This document shows, in pieces, positions 1 through 64,000 of a DNA stretch of 64,000 bases. Source of the stretch: Solibacillus sp. FSL R7-0682. GTDB lineage: Bacteria; Bacillota; Bacilli; Bacillales_A; Planococcaceae. A program made the translations under genes and the position numbers. The DNA is taken from NCBI RefSeq assembly GCF_038005985.1, contig NZ_JBBOUI010000001.1, forward strand, positions 479,501 to 543,500, read 5' to 3'. Numbering within the stretch: position 1 is the first letter of the stretch; every line of letters starts with the position of its first letter. The notes under the pieces are model-generated. The model made no database searches. It was not told where the DNA came from and worked only from the letters and a program-made list of their open reading frames with translations.

Positions 1-318
1 GTTTTAAGTATAGTATTTTGCTTCATTTATGGAACAAGAATCATACCAGATCTCTTAGCTGTTTTAGTAGCAAGTTGTGTGTTTACTGTAATTTGTTACA
101 TTGGCTATGGAAATAAAATTCCCTTCACTAAGCCATATACTGAAATGAATGACGGTGAAAGCTGGAAAAGTATTGTATTAATGATTCCAATAGTTATAAT
201 AGCGGGTATACATTATTTCATGGCATCTTTTATTGCTTATGGCACATATATATACTTATTCGTATTGATTATTATAAATCTAGCTATTTGGAAGGTTGTA
301 TTTCAACGTACTAAATAA
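1..318 (+). CDS. C-terminal part of a membrane protein (5' end outside window)
   Basis: The frame is open from base 1 and ends at TAA 316-318, leaving about 105 residues; the GTG at 79 is internal, not a start. The translation is strongly hydrophobic with about four membrane segments separated by short polar loops (a charged loop near KPYTEMNDGESWK), and ends in a basic tail, WKVVFQRTK. No catalytic motif is visible. It could be a transporter permease or an uncharacterised membrane protein; I do not recognise the family. It lies 44 bp upstream of the stalk-domain gene on the same strand. Confidence 0.7.
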   Translation, partial: VLSIVFCFIYGTRIIPDLLAVLVASCVFTVICYIGYGNKIPFTKPYTEMNDGESWKSIVLMIPIVIIAGIHYFMASFIAYGTYIYLFVLIIINLAIWKVVFQRTK

Positions 319-362
319 TAACGAACTGTAAATTTGAAATTTTTAATAGAGGAGTGTAAAAG

Positions 363-1205
363 ATGAACCGGAAAATTTCGGGGATTTTATTTTTTATTGT
401 ATTAGTTATAATTTCAATCCCTACTTATACAGCTGCAAGTAGCATTCAACTTAAAGTTGATGGTGCTGTAATTCCATCCGAGATAGGGCCTGAAATTAAA
501 AATGGTCGTACAATGGTGCCTTTACGTGTTATTAGTGAAAATTTAGGAGCAAAAGTAGATTGGTCGAAATCTAAAGTTACCTTAACAAAAAAAGATATGC
601 ATGTAATGTTAGACCTATACAACAATACCGTACTTAAAAACGGTAAATCGACTTTACTTGACGTAAAATCATATATAAATAACAACCGTACTATGGTTCC
701 ACTTCGTTTACTATCGGAAACATTTGGCTGCATGGTCAATTACAGAAATTCAGAAGTTACTGTTGATTGTGGGGCATTGCGTATAGGTGGTGTAAAAGTA
801 AAAGCATTGCAACATGAGTATCATATGACTATGGGCGGTGTAGTACAGCGAAGTAGTGGAAACGCTTATAATGAAGCATTTTATAATATTTTTATCGATA
901 ACTTAGGAAGTAAAGTTGAAGCTCCTGCAAACTATTCATGGATGTATACTATGGATACACCTGGATCGTATTATAAAGAAGCCCAGTATGACTTTTTGGA
1001 TACCGATGAGAAAAGCATAAAGCGTTTTGATCTTTACACTTTAATTAAAGCTTTTCCAGAAGAAACTTTAGAAGGATACCCGGAAATATTAATTTATGAC
1101 GCTACGGAAAATCAGTGGTATTTATTTAATGAAACGGCTAGGCAATCCGTTAATCAATTACTTGACAAGGGCGTCTTTAAAATTATTAGTAATACGATTG
1201 TTTAA
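363..1205 (+). CDS. Secreted protein with copper amine oxidase N-terminal-like (stalk) domain
   Basis: 280 residues behind a GAGGAG-type ribosome site. Residues 1-25 form a signal peptide (basic MNRK, hydrophobic core, cut near AAS). Residues about 28-135 hold two copies of the stalk module of the Cu_amine_oxidN1 family: each has the hallmark phrase NGRTMVPLR or NNRTMVPLR followed by SE-x-x-G and a beta-rich stretch. This family is common on exported proteins of Paenibacillus and Planococcaceae, where it is thought to act as an extracellular or wall-associated spacer. The remaining 145 residues (rich in Tyr, Asp and Glu) match no domain I know. Exported location is inferred from the signal peptide; the function is unknown. 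Confidence 0.8.
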   Translation: MNRKISGILFFIVLVIISIPTYTAASSIQLKVDGAVIPSEIGPEIKNGRTMVPLRVISENLGAKVDWSKSKVTLTKKDMHVMLDLYNNTVLKNGKSTLLDVKSYINNNRTMVPLRLLSETFGCMVNYRNSEVTVDCGALRIGGVKVKALQHEYHMTMGGVVQRSSGNAYNEAFYNIFIDNLGSKVEAPANYSWMYTMDTPGSYYKEAQYDFLDTDEKSIKRFDLYTLIKAFPEETLEGYPEILIYDATENQWYLFNETARQSVNQLLDKGVFKIISNTIV

Positions 1206-1212
1206 TGTATAA

Positions 1213-1269
1213 AGCAGGCGGTTTAGAAGTTAATTTGTGCTTCTAATTACCCGTCTGCTCATTTTTTTT
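1213..1269 (+). terminator. Rho-independent terminator after the stalk-domain gene
   Basis: Long hairpin with AGCAGGCGG paired to CCGTCTGCT, extended by TTAGAAG/CTTCTAA, followed by a run of eight T. It separates the stalk-domain gene from the convergent VOC gene. Confidence 0.85.
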
Positions 1270-1291
1270 CGTAAAAAGAACGGGGTTCATC

Positions 1292-1642
1292 CTATTCATC
1301 AAATTGACAGAAGCCTAGAACGTGTCCATCTGGATCTTTAAAATCAAAGGTACGAATATCCGGGTAATCCGCAATGTCTTCCGTGTCCACCTTGTTTTCT
1401 ATAAGAAATTGATGTACTTCATCTATATTCGTTGTAAAAAAGTTAAAAGGGGAGTGTTTGGCGGGACTAACATCTGTAGATTGCACAAGGGTTAATGCAG
1501 TTTCTCCTACACTAAAAGCAGCATAACCATTACGATTCCACCTCAATGTTAATCCTAATATTTCTGAATACCATTTAATCGAGTAGTCTAAATCGCTCAC
1601 CTCTACAAATACTGTATCAATTCTCTTTACTAAACCTTTCAT
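1292..1642 (-). CDS. VOC (glyoxalase/bleomycin-resistance) superfamily protein
   Basis: 116 residues, ATG at 1642 behind GAAAGGAGC. The sequence reads as one vicinal-oxygen-chelate unit with paired beta-alpha-beta-beta-beta modules: an N-terminal strand IDTVFVEVSD, the helix SIKWYSEILGL typical of the family, the strand AAFSVGETALTLVQ, then a second module ending in RTFDFKDPDGHVLGFCQ, the usual DPDGN-x-x-G-x-x-Q end. Such single-domain proteins dimerise and bind a metal; substrates range from methylglyoxal to drugs and cannot be told from sequence. It stands alone, convergent with the stalk-domain gene. Confidence 0.8.
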   Translation of the reverse strand: MKGLVKRIDTVFVEVSDLDYSIKWYSEILGLTLRWNRNGYAAFSVGETALTLVQSTDVSPAKHSPFNFFTTNIDEVHQFLIENKVDTEDIADYPDIRTFDFKDPDGHVLGFCQFDE

Positions 1643-1765
1643 TATTCTGCTCCTTTCATAATGTATTCCTTGAAAATAAATTCAACAAAAGGAAGCCTAT
1701 TCCCTTTATTTAAGAAGGATTATCCATTTAATTAAAGAATTGGTTATTATGAGGAGGTTAATGTA

Positions 1766-2242
1766 ATGACACTTGTAATAGAAAAGATGAATGAAAAAAT
1801 GGCGATTGAAATCCTTAATTGGACATACGAAAAGCCATATGATTTTTACAATAATGAACTATTGGAATCAGCGATAAAGGAAATGCTCGATGGTACATAC
1901 TACGCAATTTTAGGAGAGTTTAATGAATTAGTTGGTTTTTTTTGTATGGGAGAAAATGCAAAAGTCCCAATAGGAAACCAATTCGGCGTTTATCGAGATG
2001 ACTTTGTTGATATGGGCCTTGGAATGAATCCGAACCTTGTAGGTCAAGGGAAAGGCTATAATTTTTGTTCATTTATTATTAAATTTATTGAAGAAAGATT
2101 TAAAGCTACACCAACACGATTAACGGTAGCAAAATTTAATAAACGAGCAATTCATTTATATGAAAAGCTTGGTTTTGTTATGGAAAATGAATTTAGTACG
2201 GTTTCTTCTGAATTTATTACAATGGTTAGAAAAAATAACTAA
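1766..2242 (+). CDS. GNAT-family N-acetyltransferase
   Basis: 158 residues behind GAGGAGG. The GNAT acetyl-CoA loop is visible as VGQGKGYNF at residues 92-100, preceded by a strand with GLGMNP and followed by the helix CSFIIKFIEERF; the C-terminal motif B is FNKRAIHLYEKLGFVMEN. These are the usual motif A and B features. The acceptor is unknown. It is the first gene of a tight five-gene unit (GNAT, HAD, Nudix, Nudix, GNAT, gaps 10-28 bp), which suggests a shared small-molecule housekeeping or resistance role, but the sequence does not identify the substrate. Confidence 0.85.
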   Translation: MTLVIEKMNEKMAIEILNWTYEKPYDFYNNELLESAIKEMLDGTYYAILGEFNELVGFFCMGENAKVPIGNQFGVYRDDFVDMGLGMNPNLVGQGKGYNFCSFIIKFIEERFKATPTRLTVAKFNKRAIHLYEKLGFVMENEFSTVSSEFITMVRKNN

Positions 2243-2266
2243 TAAAAAAGGGTGGTGGTTGGATTA

Positions 2267-2884
2267 ATGGATAGTATAATTTTCGATTTGGATGGAACCA
2301 TTTGGGATTCGATTGATACAGTTCTAAATGCTTGGAATAGTTGCATTAAGAATTATAGTCACATTAAGAGGGAATTAACACGGGCAGATTTCGAGGGAAC
2401 CATGGGACTACAAATGCAAGATATTAGTAAAAAGCTCTTTCCTTATTTAAGAGAGGAGCTCCGTAACCAAGTGATTTCAGAGTGTTGTCATGCTGAAAAA
2501 GAGTACTTAAAAAACGAAGGGGGTACCCTTTATCCAAATGTAGAGGAAGTATTAAGCACATTATCGAAGAAGTACAAACTCTTTATCGTTAGTAACTGTC
2601 AGGATGGATACATAGAGTCTTTTTATGACTTTCATAAACTAGATAATTTTTTTTTAGATTATGAAAACCCGGGGAGAACCGGACTTTCGAAAGGTGAAAA
2701 TATTAACTTAATAATCAAGCGAAACCACCTATGTAAGCCGGTTTATGTTGGGGATACAGAAGGGGACTTGAATGCTGCAAGGTTTGCTGGAATACCCTTT
2801 GTATTTGCAAAGTATGGATTTGGAAAAGTCGCAGATTATGATTATGTGATTGAAAAATTTGATGATTTGATAACAATTTTATAA
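2267..2884 (+). CDS. HAD-family hydrolase (phosphatase-like)
   Basis: 205 residues. The ATG at 2267 is chosen over the upstream in-frame GTG at 2252 because the GGGTGGTGG ribosome site lies just before it and the HAD motif then starts at residue 7. Motif I is DLDGT (residues 7-11, nucleophile Asp7), motif II is the VSN stretch, the conserved Lys follows in GLSKGEN, and motif IV is VGDTEGDL. An alpha-helical cap sits between motifs I and II, as in phosphoglycolate phosphatase and beta-phosphoglucomutase relatives. Substrate unknown. Second gene of the GNAT-HAD-Nudix cluster. Confidence 0.85.
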   Translation: MDSIIFDLDGTIWDSIDTVLNAWNSCIKNYSHIKRELTRADFEGTMGLQMQDISKKLFPYLREELRNQVISECCHAEKEYLKNEGGTLYPNVEEVLSTLSKKYKLFIVSNCQDGYIESFYDFHKLDNFFLDYENPGRTGLSKGENINLIIKRNHLCKPVYVGDTEGDLNAARFAGIPFVFAKYGFGKVADYDYVIEKFDDLITIL

Positions 2885-2912
2885 ATGTTATCAAATCATA
2901 AGGAGATGGGTT

Positions 2913-3359
2913 ATGCGTCCAAGAGCCAATACGTTAGGGTTAATTTTGAAAGGGAACACTATATTGTTAGAAGAACAAGTAGGAAAGCATTCTCAAGGTT
3001 TCGGTGTTTATTACAGACCAATCGGAGGCACAATTGAATTAGGCGAACGGTCTAAAGATGCTTTAGTGAGAGAATATAAAGAGGAAATAGGCGCAGATAT
3101 TGAAATAATTCAGTACATAGATTGTATAGAAAATATTTATAAAATTGCTGATAAAATCGGTCATGAAATAACATTGATGTATACAGTAAAGTTTAAAGAT
3201 GAAGAATTTTATAAGTTTGACGCTATTACTGTAACAGAAGGAAAAAAGGTTACTGTAGCCAAATGGATTTCAGTTGATGACATCCTTGATGAACGAATAG
3301 TACTTTATCCGGTTGGATTGTCTTCATTAATAAAATCAGCAGTTGTATTAAACAAGTAG
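2913..3359 (+). CDS. Nudix hydrolase
   Basis: 148 residues, ATG behind AAGGAGATGG. The full Nudix box G-x5-E-x7-RE-x2-EE-x-G is present at residues 39-61 (Gly39, Glu45, Arg53-Glu54, Glu57-Glu58, Gly60), so the Mg-binding catalytic helix is intact. The N-terminal RPRANTLGLILKGNTILLEEQ resembles members that act on nucleoside diphosphate derivatives. The actual substrate is not readable. It is adjacent to a second, different Nudix gene, so the pair probably handles distinct substrates. Confidence 0.88.
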   Translation: MRPRANTLGLILKGNTILLEEQVGKHSQGFGVYYRPIGGTIELGERSKDALVREYKEEIGADIEIIQYIDCIENIYKIADKIGHEITLMYTVKFKDEEFYKFDAITVTEGKKVTVAKWISVDDILDERIVLYPVGLSSLIKSAVVLNK

Positions 3360-3369
3360 GAGTAAACTT

Positions 3370-3774
3370 ATGGAGTATAAAATTTGGAATGGGGCATCTG
3401 CAATTGTTATTAAAGATAATCAAGTATTAATGGTACGTGGGAAAAATACAAATAGCTGGGGTGTTCCTTCAGGGGAGATCGAAGCTGGAGAAACAGCAAA
3501 AGAAGCTTGTATACGTGAAATTTGGGAAGAAACGGGATATGAAGCGAATATAATAAAAGAATTACATACTAAAAAGGCAATTATAAAAGATTATAAGGTA
3601 ACAACAAAATATTTCTTATGCGAGATTACGGGTGGAAAAATTCAATATCATGATCCTGATGAAACGATTGTAGAAATTTCATGGAAGAACAAGTATGAAA
3701 TTTCAAAATTAATTCATGTTTACCCAGAGGATTTAAAAATTATTGAAGAGTTATTGATGACAGTGGGCTGCTAA
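3370..3774 (+). CDS. Nudix hydrolase (second)
   Basis: 134 residues with RBS TAGGAG 10 bp after the previous stop. The Nudix box is at residues 35-57 (Gly35, Glu41, Arg49-Glu50, Glu53-Glu54, Gly56), preceded by WGVPSGEIEAGET, the usual MutT-like lead-in. It is only distantly similar to the neighbouring Nudix protein, so the pair is not a recent tandem duplication. Role: hydrolysis of a nucleoside diphosphate linked to X; X unknown. Confidence 0.88.
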   Translation: MEYKIWNGASAIVIKDNQVLMVRGKNTNSWGVPSGEIEAGETAKEACIREIWEETGYEANIIKELHTKKAIIKDYKVTTKYFLCEITGGKIQYHDPDETIVEISWKNKYEISKLIHVYPEDLKIIEELLMTVGC

Positions 3775-3798
3775 ATTTAATGAAATGAGGTTAGTTTA

Positions 3799-4251
3799 AT
3801 GGAGTTACAATTTGAATTAATTAATCCTGAAAATTGGAGATTTTTCAATGTTCTAAATGTAAAAAAAGAGCAAAAAAATTGGGTGGCTTCAAACGTTACA
3901 ATTTTAGCAAGAGCCTATGTTTACCGTGATTACAATAGCATCGTATATGCAATCTATAATTCAAATACACCAGTTGGGTTACTTTTGCAAAGGGATTATA
4001 TAGAAAATGAAAAGACATGTTGTGTGTTAGACCAATTTATGATTACTGAGCAGTTTCAAGGAAAAGGCTATGGGAAAAAAGCGATGCAACAATGGATTGC
4101 GCTAATTAAGAAAGAAAGTAAATACAATTCAATAACACTCTGTTACAAAGAAGAAGATTCTATTGCTAAAAAATTGTATGAGAGTTTAGGGTTTCAACAT
4201 ACGGGTGTAGTAGATGAAGATGAAGTAATAATGGAATATTTATTAAAGTAA
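3799..4251 (+). CDS. GNAT-family N-acetyltransferase (SpeG/Blt-like)
   Basis: 150 residues behind TGAGG. The acetyl-CoA loop is QFQGKGYGKKA (Gln85-Ala95) after the strand VLDQFMITE, and the C-terminal motif is KKLYESLGFQHTGVVDEDEVIMEY, close to the spermidine/spermine acetyltransferase and Blt-type group. A polyamine substrate is an inference from that resemblance only. It closes the five-gene cluster and is followed by a shared bidirectional terminator. Confidence 0.82.
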   Translation: MELQFELINPENWRFFNVLNVKKEQKNWVASNVTILARAYVYRDYNSIVYAIYNSNTPVGLLLQRDYIENEKTCCVLDQFMITEQFQGKGYGKKAMQQWIALIKKESKYNSITLCYKEEDSIAKKLYESLGFQHTGVVDEDEVIMEYLLK

Positions 4252-4279
4252 AAAATGTATCAATTCAAATATAATTAGC

Positions 4280-4327
4280 AAACGCACTTCAATTGTAGTC
4301 TGTACTAATAATTGAAGTGCGTTTCTA
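4280..4327. terminator. Bidirectional terminator between converging GNAT and argS genes
   Basis: A 15-bp perfect inverted repeat (AAACGCACTTCAATT with its complement) separated by 15 nt, with A- and T-rich flanks on both sides, midway between converging stop codons. Confidence 0.8.
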
Positions 4328-4339
4328 TAGTACGGGGAC

Positions 4340-6016
4340 TTACATTTTTTCAGGGGCTTCGATTCCTAAAAGGTTTAAACAATCTTGTAAAACGATGCTT
4401 GTCGACTTACACAATGCCAATCGACTATTTATAGAGTCATCCGGCGCTAATATTTTGGTTGTTGCATAAAATTTATTGAATGCCTTGGCCAACTGTAAGG
4501 CAAATTTTGCGATAAGAGATGGATCCATTTGTTCAAATGCTTCTGAAATAATGTTAGGATAGTTTGCTAATAGTACAACAGTCGGCCAGGCGTTATCGGT
4601 AAGTGTTATTTTTATAACGTCATCATGATATTGCAACGATGCTTTTTCTAGCATTGAGCATATTCGTGCAAACGTGTATTGTACGTATGGACCTGTTTCG
4701 CCTTTAAAATGTAACATTTGCTCAAGCGAAAATTCGATATCATTCGAACGATAATTTTTTAAATCATTAAAGATGACAGCACCTACACCAACTTTTTTTG
4801 CGACATCATCCTTATTTAGAAGGGTAGGATTTTTTTCAGTAATATTACCCTTTGCAGTGTTTATTGCTTCTTCTAATACATCCTTTAATAAAATGACATG
4901 GCCTTTTCTAGTAGACATTTTTTTGCCATCCTTGAGAATCATACCGAAACCAACATGTGATAAATGCTCTGCCCAATTTGCATCCATTTTCTTTAATACA
5001 TGGAATAGCTGTTGAAAGTGTAAAGATTGTTCATTTCCTACGACATAAAGTACCTTTTTTGGACTATAAGTTTTTTGACGATAAAAAGCAGCTGCTAAAT
5101 CACGGGTTGCATATAAAGAAGCACCATCTTGCTTTGTAATTAAACAAGGGGGCATATTATCAAGCTCTACTACATTGGCACCATCGGATAGTTTTAGTAA
5201 TTCCTTTTCCTTTAGCTGTGTAATGATGTCGGCCATTTTATCGTTATAAAATGCTTCACCTTCAAACGTGTCAAAATGGATATTCAGGAGTTCATAAATA
5301 GACTGGAATTCATCTAAAGAAGCGTCTTTAAACCATTTCCATAGAGAATTCTCTTCCAAATCACCATTTTCTAAGGCTTTAAAGGCTGCACGTGCATCAT
5401 TATTTAAGGCATCATTATTTTCGGCTTCCTCATGAAATTTTCCGTAAAGCTTCAGTAATTCCTTAATCGGAGCCTTTTCTATTGCTCCTTTTTCTCCCCA
5501 CAGACGATAGGCAACAATAAGTTTCCCAAATTGTGTTCCCCAATCGCCTAGATGATTAACTCGAACTGCATCATAACCGTTCTTTTCGGAAATATTTGCT
5601 AGTGCATTCCCAATTACCGTTGAGCGTAAATGTCCCATTGAAAATGGCTTGGCGATATTAGGGGAAGAAAAATCAATCACAACATTTTCAAATGATTGTT
5701 CTTTTTGCCCATAATTTTGTTGCTGTTTTAGAATAACAGGAATAATCTCGTTCATAACCTGTGATTTATTTAAAAAGAAATTGATATATCCCCCTACAAC
5801 GTTGATTTTTTCAAATGCTGGATTTATAAGCTGTTCAGCAAGCTCTGCAGCAATAATAGGAGGGGCTTTACGTAAAAATTTTGCTAATTGAAAACATGGG
5901 AAAGCAATATCACCGAGCTCATCATGTTTTGGTTTTTCTAACATTTTTTCAATGGCTTCTGCCTGAAATAAATAGTTTGTCTCTTCCGCAATTTTCTGGG
6001 CTAAATATTTATTCAT
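4340..6016 (-). CDS. argS: Arginyl-tRNA synthetase, ArgS2-type
   Basis: 558 residues, ATG behind AAGGAGA. Class I synthetase: the HIGH-like signature lies in SSPNIAKPFSMGHLRS (Gly128-His129) and the KMSKS loop is KMSTR at 366-370. An N-terminal Add-1-like domain (1-110) and the C-terminal anticodon-binding domain ending LGIEAPEKM are complete. It charges tRNA-Arg in the cytoplasm. The sequence resembles the second arginyl-tRNA synthetase of the Bacillus cereus group more than B. subtilis ArgS, so another argS may exist elsewhere in the genome (inference). A T-box leader immediately upstream ties its expression to uncharged tRNA-Arg. No other gene is in the transcript. Confidence 0.95.
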   Translation of the reverse strand: MNKYLAQKIAEETNYLFQAEAIEKMLEKPKHDELGDIAFPCFQLAKFLRKAPPIIAAELAEQLINPAFEKINVVGGYINFFLNKSQVMNEIIPVILKQQQNYGQKEQSFENVVIDFSSPNIAKPFSMGHLRSTVIGNALANISEKNGYDAVRVNHLGDWGTQFGKLIVAYRLWGEKGAIEKAPIKELLKLYGKFHEEAENNDALNNDARAAFKALENGDLEENSLWKWFKDASLDEFQSIYELLNIHFDTFEGEAFYNDKMADIITQLKEKELLKLSDGANVVELDNMPPCLITKQDGASLYATRDLAAAFYRQKTYSPKKVLYVVGNEQSLHFQQLFHVLKKMDANWAEHLSHVGFGMILKDGKKMSTRKGHVILLKDVLEEAINTAKGNITEKNPTLLNKDDVAKKVGVGAVIFNDLKNYRSNDIEFSLEQMLHFKGETGPYVQYTFARICSMLEKASLQYHDDVIKITLTDNAWPTVVLLANYPNIISEAFEQMDPSLIAKFALQLAKAFNKFYATTKILAPDDSINSRLALCKSTSIVLQDCLNLLGIEAPEKM

Positions 6017-6030
6017 TTTGCATCTCTCCT

Positions 6031-6282
6031 TAAAAAAAATAAGCCCCCGTCTCTAAATAATAGAGACGAGAGCTATAATTCCCGTGGTACCACTCTAGTT
6101 GCCACAAATAGTAAGTGACCCCTTTCAATTGTTAACGAGGTGACTCCCCGGCAATTCCTTCTTTATTCAGAATGCTTCTCCAAAGTGCGTTTCACTTACC
6201 TCAAATTGATTAGGCTCACACCAACCCTAATTCGCTGAACTTTTTCGATAAACTACTCTCTTTTTCTAAGAATTTAAGTATT
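6031..6282 (-). promoter_or_regulatory. T-box riboswitch (arginine) of argS
   Basis: Read on the minus strand the leader shows a stem I with the GAGAGTAG start, the AG bulge and distal loop GGTTGGTGTGAGCC closed by ATTAGG/CCTAAT, and a specifier region GTGAAACGCAC whose codon is CGC (Arg) at 6187-6189. Further down is the T-box core AGAGTGGTACCACGGG (6081-6096), followed by a terminator hairpin (6041-6074, CGTCTCTA/TAGAGACG) and a U tract at 6031-6040. Binding of uncharged tRNA-Arg to specifier and T-box is expected to form the antiterminator and switch argS on. Confidence 0.93.
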
Positions 6283-6288
6283 CACACA

Positions 6289-6346
6289 ATATTACTGGAT
6301 AGCCTAATTGTTGTCAATGTTATCCAAATATTGTTGAGATAACATT
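6289..6346 (-). promoter_or_regulatory. Promoter of the argS T-box leader with overlapping 9-bp inverted repeat
   Basis: On the minus strand, TTGACA (6312-6317) and TAATAT (6289-6294) are separated by exactly 17 nt, a near-consensus sigma-A promoter placing the start at the T-box 5' end. A perfect dyad AATGTTATC...GATAACATT (6316-6324 and 6338-6346, 13 nt apart) overlaps the edge of the -35 box, as an operator would. Confidence 0.65.
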
Positions 6347-6803
6347 CCTTTAATCTCTTTTCCTGAGATGTATTGGCTATCATCCCTGGGTAGGCATTGG
6401 CTACAACATATACAAATTTTGTAAATATTATTCTGTAACTAATTCCCTAATTTGGCCAATCTCTTATCCCACTTCATCCTTTAATCCTAAATATTAAATT
6501 AATTCCATTATATAACAATAAATAAATGAAGGGACTAATTAGGAACAGTCAAAAAAGTTAATAACACTACTATTTAAGGTTATAGGTAATAATTTACATA
6601 TTAAATTTTACGTATTAACTTCTTTTCTCGTGAATAATAAATTTACACGTTCATGTTAACTTCCTTCTAGGTATTACCAAAAAATCATCGAATGCATCAA
6701 ATATTCATTAGAGAAAAGTACTAGTGTAGAAAAAAATATACAGGTCATTTATAATATTATGGTAATATAAATAAGTGAAATTGGTATTATTTTTAAAAAG
6801 TGA
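6347..6803. other. Intergenic AT-rich spacer between divergent regulated leaders
   Basis: No open frame with a ribosome site and no stable hairpin was found. It is very AT-rich. TATAAT at 6750-6755 is a plausible -10 for the downstream c-di-GMP leader, although no good -35 lies at the right distance. Confidence 0.5.
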
Positions 6804-6913
6804 AAAAGGCAAACTTATCGAAAGGTAGGGACGCAAAGCTACGAGTCTAAAATCCATTGGGTCATGATAGTCGGGTTGCCAACATAAACGTGTTTGTTGG
6901 GCTATTCTTTTTT
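6804..6913 (+). promoter_or_regulatory. Cyclic di-GMP-I (GEMM-I) riboswitch with overlapping terminator
   Basis: The aptamer core is unmistakable: AAAGGCAAAC at the 5' side, the GAAA tetraloop, then GGGACGCAAAGC, then a second hairpin arm and the closing strand GGGTTGCC (6873-6880). Directly after, GCCAACA (6878-6884) pairs with TGTTGGGC (6895-6902), followed by a T-rich tract (6904-6913), forming an intrinsic terminator. Its 5' arm reuses bases of the aptamer closing strand, so aptamer closing and terminator formation look mutually exclusive; this suggests c-di-GMP turns the operon on, though direction of control is inference. It precedes three co-directional genes. Confidence 0.93.
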
Positions 6914-6985
6914 AATTGGAGTAGCTTTTTCTTTTGCATAAACACGATGAATGTAGGAGTCAAATTATAGAGAAGGAGATTTGAG

Positions 6986-7345
6986 ATGATAGTTGTAGAT
7001 AAGAAGAAATATAAAATGGAAATTGATGAAACAAAGAAAGAATTACGCGTACAGGTGCATGGATTAATAAAAGAGAATGATGCAGAGCAATATTTAGTAG
7101 ACTTGCAAGAAACAATTAATAAAGTTTCGAGACAAAATTATACTTTTGTTATTGATGCTACTTACCAAACGCCAGTTCCAGCTAAGGTTGTACCTCAGCT
7201 TGAAGAAACAATGAAATTTTATTCTTCATTAGGCTTTAAAAATTTACTTATAATTAAGCCTTCATCTAAAATTGCCCAAGTTCAAATAAGAAATGTTTTA
7301 GAACGAATTGAATTTGTCGGTACTTTCATTGAAAGTACACGTTAG
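6986..7345 (+). CDS. STAS-like small protein, first gene of the c-di-GMP riboswitch operon
   Basis: 119 residues behind GAAGGAGAT. No catalytic motif. The alternating pattern (strand ELRVQVHGLI, helix DAEQYLVDLQETINKVS, strand YTFVIDATYQT, helix VVPQLEETMKFYSSLGF, strand KNLLIIKPSS, helix) fits a SpoIIAA/STAS-type fold: compare the central strand VIDAT with the usual VLD-hairpin of anti-anti-sigma proteins, although the phosphorylatable Ser after that strand is not obvious. It is therefore likely a partner-binding scaffold rather than an enzyme. It precedes GNAT-like and chemoreceptor-like genes in one transcript under c-di-GMP control. Fold assignment is moderate; function unknown. Confidence 0.6.
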   Translation: MIVVDKKKYKMEIDETKKELRVQVHGLIKENDAEQYLVDLQETINKVSRQNYTFVIDATYQTPVPAKVVPQLEETMKFYSSLGFKNLLIIKPSSKIAQVQIRNVLERIEFVGTFIESTR

Positions 7346-7370
7346 TCTAATAGAGAAATGGAGAAATTAT

Positions 7371-8081
7371 ATGCAGACAGCACAGAAGTTATATACATAT
7401 GAAATTATTACAAAAGACCAAACAGATTTAGTATATAAGGCAGCTGATTGTTTAGCACGCTCATTCGTAGGTATTGAGGTTGCTGGAAGATTAATTCAAG
7501 AGCCAATGGTTGGATGCTTACATTTAGAATATGAAGATTTCTATCATTTCACAAAGGATTACTTAGAATCTACTGTGGAACAAGGATATTGCGCAGTTGC
7601 GCTAGATCATCATCAAAATGTTGTTGGTGTACTTGCGGGTGATACAAATGCACCTGAAATTATTGGAGAAGATGTTTTTGAAGGATCTTTTTATGATATG
7701 AATGTGATTTTACATGCATTAGAAGATGTAGATCAACGTTTTATTGAAGATTATAAAAAACGATACGGAAAAGATATAGAAGATGGGGAGTTATTACATT
7801 TATTTTTATTAGGTGTAACTGCTGAACAGGAACGTCACGAAGTTATTGTTGAATTAGGAAACAAACTAATAACGAGAGCATCTGAGCAAGGCTTAAAAGC
7901 TGTTTTAGCAGAAGCAACAAACCCTAAATCAATCCGCGTAATGGAAAAATATCATGGTTTGAAGAAATATGTGGATCTAGAAGGAAACTATATTGTTCAT
8001 AAATATAAGGATAATAGTAGATTAAACATTATTCCAGAGGAAGTAGCAGATGGAACATATATCATTATAAGAGAGTTTTAA
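7371..8081 (+). CDS. GNAT-like acyltransferase of the c-di-GMP riboswitch operon
   Basis: 236 residues. The ATG at 7371 is preferred over the frame-open start at 7308 because GGAGA lies 6 nt upstream and the earlier codons overlap the previous gene. The chain shows a GNAT-like topology: N-terminal region with DCLARSFVGIEVAGRLI, a strand GYCAVALDHHQNVVGVLAGD, a long acidic helical insert (about 110-150), then LHLFLLGVTAEQERHEVIVELGNKL and the C-terminal AVLAEATNPKSIRVMEKYHGLKKY, resembling GNAT motif B. The usual Q/RxxGxG/A acetyl-CoA loop is degenerate (QERHEVI), so activity is uncertain. Position between the STAS-like and receptor genes suggests a role in the same c-di-GMP response. Confidence 0.6.
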   Translation: MQTAQKLYTYEIITKDQTDLVYKAADCLARSFVGIEVAGRLIQEPMVGCLHLEYEDFYHFTKDYLESTVEQGYCAVALDHHQNVVGVLAGDTNAPEIIGEDVFEGSFYDMNVILHALEDVDQRFIEDYKKRYGKDIEDGELLHLFLLGVTAEQERHEVIVELGNKLITRASEQGLKAVLAEATNPKSIRVMEKYHGLKKYVDLEGNYIVHKYKDNSRLNIIPEEVADGTYIIIREF

Positions 8082-8123
8082 AAAATTTATTATTAAAAAG
8101 TTAGTAGAATAGGAGATTTTTTC

Positions 8124-9215
8124 ATGGAAGTAGTCATGCTAGGAATTATTGTCGTTTTATTATGTACATCTGTGTATTTTGCTTACCGATATTTTTCTGT
8201 TAAACGCCACGCTCAAATAAATAATGAGGTAGCAAATGGAGAAAAGGAAATATCAGCAAATCAAGTACGAGAGAATTTCTATATGTTTGCCAAAAATGTT
8301 AATGAAAAAGGTAGAAACCTTACCGAACACGGGGAATACGCAGCTGAGAAGGCCGATATTGTACGAGCTGCAATCGATGAGGTAGGTAACGGATTAAAAA
8401 AACAATTAGTAGCTACGGAAGAGAGTTCAACTTCAATCGAAGATATGACAGAGGCTATCGAAGAGCTATCGATAAGGTCGAATCAGATTTCCGAACAATC
8501 AAATACTACATTAGAATTGACACAGGATGGTAACGAAAAGATAAAAGATTCGATGGTTAAAATGGAGCAATTTAATCAAACAATTAATACAACATTTGGT
8601 GCAATTACAATCCTCGGAGAAAAGTCTCATGAAATAGGTAAAATTGTTAAAGTAATTACAGGGATTTCTGAACAAATCAATTTATTAGCATTAAATGCAG
8701 CTATTGAGGCAGCTCGTGCTGGTGAACACGGTAAGGGATTTGCTGTTGTAGCTGATGAGGTTCGTAAACTAGCTGAACAATCGCGTCAGTCATCTTCAGA
8801 AGTGGCGAATATTGTAAAAAATATTCAAGAAGAAACAGATCGAGTTGTCATATCAATGAAGCAAGGAACAGAAGAGTTTGCACAAACAAATACAACAATT
8901 TTAGAAATTGGTACGATGTTTGAAAAGATAGTTGATACGACAAAAATTATTGCTGATAATAACGCGAATTCATCTGCAAGTACAGAGGAATTATCTTCAA
9001 GCTCTCAACAAATTATGGCCGCGATGAAAGAGATTTCTTTCATTTCTCGAGAGTCAGTGGAAATGTTTGAAGAATTAATTGAAATTAGTGATGACGAATT
9101 AAATACAATGCAAAGCTTAGTTGAAGAAGCAAAGAAACTGTTAGAGCTAAATAAGGATGAAAGCCTTTTTTCTCTGAATGAAGAGGTTGAAACCGAGGTA
9201 GTGAATAGAGTTTAA
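8124..9215 (+). CDS. Membrane-anchored methyl-accepting chemotaxis-type protein without a sensor domain
   Basis: 363 residues behind TAGGAG. Residues 2-24 form a single membrane segment ending in YRYFSVKRH; there is no extracellular ligand domain. The rest is a cytoplasmic antiparallel coiled coil. The conserved hairpin tip that binds CheA and CheW is intact, from [19 protein letters not shown] through [19 protein letters not shown] around residues 190-228, flanked by Gln/Glu pairs ([15 protein letters not shown]) that could be methylation sites. It could signal to the chemotaxis array or to another kinase. Because it lacks a sensor, its input probably comes from the partner proteins or from its level, which is set by the c-di-GMP riboswitch. 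Confidence 0.88.
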
Positions 9216-9225
9216 TTGCAAAATT

Positions 9226-9280
9226 AAAAACATCAAATTCAGATAGAGGTTATTTACTCTTGCTGAATTTGATGTTTTTT
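9226..9280. terminator. Bidirectional terminator between the riboswitch operon and the cupin gene
   Basis: AAACATCAAATTCAG pairs with CTGAATTTGATGTTT, with a T-run on the plus side and an A-rich lead on the other, between converging stop codons. Confidence 0.85.
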
Positions 9281-9294
9281 GAGCTTTCCTCAAT

Positions 9295-9942
9295 TTATTG
9301 CCAATAATGAGGTATATATGTTATTTGTTGATGTTGTGTTATATATTGCGGCCAATGATATTGTAGATTACTATTTTGGTCGGATGTATATTCTGTATCC
9401 GATATTACTTTGCTACAATCCGTGTAAGGACCTATATATGTACTAGGTTTAACGGGTGCAACTACTTGTTTCCATTGATTTTCATCCATGCAATAAGTAT
9501 GAGACATAATAGTGGCAGGAGTAAATTTTAATAGGTCAGAACCTAAAATAACTTCTGGAGTTGGCGCATCAAAAATTGCCAAGAGATGTGTGTTATCAAC
9601 AGTAGCTACTTCATAATGCCACCAGCCTTGTGGAATGTTTGCCACTTGACCTGGTGTAATTGAATAATTGAGAAATTGTTTTGTAAATGGGTTCAGTATC
9701 GAAATTGTAGCAGCGCCAGAAATGCAATAAACTAACTCGGCAGCATTTTGGTGATAGTGGGGTTCTATAACATTATTAGCACTTAGAAAGATATCTAGGA
9801 GAGATATATTTTCCAATGTATTCAACTGTTGTACACCTAGGACGTTAATAAAATTGTTAGTATCCTTTTTGAACAGAGGACTTTTATTTACGTCAAAGGT
9901 GAACTGAGTTGATGGCGAAGTGTAATCCTTATACGAAGCCAT
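9295..9942 (-). CDS. Cupin-domain protein
   Basis: 215 residues, ATG at 9942 with GAGGTG just upstream. A single cupin barrel: motif 1 is HYHQNAAELVYCISG (H-x-H-x4-E-x6-G, residues about 62-76), motif 2 is PGQVANIPQGWWHYEVAT with the metal-binding His. So all four usual metal ligands are present. The oxalate decarboxylase-like spacing and the tail EVILGSDLLKFTPATIM resemble one half of bicupin oxalate decarboxylases or auxin-binding-type proteins, some of which are spore-coat proteins in Bacillus. The N-terminus TSPSTQFTFDVNKSPLFK lacks a signal peptide. Substrate not known. Monocistronic, with an inverted repeat in its leader. Confidence 0.78.
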   Translation of the reverse strand: MASYKDYTSPSTQFTFDVNKSPLFKKDTNNFINVLGVQQLNTLENISLLDIFLSANNVIEPHYHQNAAELVYCISGAATISILNPFTKQFLNYSITPGQVANIPQGWWHYEVATVDNTHLLAIFDAPTPEVILGSDLLKFTPATIMSHTYCMDENQWKQVVAPVKPSTYIGPYTDCSKVISDTEYTSDQNSNLQYHWPQYITQHQQITYIPHYWQ

Positions 9943-9982
9943 CGTTTCTCACCTCTTTAAAATTGCTGTAAAACAAACCTTC

Positions 9983-10037
9983 GAGGTATGTTATGCACCA
10001 ACAGTTTGATTGGTGTACATAGTTCAACTATAACCTC
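9983..10037 (-). repeat. Interrupted hairpin upstream of the cupin gene
   Basis: Outer arms GAGGTAT...ATACCTC-like (9983-9989 and about 10029-10037) and inner arms CACCAA/TTGGTG (9996-10001, 10010-10015) form an interrupted stem in the leader of the cupin gene. It lacks a U tract, so it may be a protein- or RNA-level control site; its function is not known. Confidence 0.4.
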
Positions 10038-10167
10038 TTCGTCATTTACCCAAAATTAATTGCCTCACAACATAAAATTGATACCGAAAAAAATTATCCA
10101 ATTATTGAACAACGATTTGATAAATCCCTAATGGTTAAAAAGAATTTTTTGAATTGACTAATTATGA

Positions 10168-10222
10168 TTGTTATTGTAACAACAATAGTGTATGATGCAT
10201 AGTATAAAATGAATACTGTATG
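10168..10222 (+). promoter_or_regulatory. Promoter and dyads upstream of the padR-type regulator
   Basis: TTGTTA (10168-10173) and TATGAT (10191-10196) are 17 nt apart. A dyad ATTGTT...AACAAT spans the -35 and spacer and a second, CATAGTAT...ATACTGTATG, lies just past the -10 (10198-10222). PadR regulators usually repress their own operons through such dyads (family knowledge); assignment of either dyad is inference. Confidence 0.45.
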
Positions 10223-10253
10223 ACATATAGTAATTGAACTTGAGGTGTGTGAA

Positions 10254-10601
10254 TTGAGTAATTTATTGAATTCATTAACGACAGAGCTTAGGAGAGGAAC
10301 ACTGACATTAGCGGTTTTAAGTCAATTAAGAACTCCCCAGTACGGATATTCACTAGTTCAGTTATTGGAGGGGTCAGGCATTGCCATTGATCAAAGTACC
10401 TTATATCCATTACTTCGTCGATTAGAAAAGCAGGAGCTTGTAACAAGTAGTTGGGATACATCCGAAAGTAGGCCACGTAAGTACTATGTATTAAGTGAAT
10501 TTGGTTTGGAAATATTTTTGCAATTAAAACAGGAATGGATTAATAATTCGAAGGAACTTTATGCTCTATTAAGAGGGGATGAGAAAGATGAAGATGATTG
10601 A
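10254..10601 (+). CDS. PadR-family transcriptional regulator
   Basis: 115 residues using the TTG at 10254, which sits 6 nt after GAGGTG; the GTG at 10245 is inside that ribosome site. The winged helix is clear: ELRRGTLTLAVLSQL, YGYSLVQLLE, then the recognition helix IDQSTLYPLLRRLEKQELV and the wing SRPRKYYVLSEFG. Only the short PadR_N form is present, with a brief C-terminal dimerisation helix. The next gene overlaps it and codes a membrane protein, a common pairing in Bacillales where PadR controls a membrane-stress or transporter-like partner. Autorepression is expected. Confidence 0.9.
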   Translation: MSNLLNSLTTELRRGTLTLAVLSQLRTPQYGYSLVQLLEGSGIAIDQSTLYPLLRRLEKQELVTSSWDTSESRPRKYYVLSEFGLEIFLQLKQEWINNSKELYALLRGDEKDEDD

Positions 10602-11586
10602 GATTTATATTCAAGAGGTCACTCGTAGGCTACCTGAAAAAATGCGAACAGATATTGCATTAGAATTACGGTCAACCATTGAGGATATGCTCCCGCAAAA
10701 TTACAGTGAGGAAGACGTTAAAGGGATACTGGATCAATTGGGGAATCCAACAGTATTAGCGAACGGTTACAAAGATCAACCAATGCATCTTATAGGTCCG
10801 CGTTATTTTGATGTTTATGTCTCGTTATTGAAAATGATTTTACCAATTGCGACAGTCATTGCGTTCATCACGATAATTACAAAATACTTTACTGGCTACA
10901 ATGCCGAAGAAGCAATTATAAATATTGTTTTTCTAATTATCGGGGAAGGAATATGGACAATCATCGAGGTGGGAATGCAAGTCTTTTTCTGGTTGACAAT
11001 TACTTTTGCTATTATAGAAAGATTCGATAAGGAAAAAGATCCGGAACCTTTATCATTTAGCCTTGAAAAATGGACTTCCGATGATTTGAAAAATATTGCG
11101 TATATTCCTAAGAAAAAAGCGATTTCAAAGTTAGAAGTCTTTGGAAGTTTAATGTGGACTGCTATTTGGGCAACTCTTTATTTTTATGCCAATCAGCTTG
11201 TTGGGGTATATGAAGGGAATGGCGGACGTTTAGAATTTGTAATGCCAGTTTTTAATCAGGAAGTATTACTACAGTATTGGCCAATCATTGTGATTATAAT
11301 CGGCTTAGAAATAGCATTGGCTCTATATAAATTATTGAAGGAACAATGGACAAAAAGAATTGCCATCTATAATACTGTTCTCCAAATCACTGTAACGATT
11401 ACTTTTATTGTTATTTTAGTGAATCCAAATTTATTAAACGAAGCGTTCATATCATATATGACAAATTTATTTACTATTACTAAGGATCAGTTTTTCATGT
11501 GGCTTGTTGGTGGTGGAATCTTTATCTTTATAATCGGTGCTGTAATCACTGCCTATGATGGTCATAGTAAGGCTAGAATTAGATAG
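10588..11586 (+). CDS. HAAS-type signaling-domain membrane protein co-transcribed with PadR
   Basis: 332 residues. ATG 10588 is preferred to ATG 10579, which abuts the AGAGGGG ribosome site; either way the start lies inside padR. Residues 1-60 (IEIYIQEVTRRLPEKMRTDIALELRSTIED to the helix VKGILDQLGNP) match the HAAS/DUF1700-like cytosolic helical domain that pairs with PadR genes. It is followed by about six membrane segments (near 78-98, 105-140, 185-205, 228-245, 260-285, 305-325). It probably signals membrane state; ligand unknown. Translational coupling to padR is expected. Confidence 0.75.
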   Translation: MKMIEIYIQEVTRRLPEKMRTDIALELRSTIEDMLPQNYSEEDVKGILDQLGNPTVLANGYKDQPMHLIGPRYFDVYVSLLKMILPIATVIAFITIITKYFTGYNAEEAIINIVFLIIGEGIWTIIEVGMQVFFWLTITFAIIERFDKEKDPEPLSFSLEKWTSDDLKNIAYIPKKKAISKLEVFGSLMWTAIWATLYFYANQLVGVYEGNGGRLEFVMPVFNQEVLLQYWPIIVIIIGLEIALALYKLLKEQWTKRIAIYNTVLQITVTITFIVILVNPNLLNEAFISYMTNLFTITKDQFFMWLVGGGIFIFIIGAVITAYDGHSKARIR

Positions 11587-11603
11587 CAGAATAAATAATC
11601 ATT

Positions 11604-11775
11604 AAAGAGGCTGTATTAAACTAAAACATCATTTTTCTTGAGTGAGAAGAATGATGTTTTTTTGTAATTGGTTTCCGTTGCGGGGACGCTTTCTGGGGAC
11701 GTGGAAGTATCCTTTTTTTAATACTGTACTTTACCGTAAATAGAGAAATTTTCACTTCTATCCCAGCCTCTTTAC
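11604..11775 (+). repeat. Dispersed repeat, copy A, with embedded terminator hairpin
   Basis: Begins AAAGAGGCTG, then a terminator-like hairpin AAAACATCATTTTTCTT/AAGAATGATGTTTTTTT, then a GC-richer tract with TTGTAATTGGTTTCCGTTGC and GGGGACGCTTTC. A reverse-complement end CAGCCTCTTT closes it at 11764-11774. Copy B, on the opposite strand at 39961-40072, matches the first 100 bp closely. The hairpin may also terminate the padR unit. Confidence 0.7.
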
Positions 11776-11836
11776 TTTTAGATAAAAATAACGAGTGTTC
11801 TATTTGAGGTGGAATTACATTCTCCCTTTTATGTTT

Positions 11837-11865
11837 ACATAAACCGAAGTGCCTCGCACATCCTA
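11837..11865 (+). promoter_or_regulatory. Possible sigma-G promoter
   Basis: ACATA (11837-11841) and CATCCTA (11859-11865), 17 nt apart, fit the forespore consensus gHATR - 17/18 - cATnHTA except for the weakly conserved first base. It is 20 bp upstream of the following small gene. Confidence 0.4.
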
Positions 11866-11885
11866 TAGAAAGAGGAGGTGTTTGA

Positions 11886-12125
11886 ATGGGAAAGAAAAAG
11901 TATACAGTTGCTGGGACAGATATTGATGAAGTGAAGCTGTTAAATGCAGCATTTGGTCTTTCTTATAACGATTCTAAAGCTTTACTTGCACAAGCATCTG
12001 AAGTACAAACAGTGGATCCAATTCCACTCCAACCGCTAAGAGAAAACTTAGAAGTGGATAGTAGCGCATATAAGCTAAATAAAATTCCAGGCATGATTCA
12101 TTTAGATCGTAACGGTCCACGATAA
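11886..12125 (+). CDS. Small protein with gamma-SASP-like N-terminus (hypothetical)
   Basis: 79 residues with a very strong ribosome site (AGAGGAGGTG). The segment YTVAGTDIDEVKLLNAAFGLSYNDSK recalls the AGTD-x-x-EVK-x-x-N core of gamma-type small acid-soluble spore proteins and of related Bacillales small proteins. The C-terminal half (DPIPLQPLRENLEVDSSAYKLNKIPGMIHLDRNGPR) has no repeat of that motif, so it is not a classical SspE. A sigma-G-like promoter upstream supports forespore expression. I rate spore function as probable but unproven. Confidence 0.6.
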   Translation: MGKKKYTVAGTDIDEVKLLNAAFGLSYNDSKALLAQASEVQTVDPIPLQPLRENLEVDSSAYKLNKIPGMIHLDRNGPR

Positions 12126-12136
12126 AAAATTGAACA

Positions 12137-12184
12137 TATCCCTTCACTCCTTACTGTGTAAAAAAAAGGAGTGAAGAGGATATC
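12137..12184 (+). terminator. Strong hairpin after the small SASP-like gene
   Basis: ATATCC-CTTCACTCCTT pairs with AAGGAGTGAAG-AGGATAT around a 13-nt loop. There is no proper U tract (TCTTCATG follows), so it may act as an RNA 3'-end stabiliser or a weak terminator. Confidence 0.55.
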
Positions 12185-12510
12185 TTCATGAAATATAGCG
12201 TTAACTATTCCATCATTTTTCGTTTTCGAAGAAAAAGTATTATTTTTAATATGTGCCTCATTTTTATTTAAAATCACTTAATTCAATTTGTTTGAGACAT
12301 TTTATTAAGCCTAACTTATTATTGGACTATAGGCCAAAATTTACTTCATGTTTTTAATTAATTGACAAAATAATTGTATAAATGTATACATAGGTCTATT
12401 CATTCAAAATGTTTCGATAATTTATACGTATTATTCAAACGTAGGGTTGGAAACGAACGATAAATCGGTAAAATAAATGAAGAACACATTATTATCCGAG
12501 GGGGATTAAT
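12185..12510. other. AT-rich intergenic stretch
   Basis: No convincing gene or RNA structure. It presumably carries the promoter of the DUF4256 gene; TTGACA at 12362-12367 is a possible -35 but no close -10 match was found at ideal spacing. Confidence 0.4.
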
Positions 12511-13083
12511 ATGAAAAATGAAGAAATGAAATTGTCATCTGAACAACAGCATGAATTACTTCACATATTGAAGGTTCGCTTTGAGAAAAATATGAATCGC
12601 CATGAAGGTCTCAAATGGTCTGAAGTACAAGCAAAGCTAGAAGCAAATGCTGTTAAAGCTAAACTTTGGTCACTCAATGAAATGGAAATCACAGGTGGTG
12701 AACCAGACGTTATTGCCTATAATGAAGAGACGGACGAATTCATTTTTTGTGATTGCTCAGCAGAAAGCCCAAAAGGTCGCAGAAGTGTTTGTTACGACAG
12801 AGAAGCGCTTGAATCTAGAAAACAGCACAAACCACAAAACAATGCTATTGATATGGCGGCTCAAATTGGGATTGAAATCTTAACGGAAGAACAATACCGA
12901 GAATTGCAGAAACTAGGGAGTTTTGATTTGAAATCGTCAAGCTGGGTGAAAACACCTGAAAATATTCGAAAACTTGGTGGCGCAATTTTTTGTGACCGTC
13001 GTTATGACACGATCTTTATGTATCACAATGGCGCGGAATCTTATTATGCAGCAAGAGGCTTCCGGGGCTTACTTAAGGTTTAA
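12511..13083 (+). CDS. DUF4256 domain protein
   Basis: 190 residues behind GAGGGGG. The sequence matches my memory of the DUF4256 family along its full length: conserved blocks are GLKWSEVQAKLEA, LNEMEITGGEPDVI, FIFCDCSAESPKGRRSVCYD, IDMAAQIGIEILTEEQYRELQKLG, SSSWVKTPENIRKLGGAIFCDRRYD and the end ARGFRGLLKV. Several invariant Cys, Asp and Arg residues suggest an enzyme or nucleotide binder, but no function is established. An MFS gene follows after 53 bp without a terminator and may be co-transcribed. Confidence 0.82.
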   Translation: MKNEEMKLSSEQQHELLHILKVRFEKNMNRHEGLKWSEVQAKLEANAVKAKLWSLNEMEITGGEPDVIAYNEETDEFIFCDCSAESPKGRRSVCYDREALESRKQHKPQNNAIDMAAQIGIEILTEEQYRELQKLGSFDLKSSSWVKTPENIRKLGGAIFCDRRYDTIFMYHNGAESYYAARGFRGLLKV

Positions 13084-13136
13084 TTATTAATGTGATTTCA
13101 TATATATAATGTAAAAGCTAATAGGGGTCGAAATTA

Positions 13137-14381
13137 CTGGGCAAACAAAATAGCAGTTACAGATGGGTTGTATTTGTTTCTGTATTGTTTACGTATTTAT
13201 TAATGGCAAGTCAACGAACTGCTCCAGGTCTCATAACAGACCAGTTGATGACGGATTTTAAAGTAACAGCAACGACGATTGGGTTATTAGCTAGCATCCA
13301 ATTTTTTGTATATACGAGCTTGCAAATTCCTATGGGGATTTTAGCTGATCGTTTTGGTCCGAATTTCTTTCTAATTATCGGTGCGACACTTACTGGAGTA
13401 GGTACAATTCTTTATAGTCTTGGTACACATGAGTTTGTTTTATTCTTTTCTAGAATGCTTACGGGCATAGGGGATGCGACTATATGGGTCAATATGGTAC
13501 TTATTTTAAGTCAGTGGTTTCATAAAAAGGAATTTGTTCGATTAATTGGTTTTGCCGGTATGACAGGTAGTTTAGGCTTCCTATTGGCAACAGTACCATT
13601 CTCTGCTTGGATACATTTACTCGGGTGGAGATTAGCATTTTTCTCCGCAGGATTACTGCTTTGCCTATGTGGACTGCTTCTTTATTTTGTACTTATAAAG
13701 AAAGCAAAAAAAATCTTTATAGAAGAACAGGAAGTTTTAACGGAATTTGTACAACGTGAAAAAACAAGCGTAATACTACGAAGAATATTATCAAATCGGC
13801 AAGCATGGGCGCTATTCTTTTGTCACTTTGGAGTAGTTGGGGGATATGTAGGGTTTATCAGTTCTTGGGCAGTCCCATATGGCATGAATATGTATGAAAT
13901 GACACGCTCAGATGCTAGCCAGATGATTATGATTGGTCTTATCGGGGCACTTATTGGAGCCCCTTTAACAAGCTGGATTTCAAGTCGTTTAGAATCAATA
14001 AAAAGACCATATATTGTCGTCCATCTTATTGTTTTATTTTGTTGGTGTTCTTTTCTTTTATTTAAAGGGCATCCATCCTTGTTTATCCTCATGTTACTAT
14101 TCTTTATCATTGGCTATGGATACGGGGCAAGTGCATTAACCTTTGCAGCTGTTCGCCAATCTTTCCCTATAAAAGAATCAGGCATCGTTTCAGGATTTGC
14201 TAATACGGGTGGCTTTCTCAGCGCGGTTTTACTACCTATCATTTTTGGCTATATTTTAGATTATTTTCAATCAACTTCTGGAAATTTAGGCGATGGATAT
14301 TACTATGGTTTTACTGCACCAGTACTCTTTTCTACAATTGGCTTAATTGGCGCAATGATTTACAAGGAAAATTCGATTTAA
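13137..14381 (+). CDS. MFS transporter, probable CTG start
   Basis: About 414 residues and 12 membrane segments. The first standard start in frame (TTG 13185) would cut the first membrane helix; the frame stays open upstream to a TAG at 13122, and CTG at 13137, 8 nt after AGGGGT, gives MGKQNSSYRWVVFVSVLFTYLL, a normal MFS N-terminus. The loop 2-3 motif is GILADRFG; loop 8-9 retains ISSRLESIKR. The TM5 region has GWRLAFFSAG, typical of drug or small-acid MFS carriers such as the CynX/NimT and sugar-phosphate-like groups. Substrate unknown. Confidence 0.82.
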   Translation: MGKQNSSYRWVVFVSVLFTYLLMASQRTAPGLITDQLMTDFKVTATTIGLLASIQFFVYTSLQIPMGILADRFGPNFFLIIGATLTGVGTILYSLGTHEFVLFFSRMLTGIGDATIWVNMVLILSQWFHKKEFVRLIGFAGMTGSLGFLLATVPFSAWIHLLGWRLAFFSAGLLLCLCGLLLYFVLIKKAKKIFIEEQEVLTEFVQREKTSVILRRILSNRQAWALFFCHFGVVGGYVGFISSWAVPYGMNMYEMTRSDASQMIMIGLIGALIGAPLTSWISSRLESIKRPYIVVHLIVLFCWCSFLLFKGHPSLFILMLLFFIIGYGYGASALTFAAVRQSFPIKESGIVSGFANTGGFLSAVLLPIIFGYILDYFQSTSGNLGDGYYYGFTAPVLFSTIGLIGAMIYKENSI

Positions 14382-14396
14382 AAAGGAAGGATTTAA

Positions 14397-14432
14397 AGAA
14401 AAGAAGGGTAGCGAATGCTACTCTTTTTTTTA
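14397..14432 (+). terminator. Terminator after the MFS gene
   Basis: AAAGAAGGGTAGC-GAAT-GCTACTCTTTTTTTT: 9-bp stem and eight T. Confidence 0.88.
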
Positions 14433-14563
14433 TGTATTAAATTTTAGTATGCCTGTATGGGATGAAAATAAAATAATAAAGTACTTCAATTAATCTGTCT
14501 AACGGAACTAATTTAATAATCATATAATGTGGCAGGATTATTTTTAAATTAGTAGGTGAAAAT

Positions 14564-15202
14564 ATGATGAACTTTTATAACCCGAATAACCGTAATAACT
14601 CGAAAAAACAAGATGGAACAATTCATAAATGGAATAGTATGATGCCCCGTAATATACGTAGAGACCAGCAATCTTCAAACAGTCAAAATGAAACGAGTAA
14701 TTCAAACATTGCGGCCATTGCAGGAAACTGGATTGAAGCAGTCGGAACAATAATTGCTGCAATCGGGAGTACACCATCTCGTATTTTTACCGAGCAAACG
14801 CTAACAGACTTTAATTTAATAGGGAATATATTAGAGGCTGGAGGAACTGCCATTGCTGCAGAGGCAGGGAGTGAATTATTAGATGTAGTGGGAGATCAGC
14901 TCCAAGCAATAGGGAATATAGCAGTTGTTGCAGGGATATTAAATAGCAATGAGCAATCAAGTGAATTATTACAAAAGCAAGGGGACCTTTTACAAGTAGT
15001 TGGATTAGGAATGACCATTCAAACCTCAGGTCAATTAACGCTTTTACAAACAATAGCGAATACAGGCAATATCATTCAATTAATTGGGAATGTAATTCAA
15101 GTTTTTGCAAATACTAATTCAACAGAGGGGATTGTAACGAATGCAGTTGGAGCATGGATACAAGCAGTCGGAGCCGTTATTACGGCTTTGGCAACTGAAT
15201 AG
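14564..15202 (+). CDS. Repetitive small-residue-rich protein, DUF6944-like
   Basis: 212 residues. After a polar Asn-rich N-terminus (1-50), the chain is built of at least six imperfect units of about 18-27 residues with pattern G-x-W/L-I/L-x-A/V-x-G-x-x-I: GNWIEAVGTIIAAIG, GNILEAGGTAIAAE, GDQLQAIGNIAVVAG, GDLLQVVGLGMTIQ, GNIIQLIGNVIQVFA, GAWIQAVGAVITALA. Such repetitive helical proteins occur in Bacillus and I associate them tentatively with the DUF6944 family. No signal peptide; the glycine-rich amphipathic helices could associate with membranes or self-assemble. It lies at the start of a spore-gene-rich stretch, so a spore role is possible but not shown. Confidence 0.7.
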   Translation: MMNFYNPNNRNNSKKQDGTIHKWNSMMPRNIRRDQQSSNSQNETSNSNIAAIAGNWIEAVGTIIAAIGSTPSRIFTEQTLTDFNLIGNILEAGGTAIAAEAGSELLDVVGDQLQAIGNIAVVAGILNSNEQSSELLQKQGDLLQVVGLGMTIQTSGQLTLLQTIANTGNIIQLIGNVIQVFANTNSTEGIVTNAVGAWIQAVGAVITALATE

Positions 15203-15237
15203 AAGTAAACAAATATAAGGTATAAAGGGTCAATTGA

Positions 15238-15301
15238 GAAAATTTGATTCACAGAAGTGAATAAGCCTCACTTCTGTGAATAACGCAAATCAAATTTTTT
15301 G
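15238..15301 (+). terminator. Large inverted repeat / terminator
   Basis: Inner arms TTCACAGAAGTGA/TCACTTCTGTGAA and outer arms AAAATTTGATT/AATCAAATTTT form a long cruciform ending in six T, between converging genes. Confidence 0.8.
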
Positions 15302-15320
15302 TTTTGGATGGAAACGGTTT

Positions 15321-15560
15321 TTACTTTGTAGATTGTTGGCGTTTATCTTTTTTGGATATAAATGTCCTACAGCACGTGTCTGTAGAATTCATTGCTTCTG
15401 CTGTTTCATGTCGTGAATCAAAATCAGAAGCAAACTCTGTCTTTTCTTTGTTGTTTTTTAGATGATCCATATCGATTTCGATTTTATCAGCCCCACATAA
15501 ATTTCCTTTCGCATGGAAAAAGCAATTTGAAACTGTACACTTCACCTCTAAAGCTGGCAT
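15321..15560 (-). CDS. DUF1540 domain protein
   Basis: 79 residues starting at ATG 15560, directly after GAGGAGGAG; the frame upstream of it has no ribosome site. The DUF1540 core is VKCTVSNCFFHAKGNLCGADKIEI with a distal TCCRTF, giving a Cys pattern (C, C, C, CC) that probably binds zinc. DUF1540 proteins are common in spore formers and many are made late in sporulation. The central insert is Lys/Glu-rich. Function unknown. Confidence 0.85.
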   Translation of the reverse strand: MPALEVKCTVSNCFFHAKGNLCGADKIEIDMDHLKNNKEKTEFASDFDSRHETAEAMNSTDTCCRTFISKKDKRQQSTK

Positions 15561-15719
15561 AGCTCTCCTCCTCTTTGATTTGATTAAACGTGAACAATAC
15601 AAAAGGTTAAAGCTCTACTTTGTATTCTTCATATATTATCTTGTCCAATTTGGAGGATTTTTATTTTCAAAGGAGTAAAATTCCCTATTTTTAACACAAT
15701 GTATTAGTTGAAATAAATA

Positions 15720-15758
15720 CAAAAAGAGTAGCAATAACAATTGACTACTCTTTTTGTG
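15720..15758 (-). terminator. Terminator downstream of the YjcZ-type gene
   Basis: ACAAAAAGAGTAG pairs with CTACTCTTTTTGT around 13 nt; read on the minus strand it ends in TTTTTGTATTTATTT. It lies 3' of the small gene at 15869-16012. Confidence 0.75.
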
Positions 15759-15868
15759 AAATTTTTATGTGAGTTAATTTTTCATTTTTAATCGAGTGTA
15801 GTATTGTGGTAGGAATTTAAAGCTGGTGTAGTAAATATTGTTACGTTTTTTAATTAATGAAAGTTAAA

Positions 15869-16012
15869 TTAATAATAGCCTCCTCCTCCAAAGAAAGCTG
15901 CACCTACAATAATAAGAAGGATAAAGAGAACAACTAAAAATGCGAAACCAAAGCCAGATCCATAACCTCCATATCCGCCGCCGCCATTATTTTGATAGCC
16001 TGCTGAGCCCAT
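15869..16012 (-). CDS. YjcZ-family sporulation protein (47 aa)
   Basis: A 47-residue gene missed by usual length cut-offs: ATG at 16012 behind AAAGGTGGTGG, TAA at 15869-15871. The peptide begins [20 protein letters not shown], then one membrane helix ([21 protein letters not shown]) and a GGGGYY tail. This Gly/Tyr-rich head plus single helix plus Gly tail is the signature of the YjcZ/YdgA family, which includes the B. subtilis spore-assembly protein SscA. Expected in the mother cell or spore coat during late sporulation. Confidence 0.9.
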
Positions 16013-16213
16013 ATTTTCCACCACCTTTGTTTATACTAAGTACAGAATATGACAAATAAAGAAAAAAGCTTGGATTATTGTAATAGATAATTATCGTTTT
16101 TTGCAATTTTTAATGTGTTTTTTAAATGGTGGAAGTAAAAGCAAAAAAAAATCTACATAGAATCAGGTAAAAAATCCACACTAAAAAAAAGTCGTATACA
16201 CATGGAGGGTAAC

Positions 16214-16441
16214 ATGTCTAATTCAAAGAAAAAGGACAATTCGAGTAAGGTTGATCGAATTCGTGAAATTGTTAGGAACACAGAAGGGAATCTTACAGAA
16301 GCGGAAATAGGCAAGGAATTTGCAGACCCTATTCTACGTGAAATGTTGAGTGAAAAAAATGAGCGAAGAAAAGAAACAATCGAAGAACTTAAAGAAGAAA
16401 TAAAAGAAGAAATTGGAAAAAGTAAAAAAGGGAAAGCATAA
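16214..16441 (+). CDS. tlp: Small acid-soluble spore protein, Tlp family
   Basis: 75 residues from ATG 16214; GGAGGG lies 4 nt before it and overlaps the alternative ATG at 16202, which is therefore rejected. Residues 14-60 align with Tlp: compare KVDRIREIVRNT, LTEAE, EFADP and LSEKNERRKETIEELKEEIKEE with the NVEKLQDMVQNT, IEEAEA, EFAS and IKEKNARREQSIEAFRNEI of B. subtilis Tlp (recalled from memory). It is highly charged and helical, as expected for this minor SASP made in the forespore. A weak sigma-G-like element (ACATA, 17 nt, CACACTA) ends at 16183. Confidence 0.85.
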   Translation: MSNSKKKDNSSKVDRIREIVRNTEGNLTEAEIGKEFADPILREMLSEKNERRKETIEELKEEIKEEIGKSKKGKA

Positions 16442-16445
16442 GAAT

Positions 16446-16498
16446 AGCAGATGGTATAGAAGGACAAAAAATCTTCTACACCGTCTGCTTTTTAATTT
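16446..16498. terminator. Terminator after tlp, shared with the opposing small gene
   Basis: AGCAGATGGTATAGAAG pairs with CTTCTACACCGTCTGCT (G-T and C-A wobble mid-stem), followed by TTTTTAATTTTT. The next gene, on the other strand, ends immediately beside it. Confidence 0.85.
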
Positions 16499-16651
16499 TT
16501 AGAAGTCACATTCCATTATTGTTCTACTGTATGCGAAGTCGTATGTGCGTTCTAATAAATAATCATTAAGAGTCTGTAATTGATTAGGATTAGAACCACA
16601 ATACATAATTAAAAAATGAACCATATTTTTACGCTCGTTTTCTGAAATCAT
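16499..16651 (-). CDS. Hypothetical 50-aa protein
   Basis: ATG at 16651 follows AAGGGGGAT by 5 nt, and the frame runs to TAA at 16499-16501, ending against the tlp terminator. The peptide MISENERKNMVHFLIMYCG begins with a charged helix and continues with SNPNQLQTLNDYLLERTYDF; there is no membrane segment. The composition (helical, about 50 residues, LNDYLLERTYD) recalls small regulatory or BH0509-like peptides of Bacillales, but I cannot name the family. The ribosome site and tight fit between terminators argue that it is real. Confidence 0.6.
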   Translation of the reverse strand: MISENERKNMVHFLIMYCGSNPNQLQTLNDYLLERTYDFAYSRTIMECDF

Positions 16652-16833
16652 TTTAAATCCCCCTTTTCAATATATAACAATAAAATTTATTTGAAACTAT
16701 TATATAACAGAATAAGGTATCAAGTCACTGCTTTCTCATCATTTTTTAGAAAAATCTGAATTTTATTTTTTACAATATCTACAAAACATTTTTATTTTTT
16801 TATTGGTTACGCTAATAGCGAAGGAGGGATTTG

Positions 16834-17100
16834 ATGGGAAGAAACAATCGAAATAAAATTCTTGTTCCAGAAGCAAGGCAAGAGCTTGATGAATTAAAGG
16901 CAAAAGTAATGGGTACAAACAATCCTGAGGATGCAAAAATAGAAGTTGCAAACGAATTAGGTATTCCGTTGAAAAAAGGATACAACGGGGGACTTACCTC
17001 TGCAGAAGTAGGCAAAGTAGGCGGAAAAATAGGTGGGAATATGGTTAAAGAGCTAGTGAAAATGGCCCAAGAAAGTTTAAAAAATAACCAGAGTAACTAA
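16834..17100 (+). CDS. Alpha/beta-type small acid-soluble spore protein
   Basis: 88 residues from ATG 16834, 5 nt after AGGAGGG. Both family signatures are present: the GPR-protease region KIEVANELGIPL (cut expected after Glu, residues about 46-53) and the C-terminal GKVGGKIGGNMVKELVKMAQ, the DNA-contacting helix. It binds spore DNA and confers UV and heat resistance. A 22-residue basic extension (MGRNNRNKILVPEARQELDE) precedes the usual core start. Expressed in the forespore; flanked by other probable spore genes. Confidence 0.93.
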   Translation: MGRNNRNKILVPEARQELDELKAKVMGTNNPEDAKIEVANELGIPLKKGYNGGLTSAEVGKVGGKIGGNMVKELVKMAQESLKNNQSN

Positions 17101-17123
17101 TTGTTAATGGTAGCATCAGAATC

Positions 17124-17152
17124 GAATGAAAAATTACAATCCACACATAATA
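17124..17152 (+). promoter_or_regulatory. Sigma-G-type promoter
   Basis: GAATG (17124-17128) and CATAATA (17146-17152) separated by 17 nt match the forespore consensus gHATR - 17/18 - cATnHTA at every position. It is 38 bp upstream of the following small gene. Confidence 0.6.
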
Positions 17153-17189
17153 GACACGATATCACTTTTAAACTTAGGAGGTGGGACAA

Positions 17190-17342
17190 ATGGGTAAGAA
17201 GGTCAACTTGGATCCAAAATCTCAGAAAATCCACCAAAACTGGACTAGAGTTAAGCATCAAAAATCTCAAGTAAACGGTCAAACAGAGATAACTCTCCAT
17301 AACCAATTGCTGAGAAGTGCTGCGAAGGCTAAACAGTTTTAA
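17190..17342 (+). CDS. Basic 50-aa protein, candidate new minor SASP
   Basis: ATG at 17190 follows TAGGAGGTGGG; TAA at 17340-17342. The peptide (MGKKVNLDPKSQKIHQNWTR and on to LLRSAAKAKQF) is basic, Gln/Lys/Asn-rich and lacks Cys and any membrane segment, the composition of minor spore-core proteins such as SspK, SspN or SspO, yet it matches none of them that I can recall. A perfect sigma-G promoter upstream and the adjacent alpha/beta SASP gene support forespore expression. A hairpin terminator follows. Confidence 0.7.
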   Translation: MGKKVNLDPKSQKIHQNWTRVKHQKSQVNGQTEITLHNQLLRSAAKAKQF

Positions 17343-17368
17343 GGTTTATAGTAAGTGTATCAAGCCTT

Positions 17369-17405
17369 CATAGAAGTATTAACTTTTATGAAGGCTACTT
17401 CTACT
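17369..17405 (+). terminator. Probable terminator after the basic small gene
   Basis: AGCCTTCATAGAAG folds onto TTTTATGAAGGCT, followed by ACTTCTACTTATTT, a weak T-rich tail. Confidence 0.6.
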
Positions 17406-17552
17406 TATTTCCTAAAAGTATGGCGAGTCACAATCAATTAATAGCACTACCGTATCCCGAATTGATTTTAAAATTGATCAAGCTTCTGGGATTTTTTTAT
17501 TTACATGTCGTTAAGGGAAGCTAAGTATTTTTCTTTGATTCTACATAAAGTG

Positions 17553-17580
17553 CATTTTTAAAGGGAGCATAGTGCTCCCT
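17553..17580 (-). terminator. Terminator-like hairpin on the minus strand
   Basis: AGGGAGCA-TAG-TGCTCCCT (17562-17580), followed on the minus strand by TTTAAAAATG. It lies 3' of the small minus-strand frame at 17619-17759. Confidence 0.5.
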
Positions 17581-17618
17581 CATGAATTTCTATTTGTTAT
17601 TATTTAGGGGCACTATTT

Positions 17619-17759
17619 TTAAATCATGACCCTGTCGTTATTAATGCTACTTCCGCCATCATTTTCCCAACGTTCAATGTCGTATCCTTCCTCGTCCCGA
17701 CCACCGTGAATTTCCCCACCATTAGGAATGGGGGTAACTTTAGTTACTGGAATAGTCAT
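17619..17759 (-). CDS. Possible 46-aa protein
   Basis: ATG at 17759 to TAA at 17619. The peptide starts MTIPVTKVTPIPNGGEIHGG and continues with acidic RDEEGYDIERWENDGG; it looks like a genuine acidic, Gly/Asp-rich sequence rather than random translation of AT-rich DNA, and a terminator hairpin follows. But no clear ribosome site precedes the ATG (TTGAAATT only), so I rate it as doubtful. Family not recognised. Confidence 0.4.
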   Translation of the reverse strand: MTIPVTKVTPIPNGGEIHGGRDEEGYDIERWENDGGSSINNDRVMI

Positions 17760-17879
17760 AATTTCAACAATGACATTTTACATATCATCCTTTATATCGT
17801 TTATAGCTATATTATGTAATGGGTATTTTTAAGTTCATGACTAATACAGGAAATTGAACTACCGGGTTTAGAAATCTAA

Positions 17880-17935
17880 TTGCCATAAAAAACAAAACAC
17901 TGCTATAATTCTATTGTAATAATATTCAGAAAATT
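17880..17935 (+). promoter_or_regulatory. Promoter and CodY-like box of the acyl-CoA ligase gene
   Basis: TTGCCA (17880-17885) and TATAAT (17904-17909), 18 nt apart. Just downstream, AATATTCAGAAAATT (17921-17935) matches the CodY consensus AATTTTCWGAAAATT at 14 of 15 positions, located where a bound repressor would block initiation. Confidence 0.65.
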
Positions 17936-17956
17936 TATTTAAAAAGGGGGGTTTTG

Positions 17957-19447
17957 ATGTTTATTACAAAGAGGTTATATGAGCAATCACAGCAAATACC
18001 AAATGAAGTGGCGATTATTTTTAATGATGAACAGTGGACGTATGAAGAGCTTTATCATAGCGCCGAAAAAATCGCGTTTTACTTAATGCAGCAAGGTTAC
18101 AAAAGGGGAGATATTGTAGCCCAATTTACTTTAAACTCGAATTTGTTCATGGCGATATATTATGGTGTACAGCTTGCAGGCTTAACGATTATGCCAGTTA
18201 ATACGAAGCTTGCACCACCTGAAGTTGACTATATTTTTATGCATTCTGAAGCGAAAGTTTTAATTTATGACGAACAGTTATTATCGACAATTCAAGCGAC
18301 AACAACAGAATTTCAAGAGGTGCTTACTTTAAACAAAATTAAAGAAATAGTGGCATCTGATATAAGCAGTAATTTTGAAGGATCAAATCTGGACATGGAG
18401 GATACAGCTGTTGTTATGTATACGTCAGGGACAACAGGCAAGCCAAAAGGTGTCATGCTCAGTCATCGAAATATCCATGAAACAGCGGAAATTTGGTCTG
18501 ATTCAATGGAAATGAACACTAGTGATCGAATGTATATTTGTACACCATTATTCCATTGTGCGGGGAGTCACGTCTTTGCTGTGCCAACTATTTTAAAGGG
18601 TGGCACAGTTATTATAGAAGAAGCGTTTTCGCCAGAAAACACATTGAAGCAACTACTGAAAACAGAGGCAACGATATTCTTTGGGGTGCCTGCAATGTAT
18701 ACGATTTTATTGAATAAGTCAGAGCTATCCAATTACAGCTTTGATCAGCTGCGCTTATTCTGCTATGGAGCTGCACCAATGCCTTACGAGCTTGTAAAGC
18801 GCTTAAAAGATGCTTTCCCTAATGTGAAGGTACAAAATTTATATGGTCAAACTGAAAATACCCCGGCGACGAGCTCATTATTAGACGATGTGGCTCTAAT
18901 TAAAATTGGTTCTGTGGGAAAACCACTAGCGCGGACAGAAGTTCAACTACTCGACTCAAATGGTGAAGTTGTGCCAGTAGGTGAAGTTGGAGAAATTTGT
19001 GTGAAAGGTCCTCAAGTGATGAAGGGCTATTTACATGCACCGGAAGAAATAGCAAATACAATCCGTAATGGCTGGCTTCATTCTGGCGATCTAGGTCGGT
19101 TCGATGAAGAAGGCTACTTATTTATTGTCGACCGCAAAAAGGACATGATTATTCGCGGTGGTGAAAATATTTACCCAATTGAGATCGAAGAAGTATTATA
19201 TCAAATGCCACAAGTGCTAGAAGCGGCTGTTGTTGGCATGCCCCATGAAGTTTATGGGGAGGTTCCAAAAGCATTTGTAGTTGTAAAAGATGGTGAACAG
19301 CTATCAGAACAAGCAGTTTTTGATTACTGTATGTCGCAACTTGCAAAGTATAAGATACCTTATGAAGTGGACTTTTTAGGCGAGTTACCGAGAAATGCCT
19401 CAGGAAAAGTGTTAAAACATACATTACGACCAAAGCAAACAACTTAA
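17957..19447 (+). CDS. Class I adenylate-forming acyl-CoA ligase
   Basis: 496 residues from ATG 17957 after GGGGGG. The AMP-binding P-loop is YTSGTTGKPKG (Tyr155 onward), followed by the A5-type motif YGQTENTP, A7 HSGDLGRFDEEGYLFIVDRKKDMI and the C-terminal A10 lysine in RNASGKVLKHTLR. These are the features of fatty-acyl-CoA or medium-chain acyl-CoA synthetases, which activate carboxylic acids with ATP and CoA. About 500 residues is the bacterial FadD/MenE-like size; lack of neighbours from menaquinone synthesis argues against MenE. The CodY-like box and the acyl-CoA dehydrogenase-thiolase pair 4 kb on suggest a role in acid catabolism. Confidence 0.88.
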   Translation: MFITKRLYEQSQQIPNEVAIIFNDEQWTYEELYHSAEKIAFYLMQQGYKRGDIVAQFTLNSNLFMAIYYGVQLAGLTIMPVNTKLAPPEVDYIFMHSEAKVLIYDEQLLSTIQATTTEFQEVLTLNKIKEIVASDISSNFEGSNLDMEDTAVVMYTSGTTGKPKGVMLSHRNIHETAEIWSDSMEMNTSDRMYICTPLFHCAGSHVFAVPTILKGGTVIIEEAFSPENTLKQLLKTEATIFFGVPAMYTILLNKSELSNYSFDQLRLFCYGAAPMPYELVKRLKDAFPNVKVQNLYGQTENTPATSSLLDDVALIKIGSVGKPLARTEVQLLDSNGEVVPVGEVGEICVKGPQVMKGYLHAPEEIANTIRNGWLHSGDLGRFDEEGYLFIVDRKKDMIIRGGENIYPIEIEEVLYQMPQVLEAAVVGMPHEVYGEVPKAFVVVKDGEQLSEQAVFDYCMSQLAKYKIPYEVDFLGELPRNASGKVLKHTLRPKQTT

Positions 19448-19464
19448 AGAGTATCCACACCATT

Positions 19465-19508
19465 GCACCGGCATGTCAATTACTGCTGGTGCTTTCTTTA
19501 TTTTTTTG
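19465..19508 (+). terminator. Terminator after the acyl-CoA ligase gene
   Basis: GCACCGGCA pairs with TGCTGGTGC (one G-T) around a 10-nt loop, then TTTCTTTATTTTTTT. Confidence 0.85.
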
Positions 19509-19546
19509 TAATAGGCAGTTGAATAAAATTCCATTGAATTGCCAAA

Positions 19547-19567
19547 CCTCACACTAAAGGAGTGAGG
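19547..19567 (+). promoter_or_regulatory. Hairpin enclosing the catalase ribosome site
   Basis: CCTCAC (19547-19552) pairs with GTGAGG (19562-19567); the loop and 3' arm hold the AAAGGAG ribosome site of the catalase gene, 5 nt before its ATG. It could limit translation initiation. Confidence 0.4.
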
Positions 19568-19571
19568 TAAT

Positions 19572-21122
19572 ATGGATGATAAAAATAAAATTTTAACGAA
19601 TCGCCAAGGGCATCCCATTACAAATAACCAATCAATTAGAACAGTAAGCAATCGAGGGCCTGCAACCTTAGAAAATTATGACTTTATCGAAAAGATAAGT
19701 CACTTTGATCGAGAACGTGTACCGGAGCGTGTTGTTCATGCACGTGGTGCTGGAGCCCACGGTGTTTTTGAAGCATATGGAACAGTTGGAGATGAGCCGA
19801 TTTCAAAGTATACACGCGCGAAATTATTTCAGGAGAAGGGGAAGAAAACACCTGTTTTTGTCCGCTTTTCAACAGTAATTCATGGGGGGCATTCCCCTGA
19901 AACATTACGCGATCCCCGTGGCTTTGCGGTGAAATTTTATACGGAAGACGGAAACTGGGATTTAGTCGGCAATAATTTAAAAATCTTCTTTATTCGTGAT
20001 GCCATGAAATTCCCTGATATGATTCATGCATTTAAGCCAGATCCAGTAACGAATAGACAGGATGCAGAGCGCTTTTTTGATTTCTGTGCAGCATCACCTG
20101 AAAGTTTCCATATGGTGACGTTAATTTATTCACCGTGGGGAATTCCCGCTAATTATCGTATGATGCAAGGGTCGGGTGTAAATACGTATAAATGGGTGAA
20201 CGCAGAAGGGAAGGCAGTGCTCGTTAAATATCATTGGGAGCCAAAACAAGGAATTCGTAATTTGACACAACAGCAGGCACAAGATATTCAAGGGAAAAAC
20301 TTCAATCACGCGACACAAGATTTATTTGATGCGATTGAAGAAGGGGATTACCCTGAATGGGAACTATTTGTTCAAATTATGGAAGATGGCCCGCATGAGG
20401 AGCTTGATTTTGATCCTCTTGATGATACAAAGCTATGGCCAGAGGATTTATTCCCTTGGATGGCTGTCGGTAAAATGACGCTAAATAAAAATCCAGAAGA
20501 TTACTTTACTGAGGTAGAGCAAGTTGCGTTTGGAACAGGGGTTCTTGTTGATGGGTTAGATTTCTCAGATGATAAGATGCTACAAGGGCGAACATTTAGC
20601 TATTCGGATACACAGCGCTATCGTGTTGGGTCAAACTATTTACAGTTACCAATTAATGCACCAAAAAAACATGTTGCAACAAATCAACGTGGTGGTCAAA
20701 TGCAATATAAAGTGGATACGCACGAAAATCCACATATAAATTATGAGCCATCTTTATTAGGCGGCTTAAAAGAAGCAAAGCAAGATGGAAAAGAGCATAC
20801 ACCTTTTGTTGAAGGGAATCTTGTACGACAATCCATTGACCGTACAAATGATACGAAGCAAGCCGGTGAATCGTACCGGAAATTTGAAAAGTGGGAACAA
20901 GATGATCTAATTTTAAATTTGACGACAGATTTAGCAAAATGTGCACCGGTTATTCAGGAAAAAATTATCCAATATGCAGAGGCTGCAGATGAAGAATACG
21001 GCAGACGTTTACGCGAAAATTTAAAAGCAGCAACTGATGACTCTGGTCCACTTGGAAATGCTGTGAATGATGAAGCGGTTCAGCAAGCGATTGATGAAAG
21101 CAAAGAAACAGGACCACTGTAA
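19572..21122 (+). CDS. Monofunctional heme catalase
   Basis: 516 residues. Decomposes hydrogen peroxide. The distal His is His56 in [18 protein letters not shown], the distal Asn is in [19 protein letters not shown] (134/135), and the proximal heme-ligand Tyr is Tyr344 in [17 protein letters not shown]. All are intact. It is longer than B. subtilis KatA (about 483) because of an extra charged C-terminal tail ending SKETGPL, and lacks the 200-residue domain of large-subunit catalases. Its sequence differs from both KatA and the spore KatX that I recall. No perfect PerR box was seen upstream; a hairpin covers the ribosome site. Confidence 0.95.
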
Positions 21123-21196
21123 TTCGAATGCTACAGTAACATTTAAAGCAAAACCTCTGTTATAATATGTGCTAGCATATGATTGTGGAGGTTGTT

Positions 21197-21694
21197 ATGG
21201 ATAATAATGATATTTTAATCCGTGTGCGTTATGCACTTGATTTGAAAAATAGAGAAATGGTCGAAATTTTTAAGCTTGGTGGTTTCGAAGTTACACCAGA
21301 AGACATGCCAAAGTTATTAACAAAATCACTTGAGAAGGATGAGGAAGCTCCTGCTGATTACGATCAGCTTAAAGTGAATAATAAAAACTTAGAGGCGTTT
21401 TTCAATGGTCTAATTACGTATAAGCGTGGACCAATGCCAAAAAAAGAAGGCCATGTAGCTCCGGTACAAGAGAAGCCAGACCATGTAAACAATATGGTAT
21501 TAAAAAAATTAAAAGTGGCATGCCAGCTAACGACAGAAGATATGCTAGATGTGTTAGATGATGGTGGTATTGCTGTATCCAAAGGTGAACTAGGCGCAAT
21601 TATGCGTAAGCCAGGTCATCGCAACTACAAGGAATGCGGCGATAATTTCGCACGAAAATTTTTAAAAGGTCTATCCGTACGCTACCGAGGTTAA
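21197..21694 (+). CDS. DUF1456 (YehS-like) protein
   Basis: 165 residues; ATG 21197 is chosen because GGAGG lies 6 nt upstream, while the ATG at 21179 precedes that site. Two copies of the DUF1456 helical repeat are visible: residues about 1-67 (NNDILIRVRYALDLKNREMVEIFKLGG) and about 95-160 (NNMVLKKLKVACQLTTEDMLDVLDDGG), joined by a Pro/Lys-rich linker. The end NYKECGDNFARKFLKGLSVRYRG is the conserved family terminus. Function unknown; often single-copy in bacteria. A TATAAT at 21161-21166 is its likely -10. Confidence 0.9.
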   Translation: MDNNDILIRVRYALDLKNREMVEIFKLGGFEVTPEDMPKLLTKSLEKDEEAPADYDQLKVNNKNLEAFFNGLITYKRGPMPKKEGHVAPVQEKPDHVNNMVLKKLKVACQLTTEDMLDVLDDGGIAVSKGELGAIMRKPGHRNYKECGDNFARKFLKGLSVRYRG

Positions 21695-21700
21695 TGAATG

Positions 21701-21733
21701 AGAGTGTCTAAATAGGCACTCTTATTTTTATTT
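21701..21733 (+). terminator. Terminator after the DUF1456 gene
   Basis: AGAGTGTCT-AAAT-AGGCACTCT with TTATTTTTATTT behind it. Confidence 0.8.
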
Positions 21734-21831
21734 AACTTGTAAGAACAAAAGTCACTCTATTCCTTTTTCGTTCGGAAATTTGATACAATGAACAGTATTG
21801 TTTAAATAGAAGAAGGAACGGTGAACGAACG

Positions 21832-22728
21832 TTGAAAACATTTAAAAAAGTTTATATTGAGATTACGAGCGTTTGCAATTTAGCGTGTAGCTTTTGTCCG
21901 CCAACTGAGCGCGCAAAAGGATTAATAAAAGTTGAACAATTCGCCAACATTTTAGATGAAATTAGTGGCTATACAAAATATATTTATTTACATGTAAAGG
22001 GGGAGCCCCTACTTCATCCTCGAATTGGCCAACTTTTAGATATCGCTCATGAAAAGGGCTTTAAGGTTAACATTACAACAAATGGTACATTAATTAAAAA
22101 GAATCGCGAAAAGCTATTAGGGAAGCCTGCGCTTCGTCAAATTAATTTTTCATTGCATAGCTTTGATGGCCATGAAGGATCAGAAAATCGTGAGAAGTAT
22201 TTAGGCGATATTTTAGAATTTGTCCGTGAAGTAAGGGACCATAATGTCATTATTTCGTATCGCTTATGGAACCTACAGCGAAACAATATATCAGAAATCG
22301 CCAACCGTAGAAATCGCGAAACGCTTGAAATTCTTGAAAAAGAGTACGATTTGGATTATGAAATTCAAGAGCGTGTAGAAATGGGTAAGGGTGTAAAAAT
22401 TGCGAGAAATATTTATCTAAATCAAGATCATGAATTCCGTTGGCCAAGTCTACTTGAAAAAGCAGATGAAGGAAAAGGTTTCTGTCATGCTTTACGTACA
22501 CATGCTGCAATTTTAGTTGATGGTTCGGTAGTACCTTGCTGTTTAGATGGGGAAGGCGTAATTAACCTAGGGAATGTTCATGAGCAAAAATTTGGGGACA
22601 TAATCGAAAGTGAACGTGCCCAAAATTTAGTAGATGGGTTTTCTCGTCGTGAAGCTGTCGAAGAATTATGTAAAAAGTGTGGATTCCGTCAAAAATTTGG
22701 CATGGATTCTGAATTACCTGACGTTTAA
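21832..22728 (+). CDS. Radical SAM protein with SPASM-like C-terminal cysteines
   Basis: 298 residues from a TTG start; the nearest purine-rich site (AAGGAACGG) is somewhat distant. The [4Fe-4S]-SAM motif is Cys15-x3-Cys19-x2-Cys22 in SVCNLACSFCPP, followed by HVKGEPLLHP and ITTNGTLI. The C-terminal region has VDGSVVPCCLDGEGVINLGNV and ELCKKCGF, the Cys pattern of a SPASM or twitch auxiliary cluster domain. Such enzymes modify peptides or act in cofactor maturation. There is no precursor-peptide gene beside it, so the substrate is unknown; it is a solitary gene between terminators. Confidence 0.88.
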   Translation: MKTFKKVYIEITSVCNLACSFCPPTERAKGLIKVEQFANILDEISGYTKYIYLHVKGEPLLHPRIGQLLDIAHEKGFKVNITTNGTLIKKNREKLLGKPALRQINFSLHSFDGHEGSENREKYLGDILEFVREVRDHNVIISYRLWNLQRNNISEIANRRNRETLEILEKEYDLDYEIQERVEMGKGVKIARNIYLNQDHEFRWPSLLEKADEGKGFCHALRTHAAILVDGSVVPCCLDGEGVINLGNVHEQKFGDIIESERAQNLVDGFSRREAVEELCKKCGFRQKFGMDSELPDV

Positions 22729-22758
22729 TAGAAATGTCATATTTTAAGATGACAAAAG

Positions 22759-22800
22759 AAGGGCTCTTTTATAAGTGTATGCTTATAAAAGGGCCTTTTT
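22759..22800. terminator. Terminator between radical SAM and phosphoesterase genes
   Basis: AAGGGCTCTTTTATAAG pairs with CTTATAAAAGGGCCTTTTT around a 6-nt loop between converging genes. Confidence 0.88.
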
Positions 22801-22803
22801 CGA

Positions 22804-23376
22804 TTATGCCTGCATAAATGTAACAGTCATCTTGTCGCTGTCATAAAGACACCATTCTTTTTTATCGACAACAGCACCAACATTGATTTGATAACATTTT
22901 TGATCAATGGAAAGTGGTATATTATACGGCACATGTTGACGCAGTCCATTAATATAAATCGCCGCTTCATGACTGTGCCCAAAAAATAAAAGTGGTGTTT
23001 GAAAATCTGGAAATGTCGGGTTAAAATCCTCGTCTAATTCAATTTGATGTCCGTGAATAAGTGTCGCATGTTCAATAATACGTACAGGTTCGTATTGCAA
23101 AAAACGTTGATCACCTGTTACAAGAGCAATGCGTTCTTCTTGGTTTCCAATAATGGATGGAAAGGTTAATAAGTTTAAAAATTTATCTTCAATAATTGCA
23201 GCATCTTTTAGCTTCGCATTGCGAGTAGTTTTTGCCTTTTTCTTGCCGATTGTGCATTCAAATAAATCACCTAAGCCGATAATTTCGGCATTTGGAGCAA
23301 CCTCTCGAATATGCTTTAACACCTTTTTTGTATTTTTGTAATGTGAATGTAAGTCACTTAAAATTGCATATTGCAA
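22804..23376 (-). CDS. Calcineurin-like metallophosphoesterase (YfcE/MJ0936 type)
   Basis: About 190 residues from TTG 23376; GGTGGTG lies just upstream, while the ATG at 23391 has no ribosome site (it would add MVVNY). The metal-binding motifs are present in order: D-x-H in SDLHSH, GLGD, GNQEE (variant of GNHE), HGHQ and GHSH. This is the compact bacterial phosphodiesterase/phosphatase group whose members hydrolyse cyclic nucleotides or phosphomonoesters in vitro. Substrate unknown. Monocistronic. Confidence 0.85.
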   Translation of the reverse strand: MQYAILSDLHSHYKNTKKVLKHIREVAPNAEIIGLGDLFECTIGKKKAKTTRNAKLKDAAIIEDKFLNLLTFPSIIGNQEERIALVTGDQRFLQYEPVRIIEHATLIHGHQIELDEDFNPTFPDFQTPLLFFGHSHEAAIYINGLRQHVPYNIPLSIDQKCYQINVGAVVDKKEWCLYDSDKMTVTFMQA

Positions 23377-23577
23377 ATAATTCACCACCATCTAACGAAA
23401 ATCATTTTGTATTATACCAAGAGATAAAAAAATGTTGAACAATCAATTTTGCTTTTGCCTAATTAATTTCATGAACAAAGTTAAAAATAGTTTAGGTTTT
23501 TAATATGGAAGTAATTCAAAAAAATAATAAAAAATCAAATAAATTCTATATATCGCAATAATATTATCGGAAAATCG

Positions 23578-23632
23578 TTGTTTCCATATTTTTTCACTGT
23601 TACAATTAAAATGTATTAATTTTCAGAAAACT
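23578..23632 (+). promoter_or_regulatory. Promoter and CodY-like box of the acyl-CoA dehydrogenase-thiolase unit
   Basis: TTGTTT (23578-23583) and TACAAT (23601-23606), 17 nt apart. AATTTTCAGAAAACT (23618-23632) matches the CodY consensus at 14 of 15 positions and lies immediately before the AAGGGGTGGGG ribosome site. Confidence 0.65.
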
Positions 23633-23645
23633 AAGGGGTGGGGAT

Positions 23646-24788
23646 TTGAAATTTTACACAGAAGAACATCAAATGTTTAGAAAAGCATTACGAAAAATGC
23701 TTGATAAAGAGGCATACCCGTATTTCGATCAGTGGGAACAAAAACGTGACATCCCACGTGAATTTTGGCTGAAGTTAGGAGAGCACGGTTTTTTATGTCC
23801 GATGATTAGTGAACAATATGGTGGCTTAGGTTTAGATTTTGGCTATTCTGCGATATTAACAGAAGAATTAGAACGAGTAGGTGCTGGATTAGCAAGCGGT
23901 ATCGCATTACACTCTGATATCGTCACACCTTACATAGAAACATACGGTACGTCTGAACAAAAAGAAAAGTGGCTCCCTAAAAGCGTTACTGGAGAATATA
24001 TTTCTGCCATAGCTATGACAGAGCCAGGGGCAGGTTCAGATTTGGCAGGTATTCAAACGGTTGCGAAGCGTGAGGGGGATTTCTTTATTGTAAATGGTGA
24101 AAAAACCTTCATTACAAATGGTATACACGCAAATTATGTAATCGTTGTTTGTAAAACGGATCCGCAAGCTATACCAGCATATAAAGGAATTAGTTTAATT
24201 ATTGTAGAGTCTGGTACGCCAGGCTTTAAACGAGGTAAGAAGCTCGACAAAATCGGGATGCATAGTGCGGATACAGGGGAATTGATTTTTGAGGATGCTC
24301 GTGTCCCAGTTGCAAATTTACTTGGTGAAGAAAATCGTGGGTTCTATTATTTAATGGAAAAGCTACAGCAGGAGCGTTTAGTCGTAGCGCTCGAAACACA
24401 AATAGAAGCTGAATGTAGCCTTGATTTAACAATCAATTATGTTAAAGAGCGTAAAGCCTTTGGGAGTCGTATTGCAGACTTTCAAAATACTCAATTCAAG
24501 CTAGCAGAAATAGCAACAGAAATTGAGCTAGGCAGAACATACGTAAATTCATTAGTTGAAAAGCACATTGCTGGTGAGGCAATTGTTAAAGAAGTATCAA
24601 TGGCAAAATGGTGGATTAGTGAAATGGCTAAACGTGTTGTTGCAGATTGTCTACAGCTACACGGTGGCTACGGATATATGGAAGAGTATGAGATTGCTAG
24701 ACGTTATCGGGATATCCCGGTAGCTGCGATTTACGCAGGAACTACAGAAATTATGAAAGGCATAATTGCAAAGCAAATATTAAAATAG
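23646..24788 (+). CDS. Acyl-CoA dehydrogenase
   Basis: 380 residues from TTG 23646, directly after GGGGTGGGGAT. FAD-dependent first step of beta-oxidation or branched-chain acyl-CoA breakdown. The signatures AMTEPGAGSDLAGIQT and QLHGGYGYMEEYEIARRYRD are both present. The usual YEGT position reads YAGTTEI, so the Glu base is absent there; Glu243 in KLQQERLVV occupies the place used by long-chain and isovaleryl-CoA dehydrogenases, suggesting that substrate class. A thiolase gene follows after 27 bp. Confidence 0.92.
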   Translation: MKFYTEEHQMFRKALRKMLDKEAYPYFDQWEQKRDIPREFWLKLGEHGFLCPMISEQYGGLGLDFGYSAILTEELERVGAGLASGIALHSDIVTPYIETYGTSEQKEKWLPKSVTGEYISAIAMTEPGAGSDLAGIQTVAKREGDFFIVNGEKTFITNGIHANYVIVVCKTDPQAIPAYKGISLIIVESGTPGFKRGKKLDKIGMHSADTGELIFEDARVPVANLLGEENRGFYYLMEKLQQERLVVALETQIEAECSLDLTINYVKERKAFGSRIADFQNTQFKLAEIATEIELGRTYVNSLVEKHIAGEAIVKEVSMAKWWISEMAKRVVADCLQLHGGYGYMEEYEIARRYRDIPVAAIYAGTTEIMKGIIAKQILK

Positions 24789-24815
24789 CTCACAACAAAC
24801 AAAGGGGATAAAAAA

Positions 24816-25997
24816 ATGACAAATGTATATATTGTAGATGGAGCACGTACAGCCTTCACAGCATTTGGGGGTTCTTTTGCGAATGTGGACGCGGTTCAGC
24901 TTGGTACTAAAACAGCAGTTGAAGCATTAAAACGGGCAGGTGTAAAGCCAGAACAGGTGGAGCATGTAATCTATGGTGGTGTGATTACGACAGGAGCAAA
25001 TTCAGCCTATTTAGCACGTCATATTGGTCTTTATGCAGGTGTTCCGAAAGAGGTGCCAGCGCTCACATTAAATCGTTTATGTGGCTCAGGCATGCAATCT
25101 GTAGTTTCAGCAGCACAAATGATTCAGCTTGGAGAAGCGGATGTTGTACTTGCTGGCGGGGCAGAAAATATGTCACAATCGCCATATTCAAATTTTGACC
25201 AACGCTTTAACGGTTCTAAAATGGGTAATCTACAATTTATCGATATGCTTCAGGCTACTTTAACGGATCAGTATACAGGCTCAGGGATGGGGTTAACGGC
25301 AGAGAAACTAGCCGATCAATATATGATTTCGAGAGAAGAGCAAGATGCTTTTGCCATTCTTTCGAACGAACGAGCTGCCAAAGCACGTGAAGAAGGGAAA
25401 TTTGCGAAGGAAATTGTACCAGTCGTTATTCCGACAAGAAAAGGCGACGTTATTATTGATACGGATGAGCATATTAAAGAAGGAAATTCACTTGAAAGCC
25501 TAGCTAAGCTAAAACCTGCATTTAAAAAGGATGGCTCGGTCACAGCCGCAAATGCCTCTGGAATTAATGATGGTGCGGCGTCGGTCATTATTGCTAGTGA
25601 ACAGTTTGTAGAGCAGCAAGGATTATCGCCTCTTGCACGCATTGTGTCTTGGGGAATCGCAGGAGTAGATCCTAGCATTATGGGAATTGGTCCTGCTCCA
25701 GCTATTCGGCAAGCATTACAACGGGCAAACTTAACAATAACGGATATGGATTTAGTCGAAATAAATGAGGCCTTTGCTGCACAATATATTGCGGTAGAAA
25801 AGGAACTTGGATTAGATCGTGAGAAAACAAATGTCAATGGTGGTGCTATTGCGTTAGGGCATCCAGTTGGAGCGAGTGGCACACGGATTCTATTATCTGC
25901 AGCTTATGAGCTTGAACGTCGCAAAGGTCAATATGCTGTAGCAAGTTTATGTATCGGTGGAGGGCAAGGTATTGCATTAGTTATTGAACGTGTGTAA
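24816..25997 (+). CDS. Acetyl-CoA C-acyltransferase (thiolase)
   Basis: 393 residues behind AAAGGGG. The acyl-accepting Cys89 lies in NRLCGSGMQSV, His349 in ALGHPVGASG, and the second Cys379 in CIGGGQG, so the active site is complete. It has the tetrameric biosynthetic/degradative thiolase II form (AtoB/PhaA/MmgA-like): cleaves or condenses acetoacetyl-CoA or 3-ketoacyl-CoA. Paired with the acyl-CoA dehydrogenase in one transcript under a CodY-like box. The enoyl-CoA hydratase and hydroxyacyl-CoA dehydrogenase needed to complete beta-oxidation are not here. Confidence 0.93.
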   Translation: MTNVYIVDGARTAFTAFGGSFANVDAVQLGTKTAVEALKRAGVKPEQVEHVIYGGVITTGANSAYLARHIGLYAGVPKEVPALTLNRLCGSGMQSVVSAAQMIQLGEADVVLAGGAENMSQSPYSNFDQRFNGSKMGNLQFIDMLQATLTDQYTGSGMGLTAEKLADQYMISREEQDAFAILSNERAAKAREEGKFAKEIVPVVIPTRKGDVIIDTDEHIKEGNSLESLAKLKPAFKKDGSVTAANASGINDGAASVIIASEQFVEQQGLSPLARIVSWGIAGVDPSIMGIGPAPAIRQALQRANLTITDMDLVEINEAFAAQYIAVEKELGLDREKTNVNGGAIALGHPVGASGTRILLSAAYELERRKGQYAVASLCIGGGQGIALVIERV

Positions 25998-26010
25998 ATA
26001 ATTGATATAG

Positions 26011-26047
26011 GGAATCTGAAATAGAGACATTTTCAGATTCCTTTTTT
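26011..26047 (+). terminator. Terminator after the thiolase gene
   Basis: GGAATCTGAAA pairs with TTTCAGATTCC and is followed by six T. Confidence 0.9.
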
Positions 26048-26151
26048 CGTTTAAAATTAGCAAGTCAAAGTAACGATTTCAAAACGATTTTGACGTAAAT
26101 AAACGTTGGAGTATGGTACACTTAAGCCAATGAAGTAAAGGTGGTCAAAAC

Positions 26152-27393
26152 ATGTCAGTAATTAACTTACTAAATGAAACGTTACAAAATAAATGGTCGT
26201 TTGAAACGACAATGAAAATTCAAGATGAAATGATTCCAGCAATGATAGATGGCAAAGATATCGTTGCAGAATCACCAACAGGTTCAGGGAAAACACTTGC
26301 TTATACACTACCGATTTTGAATAAGGTAGACGGAAAGAAAAAGCAAACACAAGCTCTAATCGTTGCACCTTCACAAGAACTGGCTATGCAAATTGTGGAA
26401 GTAATTCGCGATTGGACAGTTGGCACAGACATTACAGTTCAGCAATTAATTGGCGGTGCAAACTCAGCACGTCAAATCGAAAAATTAAAGAAAAAGCCAA
26501 CGATTGTTGTTGGGACACCAGGTCGTTTAAATGAATTAATACGTCAAGGGAAGCTAAAGCTTAAAGAAGTTGAAACGGTTGTATTAGATGAGTGTGATCA
26601 ATTATTAAGCCGTGAATACCGCGTTGTTGTAAAGTCATTTATTGAAGGTGCAGCCTATGGGCGTCAAGTAGTTGTTGTATCAGCAACGATTACGGAAGAA
26701 ATTAAATTAGTAGCAGAACGTTTAATGTTTGAGCCAATCCAAATTACAATTAAGCCTGAAGATATTGCAAAGGCAGGTAAAGTGATACATTCATTCATTA
26801 AAGTAGAAGAGCGTGACAAAACAGATTTCCTACGTCGCTTGGCGAATACTGAAGGTGTTCGTGGTCTAGCGTTCGTTAACAATATCGACCAAGTATTAAT
26901 GAAACAAAATAAGTTAGCCTATAAAGATGCACCAATTGTAGCACTTCATTCAGATATGAAAAAAGAAGAGCGTAAAAAGGCATTAGATGCATTCCGCAAT
27001 GGCGATGCGCGTATTTTAATTGCAACGGACATTGCAGCACGTGGTTTAGATATTTCAGGTTTGACACATGTTATTCACGTAGATGTACCACGTACGATTG
27101 AACAATATACACATCGTTCTGGACGTACAGGACGTGCGGGAGCAGATGGTGAAGTATTAACACTGCTTTCATATAAAGACGAAAAAACGTACAAAAAATG
27201 GGTACGTGACATTTCACAAAAACCAGTTCAAAAAATTTGGCACCAAGGCAAATTTATTGAAGGAAATTCTAAAACTGTTTCTGCTTCTAAGGGAGAGCCT
27301 AAAAAAGCAACTGAAAAGATGAAAAAAACTTACCAATCCAAAACAGGTAAAAAGGGCGTAACATTCAGTAAAGCGAAAAAGGAGAAAAAATAA
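26152..27393 (+). CDS. yfmL: DEAD-box-like RNA helicase, YfmL type (DECD)
   Basis: 413 residues behind AAAGGTGG. All helicase motifs are in place: Q-motif near KIQDEMIP, Walker A SPTGSGKT (41-48), PSQELA, TPGRL, motif II DECD (146-149), SAT, then in the second domain IATDIAARGLDI and HRSGRTGRAG. Its similarity with the B. subtilis YfmL/CshC helicase, which has DETD and is implicated in 50S ribosome assembly, is evident along the chain. A basic Lys-rich tail (last 45 residues) probably binds RNA. Stop overlaps the start region of the next gene (1-bp gap), so the pair is likely translationally linked. Confidence 0.88.
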   Translation: MSVINLLNETLQNKWSFETTMKIQDEMIPAMIDGKDIVAESPTGSGKTLAYTLPILNKVDGKKKQTQALIVAPSQELAMQIVEVIRDWTVGTDITVQQLIGGANSARQIEKLKKKPTIVVGTPGRLNELIRQGKLKLKEVETVVLDECDQLLSREYRVVVKSFIEGAAYGRQVVVVSATITEEIKLVAERLMFEPIQITIKPEDIAKAGKVIHSFIKVEERDKTDFLRRLANTEGVRGLAFVNNIDQVLMKQNKLAYKDAPIVALHSDMKKEERKKALDAFRNGDARILIATDIAARGLDISGLTHVIHVDVPRTIEQYTHRSGRTGRAGADGEVLTLLSYKDEKTYKKWVRDISQKPVQKIWHQGKFIEGNSKTVSASKGEPKKATEKMKKTYQSKTGKKGVTFSKAKKEKK

Positions 27394-27394
27394 C

Positions 27395-28624
27395 ATGACA
27401 TTCCAAGAAAAATTAGAGCAATATGCAGAGCTAGCTGTGCGTATTGGTGTAAACATTCAAAAGGGTCAATATTTATTAATTAATACTTCAACAGAGGCAT
27501 TAGAATTTACGCGAATCGTTGTAAAAAAAGCATACGAAGCAGGTGCAGGACGTGTACATGTCAACTTAACAGATCCAGGTTTCGAACGTTCTTATTATGA
27601 ACATGTAACAGTTGAAGAAACAGCTAATTATCCAAAGTGGGTTGTCGCACAACGTGATGAATTAATCGAGCGTAAAGGTGCGCTTTTATGGATTGATGCA
27701 GAAAATCCAGATTTACTAGTAGGTATCGATGTAGAAAAAATAGGAGCCCAGCAAAAAGCAGCGGGTACAGCATTAGTAAACTATCGTAAAGCAGTAATGA
27801 ACGATCAAATTGCTTGGTCAATTATTGCGGTACCATCACCAAAATGGGCGGCAAAAGTATTCCCACAAGTACCAGAAGCCGAGCAAGTATCGGCTTTGTG
27901 GGATGCGATTTTTAAAACGGTTCGAATTGGCGAGGGCGATGCGGTCGAAAAATGGCAGGCACATATTGATCAGTTACACAACCGTGCTGACCTTTTAAAT
28001 GAAAAACATTTCAAAGAATTACACTATAAAGCACCAGGGACGGATTTAACGATTGAGCTTCCAGAAAAGCATTTGTGGAAAAGTGGAAGCAGCAAAACGC
28101 CAGAAGGTACAGTATTTATTGCAAATATGCCAACTGAAGAAGTATTCACATTACCTGCGAAGTTTGGTGTAAACGGCTATGTTTCAAATACAAAGCCTTT
28201 AGCGTATAAAGGGAATATTATAGATCATTTCAAATTAACATTTGAAGACGGAAAAATTGTGAAGGCAGAAGCAGAAGTTGGAAATGATTTATTACAACAG
28301 TTAATTCTTTCTGACGAAGGTGCTTCCTATTTAGGTGAGGTAGCATTAGTCCCTCATGAATCACCAATTTCTCAATCAAACATTTTATATTACAACACAT
28401 TGTTCGATGAAAATGCATCGAACCATTTAGCCATTGGCGAAGCGTATCCAACTTGCTATGAAGGTGGGAAAGAGCTAGAGGAAGGTCAGCTTGAAGCGCT
28501 AGGTATTAATCGTTCAATTACACATGAAGATTTCATGATTGGTAGCGCGGAAATGGACATTGATGGTGTTTTAGCGGACGGTAAGGTGGAGCCAATTTTC
28601 CGTAAAGGAAACTGGGCATTTTAA
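27395..28624 (+). CDS. M29-family aminopeptidase (AmpS-like), copy 1
   Basis: 409 residues, start 1 bp after the helicase stop with GGAGAA inside that gene. The family's metal ligands are recognisable in the C-terminal half: MPTEEVFTLP, GEVALVPHESPIS, DENASNHLAIGEAYP and THEDFMIGSAEMDIDG. M29 enzymes remove N-terminal residues from peptides and need two cobalt, zinc or magnesium ions. A paralogue (45281-46516), close in sequence along its whole length, lies 17 kb away on the other strand. The cytoplasmic location follows from the absence of a signal peptide. Confidence 0.9.
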   Translation: MTFQEKLEQYAELAVRIGVNIQKGQYLLINTSTEALEFTRIVVKKAYEAGAGRVHVNLTDPGFERSYYEHVTVEETANYPKWVVAQRDELIERKGALLWIDAENPDLLVGIDVEKIGAQQKAAGTALVNYRKAVMNDQIAWSIIAVPSPKWAAKVFPQVPEAEQVSALWDAIFKTVRIGEGDAVEKWQAHIDQLHNRADLLNEKHFKELHYKAPGTDLTIELPEKHLWKSGSSKTPEGTVFIANMPTEEVFTLPAKFGVNGYVSNTKPLAYKGNIIDHFKLTFEDGKIVKAEAEVGNDLLQQLILSDEGASYLGEVALVPHESPISQSNILYYNTLFDENASNHLAIGEAYPTCYEGGKELEEGQLEALGINRSITHEDFMIGSAEMDIDGVLADGKVEPIFRKGNWAF

Positions 28625-28651
28625 TCTGAATTATAATAGGGAGGTGGAGTT

Positions 28652-29527
28652 ATGCGTAAGCTTGTTTTAGGAATGCTCTTCATATTGTTGTGCATTCCAC
28701 AGCACACTTATGCCAATCGAGGGGAAGTGTATGTAGCGCTTGGCGATTCATTGGCAGCAGGGCAAACTCCATACTCTCAAATAGACGCTGGCTATACGGA
28801 TTTCATTGCATTACAGTTAATGCGGCATCAAAAGCTAGCTCATTTTTCAAAAGAATTATCTTTTCCAGGCTATCGTGTTCAAAATGTTATCGATAGTATT
28901 CAAACAGAGCCAGCACAGCAGCTTCTAAAAAATGCTACTATCGTAACGATTTCGGCTGGTGCAAATAATTTATTGCCGCTGATTTCTCATAATGCTAATA
29001 ATGGATCACTAGCCTTTTCTCAGCTTTCAGTAAATTTTGCATTAAATGAAGTACGTCTGCAACTGAAAGAGCTGTTACAGCAAGTTCAAGAGAAGGCACC
29101 TTATGCAACGATCTATGTAATGGGCTATTATTTCCCTTATACAAGTGTTCATGAGAAACAAATGATAGGAGCAACGAAAGCATTAGCTTTATTAAATGAT
29201 ATTTTACAGCAGGAAGCGAAGGCAGCAGATGCGGTATTTGTTGATATTTATAAGGAATTTGGTGAACGGTCAGTAAAATACTTGCCAAACGTATCTGATG
29301 TACATCCAAATCAATTAGGCTATCGTGTAATGGCAAATGAAATGCTGGCAAAATTCATTGGTAACCGTTCTTTACAGCTCGCGGAAAAAAACATGCCCGA
29401 GCCAAGTCCTAAATCATTTGAAGAGATTTTAGTAGAGCGCCAAGCTTCTGATGAAGTGGCATTACGAGGGGTCTATGTAGCGTCGTATTTTACTGCCAAT
29501 CAATCAGCTAGGCCATTAATGTCATAA
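28652..29527 (+). CDS. Secreted GDSL/SGNH-family esterase or lipase
   Basis: 291 residues with RBS GGGAGGTGG. Residues 1-21 are a signal peptide (MRKLVLGMLF core, cut after TYA). Block I is VALGDSLAAG with nucleophile Ser33, block III is the Asn in SAGANNL, and block V has the Asp-x-x-His pair in SDVHPNQLGY. A complete SGNH triad, so it should hydrolyse esters outside the cell; substrate could be lipids or acylated surface sugars. The C-terminal 50 residues (after GNRSLQ) are charged and of unknown role. It follows the aminopeptidase by 27 bp and may share its transcript. Confidence 0.9.
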   Translation: MRKLVLGMLFILLCIPQHTYANRGEVYVALGDSLAAGQTPYSQIDAGYTDFIALQLMRHQKLAHFSKELSFPGYRVQNVIDSIQTEPAQQLLKNATIVTISAGANNLLPLISHNANNGSLAFSQLSVNFALNEVRLQLKELLQQVQEKAPYATIYVMGYYFPYTSVHEKQMIGATKALALLNDILQQEAKAADAVFVDIYKEFGERSVKYLPNVSDVHPNQLGYRVMANEMLAKFIGNRSLQLAEKNMPEPSPKSFEEILVERQASDEVALRGVYVASYFTANQSARPLMS

Positions 29528-29571
29528 TAACTACAACGAGCTCATTTGAAATGTAAGCTTGTTTTTTCAAG

Positions 29572-29616
29572 AAAAAGCATTCCGAACAAGTAGAGTACTT
29601 GTCGGAATGCTTTTAA
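29572..29616. terminator. Bidirectional terminator between GDSL gene and peptide-binding protein gene
   Basis: GCATTCCGAACAAGTA pairs with TACTTGTCGGAATGC, flanked by A-run and T-run, between converging stops. Confidence 0.9.
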
Positions 29617-29635
29617 ATTTGTATTTGTGCTTCAA

Positions 29636-31276
29636 TTATTCGCTAAGTTTAACATCACGTAATTGATAAATACTGTCAGAGCCTACGTTAAAGCCAGTAA
29701 CTTTATCAGATACACCTGTTAAATTAGATGGGTGCAATACGAATGCCATTGGTGATTCGTCAGAGATAATTTGAATCGCTTCTTTGTAAATTGCTTCACG
29801 AGCAGTTTGATCTGCTTCACGACGACCTTTATCTAATAATTCATCTACTTTTGCACTTGAGTAGAATGAACGGTTACCTGGGTCACCATGTTGAGAAGAG
29901 TGGAATAATGCATATAAACCGTAGTCAGCATCACCTGTAGAGTTAGACCAACCTAAGATGAACATATCGTGTTCACCAGCAGCAGTCTTTTCTAAGTATG
30001 AACCAAATTCCATAACTTCGATTTCAGCAGTAATGTTTAATTGCTTCAATGCTTCTTGTAAAACGATTGCTACTTGTTGACGAACTGGGTTGTCGTTTGT
30101 CCAAATTGTTGTAGTGAAGCCATCCGCAAAGCCTGCTTCTTCAAGTAAAGCTTTTGCTTCATCCATATTGTATTCCATAGACGTCACATCTTCTGTGTAT
30201 CCGAAAATACCAGGAGATAGTGGAGAAATCGCTGGAATACCGAAGCCTTCATAAATACCATCGATTAATGTTTTACGGTCGATTGCTTTAGAGATTGCTT
30301 GTCGCACTTTTACGTTATCAAATGGCGCTTTTTCAGTATTGAAGCCAAGGTATGTTAATGAAGATGATGGCGTCTCTAATACTGAAGCTCCATCCGTAGA
30401 GTTTACGTTTTCTACTTGACCAGGCTCAACCGTACCGATAATGTGAGCGAAACCAGATTGTAATTCAGCAACACGTGTAGCGCCTTCAGGAACTACTTTG
30501 AATGTTACTGTATCAACGTTAGCTGGCGTACCAGCATAGTCAGCAAATTTTTCTAATTTAATTTCAGTACCAGGAGTCCAAGAAGTAAATTTAAATGGAC
30601 CAGTACCTACTGGATTTGTACCGATTACTGTACCAGCTTTTAATGAAGAGTCAGCCTTAATTGCTTCATAATCAGCTGCGATTGATTTAGGTGAGATAAT
30701 ACCACCACCATTATGCGTTAAGTGCGCAAGTAATGGAGAGAATGGATATTCCGTAATGAATTGAACTGTGTAGTCATCAATTACTTTTACTTCCGTCACC
30801 ATTTCAAATAAAAATGCACGTGGAGAGGCAACGTCTGGATCTAATAAACGATCGAATGAAGTTTTAACTGCTTCAGCGTTGAATGCTTCACCATCATGGA
30901 AAGTAACACCTTGTTTTAATTTGAATTCCCAAGTTAAGTCATCTACTTGAGTCCAAGATTCTGCTAAACCAGCAACTAATTCGCCGTTAGCATCACGGTT
31001 TACTAATGTTTCATAAAGGTTTGATTGCACGTTTGATGAAGGTACATCGTTAGAACCATGTGGGTCTAAAGAACTTGCATCAGATAATTCTGCAATGATT
31101 AAGTCCCCACCTGCTGTAGTTTCCTCAGTTGTACCAGAGTCCGTATTTGTTTCAGTTCCGGCATCGCCAGAATCAGTAGATGAACCTTCGTCACTATCCC
31201 CACTGCACGCTGCTAATACTAGCGCAAGTGTGAACGTAAGAAACATCATCCATAGTGATTTTTTAGAAAATGACAT
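29636..31276 (-). CDS. Peptide ABC transporter substrate-binding lipoprotein
   Basis: 546 residues. Residues 1-24 form a lipoprotein signal with lipobox LAAC (lipidated Cys24), followed by a low-complexity Ser/Asp/Thr linker to about residue 55. The rest is an extracytoplasmic binding protein of family 5 (SBP_bac_5): SSLDPHGSNDVPS, the family signature region GLAESWTQVDDLTWEFKLKQGVTFHDGEAFNAEAVKTSFDR and VRQAISKAIDR. It feeds peptides or related ligands to the permease encoded by the divergent operon starting at 31672. Ligand cannot be decided between oligopeptide, dipeptide, glutathione or nickel-type substrates. Confidence 0.92.
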   Translation of the reverse strand: MSFSKKSLWMMFLTFTLALVLAACSGDSDEGSSTDSGDAGTETNTDSGTTEETTAGGDLIIAELSDASSLDPHGSNDVPSSNVQSNLYETLVNRDANGELVAGLAESWTQVDDLTWEFKLKQGVTFHDGEAFNAEAVKTSFDRLLDPDVASPRAFLFEMVTEVKVIDDYTVQFITEYPFSPLLAHLTHNGGGIISPKSIAADYEAIKADSSLKAGTVIGTNPVGTGPFKFTSWTPGTEIKLEKFADYAGTPANVDTVTFKVVPEGATRVAELQSGFAHIIGTVEPGQVENVNSTDGASVLETPSSSLTYLGFNTEKAPFDNVKVRQAISKAIDRKTLIDGIYEGFGIPAISPLSPGIFGYTEDVTSMEYNMDEAKALLEEAGFADGFTTTIWTNDNPVRQQVAIVLQEALKQLNITAEIEVMEFGSYLEKTAAGEHDMFILGWSNSTGDADYGLYALFHSSQHGDPGNRSFYSSAKVDELLDKGRREADQTAREAIYKEAIQIISDESPMAFVLHPSNLTGVSDKVTGFNVGSDSIYQLRDVKLSE

Positions 31277-31438
31277 AATGGAAGTCCCCCTGTATAAAAT
31301 TATTCTAGAATATTACATAAATGTAAATTCTGTAATAAGAATAGCATAAGTAATTACTAACCATCAATATTGAAAAAAGAGAAAAAAAAGATAAAGGAGA
31401 AGAAAAGTGCGATAGTAAGTATATTGAAATAATTTTTT

Positions 31439-31453
31439 TGTATTCAGAAAATT
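31439..31453. promoter_or_regulatory. CodY-like box in the divergent peptide-transporter promoter region
   Basis: TGTATTCAGAAAATT matches AATTTTCWGAAAATT at 12 of 15 positions. It lies in the AT-rich intergenic stretch (31277-31671) between the binding-protein gene and the permease operon. CodY repression of opp/dpp operons is established in B. subtilis; here it is inferred from the box. Otherwise this intergenic stretch shows no gene. Confidence 0.5.
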
Positions 31454-31671
31454 GTACTAATTTGAGCGTTTACAAGGGAATCGTGATTAATATCTATAAA
31501 ATTTACATTATTTCAATATAGTCTAAATATTTAAAAAATATAAAAATAATAAAAAATATCTAAATTTATTAAAAAATATTGTATTGAAATGTATACTTTT
31601 TCCTCTATATACTATAAATTATACAAATTTTATATTTTTTACGTTTTATTACAAATGAAAGGGTGGGCATA

Positions 31672-32565
31672 TTGGTTGTACAAACAGAAAAAAATCCTTC
31701 TGCCGTGAAAAAAAGTAATCCCCGAATGGAAGCTTTTAGAACATTTATGAAGCGGTTAATGAAAAACAAAGCTGCAGTTGTCGGTGGGGTAATTATTCTA
31801 TTAGTCATTTTAATTGGTATTTTTGGTCCATTTATTTTGAAAACTGATCCAAACGCTGTAAACGTGTTGAACAAATTACAAGCACCATCAAAGGATCACT
31901 GGTTTGGAACAGATAATTTTGGTCGAGATATTTTTACTCGAATTATTTATGGTACAAAGCTTACATTAACAGTTGGTTTCTTATCGGTTTTAATTGGTGG
32001 TGTAATCGGAGTTGTTTTAGGAATTGTTTCAGGTTACTACGGAGGCATGATCGATACGATTACGATGCGTATTATGGATATTTTACTAGCTTTCCCTGGT
32101 ATTTTACTAGCACTAGCAATCGTTTCGGTTTTAGGTGGTAGCTTAATTAATGTAATTATAGCAGTCGGGATTTTCTCGGTACCTGCATTTGCTCGAATCG
32201 TTCGAGGATCAACATTGCAGGTGAAGAAGCTCGAATATATAGATGCTGTTCGAGCGCTTGGTGCTTCGGACCTGCGAATTATTTTCAAGCATATTTTACC
32301 GAATATTCTGTCCCCGATTATTGTTCAGGCAACAATGCGTATTGCGACAGCAATTTTAACAGCATCTGGTCTGGCATATTTAGGTTTAGGTGCTCAGCCA
32401 CCTGCAGCAGAGTGGGGAGCAATGTTAAGTGATGGGCGTGCTTACATGCACAATGCAGGGCATATGGTCATATTCCCTGGTGTAATGATTGTTATTGTCG
32501 TTCTAGCATTTAATATTTTCGGTGATGGATTACGAGATGCACTTGATCCAAAAATGAAACAATAG
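31672..32565 (+). CDS. Peptide ABC transporter permease (OppC/DppC type)
   Basis: 297 residues from TTG 31672, 4 nt after GGGTGGG; the GTG at 31663 is inside that site. The N-terminal cytoplasmic arm RMEAFRTFMKRLMKNKAAVVGG and extracellular HWFGTDNFGRDIFTRIIYGTK are the hallmarks of the C-type permease, with six membrane segments and the EAA loop AVRALGASDLRIIFKHILPN that contacts the ATPases. First gene of a four-gene operon in order C, B, D, F; the usual order in opp/dpp is B, C, D, F. Confidence 0.93.
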   Translation: MVVQTEKNPSAVKKSNPRMEAFRTFMKRLMKNKAAVVGGVIILLVILIGIFGPFILKTDPNAVNVLNKLQAPSKDHWFGTDNFGRDIFTRIIYGTKLTLTVGFLSVLIGGVIGVVLGIVSGYYGGMIDTITMRIMDILLAFPGILLALAIVSVLGGSLINVIIAVGIFSVPAFARIVRGSTLQVKKLEYIDAVRALGASDLRIIFKHILPNILSPIIVQATMRIATAILTASGLAYLGLGAQPPAAEWGAMLSDGRAYMHNAGHMVIFPGVMIVIVVLAFNIFGDGLRDALDPKMKQ

Positions 32566-32578
32566 GAGGGAATTGTCC

Positions 32579-33535
32579 ATGACTAAGTATATTATTCGCC
32601 GATTATTGCAAACGATTCCCGTCTTACTTGGGGTATCCATTTTAGTATTTTCATTGATGTTCCTTATTCCTGGTGACCCGGCACAAGTAATGGCTGGAGA
32701 AGGTGCATCTAAGCAAACGGTAGAAAATTTACGAGAAAAGCTAGGGTTGAATGACCCTGCTTATGTTCAATATGGTCGTTATTTAAGTAATGCATTGCAA
32801 GGTGATTTAGGAAATTCCGTACGGAGCGGACGCCCTGTAATGGATGAAATTCAAGCGCGATTTTGGGTGACAGTTGAAGTTGCTGTTTATGCAACCATTT
32901 TAGCGGTATTTTTAGGTTTAATCGCAGGAATCATTTCCGCTGTTCGTCATTATACGTTAACGGACGTTTCGATTATGATTATTGCTTTATTTGGTCTATC
33001 GATGCCGAACTTCTGGTTAGGCTTATTATTAATTCAATGGTTTGCATTAGGTAATTTACCATTTGATATTATTAGTTTACCTGACTTTTTAAAAATGCGA
33101 CCGTCTGGTTGGGGCGATTCGTGGCGACAGATTATTTTACCTGTTATTACTCTCGGTACAGGAGGGGCCGCAATTATCGCACGAATGACACGCTCTTCTA
33201 TGCTAGAGGTAATTGGTCAAGATTACATCCGTACAGCACGTGCGAAAGGGGTATCGGAGCGTATTGTTATTTACCGCCATGCACTGAAAAATGCACTTAT
33301 TCCTGTAGTAACTGTCATCGGTTTAGAGTTCGGGGGCTTCTTAGGAGGAGCAGTACTAACAGAATCAATCTTTGCTATAAATGGAATGGGCCGATTAACG
33401 ATCGATGCGATACGTCAGCGTGACTTCCCGGTAGTACAAGGTACGGTACTCGTCATTTCTCTCCTGTTTGTACTTGTAAACTTGTTCGTAGATATTTCTT
33501 ATAAATTCTTAAATAAAAGAATTGACTTAAATTAA
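32579..33535 (+). CDS. Peptide ABC transporter permease (OppB/DppB type)
   Basis: 318 residues from ATG 32579, 8 nt after AGGAGGG. N-terminus MTKYIIRRLLQTIPVLLGVS and the loop LMFLIPGDPAQVMAGE are diagnostic of the B-type permease; six membrane segments follow and the EAA loop reads RTARAKGVSERIVIYRHALKN. Forms the membrane channel together with the C-type permease encoded just upstream. Confidence 0.93.
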   Translation: MTKYIIRRLLQTIPVLLGVSILVFSLMFLIPGDPAQVMAGEGASKQTVENLREKLGLNDPAYVQYGRYLSNALQGDLGNSVRSGRPVMDEIQARFWVTVEVAVYATILAVFLGLIAGIISAVRHYTLTDVSIMIIALFGLSMPNFWLGLLLIQWFALGNLPFDIISLPDFLKMRPSGWGDSWRQIILPVITLGTGGAAIIARMTRSSMLEVIGQDYIRTARAKGVSERIVIYRHALKNALIPVVTVIGLEFGGFLGGAVLTESIFAINGMGRLTIDAIRQRDFPVVQGTVLVISLLFVLVNLFVDISYKFLNKRIDLN

Positions 33536-33560
33536 TTAAAAAAGAAAAGAGGTGTGACCA

Positions 33561-34598
33561 ATGAATGAAATGGAAAATATTTTAGTCGTCAATAATTTAC
33601 AAACATCATTTAGTACAGATGCTGGAGAAGTACGTGCTGTAGATGGTGTTAGTTTTACAGTCCCGAAAGGAAAAACAATAGGAATTGTTGGTGAATCCGG
33701 TTCAGGAAAAAGTATTACGTCATTATCGATATTAAGATTATTAGCTTCAAATGGTAAATCAAAGGGTGGAGAGATACTTTTTAAAGGGAAAGATTTGTTG
33801 AAGCTTTCTGACAAAGCGATGAGAGAGATTCGAGGTAACCAAATTTCGATGATTTTCCAGGAACCTATGACGTCTTTAAACCCAGTATACACAGTCGGGC
33901 AACAAATTAGTGAAACACTAAAAATCCATAAAAAGCTTGGAAAAAAAGAAGCTATACAGCAATCAATCGAAATGCTAAAACTTGTAGGAATTCCATCACC
34001 TGAAAAACGTGTAAAGCAATATCCACATGAGCTTTCAGGAGGGATGCGTCAGCGTGTTATGATCGCTATGGCACTGGCATGTGACCCAGAAATTTTAATT
34101 GCTGATGAGCCTACAACAGCACTTGATGTAACGATTCAAGCACAAATTTTAGAGCTAATTAAAGATCTACAAAATCGTTTAGGCATGTCTGTTATTATGA
34201 TTACCCACGATCTTGGGGTAGTAGCAGAGACATGTGATTTTGTGGCGGTAATGTATGCTGGCCAAGTTGTAGAATATTCAGATGTGCGTTCGCTATTCAA
34301 AAATCCAAAACATCCATACACACTAGGGCTATTAAATTCATTGCCACGTCATGATGTCGATCAAGAACGCTTAATCCCGATTAAAGGGATGGTGCCAAGT
34401 CCACATGAAATGCCAGTTGGTTGCCGATTTGCACCACGCTGTCCTGCTGCAACAGGGCTTTGCCATAATCAAGAGCCAAAATTACTTAATACAGAAGAAG
34501 GTCGTTCAGAGCAAATTCGTTGCTGGATGTACTCAGAAGAATGGGATGGAGAATCGGAGGTGACGCTATATGGCGAAAAAAGAACTGTTAAAAGTTGA
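33561..34598 (+). CDS. Peptide ABC transporter ATP-binding protein (OppD/DppD type)
   Basis: 345 residues behind AGAGGTG. Walker A GESGSGKS, signature [15 protein letters not shown], Walker [13 protein letters not shown] and switch His in ITHDLG. The oligopeptide-type C-terminal extension with Cys motif ([11 protein letters not shown], plus RCW) is present; in this family these Cys residues can hold an Fe-S cluster. It energises uptake with OppF. The end of the gene overlaps the next by 29 nt, indicating coupled translation. Confidence 0.94.
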
Positions 34599-35583
34599 GG
34601 GGTTAAAGCAATACTTCCCTATTAAAGGTGGTTTTTTAGGGCGTACAGTGAATCACGTTAAAGCGGTCGATGATATTTCCTTTACCGTATATGAAGGGGA
34701 AACAGTAAGTATCGTAGGTGAATCAGGATGTGGTAAATCGACAACAGGTCGTGCGATTTTACGTCTTGAAGAACCGACAGATGGATCCGTAACCTTTCAA
34801 GGTACTGACATTACGAAAATATCAAAGGGGGAAATGCGTAAGTATCGTAAGGATTTACAAATCATTTTCCAAGATCCGTATGCTTCTATTAACCCGAGGC
34901 AAACTGTTGCAAGTGTTTTAAATGAAGCAATGCACATTCAAAATGTATTACCACCGGATCAACGTCGAGCACGTATTGAACAATTGCTCGAAACAGTAGG
35001 ATTACGTCCATATCAAGCAGACCGTTATCCACACGAATTCTCAGGTGGTCAGCGTCAGCGTATCGGGATTGCACGTGCCTTATCGGTAGATCCAAAATTA
35101 ATTATTTGTGACGAAGCGGTATCAGCACTAGATGTGTCCATTCAAGCACAAGTATTAAATTTATTAGAAGAACTACAGGATGAATATGGATTAACTTACT
35201 TATTTATCTCTCATGACTTAGGGGTAGTACGCCATATTTCTGACCGTATTATTGTAATGTATTTAGGTAAAATTGTGGAAATTGCAGATAAGCATAGCTT
35301 GTTTGAAAACCCACAACATCCGTATACAAAAGCGCTCTTATCAGCGATACCTGTGCCCGACCCAGATGCGGTGAAAAATCGGATCGTATTAAAAGGTGAT
35401 GTACCTTCACCAATTGATCCGCCAACAGGCTGCCGTTTCCATACTCGTTGTCCATTTGCGACGGATAGATGTCGTAAAGAAGAACCGGAACTTCGTACTA
35501 CAAGATTAATGAAAGATACACATGAGGCTGCATGTCACCACATGGAAGAAATCTCTTCTGGACAAATGGCAGTAAAACAATAA
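34570..35583 (+). CDS. Peptide ABC transporter ATP-binding protein (OppF/DppF type)
   Basis: 337 residues; the GGAGGTG ribosome site lies inside the previous gene. Starts [31 protein letters not shown], characteristic of the F subunit. Walker [10 protein letters not shown], signature [14 protein letters not shown], Walker [13 protein letters not shown], switch ISHDLGVV, and the C-terminal [17 protein letters not shown] cysteine motif. Last gene of the operon, followed by a terminator. Confidence 0.94.
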
Positions 35584-35605
35584 AACGTGGGGGAATTTTC
35601 CCGTA

Positions 35606-35649
35606 AAACCATATTATGCGAATGTCTGTTCGTGTAATGTGGTTTTTTT
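35606..35649 (+). terminator. Terminator of the peptide transporter operon
   Basis: AAACCATATTATGCGAA pairs with TTCGTGTAATGTGGTTT (G-T wobbles), then TTTT. Confidence 0.85.
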
Positions 35650-35696
35650 GTATTATGTCATGTAAACTAGGAGTAATTGAGATAGGAGGCGTAATC

Positions 35697-36875
35697 ATGA
35701 AAATATTTCATACAGCAGATTGGCATTTAGGAAAGCTTGTACAGGGTGTTTCAATGACGACAGATCAACAGTTTATATTGCAGCAATTTATCGAGGAAAT
35801 TCAAATTGAAAAACCAGATGTAATTATTATTGCAGGCGATTTATATGATCGCTCGGTACCGCCAACCGATGCGATTCAATTGTTAAATAAAACGTTCAAG
35901 CAAATTTTAATCGATGAAAAAACACCTATTGTTGCAATCGCTGGAAACCATGATAGCGCCACTCGTTTGAATTTTGGTAGTGATTTAATGAAGGCAAGTG
36001 GCCTTCATATGATTGGGCATTTAGAGAAATTTATAGAGCCTGTCATTTTGCATGATGAATACGGGGAAGTTCATTTTTATTTAGTTCCATTCGCGGAGCC
36101 ATCAACTGTACGTACTATTTTTGAGGACGACAGCATCACAACTCACGAAGCTGCCATGACAAAAATTATTGGACAAATAAACGAAAATTTAGATGAAACA
36201 AAGCGTAATATTATTGTTGCTCATGCCTTTGTTACAAAAGATGGTATGCCGGAACCGAATACGAGCGATTCAGAACGAAAACTAACAATAGGTGGTACGG
36301 AATGTATTAATTCTTCCTTGTTCGCGCCGTTTTGTTATACAGCACTTGGCCATTTACACCAGGCGCATTTTGTTGCGAATGAGACAATTCAATATGCTGG
36401 GTCACCATTAAAATATTCTGAATCAGAAGTAACGCACAAAAAAGGTTTTTTAATTGTGGATATAGATAAAGATGGACAAGTGACAGTTGAAAAAAAACTA
36501 CTAAAGCCAAAACGAGAAATGCGAATTGTAACAGGTGAGTTAGATGAAATTTTACAGCATCCTCGCGATGAGGATTATGTATTTGTGAAGTTAACTGATG
36601 ATAGTTATGTGAAGGGTGCAGTTGAGTTAATACGTACCGTTTATCCGAATGCGTTGCATATAGAAAGAACTTCCGTATATCGCCAAATTGAACAACAAAC
36701 ATCAACAATGAACCGTGTACAAATGGATGATTCAGAGCTGTTTGAATTATTTTATACAGAAATGACAGGGAATGAATTAAGCAGTGAAATAAAGGCCATT
36801 TATACGGATGTATTACAGCAACTGGCTGATAGTGAACGCGAAAAGCAGGAGGTGCTAGTACATGAAGCCGATTAA
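35697..36875 (+). CDS. sbcD: Nuclease SbcCD subunit D
   Basis: 392 residues from ATG 35697 behind ATAGGAGGC; the frame is open further upstream but without a ribosome site and through the terminator of the previous operon. The Mre11-type phosphoesterase motifs are seen in order: HTADWHLGK (Asp8, His10), AGDLYDRS, AGNHDS, and GHLHQAH. With SbcC it cuts DNA hairpins and blocked ends during replication and repair. It overlaps sbcC by 14 nt, so the two are translationally coupled. Confidence 0.95.
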   Translation: MKIFHTADWHLGKLVQGVSMTTDQQFILQQFIEEIQIEKPDVIIIAGDLYDRSVPPTDAIQLLNKTFKQILIDEKTPIVAIAGNHDSATRLNFGSDLMKASGLHMIGHLEKFIEPVILHDEYGEVHFYLVPFAEPSTVRTIFEDDSITTHEAAMTKIIGQINENLDETKRNIIVAHAFVTKDGMPEPNTSDSERKLTIGGTECINSSLFAPFCYTALGHLHQAHFVANETIQYAGSPLKYSESEVTHKKGFLIVDIDKDGQVTVEKKLLKPKREMRIVTGELDEILQHPRDEDYVFVKLTDDSYVKGAVELIRTVYPNALHIERTSVYRQIEQQTSTMNRVQMDDSELFELFYTEMTGNELSSEIKAIYTDVLQQLADSEREKQEVLVHEAD

Positions 36876-39800
36876 ATTAATGATGACAGCGTTTGGACCT
36901 TATAAGGAAAGAGAAGTAATTGATTTTACTAAGCTACATGAGCATGGCATTTTCGTCATTTCTGGTTCAACGGGTGCAGGAAAAACAACGATTTTTGATG
37001 CAATTACTTTTGCCCTTTATGATGCAGGAAGTGGGGAAGATCGTGAAAAATCTTTGTTTTTGCGTAGTGATTTTGCTGATGCTTCTGTAGATACCGAAGT
37101 GGAATTAGTTTTTGAAGTAAGAAATCGTATTTATCGTATTTGGCGTAAATTTGGACATGATGGTACTGGGGCGAAACGTGAATTTTATGATATCACAGGT
37201 GGTCAAAATGAACCGGTAGTCGAAAAGTTTCAAGTAAAACTTGTACAATCAAAGGTAGAAGAATTAATTGGCTTAACTCAGTCCCAGTTCAATCAAATTG
37301 TCATGCTACCACAAGGTGAATTTCAAAAACTCCTTACTTCAGAATCGAAACAAAAAGAAGAGATTTTTAGAAAAATCTTCAAAACAGAGCGCTTTACAAA
37401 GATGGTGGAATTATTAAGAGACAAAAAGCGTCTTGCAGAAAAAACATTTGAACAGGCGAAGATGCAGCAAGAGCATACGATTTATGAAATACAGTCAAGA
37501 CTACCTGAAAGACAATCGGACCTTTTTTTACTTATAAACAATGAACATATTAATATGTACCAAGTAGAGCAAGCGTTACAGCAAGAGCAATTATTTTATG
37601 AATTACAGGCAACTGAGCTAAAGGAACAGTATGAGCTTTTGAAGCAGCAACTAAAAAAAATAAATGAAGCATTTAGTGAGCAAAAACTTTTGAATGAGCG
37701 AATTGAAAAGTACCAACAGCGAAAGCAACAATTAATTCAATTGGAGCAACAGGAAAGCTATTACAAAGAGCAGGCAAAACGAATTGAGCTTGCAATAAAA
37801 GCGAACCAAATTGAGCCACTTGAACGTGATTATAAAAAGGCAAAAGAACAGCATAAACAGGCTACGTCAAAATGGAGCACAGCTTTATCGGAGCATGAGA
37901 ATGCACAAAAGCAGCTTCATCTAGCACAGCAAAATTATGACGAGCAGCGTCAATATGAACCACTGTTAGCGAAGTATACAAAAAATATTTCGCAGCTAGA
38001 ACAAATTGTACCGATCTACCAGTCAATTAATAATTTGCGTGAAAATGTGGAGAAGCTTTTAAAGGAACAGCAAAATGCAACTCGATTATTTGAAAAGCTG
38101 ACTTCAGAAGAACAAAATGTGAAAGAAATACATCGCAACCAGCAACAGACAGTAAAGGAATTGGAGGAATCTGTAGCAGATTATCAAAGTATTTATGAGC
38201 TGCATGCTGATATCGTACGTAAGGTAGAGCTTGTTCAAGAAGCTCAACAATTACAACAATCGGTACAAAACTTACAAAAGGAAGCAGCCGAAAAAAAAAT
38301 GATTACAGAACAACTTCAACATGAAGTGAACGAGCTAGAATTACAAGTTCGTGCCAATCATGCTGCTTTGTTAGCCTCTATGTTACAGGAAGGGGAAGCT
38401 TGTCCAGTTTGTGGTAGCTTAGAGCATCCAGTTATTCATCAAGGATCAGCGACAGAGGTTGAACAGAATGGGATGGAGGAACTTCAAAAGCGTTCTCAAA
38501 TTGCCTTACAAATATATTATCAAGTCAACTCCAAATTAGAAGTAGAGCAAAAAGCATTACAAGTGAAAATGCAACAACTTACCGATATAAACTTGTCGAC
38601 CGACGCATTAATACAATACGAGCAGCAGCGCAATGTATATAAAGAGCAATTACAGCAAATTAAACATAGACAGCAACAATTGCAGGAACAGAAGCAAAAG
38701 CTCGAACAGTTTGAAAAGCAGGCGGAAACTTTACACATACGGTTAGAAAAAGGCCGTTCGATTGTGGCCCAATTAACAACCCAATTAGCACAGGAACAAG
38801 GGAAATTAGAGCAAAGTGAAAAATCCCTTCTTCCACAATTCGAATCAGTAAAGCAGGTTATGTTAGCGTTGTCACAAGAACAGGAAAAATACGACTCCTT
38901 AAAACGACGAATCGAACAAACTACATTACAACTTCAACAGGCTCAATTAGATGAAAAAACAAATGCTGTTAATTTACAACATGCAAAGAACCGTAATGTA
39001 GAATTTGAGCAAGAGGAGTTGTTAACTTATAACCGATTTAACGAAGCACTTCAATGCGAGCATTTTGATGAAGAAAGCTACCGTAATGCGCTCTTATCAG
39101 TGGATACACAGCAACAAATACGACTAGCAATTGAACAATTTAAACAAAATCTGCATACGTTAACAGTGCAATTAGCTGAAGACAAGCCGTATCTTGAAGA
39201 GAAAGCATTAGTTGATTTAACGGATTGGGAACAACAAATTAGTGAGCTAACCGAGAAAGTAGAAAAGTTCTATGCAGATTTCAAATTAGCACAGTTTTAC
39301 GTTGAACAATGCCAAGCAACGCAGGAAAAATTAATGCAAGTGGCGGAGCAAATTGAAGAGTATAAGTCTAAGCTTATGCAGGTAGAACATGTCTATGATT
39401 TAATACGTGGTCAAAATGAAGCAAAAATCTCTTTTGAACGTTTTGCCCAAATTGGCTATTTAGAAATGGTTACGCATGCTGCGAATGAGCGTCTCCGTAT
39501 TTTATCAAACGGGCAATACTTCTTGAAGTCTACAGGAAGGAAAGAAGGAAATGCGCAAAGCGGGTTAAGTATAGATGTATTCGATAGTAATACAGGTCAA
39601 ACACGTGACGTGAAAACCTTATCGGGTGGTGAAAAGTTTAACGCCTCATTAGCATTAGCATTAGGGATGGCAGACGTCATTCAAAGTGTACAAGGCAGTG
39701 TCCATATTGATACGATGTTTATTGATGAAGGTTTTGGGACATTAGATGAAGAGGCATTAAGACGCGCCATTGACATTCTCATCGATTTACAGCAAACAGG

Positions 39801-39915
39801 TAGATTAATTGGTGTAATCTCTCACGTAGCCGAATTAAAAGCTGCAATGCCTGCCATTTTACAAGTTCAAAAACTAAAAGAAGGACATAGTCGAACTGAG
39901 ATTATTGTTAAGTAA
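36862..39915 (+). CDS. sbcC: Nuclease SbcCD subunit C (Rad50-like ATPase)
   Basis: 1017 residues, ATG after AGGAGGTG. Walker A GSTGAGKTT at residues 35-43, then long Gln/Glu-rich coiled coils broken by the zinc hook Cys514-Pro-Val-Cys517 (ACPVCGSLEHP), which dimerises two molecules. The C-terminal lobe has TLSGGEKFNASLALALG (signature) and TMFIDEGFGTLDEEAL (Walker B). Complete relative to family size. The coiled coil is unusually Gln-rich (many EQQ and LQQ runs). Functions with SbcD as a DNA end-processing machine. Confidence 0.95.
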   Translation: MKPIKLMMTAFGPYKEREVIDFTKLHEHGIFVISGSTGAGKTTIFDAITFALYDAGSGEDREKSLFLRSDFADASVDTEVELVFEVRNRIYRIWRKFGHDGTGAKREFYDITGGQNEPVVEKFQVKLVQSKVEELIGLTQSQFNQIVMLPQGEFQKLLTSESKQKEEIFRKIFKTERFTKMVELLRDKKRLAEKTFEQAKMQQEHTIYEIQSRLPERQSDLFLLINNEHINMYQVEQALQQEQLFYELQATELKEQYELLKQQLKKINEAFSEQKLLNERIEKYQQRKQQLIQLEQQESYYKEQAKRIELAIKANQIEPLERDYKKAKEQHKQATSKWSTALSEHENAQKQLHLAQQNYDEQRQYEPLLAKYTKNISQLEQIVPIYQSINNLRENVEKLLKEQQNATRLFEKLTSEEQNVKEIHRNQQQTVKELEESVADYQSIYELHADIVRKVELVQEAQQLQQSVQNLQKEAAEKKMITEQLQHEVNELELQVRANHAALLASMLQEGEACPVCGSLEHPVIHQGSATEVEQNGMEELQKRSQIALQIYYQVNSKLEVEQKALQVKMQQLTDINLSTDALIQYEQQRNVYKEQLQQIKHRQQQLQEQKQKLEQFEKQAETLHIRLEKGRSIVAQLTTQLAQEQGKLEQSEKSLLPQFESVKQVMLALSQEQEKYDSLKRRIEQTTLQLQQAQLDEKTNAVNLQHAKNRNVEFEQEELLTYNRFNEALQCEHFDEESYRNALLSVDTQQQIRLAIEQFKQNLHTLTVQLAEDKPYLEEKALVDLTDWEQQISELTEKVEKFYADFKLAQFYVEQCQATQEKLMQVAEQIEEYKSKLMQVEHVYDLIRGQNEAKISFERFAQIGYLEMVTHAANERLRILSNGQYFLKSTGRKEGNAQSGLSIDVFDSNTGQTRDVKTLSGGEKFNASLALALGMADVIQSVQGSVHIDTMFIDEGFGTLDEEALRRAIDILIDLQQTGRLIGVISHVAELKAAMPAILQVQKLKEGHSRTEIIVK

Positions 39916-39960
39916 AGCTTGCTTGAGATAATCGAAACATTAATTAATTCGTTCATAAGC

Positions 39961-40072
39961 GAAAGAGGTCACGCCATCGGAAAGCGTTCCCGCGAAGGAA
40001 ATCAATTACAAAAAAACATCATTTTTCTCACTCGAGAAAAATGATGTTTTGGTTTTGTCCCAGCCTCTTTTT
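39961..40072 (-). repeat. Dispersed repeat, copy B
   Basis: Read on the minus strand it starts AAAGAGGCTGGGACAAAA, then the hairpin AAAACATCATTTTTCTC/GAGAAAAATGATGTTTTTTT, then TTGTAATTGATTTCC and GGGAACGCTTTCC, matching copy A at 11604-11704 with few differences. Its ends (GAAAGAGG and CCTCTTTT on the plus strand) are short inverted repeats. The hairpin may also terminate sbcDC. Confidence 0.7.
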
Positions 40073-40115
40073 TCGGTGCGCTTGGACGTTTTTGTTATTT
40101 CTCACCTTAACATGT

Positions 40116-40244
40116 TTAACGTCGTGGCATACGTGGAGTACTTGGTGATTTTGCTACTGATTTTTTATCAATAACCTTTTTAATAATTGGATAAAGAATA
40201 GGTCCGTATTTTATCGCTGTTTGAATAATTTTTTTGATTTTCAA
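40116..40244 (-). CDS. Small basic protein (42 aa)
   Basis: TTG at 40244 follows GAAGGAGTG; TAA at 40116-40118. Peptide begins MKIKKIIQTAIKYGPILYPI and is followed by IKKVIDKKSV and a Ser/Pro/Arg tail ending RMPRR. The core pattern KYGPILYPIIKKV with a basic tail recurs, as far as I recall, in small uncharacterised Bacillales proteins. An amphipathic basic helix suggests membrane-surface or nucleic-acid binding. Supported by the good ribosome site; function unknown. Confidence 0.65.
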   Translation of the reverse strand: MKIKKIIQTAIKYGPILYPIIKKVIDKKSVAKSPSTPRMPRR

Positions 40245-40310
40245 TGCGAGCACTCCTTCATTTGTCCGATATTAGTAGCAATATACCCAATAAATGAACA
40301 AACATAAACA

Positions 40311-40634
40311 TTAGCGTAATACTTTTATCGCCTGGACTAAGTTCCAAATTGCTAGTATAAATGTAAAAATCGAATAGAGGATAAATGCAATAATAAAAAC
40401 ATAGAAAAATGAATCCCCAGTAGAATCAAATGAAACCATAAATGCAGAAGTAAAGAACACAATAACGAAAATAATACCTAAAATGATTGGGATAATATGA
40501 GATATTAATGCACGCTTAGCATGGTGTCTTACAAGGTCTTCTTTACTGACAAAAAACAATACAATTGGCACAATAAATGGTGCAAAGAAGAAGCTTAAAT
40601 AGCCTAATGCGCTTAACCCTTTTGATTGATCCAT
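40311..40634 (-). CDS. DUF4870 family membrane protein
   Basis: 107 residues from ATG 40634, behind AAGGAGTG; the ATG at 40643 lies too close to that site. Three hydrophobic segments (about 10-32, 50-72, 80-102) with the conserved family phrase VRHHAKRALISHI between the first two. DUF4870/Tic20-like small membrane proteins have no settled role. Monocistronic, 66 bp from the small basic gene. Confidence 0.82.
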   Translation of the reverse strand: MDQSKGLSALGYLSFFFAPFIVPIVLFFVSKEDLVRHHAKRALISHIIPIILGIIFVIVFFTSAFMVSFDSTGDSFFYVFIIAFILYSIFTFILAIWNLVQAIKVLR

Positions 40635-40768
40635 TGTAATCACTCCTTTTCCTTTTATACGAAAAACGTATTAATTGGTTTCAAAAATAGAATATTAATT
40701 TATGGTCTTGTAAATTGTGGTACTATTCGGTACAATGAGCTTGTTCAAACAATAAAAATTAGATGTAC

Positions 40769-40912
40769 CACAAGGGGGGCCGAGTTAGTCGGCTGAGATT
40801 GCGCACGATTGCGCTGACTCTTTGAACCTGTAAGTTAACACTTGCGTAGGGATGTGGATAGAAACCGACTGTTCAAACGATAGTCAGGCTTTTGTCCTGA
40901 TTATCGTTTTTT
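40769..40912 (+). promoter_or_regulatory. TPP (THI-box) riboswitch with terminator
   Basis: The two invariant halves are visible: CGGCTGAGATTGCGC (pyrimidine-sensing helix) and the thi-box stretch TTTGAACCTGTAAG...CTTGCGTAGGGA, closed by AGGGGGGCCGAG near 40772. A terminator follows: AACGATAGTCAGG pairs with CCTGATTATCGTT, then six T (40876-40912). TPP binding should favour termination and shut off thiT. Confidence 0.95.
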
Positions 40913-40964
40913 GTTTCTATTCCTTCTTTAAACTCCTACATCGGAAAAAAGAAAGGGGATTGTT

Positions 40965-41528
40965 ATGAACAAAACAAGATTATTAATGATGGTAGAAATT
41001 GCGATATTTGCTGCTATCGGACTCGTACTGGATCAGTTTTCATTTAAAATGTGGGCACAAGGTGGTTCAATTAGCTTTGTTATGCTACCTATTATCATAA
41101 TGGCGATTCGCTGGGGCATTACTGCTGGTTTAACTACAGGGTTATTAATTGGCGTATTACAAATGATGTTCGGTGCGTATATTTTACACTGGATGCAAGC
41201 GATTTTAGATTATGGAATTGCCTTTACGGTAGTAGGCTTAGCTGCGATTGTTCGAAAACCATTACTTGAGGCAACAAAAACGCTTGATAAGGGAAAAATG
41301 ATCTTCTATATTATAATGGGCACATTACTTGGCGGAACATTACGCTTTATTGCACATTTACTTGCAGGTGTTGTATTCTTTGGTGATTCTGCAGGAGAAA
41401 AGAATGTTTGGATATTCTCGATTATTTATAATGGGTCGTACATGTTACCAGCAACGATTATTACAGCGATTGTAGCAGTACTATTATTTACATCTGCTCC
41501 TCGCTTATTACAAACAGCGAAAAATTAA
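40965..41528 (+). CDS. thiT: Thiamine ECF transporter substrate-binding membrane protein ThiT
   Basis: 187 residues behind AAAGGGGAT, six membrane segments. The family's conserved stretches are present: EIAIFAAIGLVLD, then W-x-x-GGSISFVMLPII, IRWGITAGLTTGLLIG and HWMQAILDYGIAFTVVG (thiamine-contacting Trp and Tyr/Asp region) and TLRFIAHLLAGVVFFG. It binds thiamine and works with the shared EcfA-EcfA'-EcfT module encoded elsewhere. Control by the TPP riboswitch confirms the assignment. Confidence 0.96.
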   Translation: MNKTRLLMMVEIAIFAAIGLVLDQFSFKMWAQGGSISFVMLPIIIMAIRWGITAGLTTGLLIGVLQMMFGAYILHWMQAILDYGIAFTVVGLAAIVRKPLLEATKTLDKGKMIFYIIMGTLLGGTLRFIAHLLAGVVFFGDSAGEKNVWIFSIIYNGSYMLPATIITAIVAVLLFTSAPRLLQTAKN

Positions 41529-41538
41529 CTTGAAATAT

Positions 41539-41570
41539 GCAAAAAGTGCCTTCTATTGGGCACTTTTTTT
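41539..41570 (+). terminator. Terminator after thiT
   Basis: AAAAAGTGCC-TTCTATT-GGGCACTTTTTTT. Confidence 0.9.
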
Positions 41571-41716
41571 AATTTTAATACAACATAATAAAAACTAAGG
41601 TAGCAAAAACTGCAGCACCTCCGTAAATTAAAAATAGTAGACCTTTTTATACTGTTTTAAATTCAGTTAAACGCCCTTGAATCCCTGAGAAATCGAATAA
41701 TTGAAAAAAGCTTTGA

Positions 41717-42538
<822 letters not shown>

Positions 42539-42540
42539 TG

Positions 42541-42580
42541 AAAAAATCGCGGGACTATAAAAGTCTTCGCGATTTTTTTT
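42541..42580 (+). terminator. Terminator after map
   Basis: AAAAAATCGCG...CGCGATTTTTTTT with an inner GGACT/AGTCT pairing. Confidence 0.9.
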
Positions 42581-42702
42581 ACTACAAAGTATAGCGAAAG
42601 CATATGCTAACAAAAGACCTACAATAAAAAGTTAACTACAATTACCATTTCAAGGGACTTTCAAGTAAAATAATAATAACTAGATTGAGGAGGGGGATCT
42701 GG

Positions 42703-43536
42703 ATGAAGAAATTAAAAGACCTAGATTTATCAGTGACATTAGATAAGAAAATGTATAAGAAAAAATTAAAAGTTTTACAATATGAAATGCTGAATGCACA
42801 GCAATTTTTATTCAACAATAAAATTGGATTAATTTTAGCATTTGAAGGAATGGACGCAGCAGGTAAAGGTGGAGCCATTAAACGTTTATCAGAACGTATT
42901 GATCCACGTGGATTAATTGTTCATCCGATTTCAGCGCCTCAACCACATGAGAAGCGTTATCATTATATGCATCGTTTTTGGAGAAAGCTTCCGCAACATG
43001 GTCAAATTGCCATTTTCGACCGCTCCTGGTATGGACGCGTACTAGTTGAGCGTATTGAAGGGTTTGCATCAGATGATCAATGGAAGCGTGCCTATGAAGA
43101 AATTAATGAGTTTGAAAAGCAGCTCGTAGACGAAGACTATATAATAATTAAATTTTGGATTCATATTGATTCAGAGGAACAATTGAAACGTTTCAATGAA
43201 CGCGCGGCTGATCCATATAAATCATGGAAGTTGACAGACGAAGATTGGCGTAACCGTGATAAATTTGATTTGTATTGTGAAGCAGCAGATGAAATGTTTG
43301 CTAAAACAGATAGAGAAAATGCACCTTGGAACCTAATTCCTGGAAACGACAAGCTATATGCACGCGTGCAAGTATTGAAGGAAGTAATTGCACATGTTGA
43401 AAAGGAAGTTGCACGTCGCGGCTTACAATTAACTAATGTCTATGAAAATCAACACTTAGAAGAAGCAGCCGCAACGTCGGAACAACAAGAACTACCTGTT
43501 ACAACAAAAAAAGCTAGGAAGAAAAAGACAAAATAA
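42703..43536 (+). CDS. ppk2: Polyphosphate kinase 2 family protein
   Basis: 277 residues from ATG 42703 behind GAGGAGGGGGAT. Walker A is EGMDAAGKGG (residues 48-57), the lid region includes RIDPRGLIVHPISAPQ, and Walker B is IAIFDRSWYGRVLVER. A single PPK2 domain of about 230 residues, plus a basic tail (KKARKKKTK). PPK2 enzymes phosphorylate nucleoside mono- or diphosphates with polyphosphate, or the reverse; single-domain class II and III members use AMP/GMP. Which class applies is not decided here. Confidence 0.92.
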   Translation: MKKLKDLDLSVTLDKKMYKKKLKVLQYEMLNAQQFLFNNKIGLILAFEGMDAAGKGGAIKRLSERIDPRGLIVHPISAPQPHEKRYHYMHRFWRKLPQHGQIAIFDRSWYGRVLVERIEGFASDDQWKRAYEEINEFEKQLVDEDYIIIKFWIHIDSEEQLKRFNERAADPYKSWKLTDEDWRNRDKFDLYCEAADEMFAKTDRENAPWNLIPGNDKLYARVQVLKEVIAHVEKEVARRGLQLTNVYENQHLEEAAATSEQQELPVTTKKARKKKTK

Positions 43537-43621
43537 ACAAGTCACTATGAATTGCTTGACTTATTGTAGGTGAATTAAAGTGAAAGGGTTATTTAAGCTA
43601 CTACAAAAAAAGGGGGATCCA

Positions 43622-44185
43622 ATGGTTCGACTTATTGGACAACAGTGTTCATTATGTACGTTTACACCATCGGATGCAAAAGCGCTTGCAAAATTGCTTT
43701 TAGATAATAAATATTTTTGGTCGACTCATGAGCCTTTGCATCGTGATGATTTTTATACAGAAGAGGCCCAGTATAGAAAAATACTAGAAAGTATACAGCT
43801 TCTTCAATCAAATCGAGAGTTTTCATTTGGAATCTATGATGTGAATTCTGAGCAATTAATCGGACATATCTCTCTATACTCTATTAAACGTTTACCGTAT
43901 TCAAGTGGCTTTGTTGGGTATTCATTAGATAAAGAATTTGTCGGGCGTGGGATTGCAACTGAGGCAGTAAATCTTGTTTTACAATTTGCATTTTATACGT
44001 TGAATCTTCACCGAGTAGAAGCGTATGTTGCGCCACAAAATATTGCATCTGTGCGCGTATTAGAAAAGTCAGGGTTTAAACAAGAGGGATTATTGCGAGA
44101 ACTTTTATTTATTAATGGTGTATGGGTGGATCATTATATGTATGCCATGTTACAAAGTGAGTATAAAAAAAGCAGAAGCGTATGA
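43622..44185 (+). CDS. GNAT acetyltransferase, RimJ/RimL type
   Basis: About 187 residues from ATG 43622, which follows AAAGGGGGAT; a GTG start at 43580 would add MKGLFKLLQKKGDP and cannot be excluded. The chain has IYDVNSEQLIGHISLYSI, the acetyl-CoA-binding GRGIATEAVNLVLQFAF and motif B HRVEAYVAPQNIASVRVLEKSGFKQEGLLRE, all typical of the ribosomal-protein N-acetyltransferase-like subgroup (Acetyltransf_3). Substrate may be a protein N-terminus or a small molecule. Confidence 0.88.
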   Translation: MVRLIGQQCSLCTFTPSDAKALAKLLLDNKYFWSTHEPLHRDDFYTEEAQYRKILESIQLLQSNREFSFGIYDVNSEQLIGHISLYSIKRLPYSSGFVGYSLDKEFVGRGIATEAVNLVLQFAFYTLNLHRVEAYVAPQNIASVRVLEKSGFKQEGLLRELLFINGVWVDHYMYAMLQSEYKKSRSV

Positions 44186-44208
44186 AATAGCTACGCTTCT
44201 GCTTTACT
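44167..44208. terminator. Bidirectional terminator between GNAT and carbonic anhydrase genes
   Basis: AAAAGCAGAAGCGTA pairs with TACGCTTCTGCTTT; its 5' arm overlaps the last codons of the GNAT gene. Confidence 0.85.
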
Positions 44209-44219
44209 TATACTAAAAA

Positions 44220-44780
44220 CTATTCGTTACCGTTTGTAATTAAATCTAATTTACCTGTTGAAGGATCAATCACTAATCCATGAACAGGAACCCCTGATGG
44301 CATAAGTGGGTGACCTTTAACTAAATCTACACTTTTTTGTACACTCGTTTTTACATCTCCAAAACCGCGTAGCCATTCCTTTAAATTCATGCCTGAATAA
44401 TTAATAATATCAATTGTTTCTTGTTTAATGCCTCGTTCAAGCATATGCTCAATCATTAAGTTTGGATCAACTGCGCTCATACCACAGTCGTAGTGACCAA
44501 TTACATATACTTCATCTGCTTGTAATTCATAAACAGCAACTAATAAACTACGCATAATACCACCAAAGGGATGATTAACAATAGCCCCAGCACTTTTGAC
44601 AATTTTGACGTCGCCATTACGTAAGTTCATAGCTTTTGGAAGTAATTCCACTAAGCGAGTATCCATACATGATAAGACTACAATCTTTTTGTTTGGATAT
44701 TTTGTTGTTGAATATTCCTCGTATTGCTTTTCAGCAACGAATTTTTCATTATACTCTAAAATTCCCTCTAATGAAGACAT
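44220..44780 (-). CDS. Beta-class carbonic anhydrase (YtiB-like)
   Basis: 186 residues, ATG at 44780 behind GAAAGGGGT. Zinc ligands are Cys38 in LSCMDTR, His96 and Cys99 in GHYDCG; the Asp40-Arg42 dyad is present. Interconverts carbon dioxide and bicarbonate in the cytoplasm. Small size and the sequence pattern match B. subtilis YtiB. Monocistronic. Confidence 0.92.
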   Translation of the reverse strand: MSSLEGILEYNEKFVAEKQYEEYSTTKYPNKKIVVLSCMDTRLVELLPKAMNLRNGDVKIVKSAGAIVNHPFGGIMRSLLVAVYELQADEVYVIGHYDCGMSAVDPNLMIEHMLERGIKQETIDIINYSGMNLKEWLRGFGDVKTSVQKSVDLVKGHPLMPSGVPVHGLVIDPSTGKLDLITNGNE

Positions 44781-44903
44781 TTATTCATAACCCCTTTCGT
44801 TACATTATTTATTTTAAAATATAATTTAGATAATTCAAATAAATAGGTACTAATGAGAAGAATTGTTGTCTAACTCGGAAGAAGTAGTACGTAAAATAAG
44901 GAT

Positions 44904-44934
44904 AAAAAAACAACCGCCTTATTAAGCGGTTGTG
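44904..44934 (-). terminator. Terminator of the His-tailed membrane peptide gene
   Basis: ACAACCGC-CTTATTAA-GCGGTTGT; on the minus strand it is followed by seven T. Confidence 0.88.
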
Positions 44935-44940
44935 AAAAAA

Positions 44941-45141
44941 TTAATGATGATGGTGACCATCAAGGGATTTTTCGTTTGGTGCAAATGCATTTGCTTTTGA
45001 ATCAACGACAACAGCATCATGAGATTTTAAGCCCATACGTAAAAATTGGATGAATAAAATTAAGCATACAAGAATTACAACTGAGAATCCGAGTACTAAC
45101 GTATAGTAGTCAGATAAAAATGGATAACGGTGATCAAACAT
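44941..45141 (-). CDS. Small single-span membrane protein with HHHH tail
   Basis: 66 residues, ATG at 45141 after GAGAGGAG. Residues 14-36 form one membrane helix (YYTLVLGFSVVILVCLILFI region), preceded by MFDHRYPFLSD and followed by a polar tail ending DGHHHH, a natural four-His cluster that could bind metal. A Fur-family-like box lies 22 bp upstream. Family not recognised. It is bounded by its own terminator, so it is a complete monocistronic unit. Confidence 0.7.
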   Translation of the reverse strand: MFDHRYPFLSDYYTLVLGFSVVILVCLILFIQFLRMGLKSHDAVVVDSKANAFAPNEKSLDGHHHH

Positions 45142-45162
45142 CGTAATAACTCCTCTCTATTA

Positions 45163-45182
45163 AATAATAAGAATCATTACCC
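45163..45182 (-). promoter_or_regulatory. Fur-family-like box upstream of the His-tailed gene
   Basis: On the minus strand GGTAATGATTCTTATTATT matches the 19-bp Fur consensus GATAATGATTATCATTATC at 15 positions. PerR or Zur could bind related sites, so the regulator is uncertain. Confidence 0.4.
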
Positions 45183-45280
45183 AAATTATAACCTAAGTAA
45201 TTGGAACATTGTAGGGGAATTTGTGTAATTAATTTAGAATAAATGGAAATTATGTCGACATATTGAAAATCGGCAGTTAA

Positions 45281-46516
45281 TTAAAATGCCCAGTTTCCGT
45301 TACGGAATACCGCTTCACTTTTTCCGTCTGCTGTAATTCCGTCGATATTCATTTGCTCTGAACCAATCATGAAATCTACATGTGTAATACTTTGGTTTAG
45401 TCCGTTTTCAAAAAGCTCTTCCCGTGACATTGTTTTGCCACCCTCTAAGCAGAAGGCATAAGCACTTCCAATTGCTAAGTGGTTTGAAGCATTTTCATCG
45501 AATAATGTGTTATAGAATAAAATGTTCGATTGTGAAATTGGTGATTGGAAAGGAACTAAAGCAACCTCCCCTAAATAGTGAGACCCTTCATCTGTGGCAA
45601 CAAGATTTTTTAATACTTCCTCGCCTTGTTCCGCTTCAACATTAATAATACGTCCATTTTCAAATGTCAGTTTAAACTTATCAATGATATTACCACCATA
45701 GCTTAACGGCTTTGTACTTGAAACATACCCATTTACACCGTCTTTATGAGGCACCGTAAATACTTCTTCAGTCGGCATGTTCGCCATAAATTCGTCGCCT
45801 TTTTCATTAACGCTACCAGCACCACACCATAAGTGACCTTTTGGTAATTCGATCGTTAAATCTGTACCAGGTGCTGTATAGTGTAATTTTGCATATTTCT
45901 TTTCATTTAAGTAATCTACTTTTTCGTGAAGATTATCATTGTGCTTTGCCCATGCTTCGATAGGGTTATTTAAGTCAGAACGTGTTGCTTTGAAAATTGC
46001 ATCCCAAAGCGCATCTACTTGCTGATCTTCTGGTAAGTTAGGAAATACCTTACTTGCCCATTGTTTAGAAGGCGTTGCAATAACTGTCCAACTAATTTTA
46101 TCTGATTGTACATATTGTCGGTATTTATTAAGTGCGATACCAGCAGCCTTTTGAAATGTAGCTATCCGGTTCGAATCGATACCTGATAGTAAATCAGGGC
46201 TTTGTGAAACGATGCTCATAAATGCAGCACCTTGCTCAGCTAACCATTCACGCTCTTGGATTTTCCATTGTGGGAAGAAGTCAAATGAATCTTCTGGAGC
46301 CAACTCGTAGCGAGTACGAGTTACTTGATCATCCGAATAATCTACGAATACATTTTTTGCACCATTTTCATATGCAATTTTTGTAACAACTTGAACAAAT
46401 GGTGCTGATTCAATAGATGCAGCAATATATAAATATTGATTTGGTTGAATATTTACACCGATTTTCACTGCCAATTCAGCATACTTCTTTAAATTTTCAT
46501 CAAAATTTAGGTTCAT
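45281..46516 (-). CDS. M29-family aminopeptidase (AmpS-like), copy 2
   Basis: 411 residues from ATG 46516, 10 nt after GGAGG; the ATG at 46525 is only 1 nt from it. Clearly a paralogue of the protein at 27395-28624: both start with LKKYAELAVKIGVNIQ-type sequence, share MPTEEVFT, GEVALVP, NTLFDENASNHLAIG and end MNIDGI or MDIDGV ... FRKGNWAF-like. Same metal-dependent aminopeptidase activity expected. Its own promoter lies in the short gap shared with motA. No clear terminator seen after it. Confidence 0.9.
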   Translation of the reverse strand: MNLNFDENLKKYAELAVKIGVNIQPNQYLYIAASIESAPFVQVVTKIAYENGAKNVFVDYSDDQVTRTRYELAPEDSFDFFPQWKIQEREWLAEQGAAFMSIVSQSPDLLSGIDSNRIATFQKAAGIALNKYRQYVQSDKISWTVIATPSKQWASKVFPNLPEDQQVDALWDAIFKATRSDLNNPIEAWAKHNDNLHEKVDYLNEKKYAKLHYTAPGTDLTIELPKGHLWCGAGSVNEKGDEFMANMPTEEVFTVPHKDGVNGYVSSTKPLSYGGNIIDKFKLTFENGRIINVEAEQGEEVLKNLVATDEGSHYLGEVALVPFQSPISQSNILFYNTLFDENASNHLAIGSAYAFCLEGGKTMSREELFENGLNQSITHVDFMIGSEQMNIDGITADGKSEAVFRNGNWAF

Positions 46517-46645
46517 TTGAATCATTCCTCCAATAAATAAATTAAAAATTTTGTAATTTTTGATACATTATAATCAAAAATAGTAAAAACCTCCAATAAC
46601 GCATCGAAAATTTAAATTTTTGTCTATATACTAGTGTATAGGAAG

Positions 46646-46672
46646 TTAATAAAAAGTTAAATAGACCGAAAT
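46646..46672 (+). promoter_or_regulatory. Sigma-D-like promoter of motAB
   Basis: TTAA (46646-46649), 15 nt, ACCGAAAT (46665-46672), against the flagellar consensus TAAA-N15-GCCGATAT: 9 of 12 positions. Position, 33 bp upstream of motA, is suitable. Confidence 0.4.
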
Positions 46673-46704
46673 AAGAAAAGACAGAGTATTTGGAGGTATT
46701 ACAT

Positions 46705-47505
46705 ATGGATATTTCATCAGTTGTCGGGATAATTATTGCCTTCGTAGCCCTATTAGTAGGGATGTTTTTGAAAGGTGTAACTCCTGATGCATTATTAAAC
46801 CCAGCGGCAATATTAATTATCATTTTTGGTACGATTGCTGCAGTAACAATTGCCTTCCCTATGAAGGAATTAAAACGAGTTCCTAAGCTTTTTAAAATTT
46901 TATTTACAGAAACAAAACTTGCAAGTGATATTGAGCTAATTAAAATGTTCTCACAATGGGCTGATTTAGCACGTCGTGAAGGTTTATTAGCTTTAGAAAG
47001 CAAAGCAGCTGAAATTGAAGATCCATTCTTAAAGAACGGTCTTACATTAGCAATTGACGGTCAAAATGCTGACTATATCCGTGACGTACTAACGGAAGAG
47101 GTAGAAGCTATGGAAGATCGTCATACGAGTGGAGCAGGGATCTTTACTCAGGCTGGTACATATGCTCCAACACTTGGGGTACTAGGGGCAGTAGTTGGTC
47201 TTATTGCCGCATTAAAGGATATGACAGATATTGCAAAATTAGGTGTCGCGATATCAGCAGCATTCGTTGCAACGTTACTTGGGATATTTACAGGTTATGT
47301 ATTATGGCACCCATTTGCAAACAAGTTAAAACGTAAATCTGCTGTTGAAGTAAAGCAAAAGCGCATGATGATTGAAGGTATTTTATCTGTATTAGAAGGT
47401 GAAGCACCACGCGTAATTGAGCAAAAATTAGCTTCTTACTTAACAATGGAAGAGCGTAAGCAAATTACGGAAAGCGGGGCGGGTGGCCTTGGCAAAGAAG
47501 CATAA
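46705..47505 (+). CDS. motA: Flagellar motor stator protein MotA
   Basis: 266 residues from ATG 46705 behind TTGGAGGT. Four membrane segments and the cytoplasmic loop are as in B. subtilis MotA, with ARREGLLALESKAAEIEDPFLKNG, EVEAMEDRHTSGA, the conserved Pro region QAGTYAPTLGVLGAVVGLIAAL and ISAAFVATLLGIFTGYVLWHPFANKLKRKS. It forms, with MotB, the proton-driven stator. The sequence resembles MotA rather than the sodium-type MotP. Overlaps motB by 17 nt. Confidence 0.95.
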   Translation: MDISSVVGIIIAFVALLVGMFLKGVTPDALLNPAAILIIIFGTIAAVTIAFPMKELKRVPKLFKILFTETKLASDIELIKMFSQWADLARREGLLALESKAAEIEDPFLKNGLTLAIDGQNADYIRDVLTEEVEAMEDRHTSGAGIFTQAGTYAPTLGVLGAVVGLIAALKDMTDIAKLGVAISAAFVATLLGIFTGYVLWHPFANKLKRKSAVEVKQKRMMIEGILSVLEGEAPRVIEQKLASYLTMEERKQITESGAGGLGKEA

Positions 47506-48253
47506 GCGACATAAAAAACATGAGGAACATGTGGATGAGTCTTGGTTAGTTCCTTATGCAGATATTTTAACTTTATTATTAGCGTTATTTATCGTACTTT
47601 TTGCTTCGAGTTCAGTAGATCAACAGAAATTAGAAGAGATGTCTGCTGTATTCAATGAGGTATTTTCAGGTGGGACAGGCGTAATGGACAACCCAGCTAT
47701 TATTCAAACGCCTGATAGCACTACTACTGAGATTCAAAAAGGCGCATCACAATATATTGAAGACCAAGAGCGTTTAAAAGAAACTCAGGATCGTGTTGAT
47801 GAATTTATTGCGGTTAATGAATTAGAGAAGCAATTCGAAACGCAAATGACAGAAGAAGGGCTACTTATTACGATTCGTGATAGTGTGCTATTTGATATGG
47901 GGAAAGCAGATGTAAAAAGTGAATATGAATCAATTGCTGATGAATTATCACAATTACTAATGTTTAATCCACCGCGCAACATCGTAATTACAGGACATAC
48001 AGATAATGTTCCAATTAGTACGAATGAATTTGATTCGAACTGGGATCTATCTGTCATGCGTGCAGTTAACTTTATGAAAGAAGTTGTAGCAGGGAATGAA
48101 GAGCTGGATTCAAAATATTTCAGTGTTAAAGGCTATGGAGAATTTCATCCAATCGCAACAAATGACACAGAAGAGGGTCGAGCGAAAAATCGCCGTGTAG
48201 AAGTTCTTGTTCAGCCGCGTGTTACAGAAGATGGAGAAGTAATTGTCGATTAA
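47489..48253 (+). CDS. motB: Flagellar motor stator protein MotB
   Basis: 254 residues. TTG 47489 gives MAKKHKRHKKHEEHVDESW, matching family N-termini; GTG 47483 adds two residues and is less likely. One membrane helix with the proton-carrying Asp in VPYADILTLLLALFIVLFASSS, a plug/linker, then an OmpA-like peptidoglycan-binding domain with GHTDNVPI, NWDLSVMRAVNFMKEV and EGRAKNRRVEVL. Anchors the stator to the cell wall. Confidence 0.95.
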   Translation: MAKKHKRHKKHEEHVDESWLVPYADILTLLLALFIVLFASSSVDQQKLEEMSAVFNEVFSGGTGVMDNPAIIQTPDSTTTEIQKGASQYIEDQERLKETQDRVDEFIAVNELEKQFETQMTEEGLLITIRDSVLFDMGKADVKSEYESIADELSQLLMFNPPRNIVITGHTDNVPISTNEFDSNWDLSVMRAVNFMKEVVAGNEELDSKYFSVKGYGEFHPIATNDTEEGRAKNRRVEVLVQPRVTEDGEVIVD

Positions 48254-48256
48254 TAA

Positions 48257-48291
48257 TATCTCGTGAGCAAATTTGCTTGCGAGATTTCTTT
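48257..48291 (+). terminator. Terminator after motB
   Basis: ATCTCGTGAGCAAATTTGCTTGCGAGAT hairpin followed by TTCTTTT. Confidence 0.8.
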
Positions 48292-48351
48292 TGACATTAA
48301 TCAAACAAAAGTTTATAGTTATAAACAAATGTTCGAATCGAGGTGAGTCTA

Positions 48352-49440
48352 TTGAATGAAAAGGAAAAACTAGTTTTTCAATTGATTCAGGAAAATCCAT
48401 ATTTGTCACAACAAGAAATGGCTGAGCAGCTTGGTATGTCGAGGTCAGCTTTGGCGAATATGATTTCAACATTAATAAAACGTGGCGAAATTATTGGTCG
48501 TGCTTATGTGCTTCCAGAAAAGAATCAAATTATTGCAATTGGTGGTGCAAATGTTGACCGCAAATTTTCGATTGTTGGAAATGTACAATTAGGTACATCA
48601 AATCCGGCAAAGGTTTCTGAAAGTGTCGGTGGTGTTGCACGAAATATTGCCGAAAACTTAGGGCGTTTAGGGAATCGTATATCGTTATTAACAACAATAG
48701 GTGATGATCATGATGGTGTATTGATCGAGCAACATAGCAAAGCCTATATGAACTTTGAGCTAGTAGACAAGCTCAAAGATGAAAAAACAGGTTCTTATAC
48801 AGCGATTCTTGACCAGCATGGTGAGCTTGTTATCGCGATGGCGAACATGTCTATTTATAATCAATTATCACCAGAGCTATTAAAAAAACACGAAGTTATT
48901 TTGCAAAAGGCAAGCTGTATTGTCATTGATTTAAATTGTCCAGCTGAAACTGTACAATATGCAAAGGACTTTGCGAGTCAACGCAATATCCCATTTGTAA
49001 TCGTGCCAGTATCATCACCAAAAATGGTACACATGCCAACAGATTTAAATGGTGTAAGCTATTTTATTTGTAATCGTGATGAGGCTGAAACGTACTTAAA
49101 TATGGAGCTCACTTCTTTTAGTCAATATGAAAAGGCGATCCAACAATTGCATTTGAAAGGTGCAAAATCAGTTCTTTTAACTCTCGGAGAAAATGGTGTC
49201 ATGGTTGGTCATGAAGAGAAGATTACACATTATAAAGCGATGAGAACTTCCCAAATCGTTGATGTAACAGGAGCGGGCGATGCTTTTGTTAGTGCATTTT
49301 TACATGGGGTTTTAAACAACGAATCTATTGAAGAGGCAGTAAAACTTGGTTTAATAAGTGCATCGAAAACGTTGCAATCTGATAAAACGGTTCGTATGGA
49401 TTTAACAAAACAAAACTTATCTGAGTGGAGGAACTTATAA
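48352..49440 (+). CDS. psuK: Pseudouridine kinase with N-terminal HTH
   Basis: 362 residues from TTG 48352 after CGAGGTGAG. Residues 1-55 form a winged or simple HTH ([39 protein letters not shown]), then a PfkB carbohydrate kinase domain: [24 protein letters not shown] and the anion hole/catalytic [16 protein letters not shown]. This domain order with a PsuG gene next to it is that of pseudouridine kinases. Phosphorylates pseudouridine for cleavage by PsuG. The HTH suggests possible autoregulation. Its stop shares a base with the psuG start (TAATG). Confidence 0.92.
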
Positions 49441-50348
49441 TGGAAAAATATTTATCATATTCACAAGAAGTATTAGAGGCAAAAGAGAAAGGCTTACCAA
49501 TTATTGCTCTAGAATCAACAATTATTTCACACGGTATGCCTTACCCACAAAACGTGAAAACGGCTCGTGAAGTAGAACAAATTATTCGTGATGGGGGTGC
49601 CGTACCAGCGACAATTGCAATTATCGATGGTAAAATCAAAATCGGATTGTCAGATGAGGAATTAGAAATGTTCGGTAATGCACAAGGGGTAGCAAAAGCT
49701 TCTCGTCGAGATATTGGTTATTTACTTGCGACGAAAAAGATTGGTGCAACAACTGTAGCAGCAACAATGATTTGTGCTGAACTAGCAGATATCGAATTAT
49801 TCGTAACAGGCGGTATTGGCGGTGTTCACCGTGGAGCTGAAACAACAATGGATATTTCAGCTGACCTAGAAGAACTAGCCATGACAAATGTTGCAGTAGT
49901 TTGTGCAGGAGCAAAATCAATTTTAGACATCGGACTTACACTAGAATATTTAGAAACAAAAGGTGTGCCGGTAATTGGCTACCAAACAGATTCTTTACCA
50001 GCATTCTATACACGTGAGAGTGATTTTTCAGTTAATTTCCGTGCAGATTCAGCAGAAGAAATGGCTGCAATTTTACGTGCAAAATGGGATTTAGGATTAC
50101 GAGGTGGTGCATTAGTAGCAAACCCAATTCCACAAGAAGATTCAATGGAAGCGAGCTTCATTAATGGCATCATTGAAAATGCATTAAAAGAAGCAGAAGA
50201 ACAAGGAATTGCAGGTAAAAACGTAACACCATTCCTATTAGGTAAAGTAAAAGAATTAACAGAAGGCAAATCATTAGAAGCAAATATTGCGCTTGTGAAA
50301 AACAATGCTCGAGTAGGCGCGAAAATCGCTGTCGAACTGCAAAAATAA
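49440..50348 (+). CDS. psuG: Pseudouridine-5'-phosphate glycosidase
   Basis: 302 residues from ATG 49440, with GGAGG just upstream inside psuK. The conserved family sequence is seen throughout: [36 protein letters not shown]-like [73 protein letters not shown] and VANPIPQ. Cleaves pseudouridine 5'-phosphate to uracil and ribose 5-phosphate. Together with PsuK this is a complete pseudouridine salvage pathway. Confidence 0.96.
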
Positions 50349-50370
50349 TTATTTCCTAGGAAATTTAGTC

Positions 50371-50410
50371 GAAAAAAGGGAGCTGTCCAATTGTGGATAG
50401 CTCCTTTTTA
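50371..50410. terminator. Bidirectional terminator between psuG and the DUF1128 gene
   Basis: AAAAAAGGGAGCTGTCCA pairs with TGGATAGCTCCTTTTT between converging genes. Confidence 0.88.
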
Positions 50411-50419
50411 TACATATAG

Positions 50420-50641
50420 TTATTTGCGAAGTGAACGTAACTCATCGACAATAGCATTCATTTCACTAGGACTGAAGGAATCACGTTTCATAACCATTTC
50501 AAATAAATATTGTAGATCTTCGTATTTCTCTGCATCAAAGGCATCAGATTGCATTGCATCTACATTTACCATACGAAGCTTTTCTTTAATTTGCTCAATC
50601 ATATAAATGACATTTTCTTGAGTTGGGTTGGATAAGTCCAT
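50420..50641 (-). CDS. DUF1128 protein (YfkK-like)
   Basis: 73 residues, ATG at 50641 (upstream AAAGGTAGGG). All-helical, with the family phrases NVIYMIEQIKEKLRMVN, FDAEKYEDLQYLFEMVMKRDSFSPSEMNAIVDELRSLRK. It matches B. subtilis YfkK; a YfkH-like gene lies just downstream in the window, as in B. subtilis, supporting orthology. Function unknown. Confidence 0.88.
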   Translation of the reverse strand: MDLSNPTQENVIYMIEQIKEKLRMVNVDAMQSDAFDAEKYEDLQYLFEMVMKRDSFSPSEMNAIVDELRSLRK

Positions 50642-50823
50642 AATATTGTGCCCTACCTTTCAAAGTATACGGAAATATCATTTCATGTCGGCTACACATT
50701 GTCAATACATTAATAAGTCATATACTTTCAAAAAGGTGTGAGTTTGGCTAAAATGATAATATATAGAGTTTTATAAAAATTTATAATGGGAATATAAAAT
50801 ATTGTACTGGAGGAGAGAATATA

Positions 50824-51153
50824 GTGAAAAGTAAATTACTACCGTTTATTGCAATAGGAGCAGTTGTTGGGGCTGCAATTAGTATGCTAGATAAAAATAC
50901 ACGTGATCACACTGTAGAGACAACGAAAAAAGTAAAAGAAACCGTAACATACTATGCAGAAAATCGAGATGAATTAGTGTCATTGATTGAAACCAAACTA
51001 GAGCAAGCACAGACAGTATATAGCTCAGTAAATGAAAATGTTCAATCACTTATGCAAAATGGCAATGATTTAAAAACATTACCATCAACAATTCAAAGTA
51101 TGGTATCAGAAACAGTTGAAGCATTTACAAAAAAGGATAACAACATCAGCTAA
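50824..51153 (+). CDS. YtxH-like small membrane-anchored protein
   Basis: 109 residues from GTG 50824 behind GGAGGAG. An N-terminal membrane segment (LLPFIAIGAVVGAAISML) followed by DKNTRDHTVETTKKVKETV and a long amphipathic coiled coil. This is the YtxH-type layout (general stress small proteins of Bacillales). Next gene, a BrkB-family membrane protein, follows after 22 bp, so they probably share a transcript. Function unknown. Confidence 0.75.
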   Translation: MKSKLLPFIAIGAVVGAAISMLDKNTRDHTVETTKKVKETVTYYAENRDELVSLIETKLEQAQTVYSSVNENVQSLMQNGNDLKTLPSTIQSMVSETVEAFTKKDNNIS

Positions 51154-51175
51154 TAACCTAAAAGGTGGTGGCTAA

Positions 51176-52111
51176 ATGATTCAAAAGAAATTTATAAATG
51201 AAAAGCTGACACTAATAAAAGCTTATGTAGCTCCGGATCCTTCGTCAATTGATATTTTAACGCCAAAAGGATTTATTCAGGATTTAATTTTTCGCACGAA
51301 AGAAGTCGATATGACGGGAATGGGTGCACAGCTTGCGTACTTCTTTTTATTATCCTTTTTCCCAATGCTTATTTTTATGGTTACGCTATTACCATTTTTA
51401 AACTTAGAGCAAGGGCAAATATTTTATTTTTTAAGTGATATTATGCCTGAGGAAGTTTATAGATTAATTGAAGGTACATTAATTGATGTTTTAAATAATC
51501 ATAATAGCGGCTTACTTTCAATCGGTATTTTAGGTACCATTTGGTCGGCTTCAAGAGGTGTAGACGCCTTAATAAAATCGTTAAATCGTGCGTATGATGT
51601 GGAGGGAAGAGCAGGAATCTTAAACCGTATGTGGTCTTTATTTTTCACGATTGCTTTAGTTGCCATTATTTTAACTGCTCTTGTACTCCCTATATTCGGT
51701 CAACTACTAGGCAACGTAGTATTTGATTATTTAGGTGTGAACGGATCATTGGAAAGTGTGTGGAACTTCATTAGATGGCTTACCCCACCATTACTTATTT
51801 TTATCGTGTTAACGGCAATGTATTGGATTGTACCAAACACTAATCCACGCTTAACCATTATTAGTGTATTTCCCGGTACAGTTTTAGCTACGAGTGGATG
51901 GCTAGCCTTAACATATGGGTTCTCTTTTTATATTAATAATTTCGGTAATTTTAGTTCGACATACGGTAGTATAGGTGGGGTAATTATCCTGATGCTATGG
52001 TTGTATTTTACCGGCATGATTTTAATATTTGGTGGATTGCTCAATGCGACTTTCCAACGAAGACAACTAGCGAAAATAAGTAAGGAATCTCGAAAAACAC
52101 CTGTATTTTAA
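51176..52111 (+). CDS. YihY/BrkB-family membrane protein (YfkH-like)
   Basis: 311 residues; six membrane segments. The ATG at 51176 follows AAAGGTGG. Conserved BrkB phrases: TGMGAQLAYFFLLSFFPMLIFMV, LLSIGILGTIWSASRGVDALIKSLNRAYDV, VPNTNPRLTIISVFPGTVLATSGWLA, NFSSTYGSIGGVIILMLWLYFTGMILIFGG. Once annotated as ribonuclease BN by error; true function is unknown, possibly transport. The gene's terminator has been split by an insertion sequence immediately downstream. Confidence 0.88.
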   Translation: MIQKKFINEKLTLIKAYVAPDPSSIDILTPKGFIQDLIFRTKEVDMTGMGAQLAYFFLLSFFPMLIFMVTLLPFLNLEQGQIFYFLSDIMPEEVYRLIEGTLIDVLNNHNSGLLSIGILGTIWSASRGVDALIKSLNRAYDVEGRAGILNRMWSLFFTIALVAIILTALVLPIFGQLLGNVVFDYLGVNGSLESVWNFIRWLTPPLLIFIVLTAMYWIVPNTNPRLTIISVFPGTVLATSGWLALTYGFSFYINNFGNFSSTYGSIGGVIILMLWLYFTGMILIFGGLLNATFQRRQLAKISKESRKTPVF

Positions 52112-52131
52112 AAAAGAGATACTCTGTAAGT
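52110..52131 (+). terminator. Left arm of a terminator split by the insertion sequence
   Basis: AAAAAAGAGATACTCTGTAA is the 5' arm; its complement lies at 53644-53664 on the far side of the IS. Removing the IS and one copy of the CAT duplication restores a 14-bp or longer hairpin with loop GTCATT. Confidence 0.75.
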
Positions 52132-52141
52132 CATTGAACTG

Positions 52142-52192
52142 AACCCCGAATAGTAGACACTTTAGAAAAAAGTGACCTATTCGGGGTTTTTT
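52142..52192 (+). terminator. Terminator inside the IS left end
   Basis: AACCCCGAATAG pairs with CTATTCGGGGTT followed by TTTTCTATTTTC. It would stop read-through from outside into the transposase genes, a known trait of IS elements. Confidence 0.75.
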
Positions 52193-52254
52193 CTATTTTC
52201 ATTCCTAGAAATCCCCGTTATACTGACCATACGATTTAAGAACGGGAGAACATC

Positions 52255-52683
52255 ATGAGTAAAATAATTTTTAACGAACATCAACGTCGACAAATTGAAC
52301 AGAATCCAAATGTCGTTTTGATAACCGATCGATCTATTCAATATACAGTAGCTTTCAAATTAAAAGCTGTTCAAGAAAATCTAAAAGGCAAAGGGCCTAC
52401 CGAAATCTTCAAAGCTGCAGGCTTTGATTTAGAAATCATCGGGATTAAAAAAGTTCAAAGTGCTGTTCATAGGTGGAAGAAAATTTATCAAACATACGGT
52501 GAGGATGGTTTTACACAAGAGCGTCGTGGAAAAGGCAGTACAGGTCGCCCACGTGCCGAAAAATTATCAGCTGATAAAAAGTTAGAGAAAGCAGAAGCTC
52601 GTATTCGTCTATTGGAAGCAGAGCTAGCGCTCTTAAAAAAGCTCGACGAAATGGAAAGGCAGGCGAAGAAGAATCGTTTTTAA
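52255..52683 (+). CDS. IS3-family transposase OrfA
   Basis: 142 residues, ATG after GGGAGA. N-terminal helix-turn-helix of the InsE/HTH_29-like kind (SIQYTVAFKLKAVQENLKGKGPTEIFKAAGFDLEIIGIKKVQSAVHRWKKIY split across the domain) that recognises the IS ends, then a basic linker RRGKGSTGRPRAEKLS and a leucine-zipper coiled coil (LEKAEARIRLLEAELALLKK). The slippery heptamer lies at the end of the zipper, so both OrfA and an OrfAB fusion can be made. Confidence 0.92.
   Translation: MSKIIFNEHQRRQIEQNPNVVLITDRSIQYTVAFKLKAVQENLKGKGPTEIFKAAGFDLEIIGIKKVQSAVHRWKKIYQTYGEDGFTQERRGKGSTGRPRAEKLSADKKLEKAEARIRLLEAELALLKKLDEMERQAKKNRF
52635..52641 (+). other. Programmed -1 frameshift site (A AAA AAG)
   Basis: In the orfA frame the codons read TTA AAA AAG; A_AAA_AAG is the classic slippery heptamer of IS3-family elements. 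The orfB frame is open from here through to its stop. Confidence 0.8.
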
Positions 52684-53585
52684 CACCCAAAGAAAAATAT
52701 CAAGCAATCAGTGAAACGATTCGATTATTTCAACTCAAAAATATGACACGGTATCTTTGTGAAGTAGCAAATGTCAGCTCGAGTGGTTACTATAAATGGC
52801 GACAAAATATGGAGAAACATTCATTACGTGAAGAAGCTGATTATCAAGATTATCTTTTACTAAAAGTAATCTATGATGAAGCAAAAGGCAAAATTGGTTA
52901 TCGAGGGTTTTATATGGAACTGGTGGACCAATTAGGGAAACCGATGAACCATAAAAAAATTCTTCGATTGATGCGTAAATTTAATTTGTATGCGAAGGTT
53001 CGTCGTGCCAATCCTTATCGACTTATAGAAAAAGCGAATGAAGCACATCGTCAAATTCCAAATTACTTAAATCGGGCATTCAAACAAGACGAGCCAGGAA
53101 AAGTCTTCTTAACAGACATTACCTATCTCCAATATAAGGGTGGCCGTACGGCTTATTTATCATGTGTAAAAGATGTCGCAACAAGAGAAATCGTTGCGTA
53201 TAAACTAGCTACTACTCTTAAATTGTCGATTGTTTATGAAACACTTGAACAATTAAAACATCATTTGGATGGGAATCTTCATCCGGAAGCAATGATTCAT
53301 TCGGATCAGGGGTTTCATTATACGCATCCAGGATTTCAGAAGCTTGTGAAAGACATGGGGTTAAAACAATCTATGTCACGTCGAGGAAACTGTCTAGATA
53401 ATGCGCCAATGGAATCGTTCTTTGGTCATTTTAAAGATGAAGTCGATTATCATGAAGCTGAAAGTTTCACGGAGCTACATACACAAGTCATTGACTATAT
53501 CACGCATTACAACCACACAAGAAAGCAATGGACATTAAAAAAGATGACTCCGGCGAGTTACCGAAGTCATCTAATCGCAGCCTAA
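52641..53585 (+). CDS. IS3-family transposase OrfB (DDE integrase), reached by frameshift
   Basis: The frame continues from the slippery site; the first ATG at 52743 could also give a free 280-residue OrfB. The protein has the HTH_21 segment (RGFYMELVDQLGKPMNHKKILRLMRK) and the retroviral-integrase-like catalytic core: Asp in VFLTDITYLQYKG, Asp in MIHSDQGFHYTHPGF and Glu in RRGNCLDNAPMESFFGHFK, i.e. an intact DDE triad with the K/R residue. It cuts and joins the IS ends. Confidence 0.93.
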   Translation, partial: ARRNGKAGEEESFLTPKEKYQAISETIRLFQLKNMTRYLCEVANVSSSGYYKWRQNMEKHSLREEADYQDYLLLKVIYDEAKGKIGYRGFYMELVDQLGKPMNHKKILRLMRKFNLYAKVRRANPYRLIEKANEAHRQIPNYLNRAFKQDEPGKVFLTDITYLQYKGGRTAYLSCVKDVATREIVAYKLATTLKLSIVYETLEQLKHHLDGNLHPEAMIHSDQGFHYTHPGFQKLVKDMGLKQSMSRRGNCLDNAPMESFFGHFKDEVDYHEAESFTELHTQVIDYITHYNHTRKQWTLKKMTPASYRSHLIAA

Positions 53586-53643
53586 TTAAATGGCTATCTT
53601 GTTTTTTATTAAACTGTCTACAAAATAGGGTTCAGTTCACATT

Positions 53644-53664
53644 TTACAGAGTATCTCCTTTTTT
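53644..53664 (+). terminator. Right arm of the split terminator
   Basis: TTACAGAGTATCTC followed by CTTTTTT, complementary to 52115-52129 across the IS. Confidence 0.75.
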
Positions 53665-53679
53665 AATTCTAATTTAATT

Positions 53680-54762
53680 CTAAGAATTATTAATTGAACG
53701 ATTCCAAAGTGCAATTTGAAATTTAATCGCATCTTGAAAGTTATGTGGATTTAAACCCGTTTTTTGTTTTATTTGAGAAAGTCGATACGTCAATGTATGC
53801 CGATGGATATGGAGTTGTTCAGCAGTTGAAATGAGAGTTAAGTTATTATGTAAAAAAATCTGTAACGTTTCAATTAGTTTCGGCTCGAGCAAATTTAATA
53901 ATTTCAAACTATAGTCATTAGCGGGCTTTGTTTGAAATAGTGAATAAATTTCGATGTCTTTAAAATAAGTTATTTTACAATTTTTGTGACAGTGGTGCAT
54001 TGCCAATTGAGCAGTTCTATATGATTCTGGTAGCTCATCTAGCTGATTAACAATTTTCCCAACACCAATTTCAATATCAAATTTATTGAATATAAAAGTA
54101 CTAAAAGCATCCATCATTTTCAATAAAGAATAATCACTAATTTCCGTCGCTAATACATAATACTCATTCAATTGAAAATGACCATAGAGGACTGGCTGAT
54201 TGTAAAAGAAATCTTCTAAATACTGAATAAGTGTACGATGTGAGCCAGATTTTTGCTGTGCCTTTAATAAGAGTACACAGTAAGGAGCTTCAAAAGGAAT
54301 CCCTAATTTTTTCATTTGTTCCTTTAATAAACCTTGAACAGGAGTGCCACTAATTAATTCCTCAAAAATATGGACGCTCATTTTTCTTAGCCATTCACTT
54401 TTAGATTCAATTAACGCCTGGTGCACCATAACTTCTACTGTTAATTGGACAAGAGAGGATATATTTATTAACTCATCATCTACCTCACCCGTTATTCCAA
54501 TGATACAAACAATCTCATCTTGAAATAATATCGGTAAATTTATACCCGGCTTTGTTTGGGGATATTCTTTAATATTCTCGGTCGTAATAATGAGCGGTTG
54601 TTTAGTAGATACTACAGCTTTGGCTCCTTCATGAACCTTTTCAATACGTTCTTTATCGCCAGACGCCAAAATTATGCCATCGATATTTATAACGTTTACA
54701 TTGCGATGAAGTCGTAGCATTGTTTGCTCAACAATTTCATTTGCAAGTTTATAAGTAATCAT
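53680..54762 (-). CDS. cdaR: CdaR-family transcriptional regulator (sugar diacid type)
   Basis: 360 residues from ATG 54762, 6 nt after GGAGTG. The N-terminal diacid-recognition domain (residues 1-135: NEIVEQTMLRLHRNVNVINIDGIILASGDKERIE, HEGA...TKPGINLPILFQDEIVCIIGITGE) is followed by a GGDEF-like central region and a C-terminal PucR-type HTH (LISTAEQLHIHRHTLTYRLSQIKQKTGLNP). CdaR activates glucarate, galactarate and glycerate genes in response to D-glycerate or related acids. Divergent from the glycerate kinase gene it presumably controls. Confidence 0.9.
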   Translation of the reverse strand: MITYKLANEIVEQTMLRLHRNVNVINIDGIILASGDKERIEKVHEGAKAVVSTKQPLIITTENIKEYPQTKPGINLPILFQDEIVCIIGITGEVDDELINISSLVQLTVEVMVHQALIESKSEWLRKMSVHIFEELISGTPVQGLLKEQMKKLGIPFEAPYCVLLLKAQQKSGSHRTLIQYLEDFFYNQPVLYGHFQLNEYYVLATEISDYSLLKMMDAFSTFIFNKFDIEIGVGKIVNQLDELPESYRTAQLAMHHCHKNCKITYFKDIEIYSLFQTKPANDYSLKLLNLLEPKLIETLQIFLHNNLTLISTAEQLHIHRHTLTYRLSQIKQKTGLNPHNFQDAIKFQIALWNRSINNS

Positions 54763-54853
54763 TTTATACACTCCGTATAATTATAAATTTAAAAAAAATT
54801 GAAATATATACATTGAGTATAATGTAAATTCAGAATTTTGACACTATAATCTT

Positions 54854-54867
54854 TGTAAGCGCTTTAA
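54854..54867 (+). promoter_or_regulatory. Catabolite-responsive element (cre) in the cdaR-garK promoter region
   Basis: TGTAAGCGCTTTAA matches the CcpA consensus TGWAANCGNTNWCA at 13 of 14 positions, 39 bp before the garK start. Glucose repression of the unit is expected. Confidence 0.7.
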
Positions 54868-54905
54868 TAACAAAGCGTAATGATTTTTTGTAAAGAGGGG
54901 ATTTA

Positions 54906-56030
54906 ATGAAAATCGTAATTAGTCCAGATTCTTTTAAAGGATCACTAACTTCATATGAAGTCGCAACAATCATTAGTCGAACTATTAAAAAAATAAATGA
55001 TTCAATTGAAACCATTTGTTTGCCGATAGCAGATGGGGGAGAAGGAACGTTAGATGCATTAATTCAAGCAACAGATGGGGAATATTTAACGACAGTTGTT
55101 CAAAATCCATTAGGAAAAAATGTTGAAGCAACGTTCGGAATACTAGGTGATGGGGAAACTTGCCTTATTGAAATGGCAAAAGCATCTGGTTTGACACTTA
55201 TTAATGAAGATGAGAAAAACCCTCGATTTGCTACTACCTATGGAACAGGTCAACTTATTACAAGAGCCTTAAATTTAGGATATCGAAAGTTTATTATAGG
55301 TATTGGTGGGAGCGCTACAAATGATGGCGGATTAGGTTTATTAAGAGCTCTAGGCATGAAATTTTATAGTCATGACGGAAGCGAAATTACAAGTGATGTA
55401 TGGCAATTAAATTCACTTAAGCAAATTGAGACTAAGAATTTTGATGAACGGATTGAACAAAGTACATTTATTGTTGCATGCGATGTGAATAATCCGTTAG
55501 TTGGACCCAATGGTGCAACTACTATATTTGGTCCACAAAAGGGGGTTAAACAAGAGGAAATTCAATTATTTGACGATAGCTTAAAAATGTATGGTTTAAA
55601 AATTGAAGAACATACACAAATGGCATTGCAGAATTGTGCAGGGGCCGGAGCTGCGGGAGGAATCGGTGCTGCATTTATGGCCTTTTTCCCAAGTCAGTTC
55701 AAACGGGGGATTGATGTCGTATTAGATGCTGTGGAATTTACGAAACATATTCAACATGCTGACTTTGTTATAACTGGTGAAGGAAGATCGGATATGCAAA
55801 CACTTTCTGGGAAAGCACCTATTGGGGTAGCAACTTTAGCGAAAGAAGGGGGAGTACCGACAATTTTACTTTCTGGATCTGTTGAAATGAGCAGTGTGCC
55901 ATTATTAAAAGAATTTTTTATTCATGTTGAAAGTATTGTAAATAAAGACGTTTCTTTGGAGAAATCAATAACACGGCCAGCATATTACTTAGAAAAAAAA
56001 GTGGAACAATTAGTTAATAAATTTATATAA
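54906..56030 (+). CDS. garK: Glycerate kinase (GarK/GlxK type)
   Basis: 374 residues behind AGAGGGG. Class II-type glycerate kinase fold; conserved stretches are VISPDSFKGSLTSYEVA, PIADGGEGTLDAL, IEMAKASGL, ATTYGTGQLITRAL, IGIGGSATNDGGLGLLRALG, VACDVNNPLVGPNGAT, GAGAAGGIGAAFMAF and ITGEGRSDMQTLSGKAPIGVA. Phosphorylates D-glycerate (2-phosphate in the GarK subgroup), linking it to glycolysis. A GntP permease follows after 14 bp, and CdaR is divergent. Confidence 0.93.
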   Translation: MKIVISPDSFKGSLTSYEVATIISRTIKKINDSIETICLPIADGGEGTLDALIQATDGEYLTTVVQNPLGKNVEATFGILGDGETCLIEMAKASGLTLINEDEKNPRFATTYGTGQLITRALNLGYRKFIIGIGGSATNDGGLGLLRALGMKFYSHDGSEITSDVWQLNSLKQIETKNFDERIEQSTFIVACDVNNPLVGPNGATTIFGPQKGVKQEEIQLFDDSLKMYGLKIEEHTQMALQNCAGAGAAGGIGAAFMAFFPSQFKRGIDVVLDAVEFTKHIQHADFVITGEGRSDMQTLSGKAPIGVATLAKEGGVPTILLSGSVEMSSVPLLKEFFIHVESIVNKDVSLEKSITRPAYYLEKKVEQLVNKFI

Positions 56031-56044
56031 AGGGGTTGGGGGAA

Positions 56045-57391
56045 ATGTTATTTTTCATTATTTTGTTAGGGGTATTATTTATCGTTTTTGCGACTGCGAA
56101 GTTAAAGCTTCATCCTTTTTTAGCATTACTCATTAGTTCGTTCTTTGTAGGAATTGCGGCAGGAATGCCATTATTAACAGTAGTAGAAAGTATTAATACC
56201 GGCTTTGGCGGATTAATGACGAGTATCGGAATTGTCATTGTTGCGGGGACGATTATAGGAGTTATATTAGAGAAGTCAGGTGCTGCCTATCGTATGGCGG
56301 AGGTTGTATTACGTTTTATCGGTCCAAAGCGTCCACAGCTTGCTATGTCAATAATCGGTTATATTGTTTCAATTCCTGTATTTTGTGACTCAGGCTATAT
56401 TATATTGACAAGTTTAAAGAAAGCGCTTGCAAAACGAGCGAAAGTAACAATTGCATCGATGGCAGTAGCATTAGCTACGGGGCTTTATGCCACTCATGTA
56501 CTAGTGCCTCCAACGCCAGGCCCAATTGCAGCTGCGGGGAATATTGGTGCGGCAGATTACTTAGGTACGATTATTTTAATTGGTTTAATTGTTGCGATTC
56601 CAGCGACTATTGTTGGGTATATATGGGCTACAAAAGTAGCATCTAAAATTCGTGTACCTGCAGATGATGAACCAACATTAGATTATGATGAGATTATTAA
56701 GTCCTTTGGTAAAATGCCTTCAACTTTTAAAGCGTTTTTACCAATCGTTTTACCTATCATATTAATTGGGTTAGGGTCGGTAGCAGCTTTAGTAGGTGAT
56801 CCAGAAGCAGCATTAAATGTGTTTTTCCGCTTTTTAGGTTCACCAACTGTGGCGCTATTACTTGGGGTATTCTCAGCGTTTTTCCTATTACCTGAAATGA
56901 CAGAAGAAACATTATCTAATTGGATTGGGGAAGCATTAAAAGAAGCAGCACCGATTTTATTAATTACGGGTGCTGGTGGGGCATTTGGTACAGTAATTAA
57001 AAATACCGGCGTTGGTGATCAATTACAGCAAATGGATTTAGGGGCATTAGCAACGGGAGCTTTCTTCTTATTAATACCGTTCTTAATTGGTGCCGCGCTT
57101 AAAACAGCACAAGGCTCATCAACAGCAGCATTAGTAATAACGTCATCATTAATTGCTCCAATGTTACCAACACTAGGTATTGAAGGGGCGGTACCGTTAG
57201 CATTAGTTGTAATGGCTATTGGTGCAGGTGCAATGACAGTAAGTCATGTCAATGATAGCTTCTTCTGGGTCATTACTCAATACAGTGGTATGAAGGTAAC
57301 CGATGCGTATAAAGCACAAACAATGGCGACATTACTAATGGGTGTAACAACAATTCTAGTAACAATGATTTTATGGTTCATTTTAGTTTAA
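56045..57391 (+). CDS. GntP-family gluconate/glycerate permease
   Basis: 448 residues from ATG 56045 after AAAGGGGTTGGGGG. About 12 membrane segments. GntP signatures: LHPFLALLISSFFVGIAAGMPL, GFGGLMTSIGIVIVAGTIIG, PVFCDSGYIILTSLKKALAKRAK, ATHVLVPPTPGPIAAAGNIGA and AQGSSTAALVITSS, AMTVSHVNDSFFWVITQYSGM. Takes up sugar acids; the neighbouring glycerate kinase makes D-glycerate, or an acid broken down to it, the likely substrate. Confidence 0.92.
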   Translation: MLFFIILLGVLFIVFATAKLKLHPFLALLISSFFVGIAAGMPLLTVVESINTGFGGLMTSIGIVIVAGTIIGVILEKSGAAYRMAEVVLRFIGPKRPQLAMSIIGYIVSIPVFCDSGYIILTSLKKALAKRAKVTIASMAVALATGLYATHVLVPPTPGPIAAAGNIGAADYLGTIILIGLIVAIPATIVGYIWATKVASKIRVPADDEPTLDYDEIIKSFGKMPSTFKAFLPIVLPIILIGLGSVAALVGDPEAALNVFFRFLGSPTVALLLGVFSAFFLLPEMTEETLSNWIGEALKEAAPILLITGAGGAFGTVIKNTGVGDQLQQMDLGALATGAFFLLIPFLIGAALKTAQGSSTAALVITSSLIAPMLPTLGIEGAVPLALVVMAIGAGAMTVSHVNDSFFWVITQYSGMKVTDAYKAQTMATLLMGVTTILVTMILWFILV

Positions 57392-57414
57392 TATTTTTAT
57401 ATTTTATAAATTTC

Positions 57415-57456
57415 AAAAAACACCCCGAAAATTTAAATATTTCGGGGTGTTACTTT
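57415..57456. terminator. Bidirectional terminator between gntP-type and zosA genes
   Basis: AACACCCCGAAA pairs with TTTCGGGGTGTT, with A-run and T-rich flanks, between converging stops. Confidence 0.88.
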
Positions 57457-59359
57457 ATACATTTTTACTTAACATACGTAAGCCGTTTACTATTACTAAA
57501 ATAGTGCTTCCCTCATGGCCGATTACGCCAAGTGGTAAACTAATCGCTTGGAAGAAGTTTGAAATAATAAGTAGTGCAATAACAGATAAAGAGAAAATAA
57601 CATTTTGTTTAACGATTCTTTGCATTTTACGTGAAAGCTTCACTGCATAAGCAATTTTAGAAAGATCATTTTTTATTAAAACGACATCGGCTGTTTCGAG
57701 GGCAACATCTGTACCACCACCCATTGCAATACCGACAGAAGCAGTTGCTAACGCAGGCGCATCATTAATACCATCGCCAACCATTCCGACATGTTCATAC
57801 GTTGCTTTATAGTTTTTAATGTGCGTTACTTTCGTTTCAGGCAAACATTCTGCTACATAGTTTGTTACACCAGCTTCTTTAGCAATAGCTCTTGCAGTAG
57901 TTTCATTATCACCTGTAAGCATCATTACATCAATACCAAGCTCTTTTAAAAGTGCTACTGCTTTTTTTGCTTCTTCTCGAACGACATCCTTCATTGCAAC
58001 AAGTGCAGCGATGCCTTTTTCATCTTTTAAAAAGACGACCGTTTTTCCTTCAGTAGCTAGTTGTTGAAGTGCACCATTAGCAAACGAAAGTGCCTCGTCC
58101 TTTCCTACAAAATCTGGCTTCCCAATTGAATAATGATTACCAGCCATTTCAGCCTTCATGCCATATCCGGGAACATCTTCAATTGTAACGACTAAAGGTT
58201 TTATTGCATTTTGCTCTTTTGCATACTTTGAAATTGCTTGTGCAAGTGGGTGATTCGATTGACCTTCAATCGCAGCAATAAGTGCTAATGTTTCTTCTTT
58301 TTTTAAGTCTTCTCGAACGATGAAATCTGTAACAACAGGTGTACCTTGTGTCAATGTCCCAGTTTTATCAACTGCAAGTACTCGTAGCACACTTAAATGT
58401 TCTAAATGAACGCCACCTTTAACTAAAATCCCGTTTTTCGCACCATTTGAAATAGCTGAAAGAGTAGCTGGCATAATTGCTGCAACAAGTGCACATGGGG
58501 ATGCAACAACTAGAAGTACCATTGCACGATAAAAAGTAGTAGTCCAGTCCCAACCTAGTAAATAGTGAGGAAGGAACATCATAAGAGCAACAACAATTAA
58601 AACTACCTTCACATAAACTCCTTCAAAACGCTCAATAAATTGTTGAGATGGTGACTTTTCACTTTGAGCTGATTGTACGAGTGTAATAATTTTTTGGAAA
58701 AGTGTTTCAGAGTTAGGCTTTGTGACGTTTATTGTTAATACGCCATTTAAATTTACCGTACCGGCAAACACTTCATCTCCACTATTTTTAGTAATCGGCA
58801 TTGATTCCCCGGTAATAGCGGCCTCATCAACTGTTGAAACCCCGTTAAAAATCGTTCCATCTGCTGGAATAAGTTCACCAGGCTTAACTAAAATATGATC
58901 ATTAACTTTTAGTTCACTAACGGCAACCTTGATTGGTTCAAATCCACCACGTACTAACCAAGCTTCCTCAGGCTGTAACTCCATTAAAGAAGAAATTTCA
59001 CGATGGCTTTTATTCATTGCATATGTTTCAAGTGCTCCACTGAGTGCAAATATAAAGATAAGAATAGCACCTTCAGTCCAATATCCTATAATAGCAGAAC
59101 CTATTGCAGCTAAAATCATTAAAATTTCTACGTTTAATGATTTGTTTTCAATTGTGTCAAGGATACCTTCTTTTGCTTTAGCATAACCACCAATAACAAA
59201 AGCTGTTAAGTAAGCTATAGTAGCGGCAGTTATTTGACCTGAAGATTCGATTCGCCAAGCTAATAGGATAATAAAGCCCGCCACAAGCGCTGCAATTAAT
59301 TCTTTGTGTTCACTTATTTTCTCATTTAATGATAAATTTTCTCGATTAGAATTTGTCAT
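57455..59359 (-). CDS. zosA: Zinc-transporting P1B-type ATPase ZosA
   Basis: 634 residues from ATG 59359, directly after AAGGAGGT. No N-terminal CxxC metal-binding domain. Membrane motif SPCALVA (the CPC-type metal site has Ser first), phosphorylation site DKTGT with Asp331, TGES phosphatase loop and VGDGINDAPAL hinge. The sequence is close along its length to B. subtilis ZosA (YkvW), a PerR-regulated zinc uptake pump used under peroxide stress. A perfect PerR box lies in its promoter, agreeing with that identity. The direction of transport rests on the ZosA literature. Confidence 0.9.
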   Translation of the reverse strand: MTNSNRENLSLNEKISEHKELIAALVAGFIILLAWRIESSGQITAATIAYLTAFVIGGYAKAKEGILDTIENKSLNVEILMILAAIGSAIIGYWTEGAILIFIFALSGALETYAMNKSHREISSLMELQPEEAWLVRGGFEPIKVAVSELKVNDHILVKPGELIPADGTIFNGVSTVDEAAITGESMPITKNSGDEVFAGTVNLNGVLTINVTKPNSETLFQKIITLVQSAQSEKSPSQQFIERFEGVYVKVVLIVVALMMFLPHYLLGWDWTTTFYRAMVLLVVASPCALVAAIMPATLSAISNGAKNGILVKGGVHLEHLSVLRVLAVDKTGTLTQGTPVVTDFIVREDLKKEETLALIAAIEGQSNHPLAQAISKYAKEQNAIKPLVVTIEDVPGYGMKAEMAGNHYSIGKPDFVGKDEALSFANGALQQLATEGKTVVFLKDEKGIAALVAMKDVVREEAKKAVALLKELGIDVMMLTGDNETTARAIAKEAGVTNYVAECLPETKVTHIKNYKATYEHVGMVGDGINDAPALATASVGIAMGGGTDVALETADVVLIKNDLSKIAYAVKLSRKMQRIVKQNVIFSLSVIALLIISNFFQAISLPLGVIGHEGSTILVIVNGLRMLSKNV

Positions 59360-59370
59360 AAGTACCTCCT

Positions 59371-59451
59371 TGATAATGAATATCATTGTCGAATCAACTG
59401 ATAATTAGTTTCAATTAGATTATAATTATTTTTTATTTATAATGATTATAA
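59371..59451 (-). promoter_or_regulatory. PerR box and Fur-like box of zosA
   Basis: TTATAATGATTATAA at 59437-59451 is a perfect match to the Per box TTATAATNATTATAA. Closer to the gene, TGATAATGAATATCA at 59371-59385 matches the Fur box TGATAATNATTATCA at 13 of 14 defined positions and abuts the ribosome site. A partial third repeat TTATAATTATT is at 59420-59430. Confidence 0.8.
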
Positions 59452-59509
59452 TCTAAATGTTTCGATTTGTAAATATTAAGGAAATAATAATAAAGTCTAT
59501 AATGCCTAC

Positions 59510-59537
59510 TTGACTAATAGGAATTATGAGGTAATAT
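59510..59537 (+). promoter_or_regulatory. Promoter of tcyP with possible CymR half-site
   Basis: TTGACT (59510-59515) and TAATAT (59532-59537), 16 nt apart. AATAGGAATT (59516-59525) in the spacer resembles the right part of the CymR operator found before cysteine/cystine genes in B. subtilis. Confidence 0.5.
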
Positions 59538-59567
59538 TAATGTACAATTTACTTAGGAGGAATTTGA

Positions 59568-60950
59568 ATGAGTTGGCTTGTTTTATTCAATGTTTTAGTA
59601 TTACTGGGCTTAATTGCTTTTTTATACTTTTTAAATACAAAGCAAGTAAAATTTTCTAATCGTGTTTTCATCGCTTTAGGTTTAGGAATTTTACTTGGGA
59701 TAGGGCTACAATTTTCATATGGGGTAGGCTCAGAGACAATTACGGAAACAGTGCCGTGGTATAACATTATCGGAACGGGTTATGTGAAGTTATTGCAAAT
59801 GATTGCAATGCCTTTAGTATTTATTTCGATATTGGCTGCCTTTACGAAAGTAACAATTGGTAAAAAATTTGGTAAATCTGCTGCTATTATTTTATCAGTC
59901 TTAATCGGTACTACGGCGGTTGCGGCAGGATTGGGGATTGCTGCTACTGTAGCATTTGATTTAGATGCATCACAAATTATGCAAGGGGATGCAGAAGTAG
60001 CCCGAGGAGAATCAATGGTTGAACGATCAGCAGAAGTAACCACTTTACCAGATCAAATTTTATCGATGTTCCCGGCAAATCCATTTGCTGACCTTACAGG
60101 TTCCCGTGCAACATCAACAATTGGTGTTGTAATATTTGCCGCATTTTTAGGTTTTAGTTATTTAACGCTTCGTCGTAAAGAGGAAGAAACTGCAACGAAT
60201 GTGAAAAAAGGTGTAGACGCACTTTACGGTCTTATTATGGGAGTTGTGCGTATCGTTTTACGTTTAACGCCATATGGGGTACTTGCAATTATGGCACGTA
60301 CAGTGGCAACAAGTGATTTTGGTGCAATTATGGATTTAGGTAAATTCGTATTAGCTTCATATGTTGCATTAATCTCGATGTTCTTATTACATTTAGTGAT
60401 TGTTGCTTTAACTGGTTTAAGCCCTGTCACATATGTGAAAAAAACAGCAGAGGCACTATTATTCGCTTTCACATCACGCTCTAGTGCGGGTACTTTACCA
60501 TTAAATATTCAAACACAAACAAAGCGTTTAGGTGTACCAGATGGTATCGCTAACTTTGCTGGATCATTTGGTTTATCAATTGGTCAAAACGGATGTGCCG
60601 GAGTTTATCCAGCGATGCTAGCTGTTATGATTGCTCCAACAGTAGGGATTAACCCACTATCACCAGGATTTATTGCTACGTTAATTTTAATTGTTGCCAT
60701 TAGTTCATTTGGGGTAGCTGGTGTTGGTGGTGGTGCAACGTTCGCAGCCATCATCGTATTATCTGCATTGGATTTACCAATTGCCCTTGCAGGTATATTA
60801 ATATCGGTTGAGCCATTAATCGATATGGGACGCACAGCATTGAATGTAAGTGGATCTATGGTTTCAGGTGTTGTTGCAAGTCGCGCAACAAATGAGCTAG
60901 ATACAGAGATTTACAATGAACCTGCGGATAAGGCTCCGTTAGTACAATAA
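59568..60950 (+). CDS. tcyP: L-cystine symporter TcyP
   Basis: 460 residues behind TAGGAGG. Dicarboxylate/amino-acid:cation symporter family; the sequence is near to B. subtilis TcyP (about 463 residues). Key regions: LLQMIAMPLVFISILAAFTK, SRSSAGTLPLNIQTQ (the Ser-rich re-entrant loop HP1), GQNGCAGVYPAMLAVM and the second loop ISSFGVAGVGGGATFAA. Imports L-cystine as a sulfur source, which should make it sensitive to CymR control. Divergent from zosA. Confidence 0.93.
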   Translation: MSWLVLFNVLVLLGLIAFLYFLNTKQVKFSNRVFIALGLGILLGIGLQFSYGVGSETITETVPWYNIIGTGYVKLLQMIAMPLVFISILAAFTKVTIGKKFGKSAAIILSVLIGTTAVAAGLGIAATVAFDLDASQIMQGDAEVARGESMVERSAEVTTLPDQILSMFPANPFADLTGSRATSTIGVVIFAAFLGFSYLTLRRKEEETATNVKKGVDALYGLIMGVVRIVLRLTPYGVLAIMARTVATSDFGAIMDLGKFVLASYVALISMFLLHLVIVALTGLSPVTYVKKTAEALLFAFTSRSSAGTLPLNIQTQTKRLGVPDGIANFAGSFGLSIGQNGCAGVYPAMLAVMIAPTVGINPLSPGFIATLILIVAISSFGVAGVGGGATFAAIIVLSALDLPIALAGILISVEPLIDMGRTALNVSGSMVSGVVASRATNELDTEIYNEPADKAPLVQ

Positions 60951-60952
60951 AA

Positions 60953-60996
60953 AATAAGCTGTTGGAATAGTTTTAGTTCCAACAGCTTATTTTATT
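60953..60996. terminator. Bidirectional terminator between tcyP and the small membrane gene
   Basis: AAATAAGCTGTTGGAA pairs with TTCCAACAGCTTATTT. Confidence 0.9.
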
Positions 60997-61231
60997 GATT
61001 ATATTCATATTTACTACGCTGAAAGTAAGACGCTAGACCAAGGAGCCATAGCATTATGCCTATAAATATATAAAAGTAATATAGTGTTGCATAAGGTGCC
61101 ATGAAAATGGTGTATAGTGTATAAATACTTGCAACGGTAAAGCTACGCTTATACTGATACTTAATGCTAAAGAGTAGGGAAAAGAAAATGAATATTGCAC
61201 CGGTAAAAATTTTTAAATAAAAAAGTAACAT
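60992..61231 (-). CDS. Small membrane protein (hypothetical, 79 aa)
   Basis: ATG at 61231 behind TAGGGGG. Two or three hydrophobic segments (about 3-20, 32-48, 50-68) with many aromatics, YATLYYFYIFIGIMLWLLGLASYFQRS, and a polar Tyr-rich end. The stop overlaps the shared terminator. Not recognised; the fit of ribosome site and terminator supports expression. Confidence 0.7.
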   Translation of the reverse strand: MLLFYLKIFTGAIFIFFSLLFSIKYQYKRSFTVASIYTLYTIFMAPYATLYYFYIFIGIMLWLLGLASYFQRSKYEYNQ

Positions 61232-61365
61232 TAATATCCCCCTATAAAAAGTGTAACTAAAAAAGTTTATAATGAATTATATCATTTGAGTAATAAAATG
61301 GAAATTATTTCAATGTGCTACAGCTATACAGCTGAAAAGGGCGGAGTGGGCACATGATAGATTAT

Positions 61366-61408
61366 AAAAAGCGACTCTTCTCAAAAAATATGAGAGAGTC
61401 GCTTTACT
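61366..61408 (-). terminator. Terminator after the fumarase gene
   Basis: AAAGCGACTCTTCTC pairs with GAGAGAGTCGCTTT; minus-strand transcripts of the fumarase gene end here in a T-rich tract. Confidence 0.85.
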
Positions 61409-61429
61409 CGTTTTATGTTATGAGAAATA

Positions 61430-62971
61430 TTAGAATACGCGCTCTGCGTGCAATGCTAATTTTTCTAAAGAAGATTTCTCAACATCAGCGTGTAATGAGT
61501 TCCCATGAGAGTCCATTGTTACAACTGCTGTGAAGTCTTTAACAGATAAGTGCCACATTGCTTCAGGAATACCGAATTCCATTAAGTCTACGCCGTCAAC
61601 TGACTTGATACAGTCTGCGTAGTACTGAGCAGCACCACCGATTGCGTTTAAGTAAACACCACCGTGTTCGTTTAATGCTTTTAATGTTTTTGGACCCATG
61701 CCGCCTTTACCCATGACCGCGCGAATACCGAATTTTTTCATGATATCACCTTGGTATGGCTCCTCACGAATTGAAGTTGTTGGACCAGCAGCTTTTACTA
61801 CCCAGTTGCCAGCTTCGTCTTTTGCCATTACTGGACCACAGTGATAGATGATTTGTCCATCTAAATCTACTGGAGCTTCTACACCTTCACCGATTAAATG
61901 ATGGTGGATTGCGTCACGACCAGTGTACATACGACCAGAGATTTTTACTACGTCCCCAACTTTTAATGAACGAATTTTTTCTTCTGTAATTGGAGCAACA
62001 AGCTCTACTACTTTGTTGTCATCGTTAGAAGCTGTTTTTTCTTCATCTTTGAACGTGATTTTTTCACCTTCTTGATAATGCCAGTTGATAATCTCACCAG
62101 TTTCTGGATTAATATCAATTGCCATACGACGGTATGCCCAGCAGTTGTACGCTACAGATACGAAGAATGACGCTGGTAAACGGTCCATTACCCCAATTTT
62201 ACAGCCTAGTAATGTTGCTTCACCACCGAAGCCCATTGTACCTACACCGAATGTATTTGATTTTTCAACGATGTATTGTTCTAATTTTGCTAAGTCTTCA
62301 ATTGGATTCACATCATCAACATGACGGAATAATTGTTCTTTTGCAAGATCATAACCAGCAGAGCGGTCACCACCGATACCGACACCGATGAAACCAGCTG
62401 AACAGCCTTGACCTTGTGCTTGCCATACAGAATGTAAAATACATTTACGGATACCGTCTAAGTCACGACCAGCACGGCCTAAACCTTCTAATTCTGTTGG
62501 TAAAGAATATTGGATGTTCTTATTTTCACAGCCGCCACCTTTAAGAATTAACTTAACTGTGATATAGTCGTTTTCCCACTGTTCAAACTTTACAACTGGA
62601 AGACCAGCGCCGATGTTTGTACCAGAGTTTTTACCAGTTAATGAATCAACAGAGTTTGGTCGTAATTTTGCGTCACCAGTTGCAGCTGCAATAGCTGATT
62701 GGATTGCTTTTTTAATTTCAATTTGGTTAACGCCAACTGGAGTATATACTTTGAATGTAGGTAGACCAGTATCTTGACAAATTGGAGATACGTTGTCTTC
62801 AGCCATTACGATATTTGTAGTAATAGTGTCTAGTGACATTGCTGCACGTGTACCAGCATTTTCTGCTTCTTTAGCAGCTTTAATTGCGCGACGAACGTCT
62901 TTTGGTAAGTTCGTAGAAGTTTCAGTTACTAAAGAATAAAGACTTTTTTCTAAAGTTTCTAAGTATGCCAT
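61430..62971 (-). CDS. fumA: Fumarate hydratase, class I (Fe-S)
   Basis: 513 residues, ATG at 62971 after GGGGGGAAA. Single-chain fusion of the alpha and beta domains: the alpha part has the cluster cysteines in PICQDTGLPTFKV, GGGCENKN and GQGCSAGFIGVGIGGDR, and LGCKIGVMDRLPASFFVSVAYNCWAYRR; the beta part has KVGDVVKISGRMYTGRDAIHHH, GPTTSIREEPY and GKGGMGPKTL. Interconverts fumarate and malate in the TCA cycle with an oxygen-sensitive [4Fe-4S] cluster. B. subtilis uses the iron-free class II enzyme instead. Monocistronic; a cre-like site lies upstream. Confidence 0.95.
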   Translation of the reverse strand: MAYLETLEKSLYSLVTETSTNLPKDVRRAIKAAKEAENAGTRAAMSLDTITTNIVMAEDNVSPICQDTGLPTFKVYTPVGVNQIEIKKAIQSAIAAATGDAKLRPNSVDSLTGKNSGTNIGAGLPVVKFEQWENDYITVKLILKGGGCENKNIQYSLPTELEGLGRAGRDLDGIRKCILHSVWQAQGQGCSAGFIGVGIGGDRSAGYDLAKEQLFRHVDDVNPIEDLAKLEQYIVEKSNTFGVGTMGFGGEATLLGCKIGVMDRLPASFFVSVAYNCWAYRRMAIDINPETGEIINWHYQEGEKITFKDEEKTASNDDNKVVELVAPITEEKIRSLKVGDVVKISGRMYTGRDAIHHHLIGEGVEAPVDLDGQIIYHCGPVMAKDEAGNWVVKAAGPTTSIREEPYQGDIMKKFGIRAVMGKGGMGPKTLKALNEHGGVYLNAIGGAAQYYADCIKSVDGVDLMEFGIPEAMWHLSVKDFTAVVTMDSHGNSLHADVEKSSLEKLALHAERVF

Positions 62972-63116
62972 TCTATTTTTCCCCCCAGAAAAATACTGTG
63001 TTTTTTTCGTCGATAAGGTGTAATCGACATAAGTAAGAACTTCAACTACTCAACTAAGTAAGCGTTGTGTCTTTCTAAAATCCATCTTACATTATAACTC
63101 TTTTAATTTAGAAAAA

Positions 63117-63130
63117 AAAGAGCGCTTACA
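63117..63130 (-). promoter_or_regulatory. Cre-like site upstream of the fumarase gene
   Basis: On the minus strand TGTAAGCGCTCTTT matches the CcpA consensus at 12 of 14 positions, about 145 bp before the start codon. Confidence 0.45.
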
Positions 63131-63191
63131 TCAATCCGAATCGAAATACATAAAATAAAGACTTTTTATAGAAAAAGCTGTAAAAAGAATG

Positions 63192-63224
63192 AAAAAAGCA
63201 ATGTTCAATAAAACATTGCTTTTG
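63192..63224 (-). terminator. Terminator of the SE1561-family gene
   Basis: AAAAGCAATGTT pairs with AACATTGCTTTT around CAATAA; A-rich on the plus side gives the U tract for minus-strand RNA. Confidence 0.85.
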
Positions 63225-63228
63225 TAAT

Positions 63229-63417
63229 TTATTCAATTTCTTCACGTGATTGGAATTGTTCCAATTTTTGCTCTAAATCGTCCATCATTTTAATTAAGTT
63301 ATCGATATCTTCTAATTCTGTCGTTTCTGGATCGATTGCGTCTAATACCTCAAGGAAGATTTCTAAACGTTCTTTTAAATACATTACTTGTTGTTCTTTG
63401 TCTGTAATTAGATTCAT
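63229..63417 (-). CDS. SE1561-family small protein
   Basis: 62 residues, acidic and helical: YLKERLEIFLEVLDAIDPETTELEDIDNLIKMMDDLEQKLEQF, the core I associate with the SE1561 family of small Firmicutes proteins. The start is unusual: the strong ribosome site AAAGGAGGG is 33 nt from the ATG, with a hairpin in between that would bring them close. Function unknown. Confidence 0.8.
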   Translation of the reverse strand: MNLITDKEQQVMYLKERLEIFLEVLDAIDPETTELEDIDNLIKMMDDLEQKLEQFQSREEIE

Positions 63418-63423
63418 AATATG

Positions 63424-63459
63424 CCATTTTTCGGGCTAAAAAATGGATGTCCCTCCTTT
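63424..63459 (-). promoter_or_regulatory. Ribosome site separated from its start codon by a hairpin
   Basis: On the minus strand: AAAGGAGGG (63451-63459), then CCATTTTT (63439-63446) pairing with AAAAATGG (63424-63431), then ATG at 63417. With the hairpin folded the effective spacing is about 10 nt. Confidence 0.5.
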
Positions 63460-63706
63460 GTGGTTTACATGCCTTCATTATACTATGATTTCAGGAAAAA
63501 GTTAATGGCGAACTTGTTGGATGAGTGTAACTTCAATTATTGGGCAATCGTCATGCGGAATGTTGTCAAATAGGTAAGTATTTTGTCGCTTTTCCAATTT
63601 TAAAGAATAATTAGCGCCTATTAATTATTTTAAAATTCTGTATATTTTTAATATTTACATTATTGAAGCCGTATGGTAAAGTAATACTCAATAACAAGTA
63701 AGGGGG

Positions 63707-63811
63707 ATGGTCGGAAAAACAATGGATTGGCAAACGAAAGAAAGGAGGAAGTTTAAACGTTTTCGGCGAATTTGCCGAGATAGTAGTTTATTCAAATCGA
63801 AATGGAATTAA
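63707..63811 (+). CDS. Possible 34-aa basic peptide in a short transcription unit
   Basis: ATG at 63707 adjoins AAGGGGG (an in-frame ATG at 63722 is the alternative) and the frame ends at TAA 63809-63811, followed by a strong terminator. The peptide is very basic: MVGKTMDWQTKERRKFKRFR and on. The start/ribosome-site spacing is poor for the first ATG and long for the second, so the unit could equally be a small RNA. A second GGAGGAAG motif sits inside it. Confidence 0.35.
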   Translation: MVGKTMDWQTKERRKFKRFRRICRDSSLFKSKWN

Positions 63812-63823
63812 GCGAAATTTGAT

Positions 63824-63864
63824 ACCCTAGTTAACTTTTATAAATAAAGTTAGCTAGGGTTTTT
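63824..63864 (+). terminator. Terminator of the short unit at 63.7 kb
   Basis: ACCCTAGTTAACTTT pairs with AAAGTTAGCTAGGGT, followed by TTTT. Confidence 0.85.
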
Positions 63865-63940
63865 GTATTTGCAAAAAATTCACCAAAGATAAAGTGGGCT
63901 ATGATACGATATGGTACGGAAATTAAAAAGGAGATTATTT

Positions 63941-64000
63941 ATGAGTTACAATCAACGCAGATTCCTTATATTAGTTATTATCGTATCTATTTCAGGTTTT
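63941..64000 (+). CDS. N-terminus of an MFS transporter (3' end outside window)
   Basis: ATG at 63941 after AAAAGGAGAT; 20 residues are visible, MSYNQRRFLILVIIVSISGF, a short basic head followed by the start of a first membrane helix. The phrase VSISGF is common at the start of MFS exporters of Bacillales, but the call rests on this fragment only. Confidence 0.5.
   Translation, partial: MSYNQRRFLILVIIVSISGF

Follow-up and report, generated by a model that had tools for sequence, protein, structure and literature searches.

Chemoreceptors typically carry a ligand domain of their own. In the window, the whole 64,000-nucleotide stretch of the Solibacillus sp. FSL R7-0682 genome analysed here, a chemoreceptor gene (P3) that appears to lack one stands last in a row of three genes behind a c-di-GMP-I (GEMM-I) riboswitch, which raises the question of what the receptor would respond to and when it would be made. 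An earlier note, written from the letters alone, had proposed a c-di-GMP-gated operon of STAS-like, GNAT-like and sensorless chemoreceptor genes. We regard the anatomy, the conservation and the predicted folds of this locus as firm (Table 1). The fuller statement, that it is one transcription unit under the riboswitch, most likely an OFF switch, with the first two proteins (P1 and P2) feeding P3, we hold in even balance.

Table 1. Features of the P1-P2-P3 locus, with positions in the window
Feature	Position	Strand	Remarks
Promoter-like site (TAGAAA, 17 nt, TATAAT)	6727-6755	+	Upstream of the aptamer; not above chance
c-di-GMP-I (GEMM-I) riboswitch aptamer	6798-6883	+	RF01051 match over model 1-87 of 87, scoring 81.6 bits
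Antiterminator strand inside the aptamer (GATAG)	6866-6870	+	Can pair with 6902-6906, from the sequence
Antiterminator strand, aptamer 3' end (CCAACA)	6879-6884	+	Can pair with 6895-6900
Switching strand	6895-6907	+	Two possible partners: the aptamer 3' side and, for 6901-6907, the terminator 3' arm
Intrinsic terminator	6901-6935	+	Stem 6901-6907 / 6919-6925 (7 bp), then T tract
P1	6986-7345	+	119 aa, STAS/SpoIIAA-fold protein (predicted model)
P2	7371-8081	+	236 aa, GNAT, polyamine/arylalkylamine N-acetyltransferase type, glycine CoA loop lost
P3	8124-9215	+	363 aa; one N-terminal hydrophobic segment, then the signalling domain of a chemoreceptor
Operon-end terminator hairpin	9226-9279	+	-27.6 kcal/mol, z -9.3

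The GEMM-I class of the aptamer was borne out by a covariance-model scan, in which its score stood against a gathering score of 35 (E 1.6e-14), and it was the sole RF01051 match found in the whole genome. We aligned 31 leaders, those of 30 named loci and the window (alignment A6). Column 3, which we take to be Vc2 G20, is G in 30 of them, including the window, and A in L145 (Niallia circulans, 4350-4486). According to the available part of PMC9262584, G at Vc2 G20 favours c-di-GMP over cGAMP, and the L145 leader may, judging from its sequence, have a selectivity shifted toward cGAMP. Moreover, the host genome contains 17 GGDEF and 10 EAL matches, so that c-di-GMP turnover is likely.

The three co-directional genes and the terminator behind them were likewise found as the earlier note had them. 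A consensus terminator scan of 6600-9400 returned zero terminators and missed both the leader and the operon-end hairpins, whose loops exceed the limit of 8 set in that scan. Promoter sites in the same interval were at chance level (13 against a mean of 13.4 in shuffles). The sigma-D promoter pattern had no match up to 500 bases upstream of P1 in the window, and had one match each in four named loci (L128, L130, L131 and L155). Among the three proteins only P3 matched a Pfam family above the cut-off (MCPsignal), and NCBIfam gave no usable match for P1 or P2.

We then considered the conservation of the locus. A scan of one genome per species over 84,980 GTDB species with a P2 profile, which works by short peptide patterns and may miss members, gave 46 named loci, of which none is titled as a B. 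cereus group species. P1, P2 and P3 stand in this order in 43 of the 46; the remaining three are L162, in which P2-P3 are the first genes after a contig edge, and two loci of one Defluviitaleaceae bin that have neither P1 nor an orthologous P3. A chance grouping of the three genes is ruled out by this conserved order. The aptamer core was found before P1 by pattern in 30 of the 43 ordered loci, in nine of these also by covariance model, and the covariance model found no aptamer before P1 on that strand in the other 13. Thus the conserved three-gene order behind GEMM, which the earlier note had named as support for a system, is present. Its opposite, genes lying apart and without GEMM leaders, occurs in a minority: P1-P3 without P2 at five loci of the same family, P2 alone behind GEMM once, and the 13 operons just mentioned. 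Carriage of P2 by plasmids or phages was also considered and rejected, as neither collection gave a tblastn match at E <= 1e-5.

Within the same family (261 genomes), 35 genomes carry P2. P1 matches at E <= 0.001 occur in 52 genomes, among them several distant paralogs. The aptamer lies directly before P1, or in one genome (L065) before P2 alone, in 26 of the 35, by a search whose stricter filters can lose weak matches; of the nine without an adjoining aptamer one (G019) is cut by a contig edge. None of the five P1-P3 loci without P2 has an adjoining aptamer (26/35 against 0/5, Fisher p 0.003, kinship ignored). Since 13 of the 43 named operons and nine of the 35 family genomes do without it, c-di-GMP gating is not essential to the module. 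In the one genome of the same genus that holds L065 and L114, P2 stands alone behind an aptamer, and P1-P3 lie about 1 Mb off with no aptamer.

How the leader would act was examined in the 31 leaders. The earlier note had the terminator 5' arm reusing aptamer bases; this part has to be corrected, as the arm (6901-6907) is clear of the aptamer, whose bases are reused by the antiterminator and the hairpin 6879-6884 / 6895-6900. In the terminator stem columns all 215 cells hold standard pairs, and a double change occurs once; the aptamer columns have none, and the leaders are so alike that this covariation gives almost no independent support. Between aptamer and terminator, TTGGCTATC hardly changes from leader to leader, unlike the spacers and loops. 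GATAG and GCCAA on the aptamer 3' side are possible pairing partners of this stretch, and its GCTATCC part can alternatively pair with the terminator 3' arm. The duplex of aptamer and switching strand was better than those of shuffled switching strands (200 shuffles, kinship ignored) at p <= 0.05 in 30 of the 31 leaders. The one exception is the window's own leader (p 0.145), whose strand has an extra G. In its folds, the state with both antiterminator helices and the terminator state are within 1 kcal/mol (-28.4 and -29.2), and the best fold without constraints (-29.5) corresponds to neither state in pure form.

The strand order matches that of Cd1, the OFF switch of the Clostridioides difficile flagellar operon, in which, in the available part of the report, the antiterminator is formed by the aptamer 3' strand and a downstream switching strand and low c-di-GMP allows motility genes (PMC9262584); on this likeness OFF is predicted for the P1-P2-P3 leader, from 30 of the 31 leaders and not from the window's own. 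At low c-di-GMP the aptamer 3' strand would pair with the switching strand as an antiterminator and P1-P2-P3 would be made, and at high c-di-GMP the folded aptamer would free the switching strand and the terminator would form. Cd1 controls flagellar genes, as far as the available text goes, whereas the output here is one receptor and two partner proteins.

P3 matches MCPsignal (PF00015) at residues 124-305 (2.2e-42, 145.2 bits against a cut-off of 34.6). Its single hydrophobic segment, seen by hydropathy, is followed by a coiled-coil arm, and the hairpin tip looks, by eye in alignment A3, canonical for CheA/CheW contact. Two methylation-like motifs lie at 284 and 291. No sensor or HAMP family was found up to E 1, which agrees with the earlier description of a receptor without a ligand domain. 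The genome has 24 MCPsignal and four CheW-domain matches, so that a chemotaxis array for P3 to join is likely.

The predicted model of P2 has a GNAT fold of the polyamine/arylalkylamine N-acetyltransferase type, with identity of 20% or less to the acetyltransferases nearest in fold. The earlier note had seen a degenerate acetyl-CoA loop, and the loop is indeed altered. The usual GNAT motif there is Q/R-x-x-G-x-G/A; in P2, R155 is present in 33 of 33 sequences, position 156 is H, Q, R or K, position 157 is acidic (E or D) in all but two of the 33, which have S and G, and positions 158-160 hold no Gly in any of the 33. The catalytic residues of the insect-type enzymes are a Glu, a Ser/Thr and a Ser. 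On the amine side of P2, the aligned counterparts of T183 and S187 in 5k9n are T167 and S171, and E44-P45 aligns with 3qb8 in a weak second segment, AgmNAT Glu-34/Pro-35 being matched by spacing only; all four P2 residues are identical in 33 of 33 sequences. Insect arylalkylamine, agmatine and polyamine N-acetyltransferases and PBCV-1 A654L share with P2 the fold over nearly all its length and, as far as these alignments and the spacing go, the Thr/Ser and Ser positions and a Glu-Pro pair, whereas P2 is without the CoA-loop glycines and has a receptor and a STAS protein as operon neighbours. Because it keeps catalytic-type residues, P2 may simply be an enzyme.

P3 adjoins P2 in 44 of the 46 loci. 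In L169, a locus of the Defluviitaleaceae bin, P2 lies 55 nt after a HAMP/PAS receptor (with an sCache match below the cut-off), which is a separate P2-receptor pairing and a second context for this linkage. The P2 of L169 had no phmmer match in the PDB.

P1 was called STAS-like in the earlier note, and its predicted model proved to have the STAS/SpoIIAA fold when compared with known structures; identity to the STAS structures among the best 28 matches is 5-14%, and a sequence search of the PDB gave nothing meaningful. At the start of helix 2, which we take to be the site where SpoIIAA is phosphorylated, position 66 is Ser in 25, Arg in four and Ala in one (the window) of 30 sequences. By sequence, P1 would therefore be without the conserved phosphorylatable Ser/Thr that marks STAS anti-sigma antagonists. 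SpoIIAA/RsbS-type proteins share its fold, and P1 differs from them in this residue and in having a chemoreceptor as operon partner. In four genomes (L121, L122, L123 and L126) distant P1-like proteins precede a KAS III-like gene (about 325 aa, by eye), which is another uncharacterised pair. In three others (L117, L118 and L119) P1-like proteins of 36-40% identity adjoin similar small genes of 161-200 aa.

Many relatives carry further genes beside the operon. A PLP decarboxylase is present in the fetched flanks of 28 of the 46 named loci, downstream on the same strand in 24 and upstream in four, three of them on the opposite strand; the upstream copy of L163 is in two pieces. Its family matches, all far below the cut-off, include aspartate, diaminobutyrate, tyrosine, histidine and glutamate decarboxylases among others. 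In the family, 54 of the 261 genomes have a relative of it at E <= 1e-60, and the 11 genomes with a copy of at least 84% identity all have that copy directly beside the operon. The window's genome has no linked decarboxylase, its only paralog (52%) being 2.7 Mb away. An SNF transporter occurs at four loci, with the best PDB match to 4us3 (E 4e-101), which we take to be MhsT. Of the 28 decarboxylase loci, 12 were scanned with covariance models, and in six of these (L144, L145, L146, L153, L154 and L164) a c-di-GMP riboswitch lies before the decarboxylase or the transporter; in L145 and L154 it is of the GGC type (RF03167). In the other 16, the core pattern, which missed the riboswitch of L146, found no second core in the part of the flank covered.

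Taken together, our best reading is that c-di-GMP represses a chemoreceptor module in which a cytoplasmic partner responds to an amine or to CoA. The earlier note had neither the acetyltransferase type of the P2 fold, nor the predicted OFF polarity, nor the decarboxylase and MhsT-like transporter of the neighbourhood. P3 would be a membrane-anchored signalling domain able to reach CheA/CheW, and, there being no ligand domain, its input would most likely be cytoplasmic, through P2 and the STAS-fold adaptor P1. From the linkage of P2 to receptors in two separate contexts we infer that P1 and P2 feed P3. An amine ligand of P2 is suggested by its fold, its kept residues and the decarboxylase and transporter of its relatives, and P3 is presumed to couple to CheA. 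P2 would keep its amine-side catalytic-type residues with the CoA loop rebuilt, and the module would inform the chemotaxis array of an amine, or of the CoA state, solely in motile cells with little c-di-GMP; it may be an internal chemical sense switched on at low c-di-GMP. A wider form of this reading, which we consider rather improbable as a whole, makes P2 a former arylalkylamine/polyamine N-acetyltransferase that now serves to sense amines inside the cell and, with P1, drives the sensorless chemoreceptor; the locus of many relatives would also decarboxylate amino acids and that of some import them (MhsT-like), several under further c-di-GMP riboswitches, so that c-di-GMP would decide between making an amine signal and following or measuring it.

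The main rival is the enzyme reading of P2, possible if on balance doubtful, in which P2 is a working amine N-acetyltransferase that detoxifies or turns over a product of decarboxylation, P1 and P3 share no more than its regulation and the locus is a c-di-GMP-controlled metabolic and motility unit. The invariant E44, T183 and S187, the decarboxylases in the flanks of 28 loci with the MhsT-like transporter in four, and the P2 that stands alone behind an aptamer in L065 all speak for it. The glycine-free CoA loop with its acidic position 157 argues against it, as do the constant neighbourhood of P2 and P3 with the different receptor of L169, and the absence of a linked decarboxylase from the window genome, which counts against our own reading as well. 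P1 could also, like many STAS proteins, act in a stress or anti-sigma pathway, with P3 as its scaffold and not a chemotaxis receptor; the variable position 66 and the canonical-looking tip of P3 argue against this, and we judge it highly unlikely.

The leader allows a different doubt, namely that the aptamer binds c-di-GMP and hardly alters expression, or acts as an ON switch, and that the promoter mostly controls the operon. The nearest precedent points this way: in the available part of PMC11218506, Bc1 before mcpE binds c-di-GMP, activated reporters in B. subtilis and had very little effect on McpE levels in vivo. The available part of PMC6366702 gives Bc2 as an ON switch and the seven functional class I switches of C. 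difficile as OFF. As Bc1 reporters were on and Bc2 is ON, polarity is not fixed by riboswitch class. The 13 operons without an aptamer and the window's weak switching-strand match add to this doubt, whereas the near invariance of the switching strand among varying loops and spacers, its significant complementarity to the aptamer in 30 leaders and the Cd1-like layout favour OFF control; we judge this alternative unlikely.

A c-di-GMP-I riboswitch before a chemoreceptor gene (Bc1-mcpE) is already known from the B. cereus group, according to the available parts of PMC11218506, PMC4933901 and PMC6366702. Both systems have such a riboswitch and an intrinsic terminator before a chemoreceptor gene in a Bacillus relative. 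They differ in that Bc1, in the text available, lies directly upstream of mcpE, has two terminators and has little effect in vivo, and the available parts of PMC11218506 and PMC4933901 make no mention of a partner of STAS or acetyltransferase-like type. In B. methanolicus, two of four c-di-GMP riboswitches precede genes of unknown function, according to the available part of PMC4342826. Among the papers listed in searches of an open-licence library, none described an operon of STAS, acetyltransferase-like and sensorless receptor genes. With this conserved operon, which mostly stands behind a c-di-GMP riboswitch, one can test whether the fold of a metabolic enzyme may serve a chemotaxis receptor as a detachable sensor, and whether a riboswitch may set the time at which a chemical sense exists; the adjoining decarboxylase and transporter of the relatives point to a concrete ligand class. 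If P2 is an ordinary enzyme, amine metabolism would still be tied to c-di-GMP and chemotaxis in many Bacillales.

The history of the receptor gene was looked at separately. The window's P3 is 87% identical to the copy in L077, and for P1 and P2 the identity to the L077 proteins falls to 56% and 64%; an exchange of the receptor gene is possible, and a vertical history is not rejected. In placement tests with 20 rows per protein, chosen from sequences in hand, P3 groups with Lysinibacillus-type copies, grouping with the other type being rejected (p 3e-57). A place beside L077, L076 and L124 within the Lysinibacillus-type group is rejected by P1 (1e-7) and P2 (4e-5). P1 (p 0.39) and P3 (p 0.055) do not reject a placement as sister to the whole group, which a P2 quick tree shows with support of 88. 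As this position is acceptable for all three proteins, we do not claim that the operon is a recombinant of two lineages. In an unfinished 53-row P3 quick tree, L149, from a record titled Paenibacillus sp. FSL R5-0490, has a P1-P3 set that groups with Cytobacillus oceanisediminis, and may be a wrong label or a transferred operon.

Other features were also found in the window. A T-box leader (6059-6277, minus strand, 119.9 bits) precedes a gene that by eye is arginyl-tRNA synthetase-like (4340-6016, minus strand), and a two-ORF transposase, by eye of IS3 type, lies at 52255-53585 on the plus strand. A TPP riboswitch (40763-40869, plus strand, 69.4 bits) precedes a small membrane protein gene (40965-41528), which by eye is probably a thiamine transporter.
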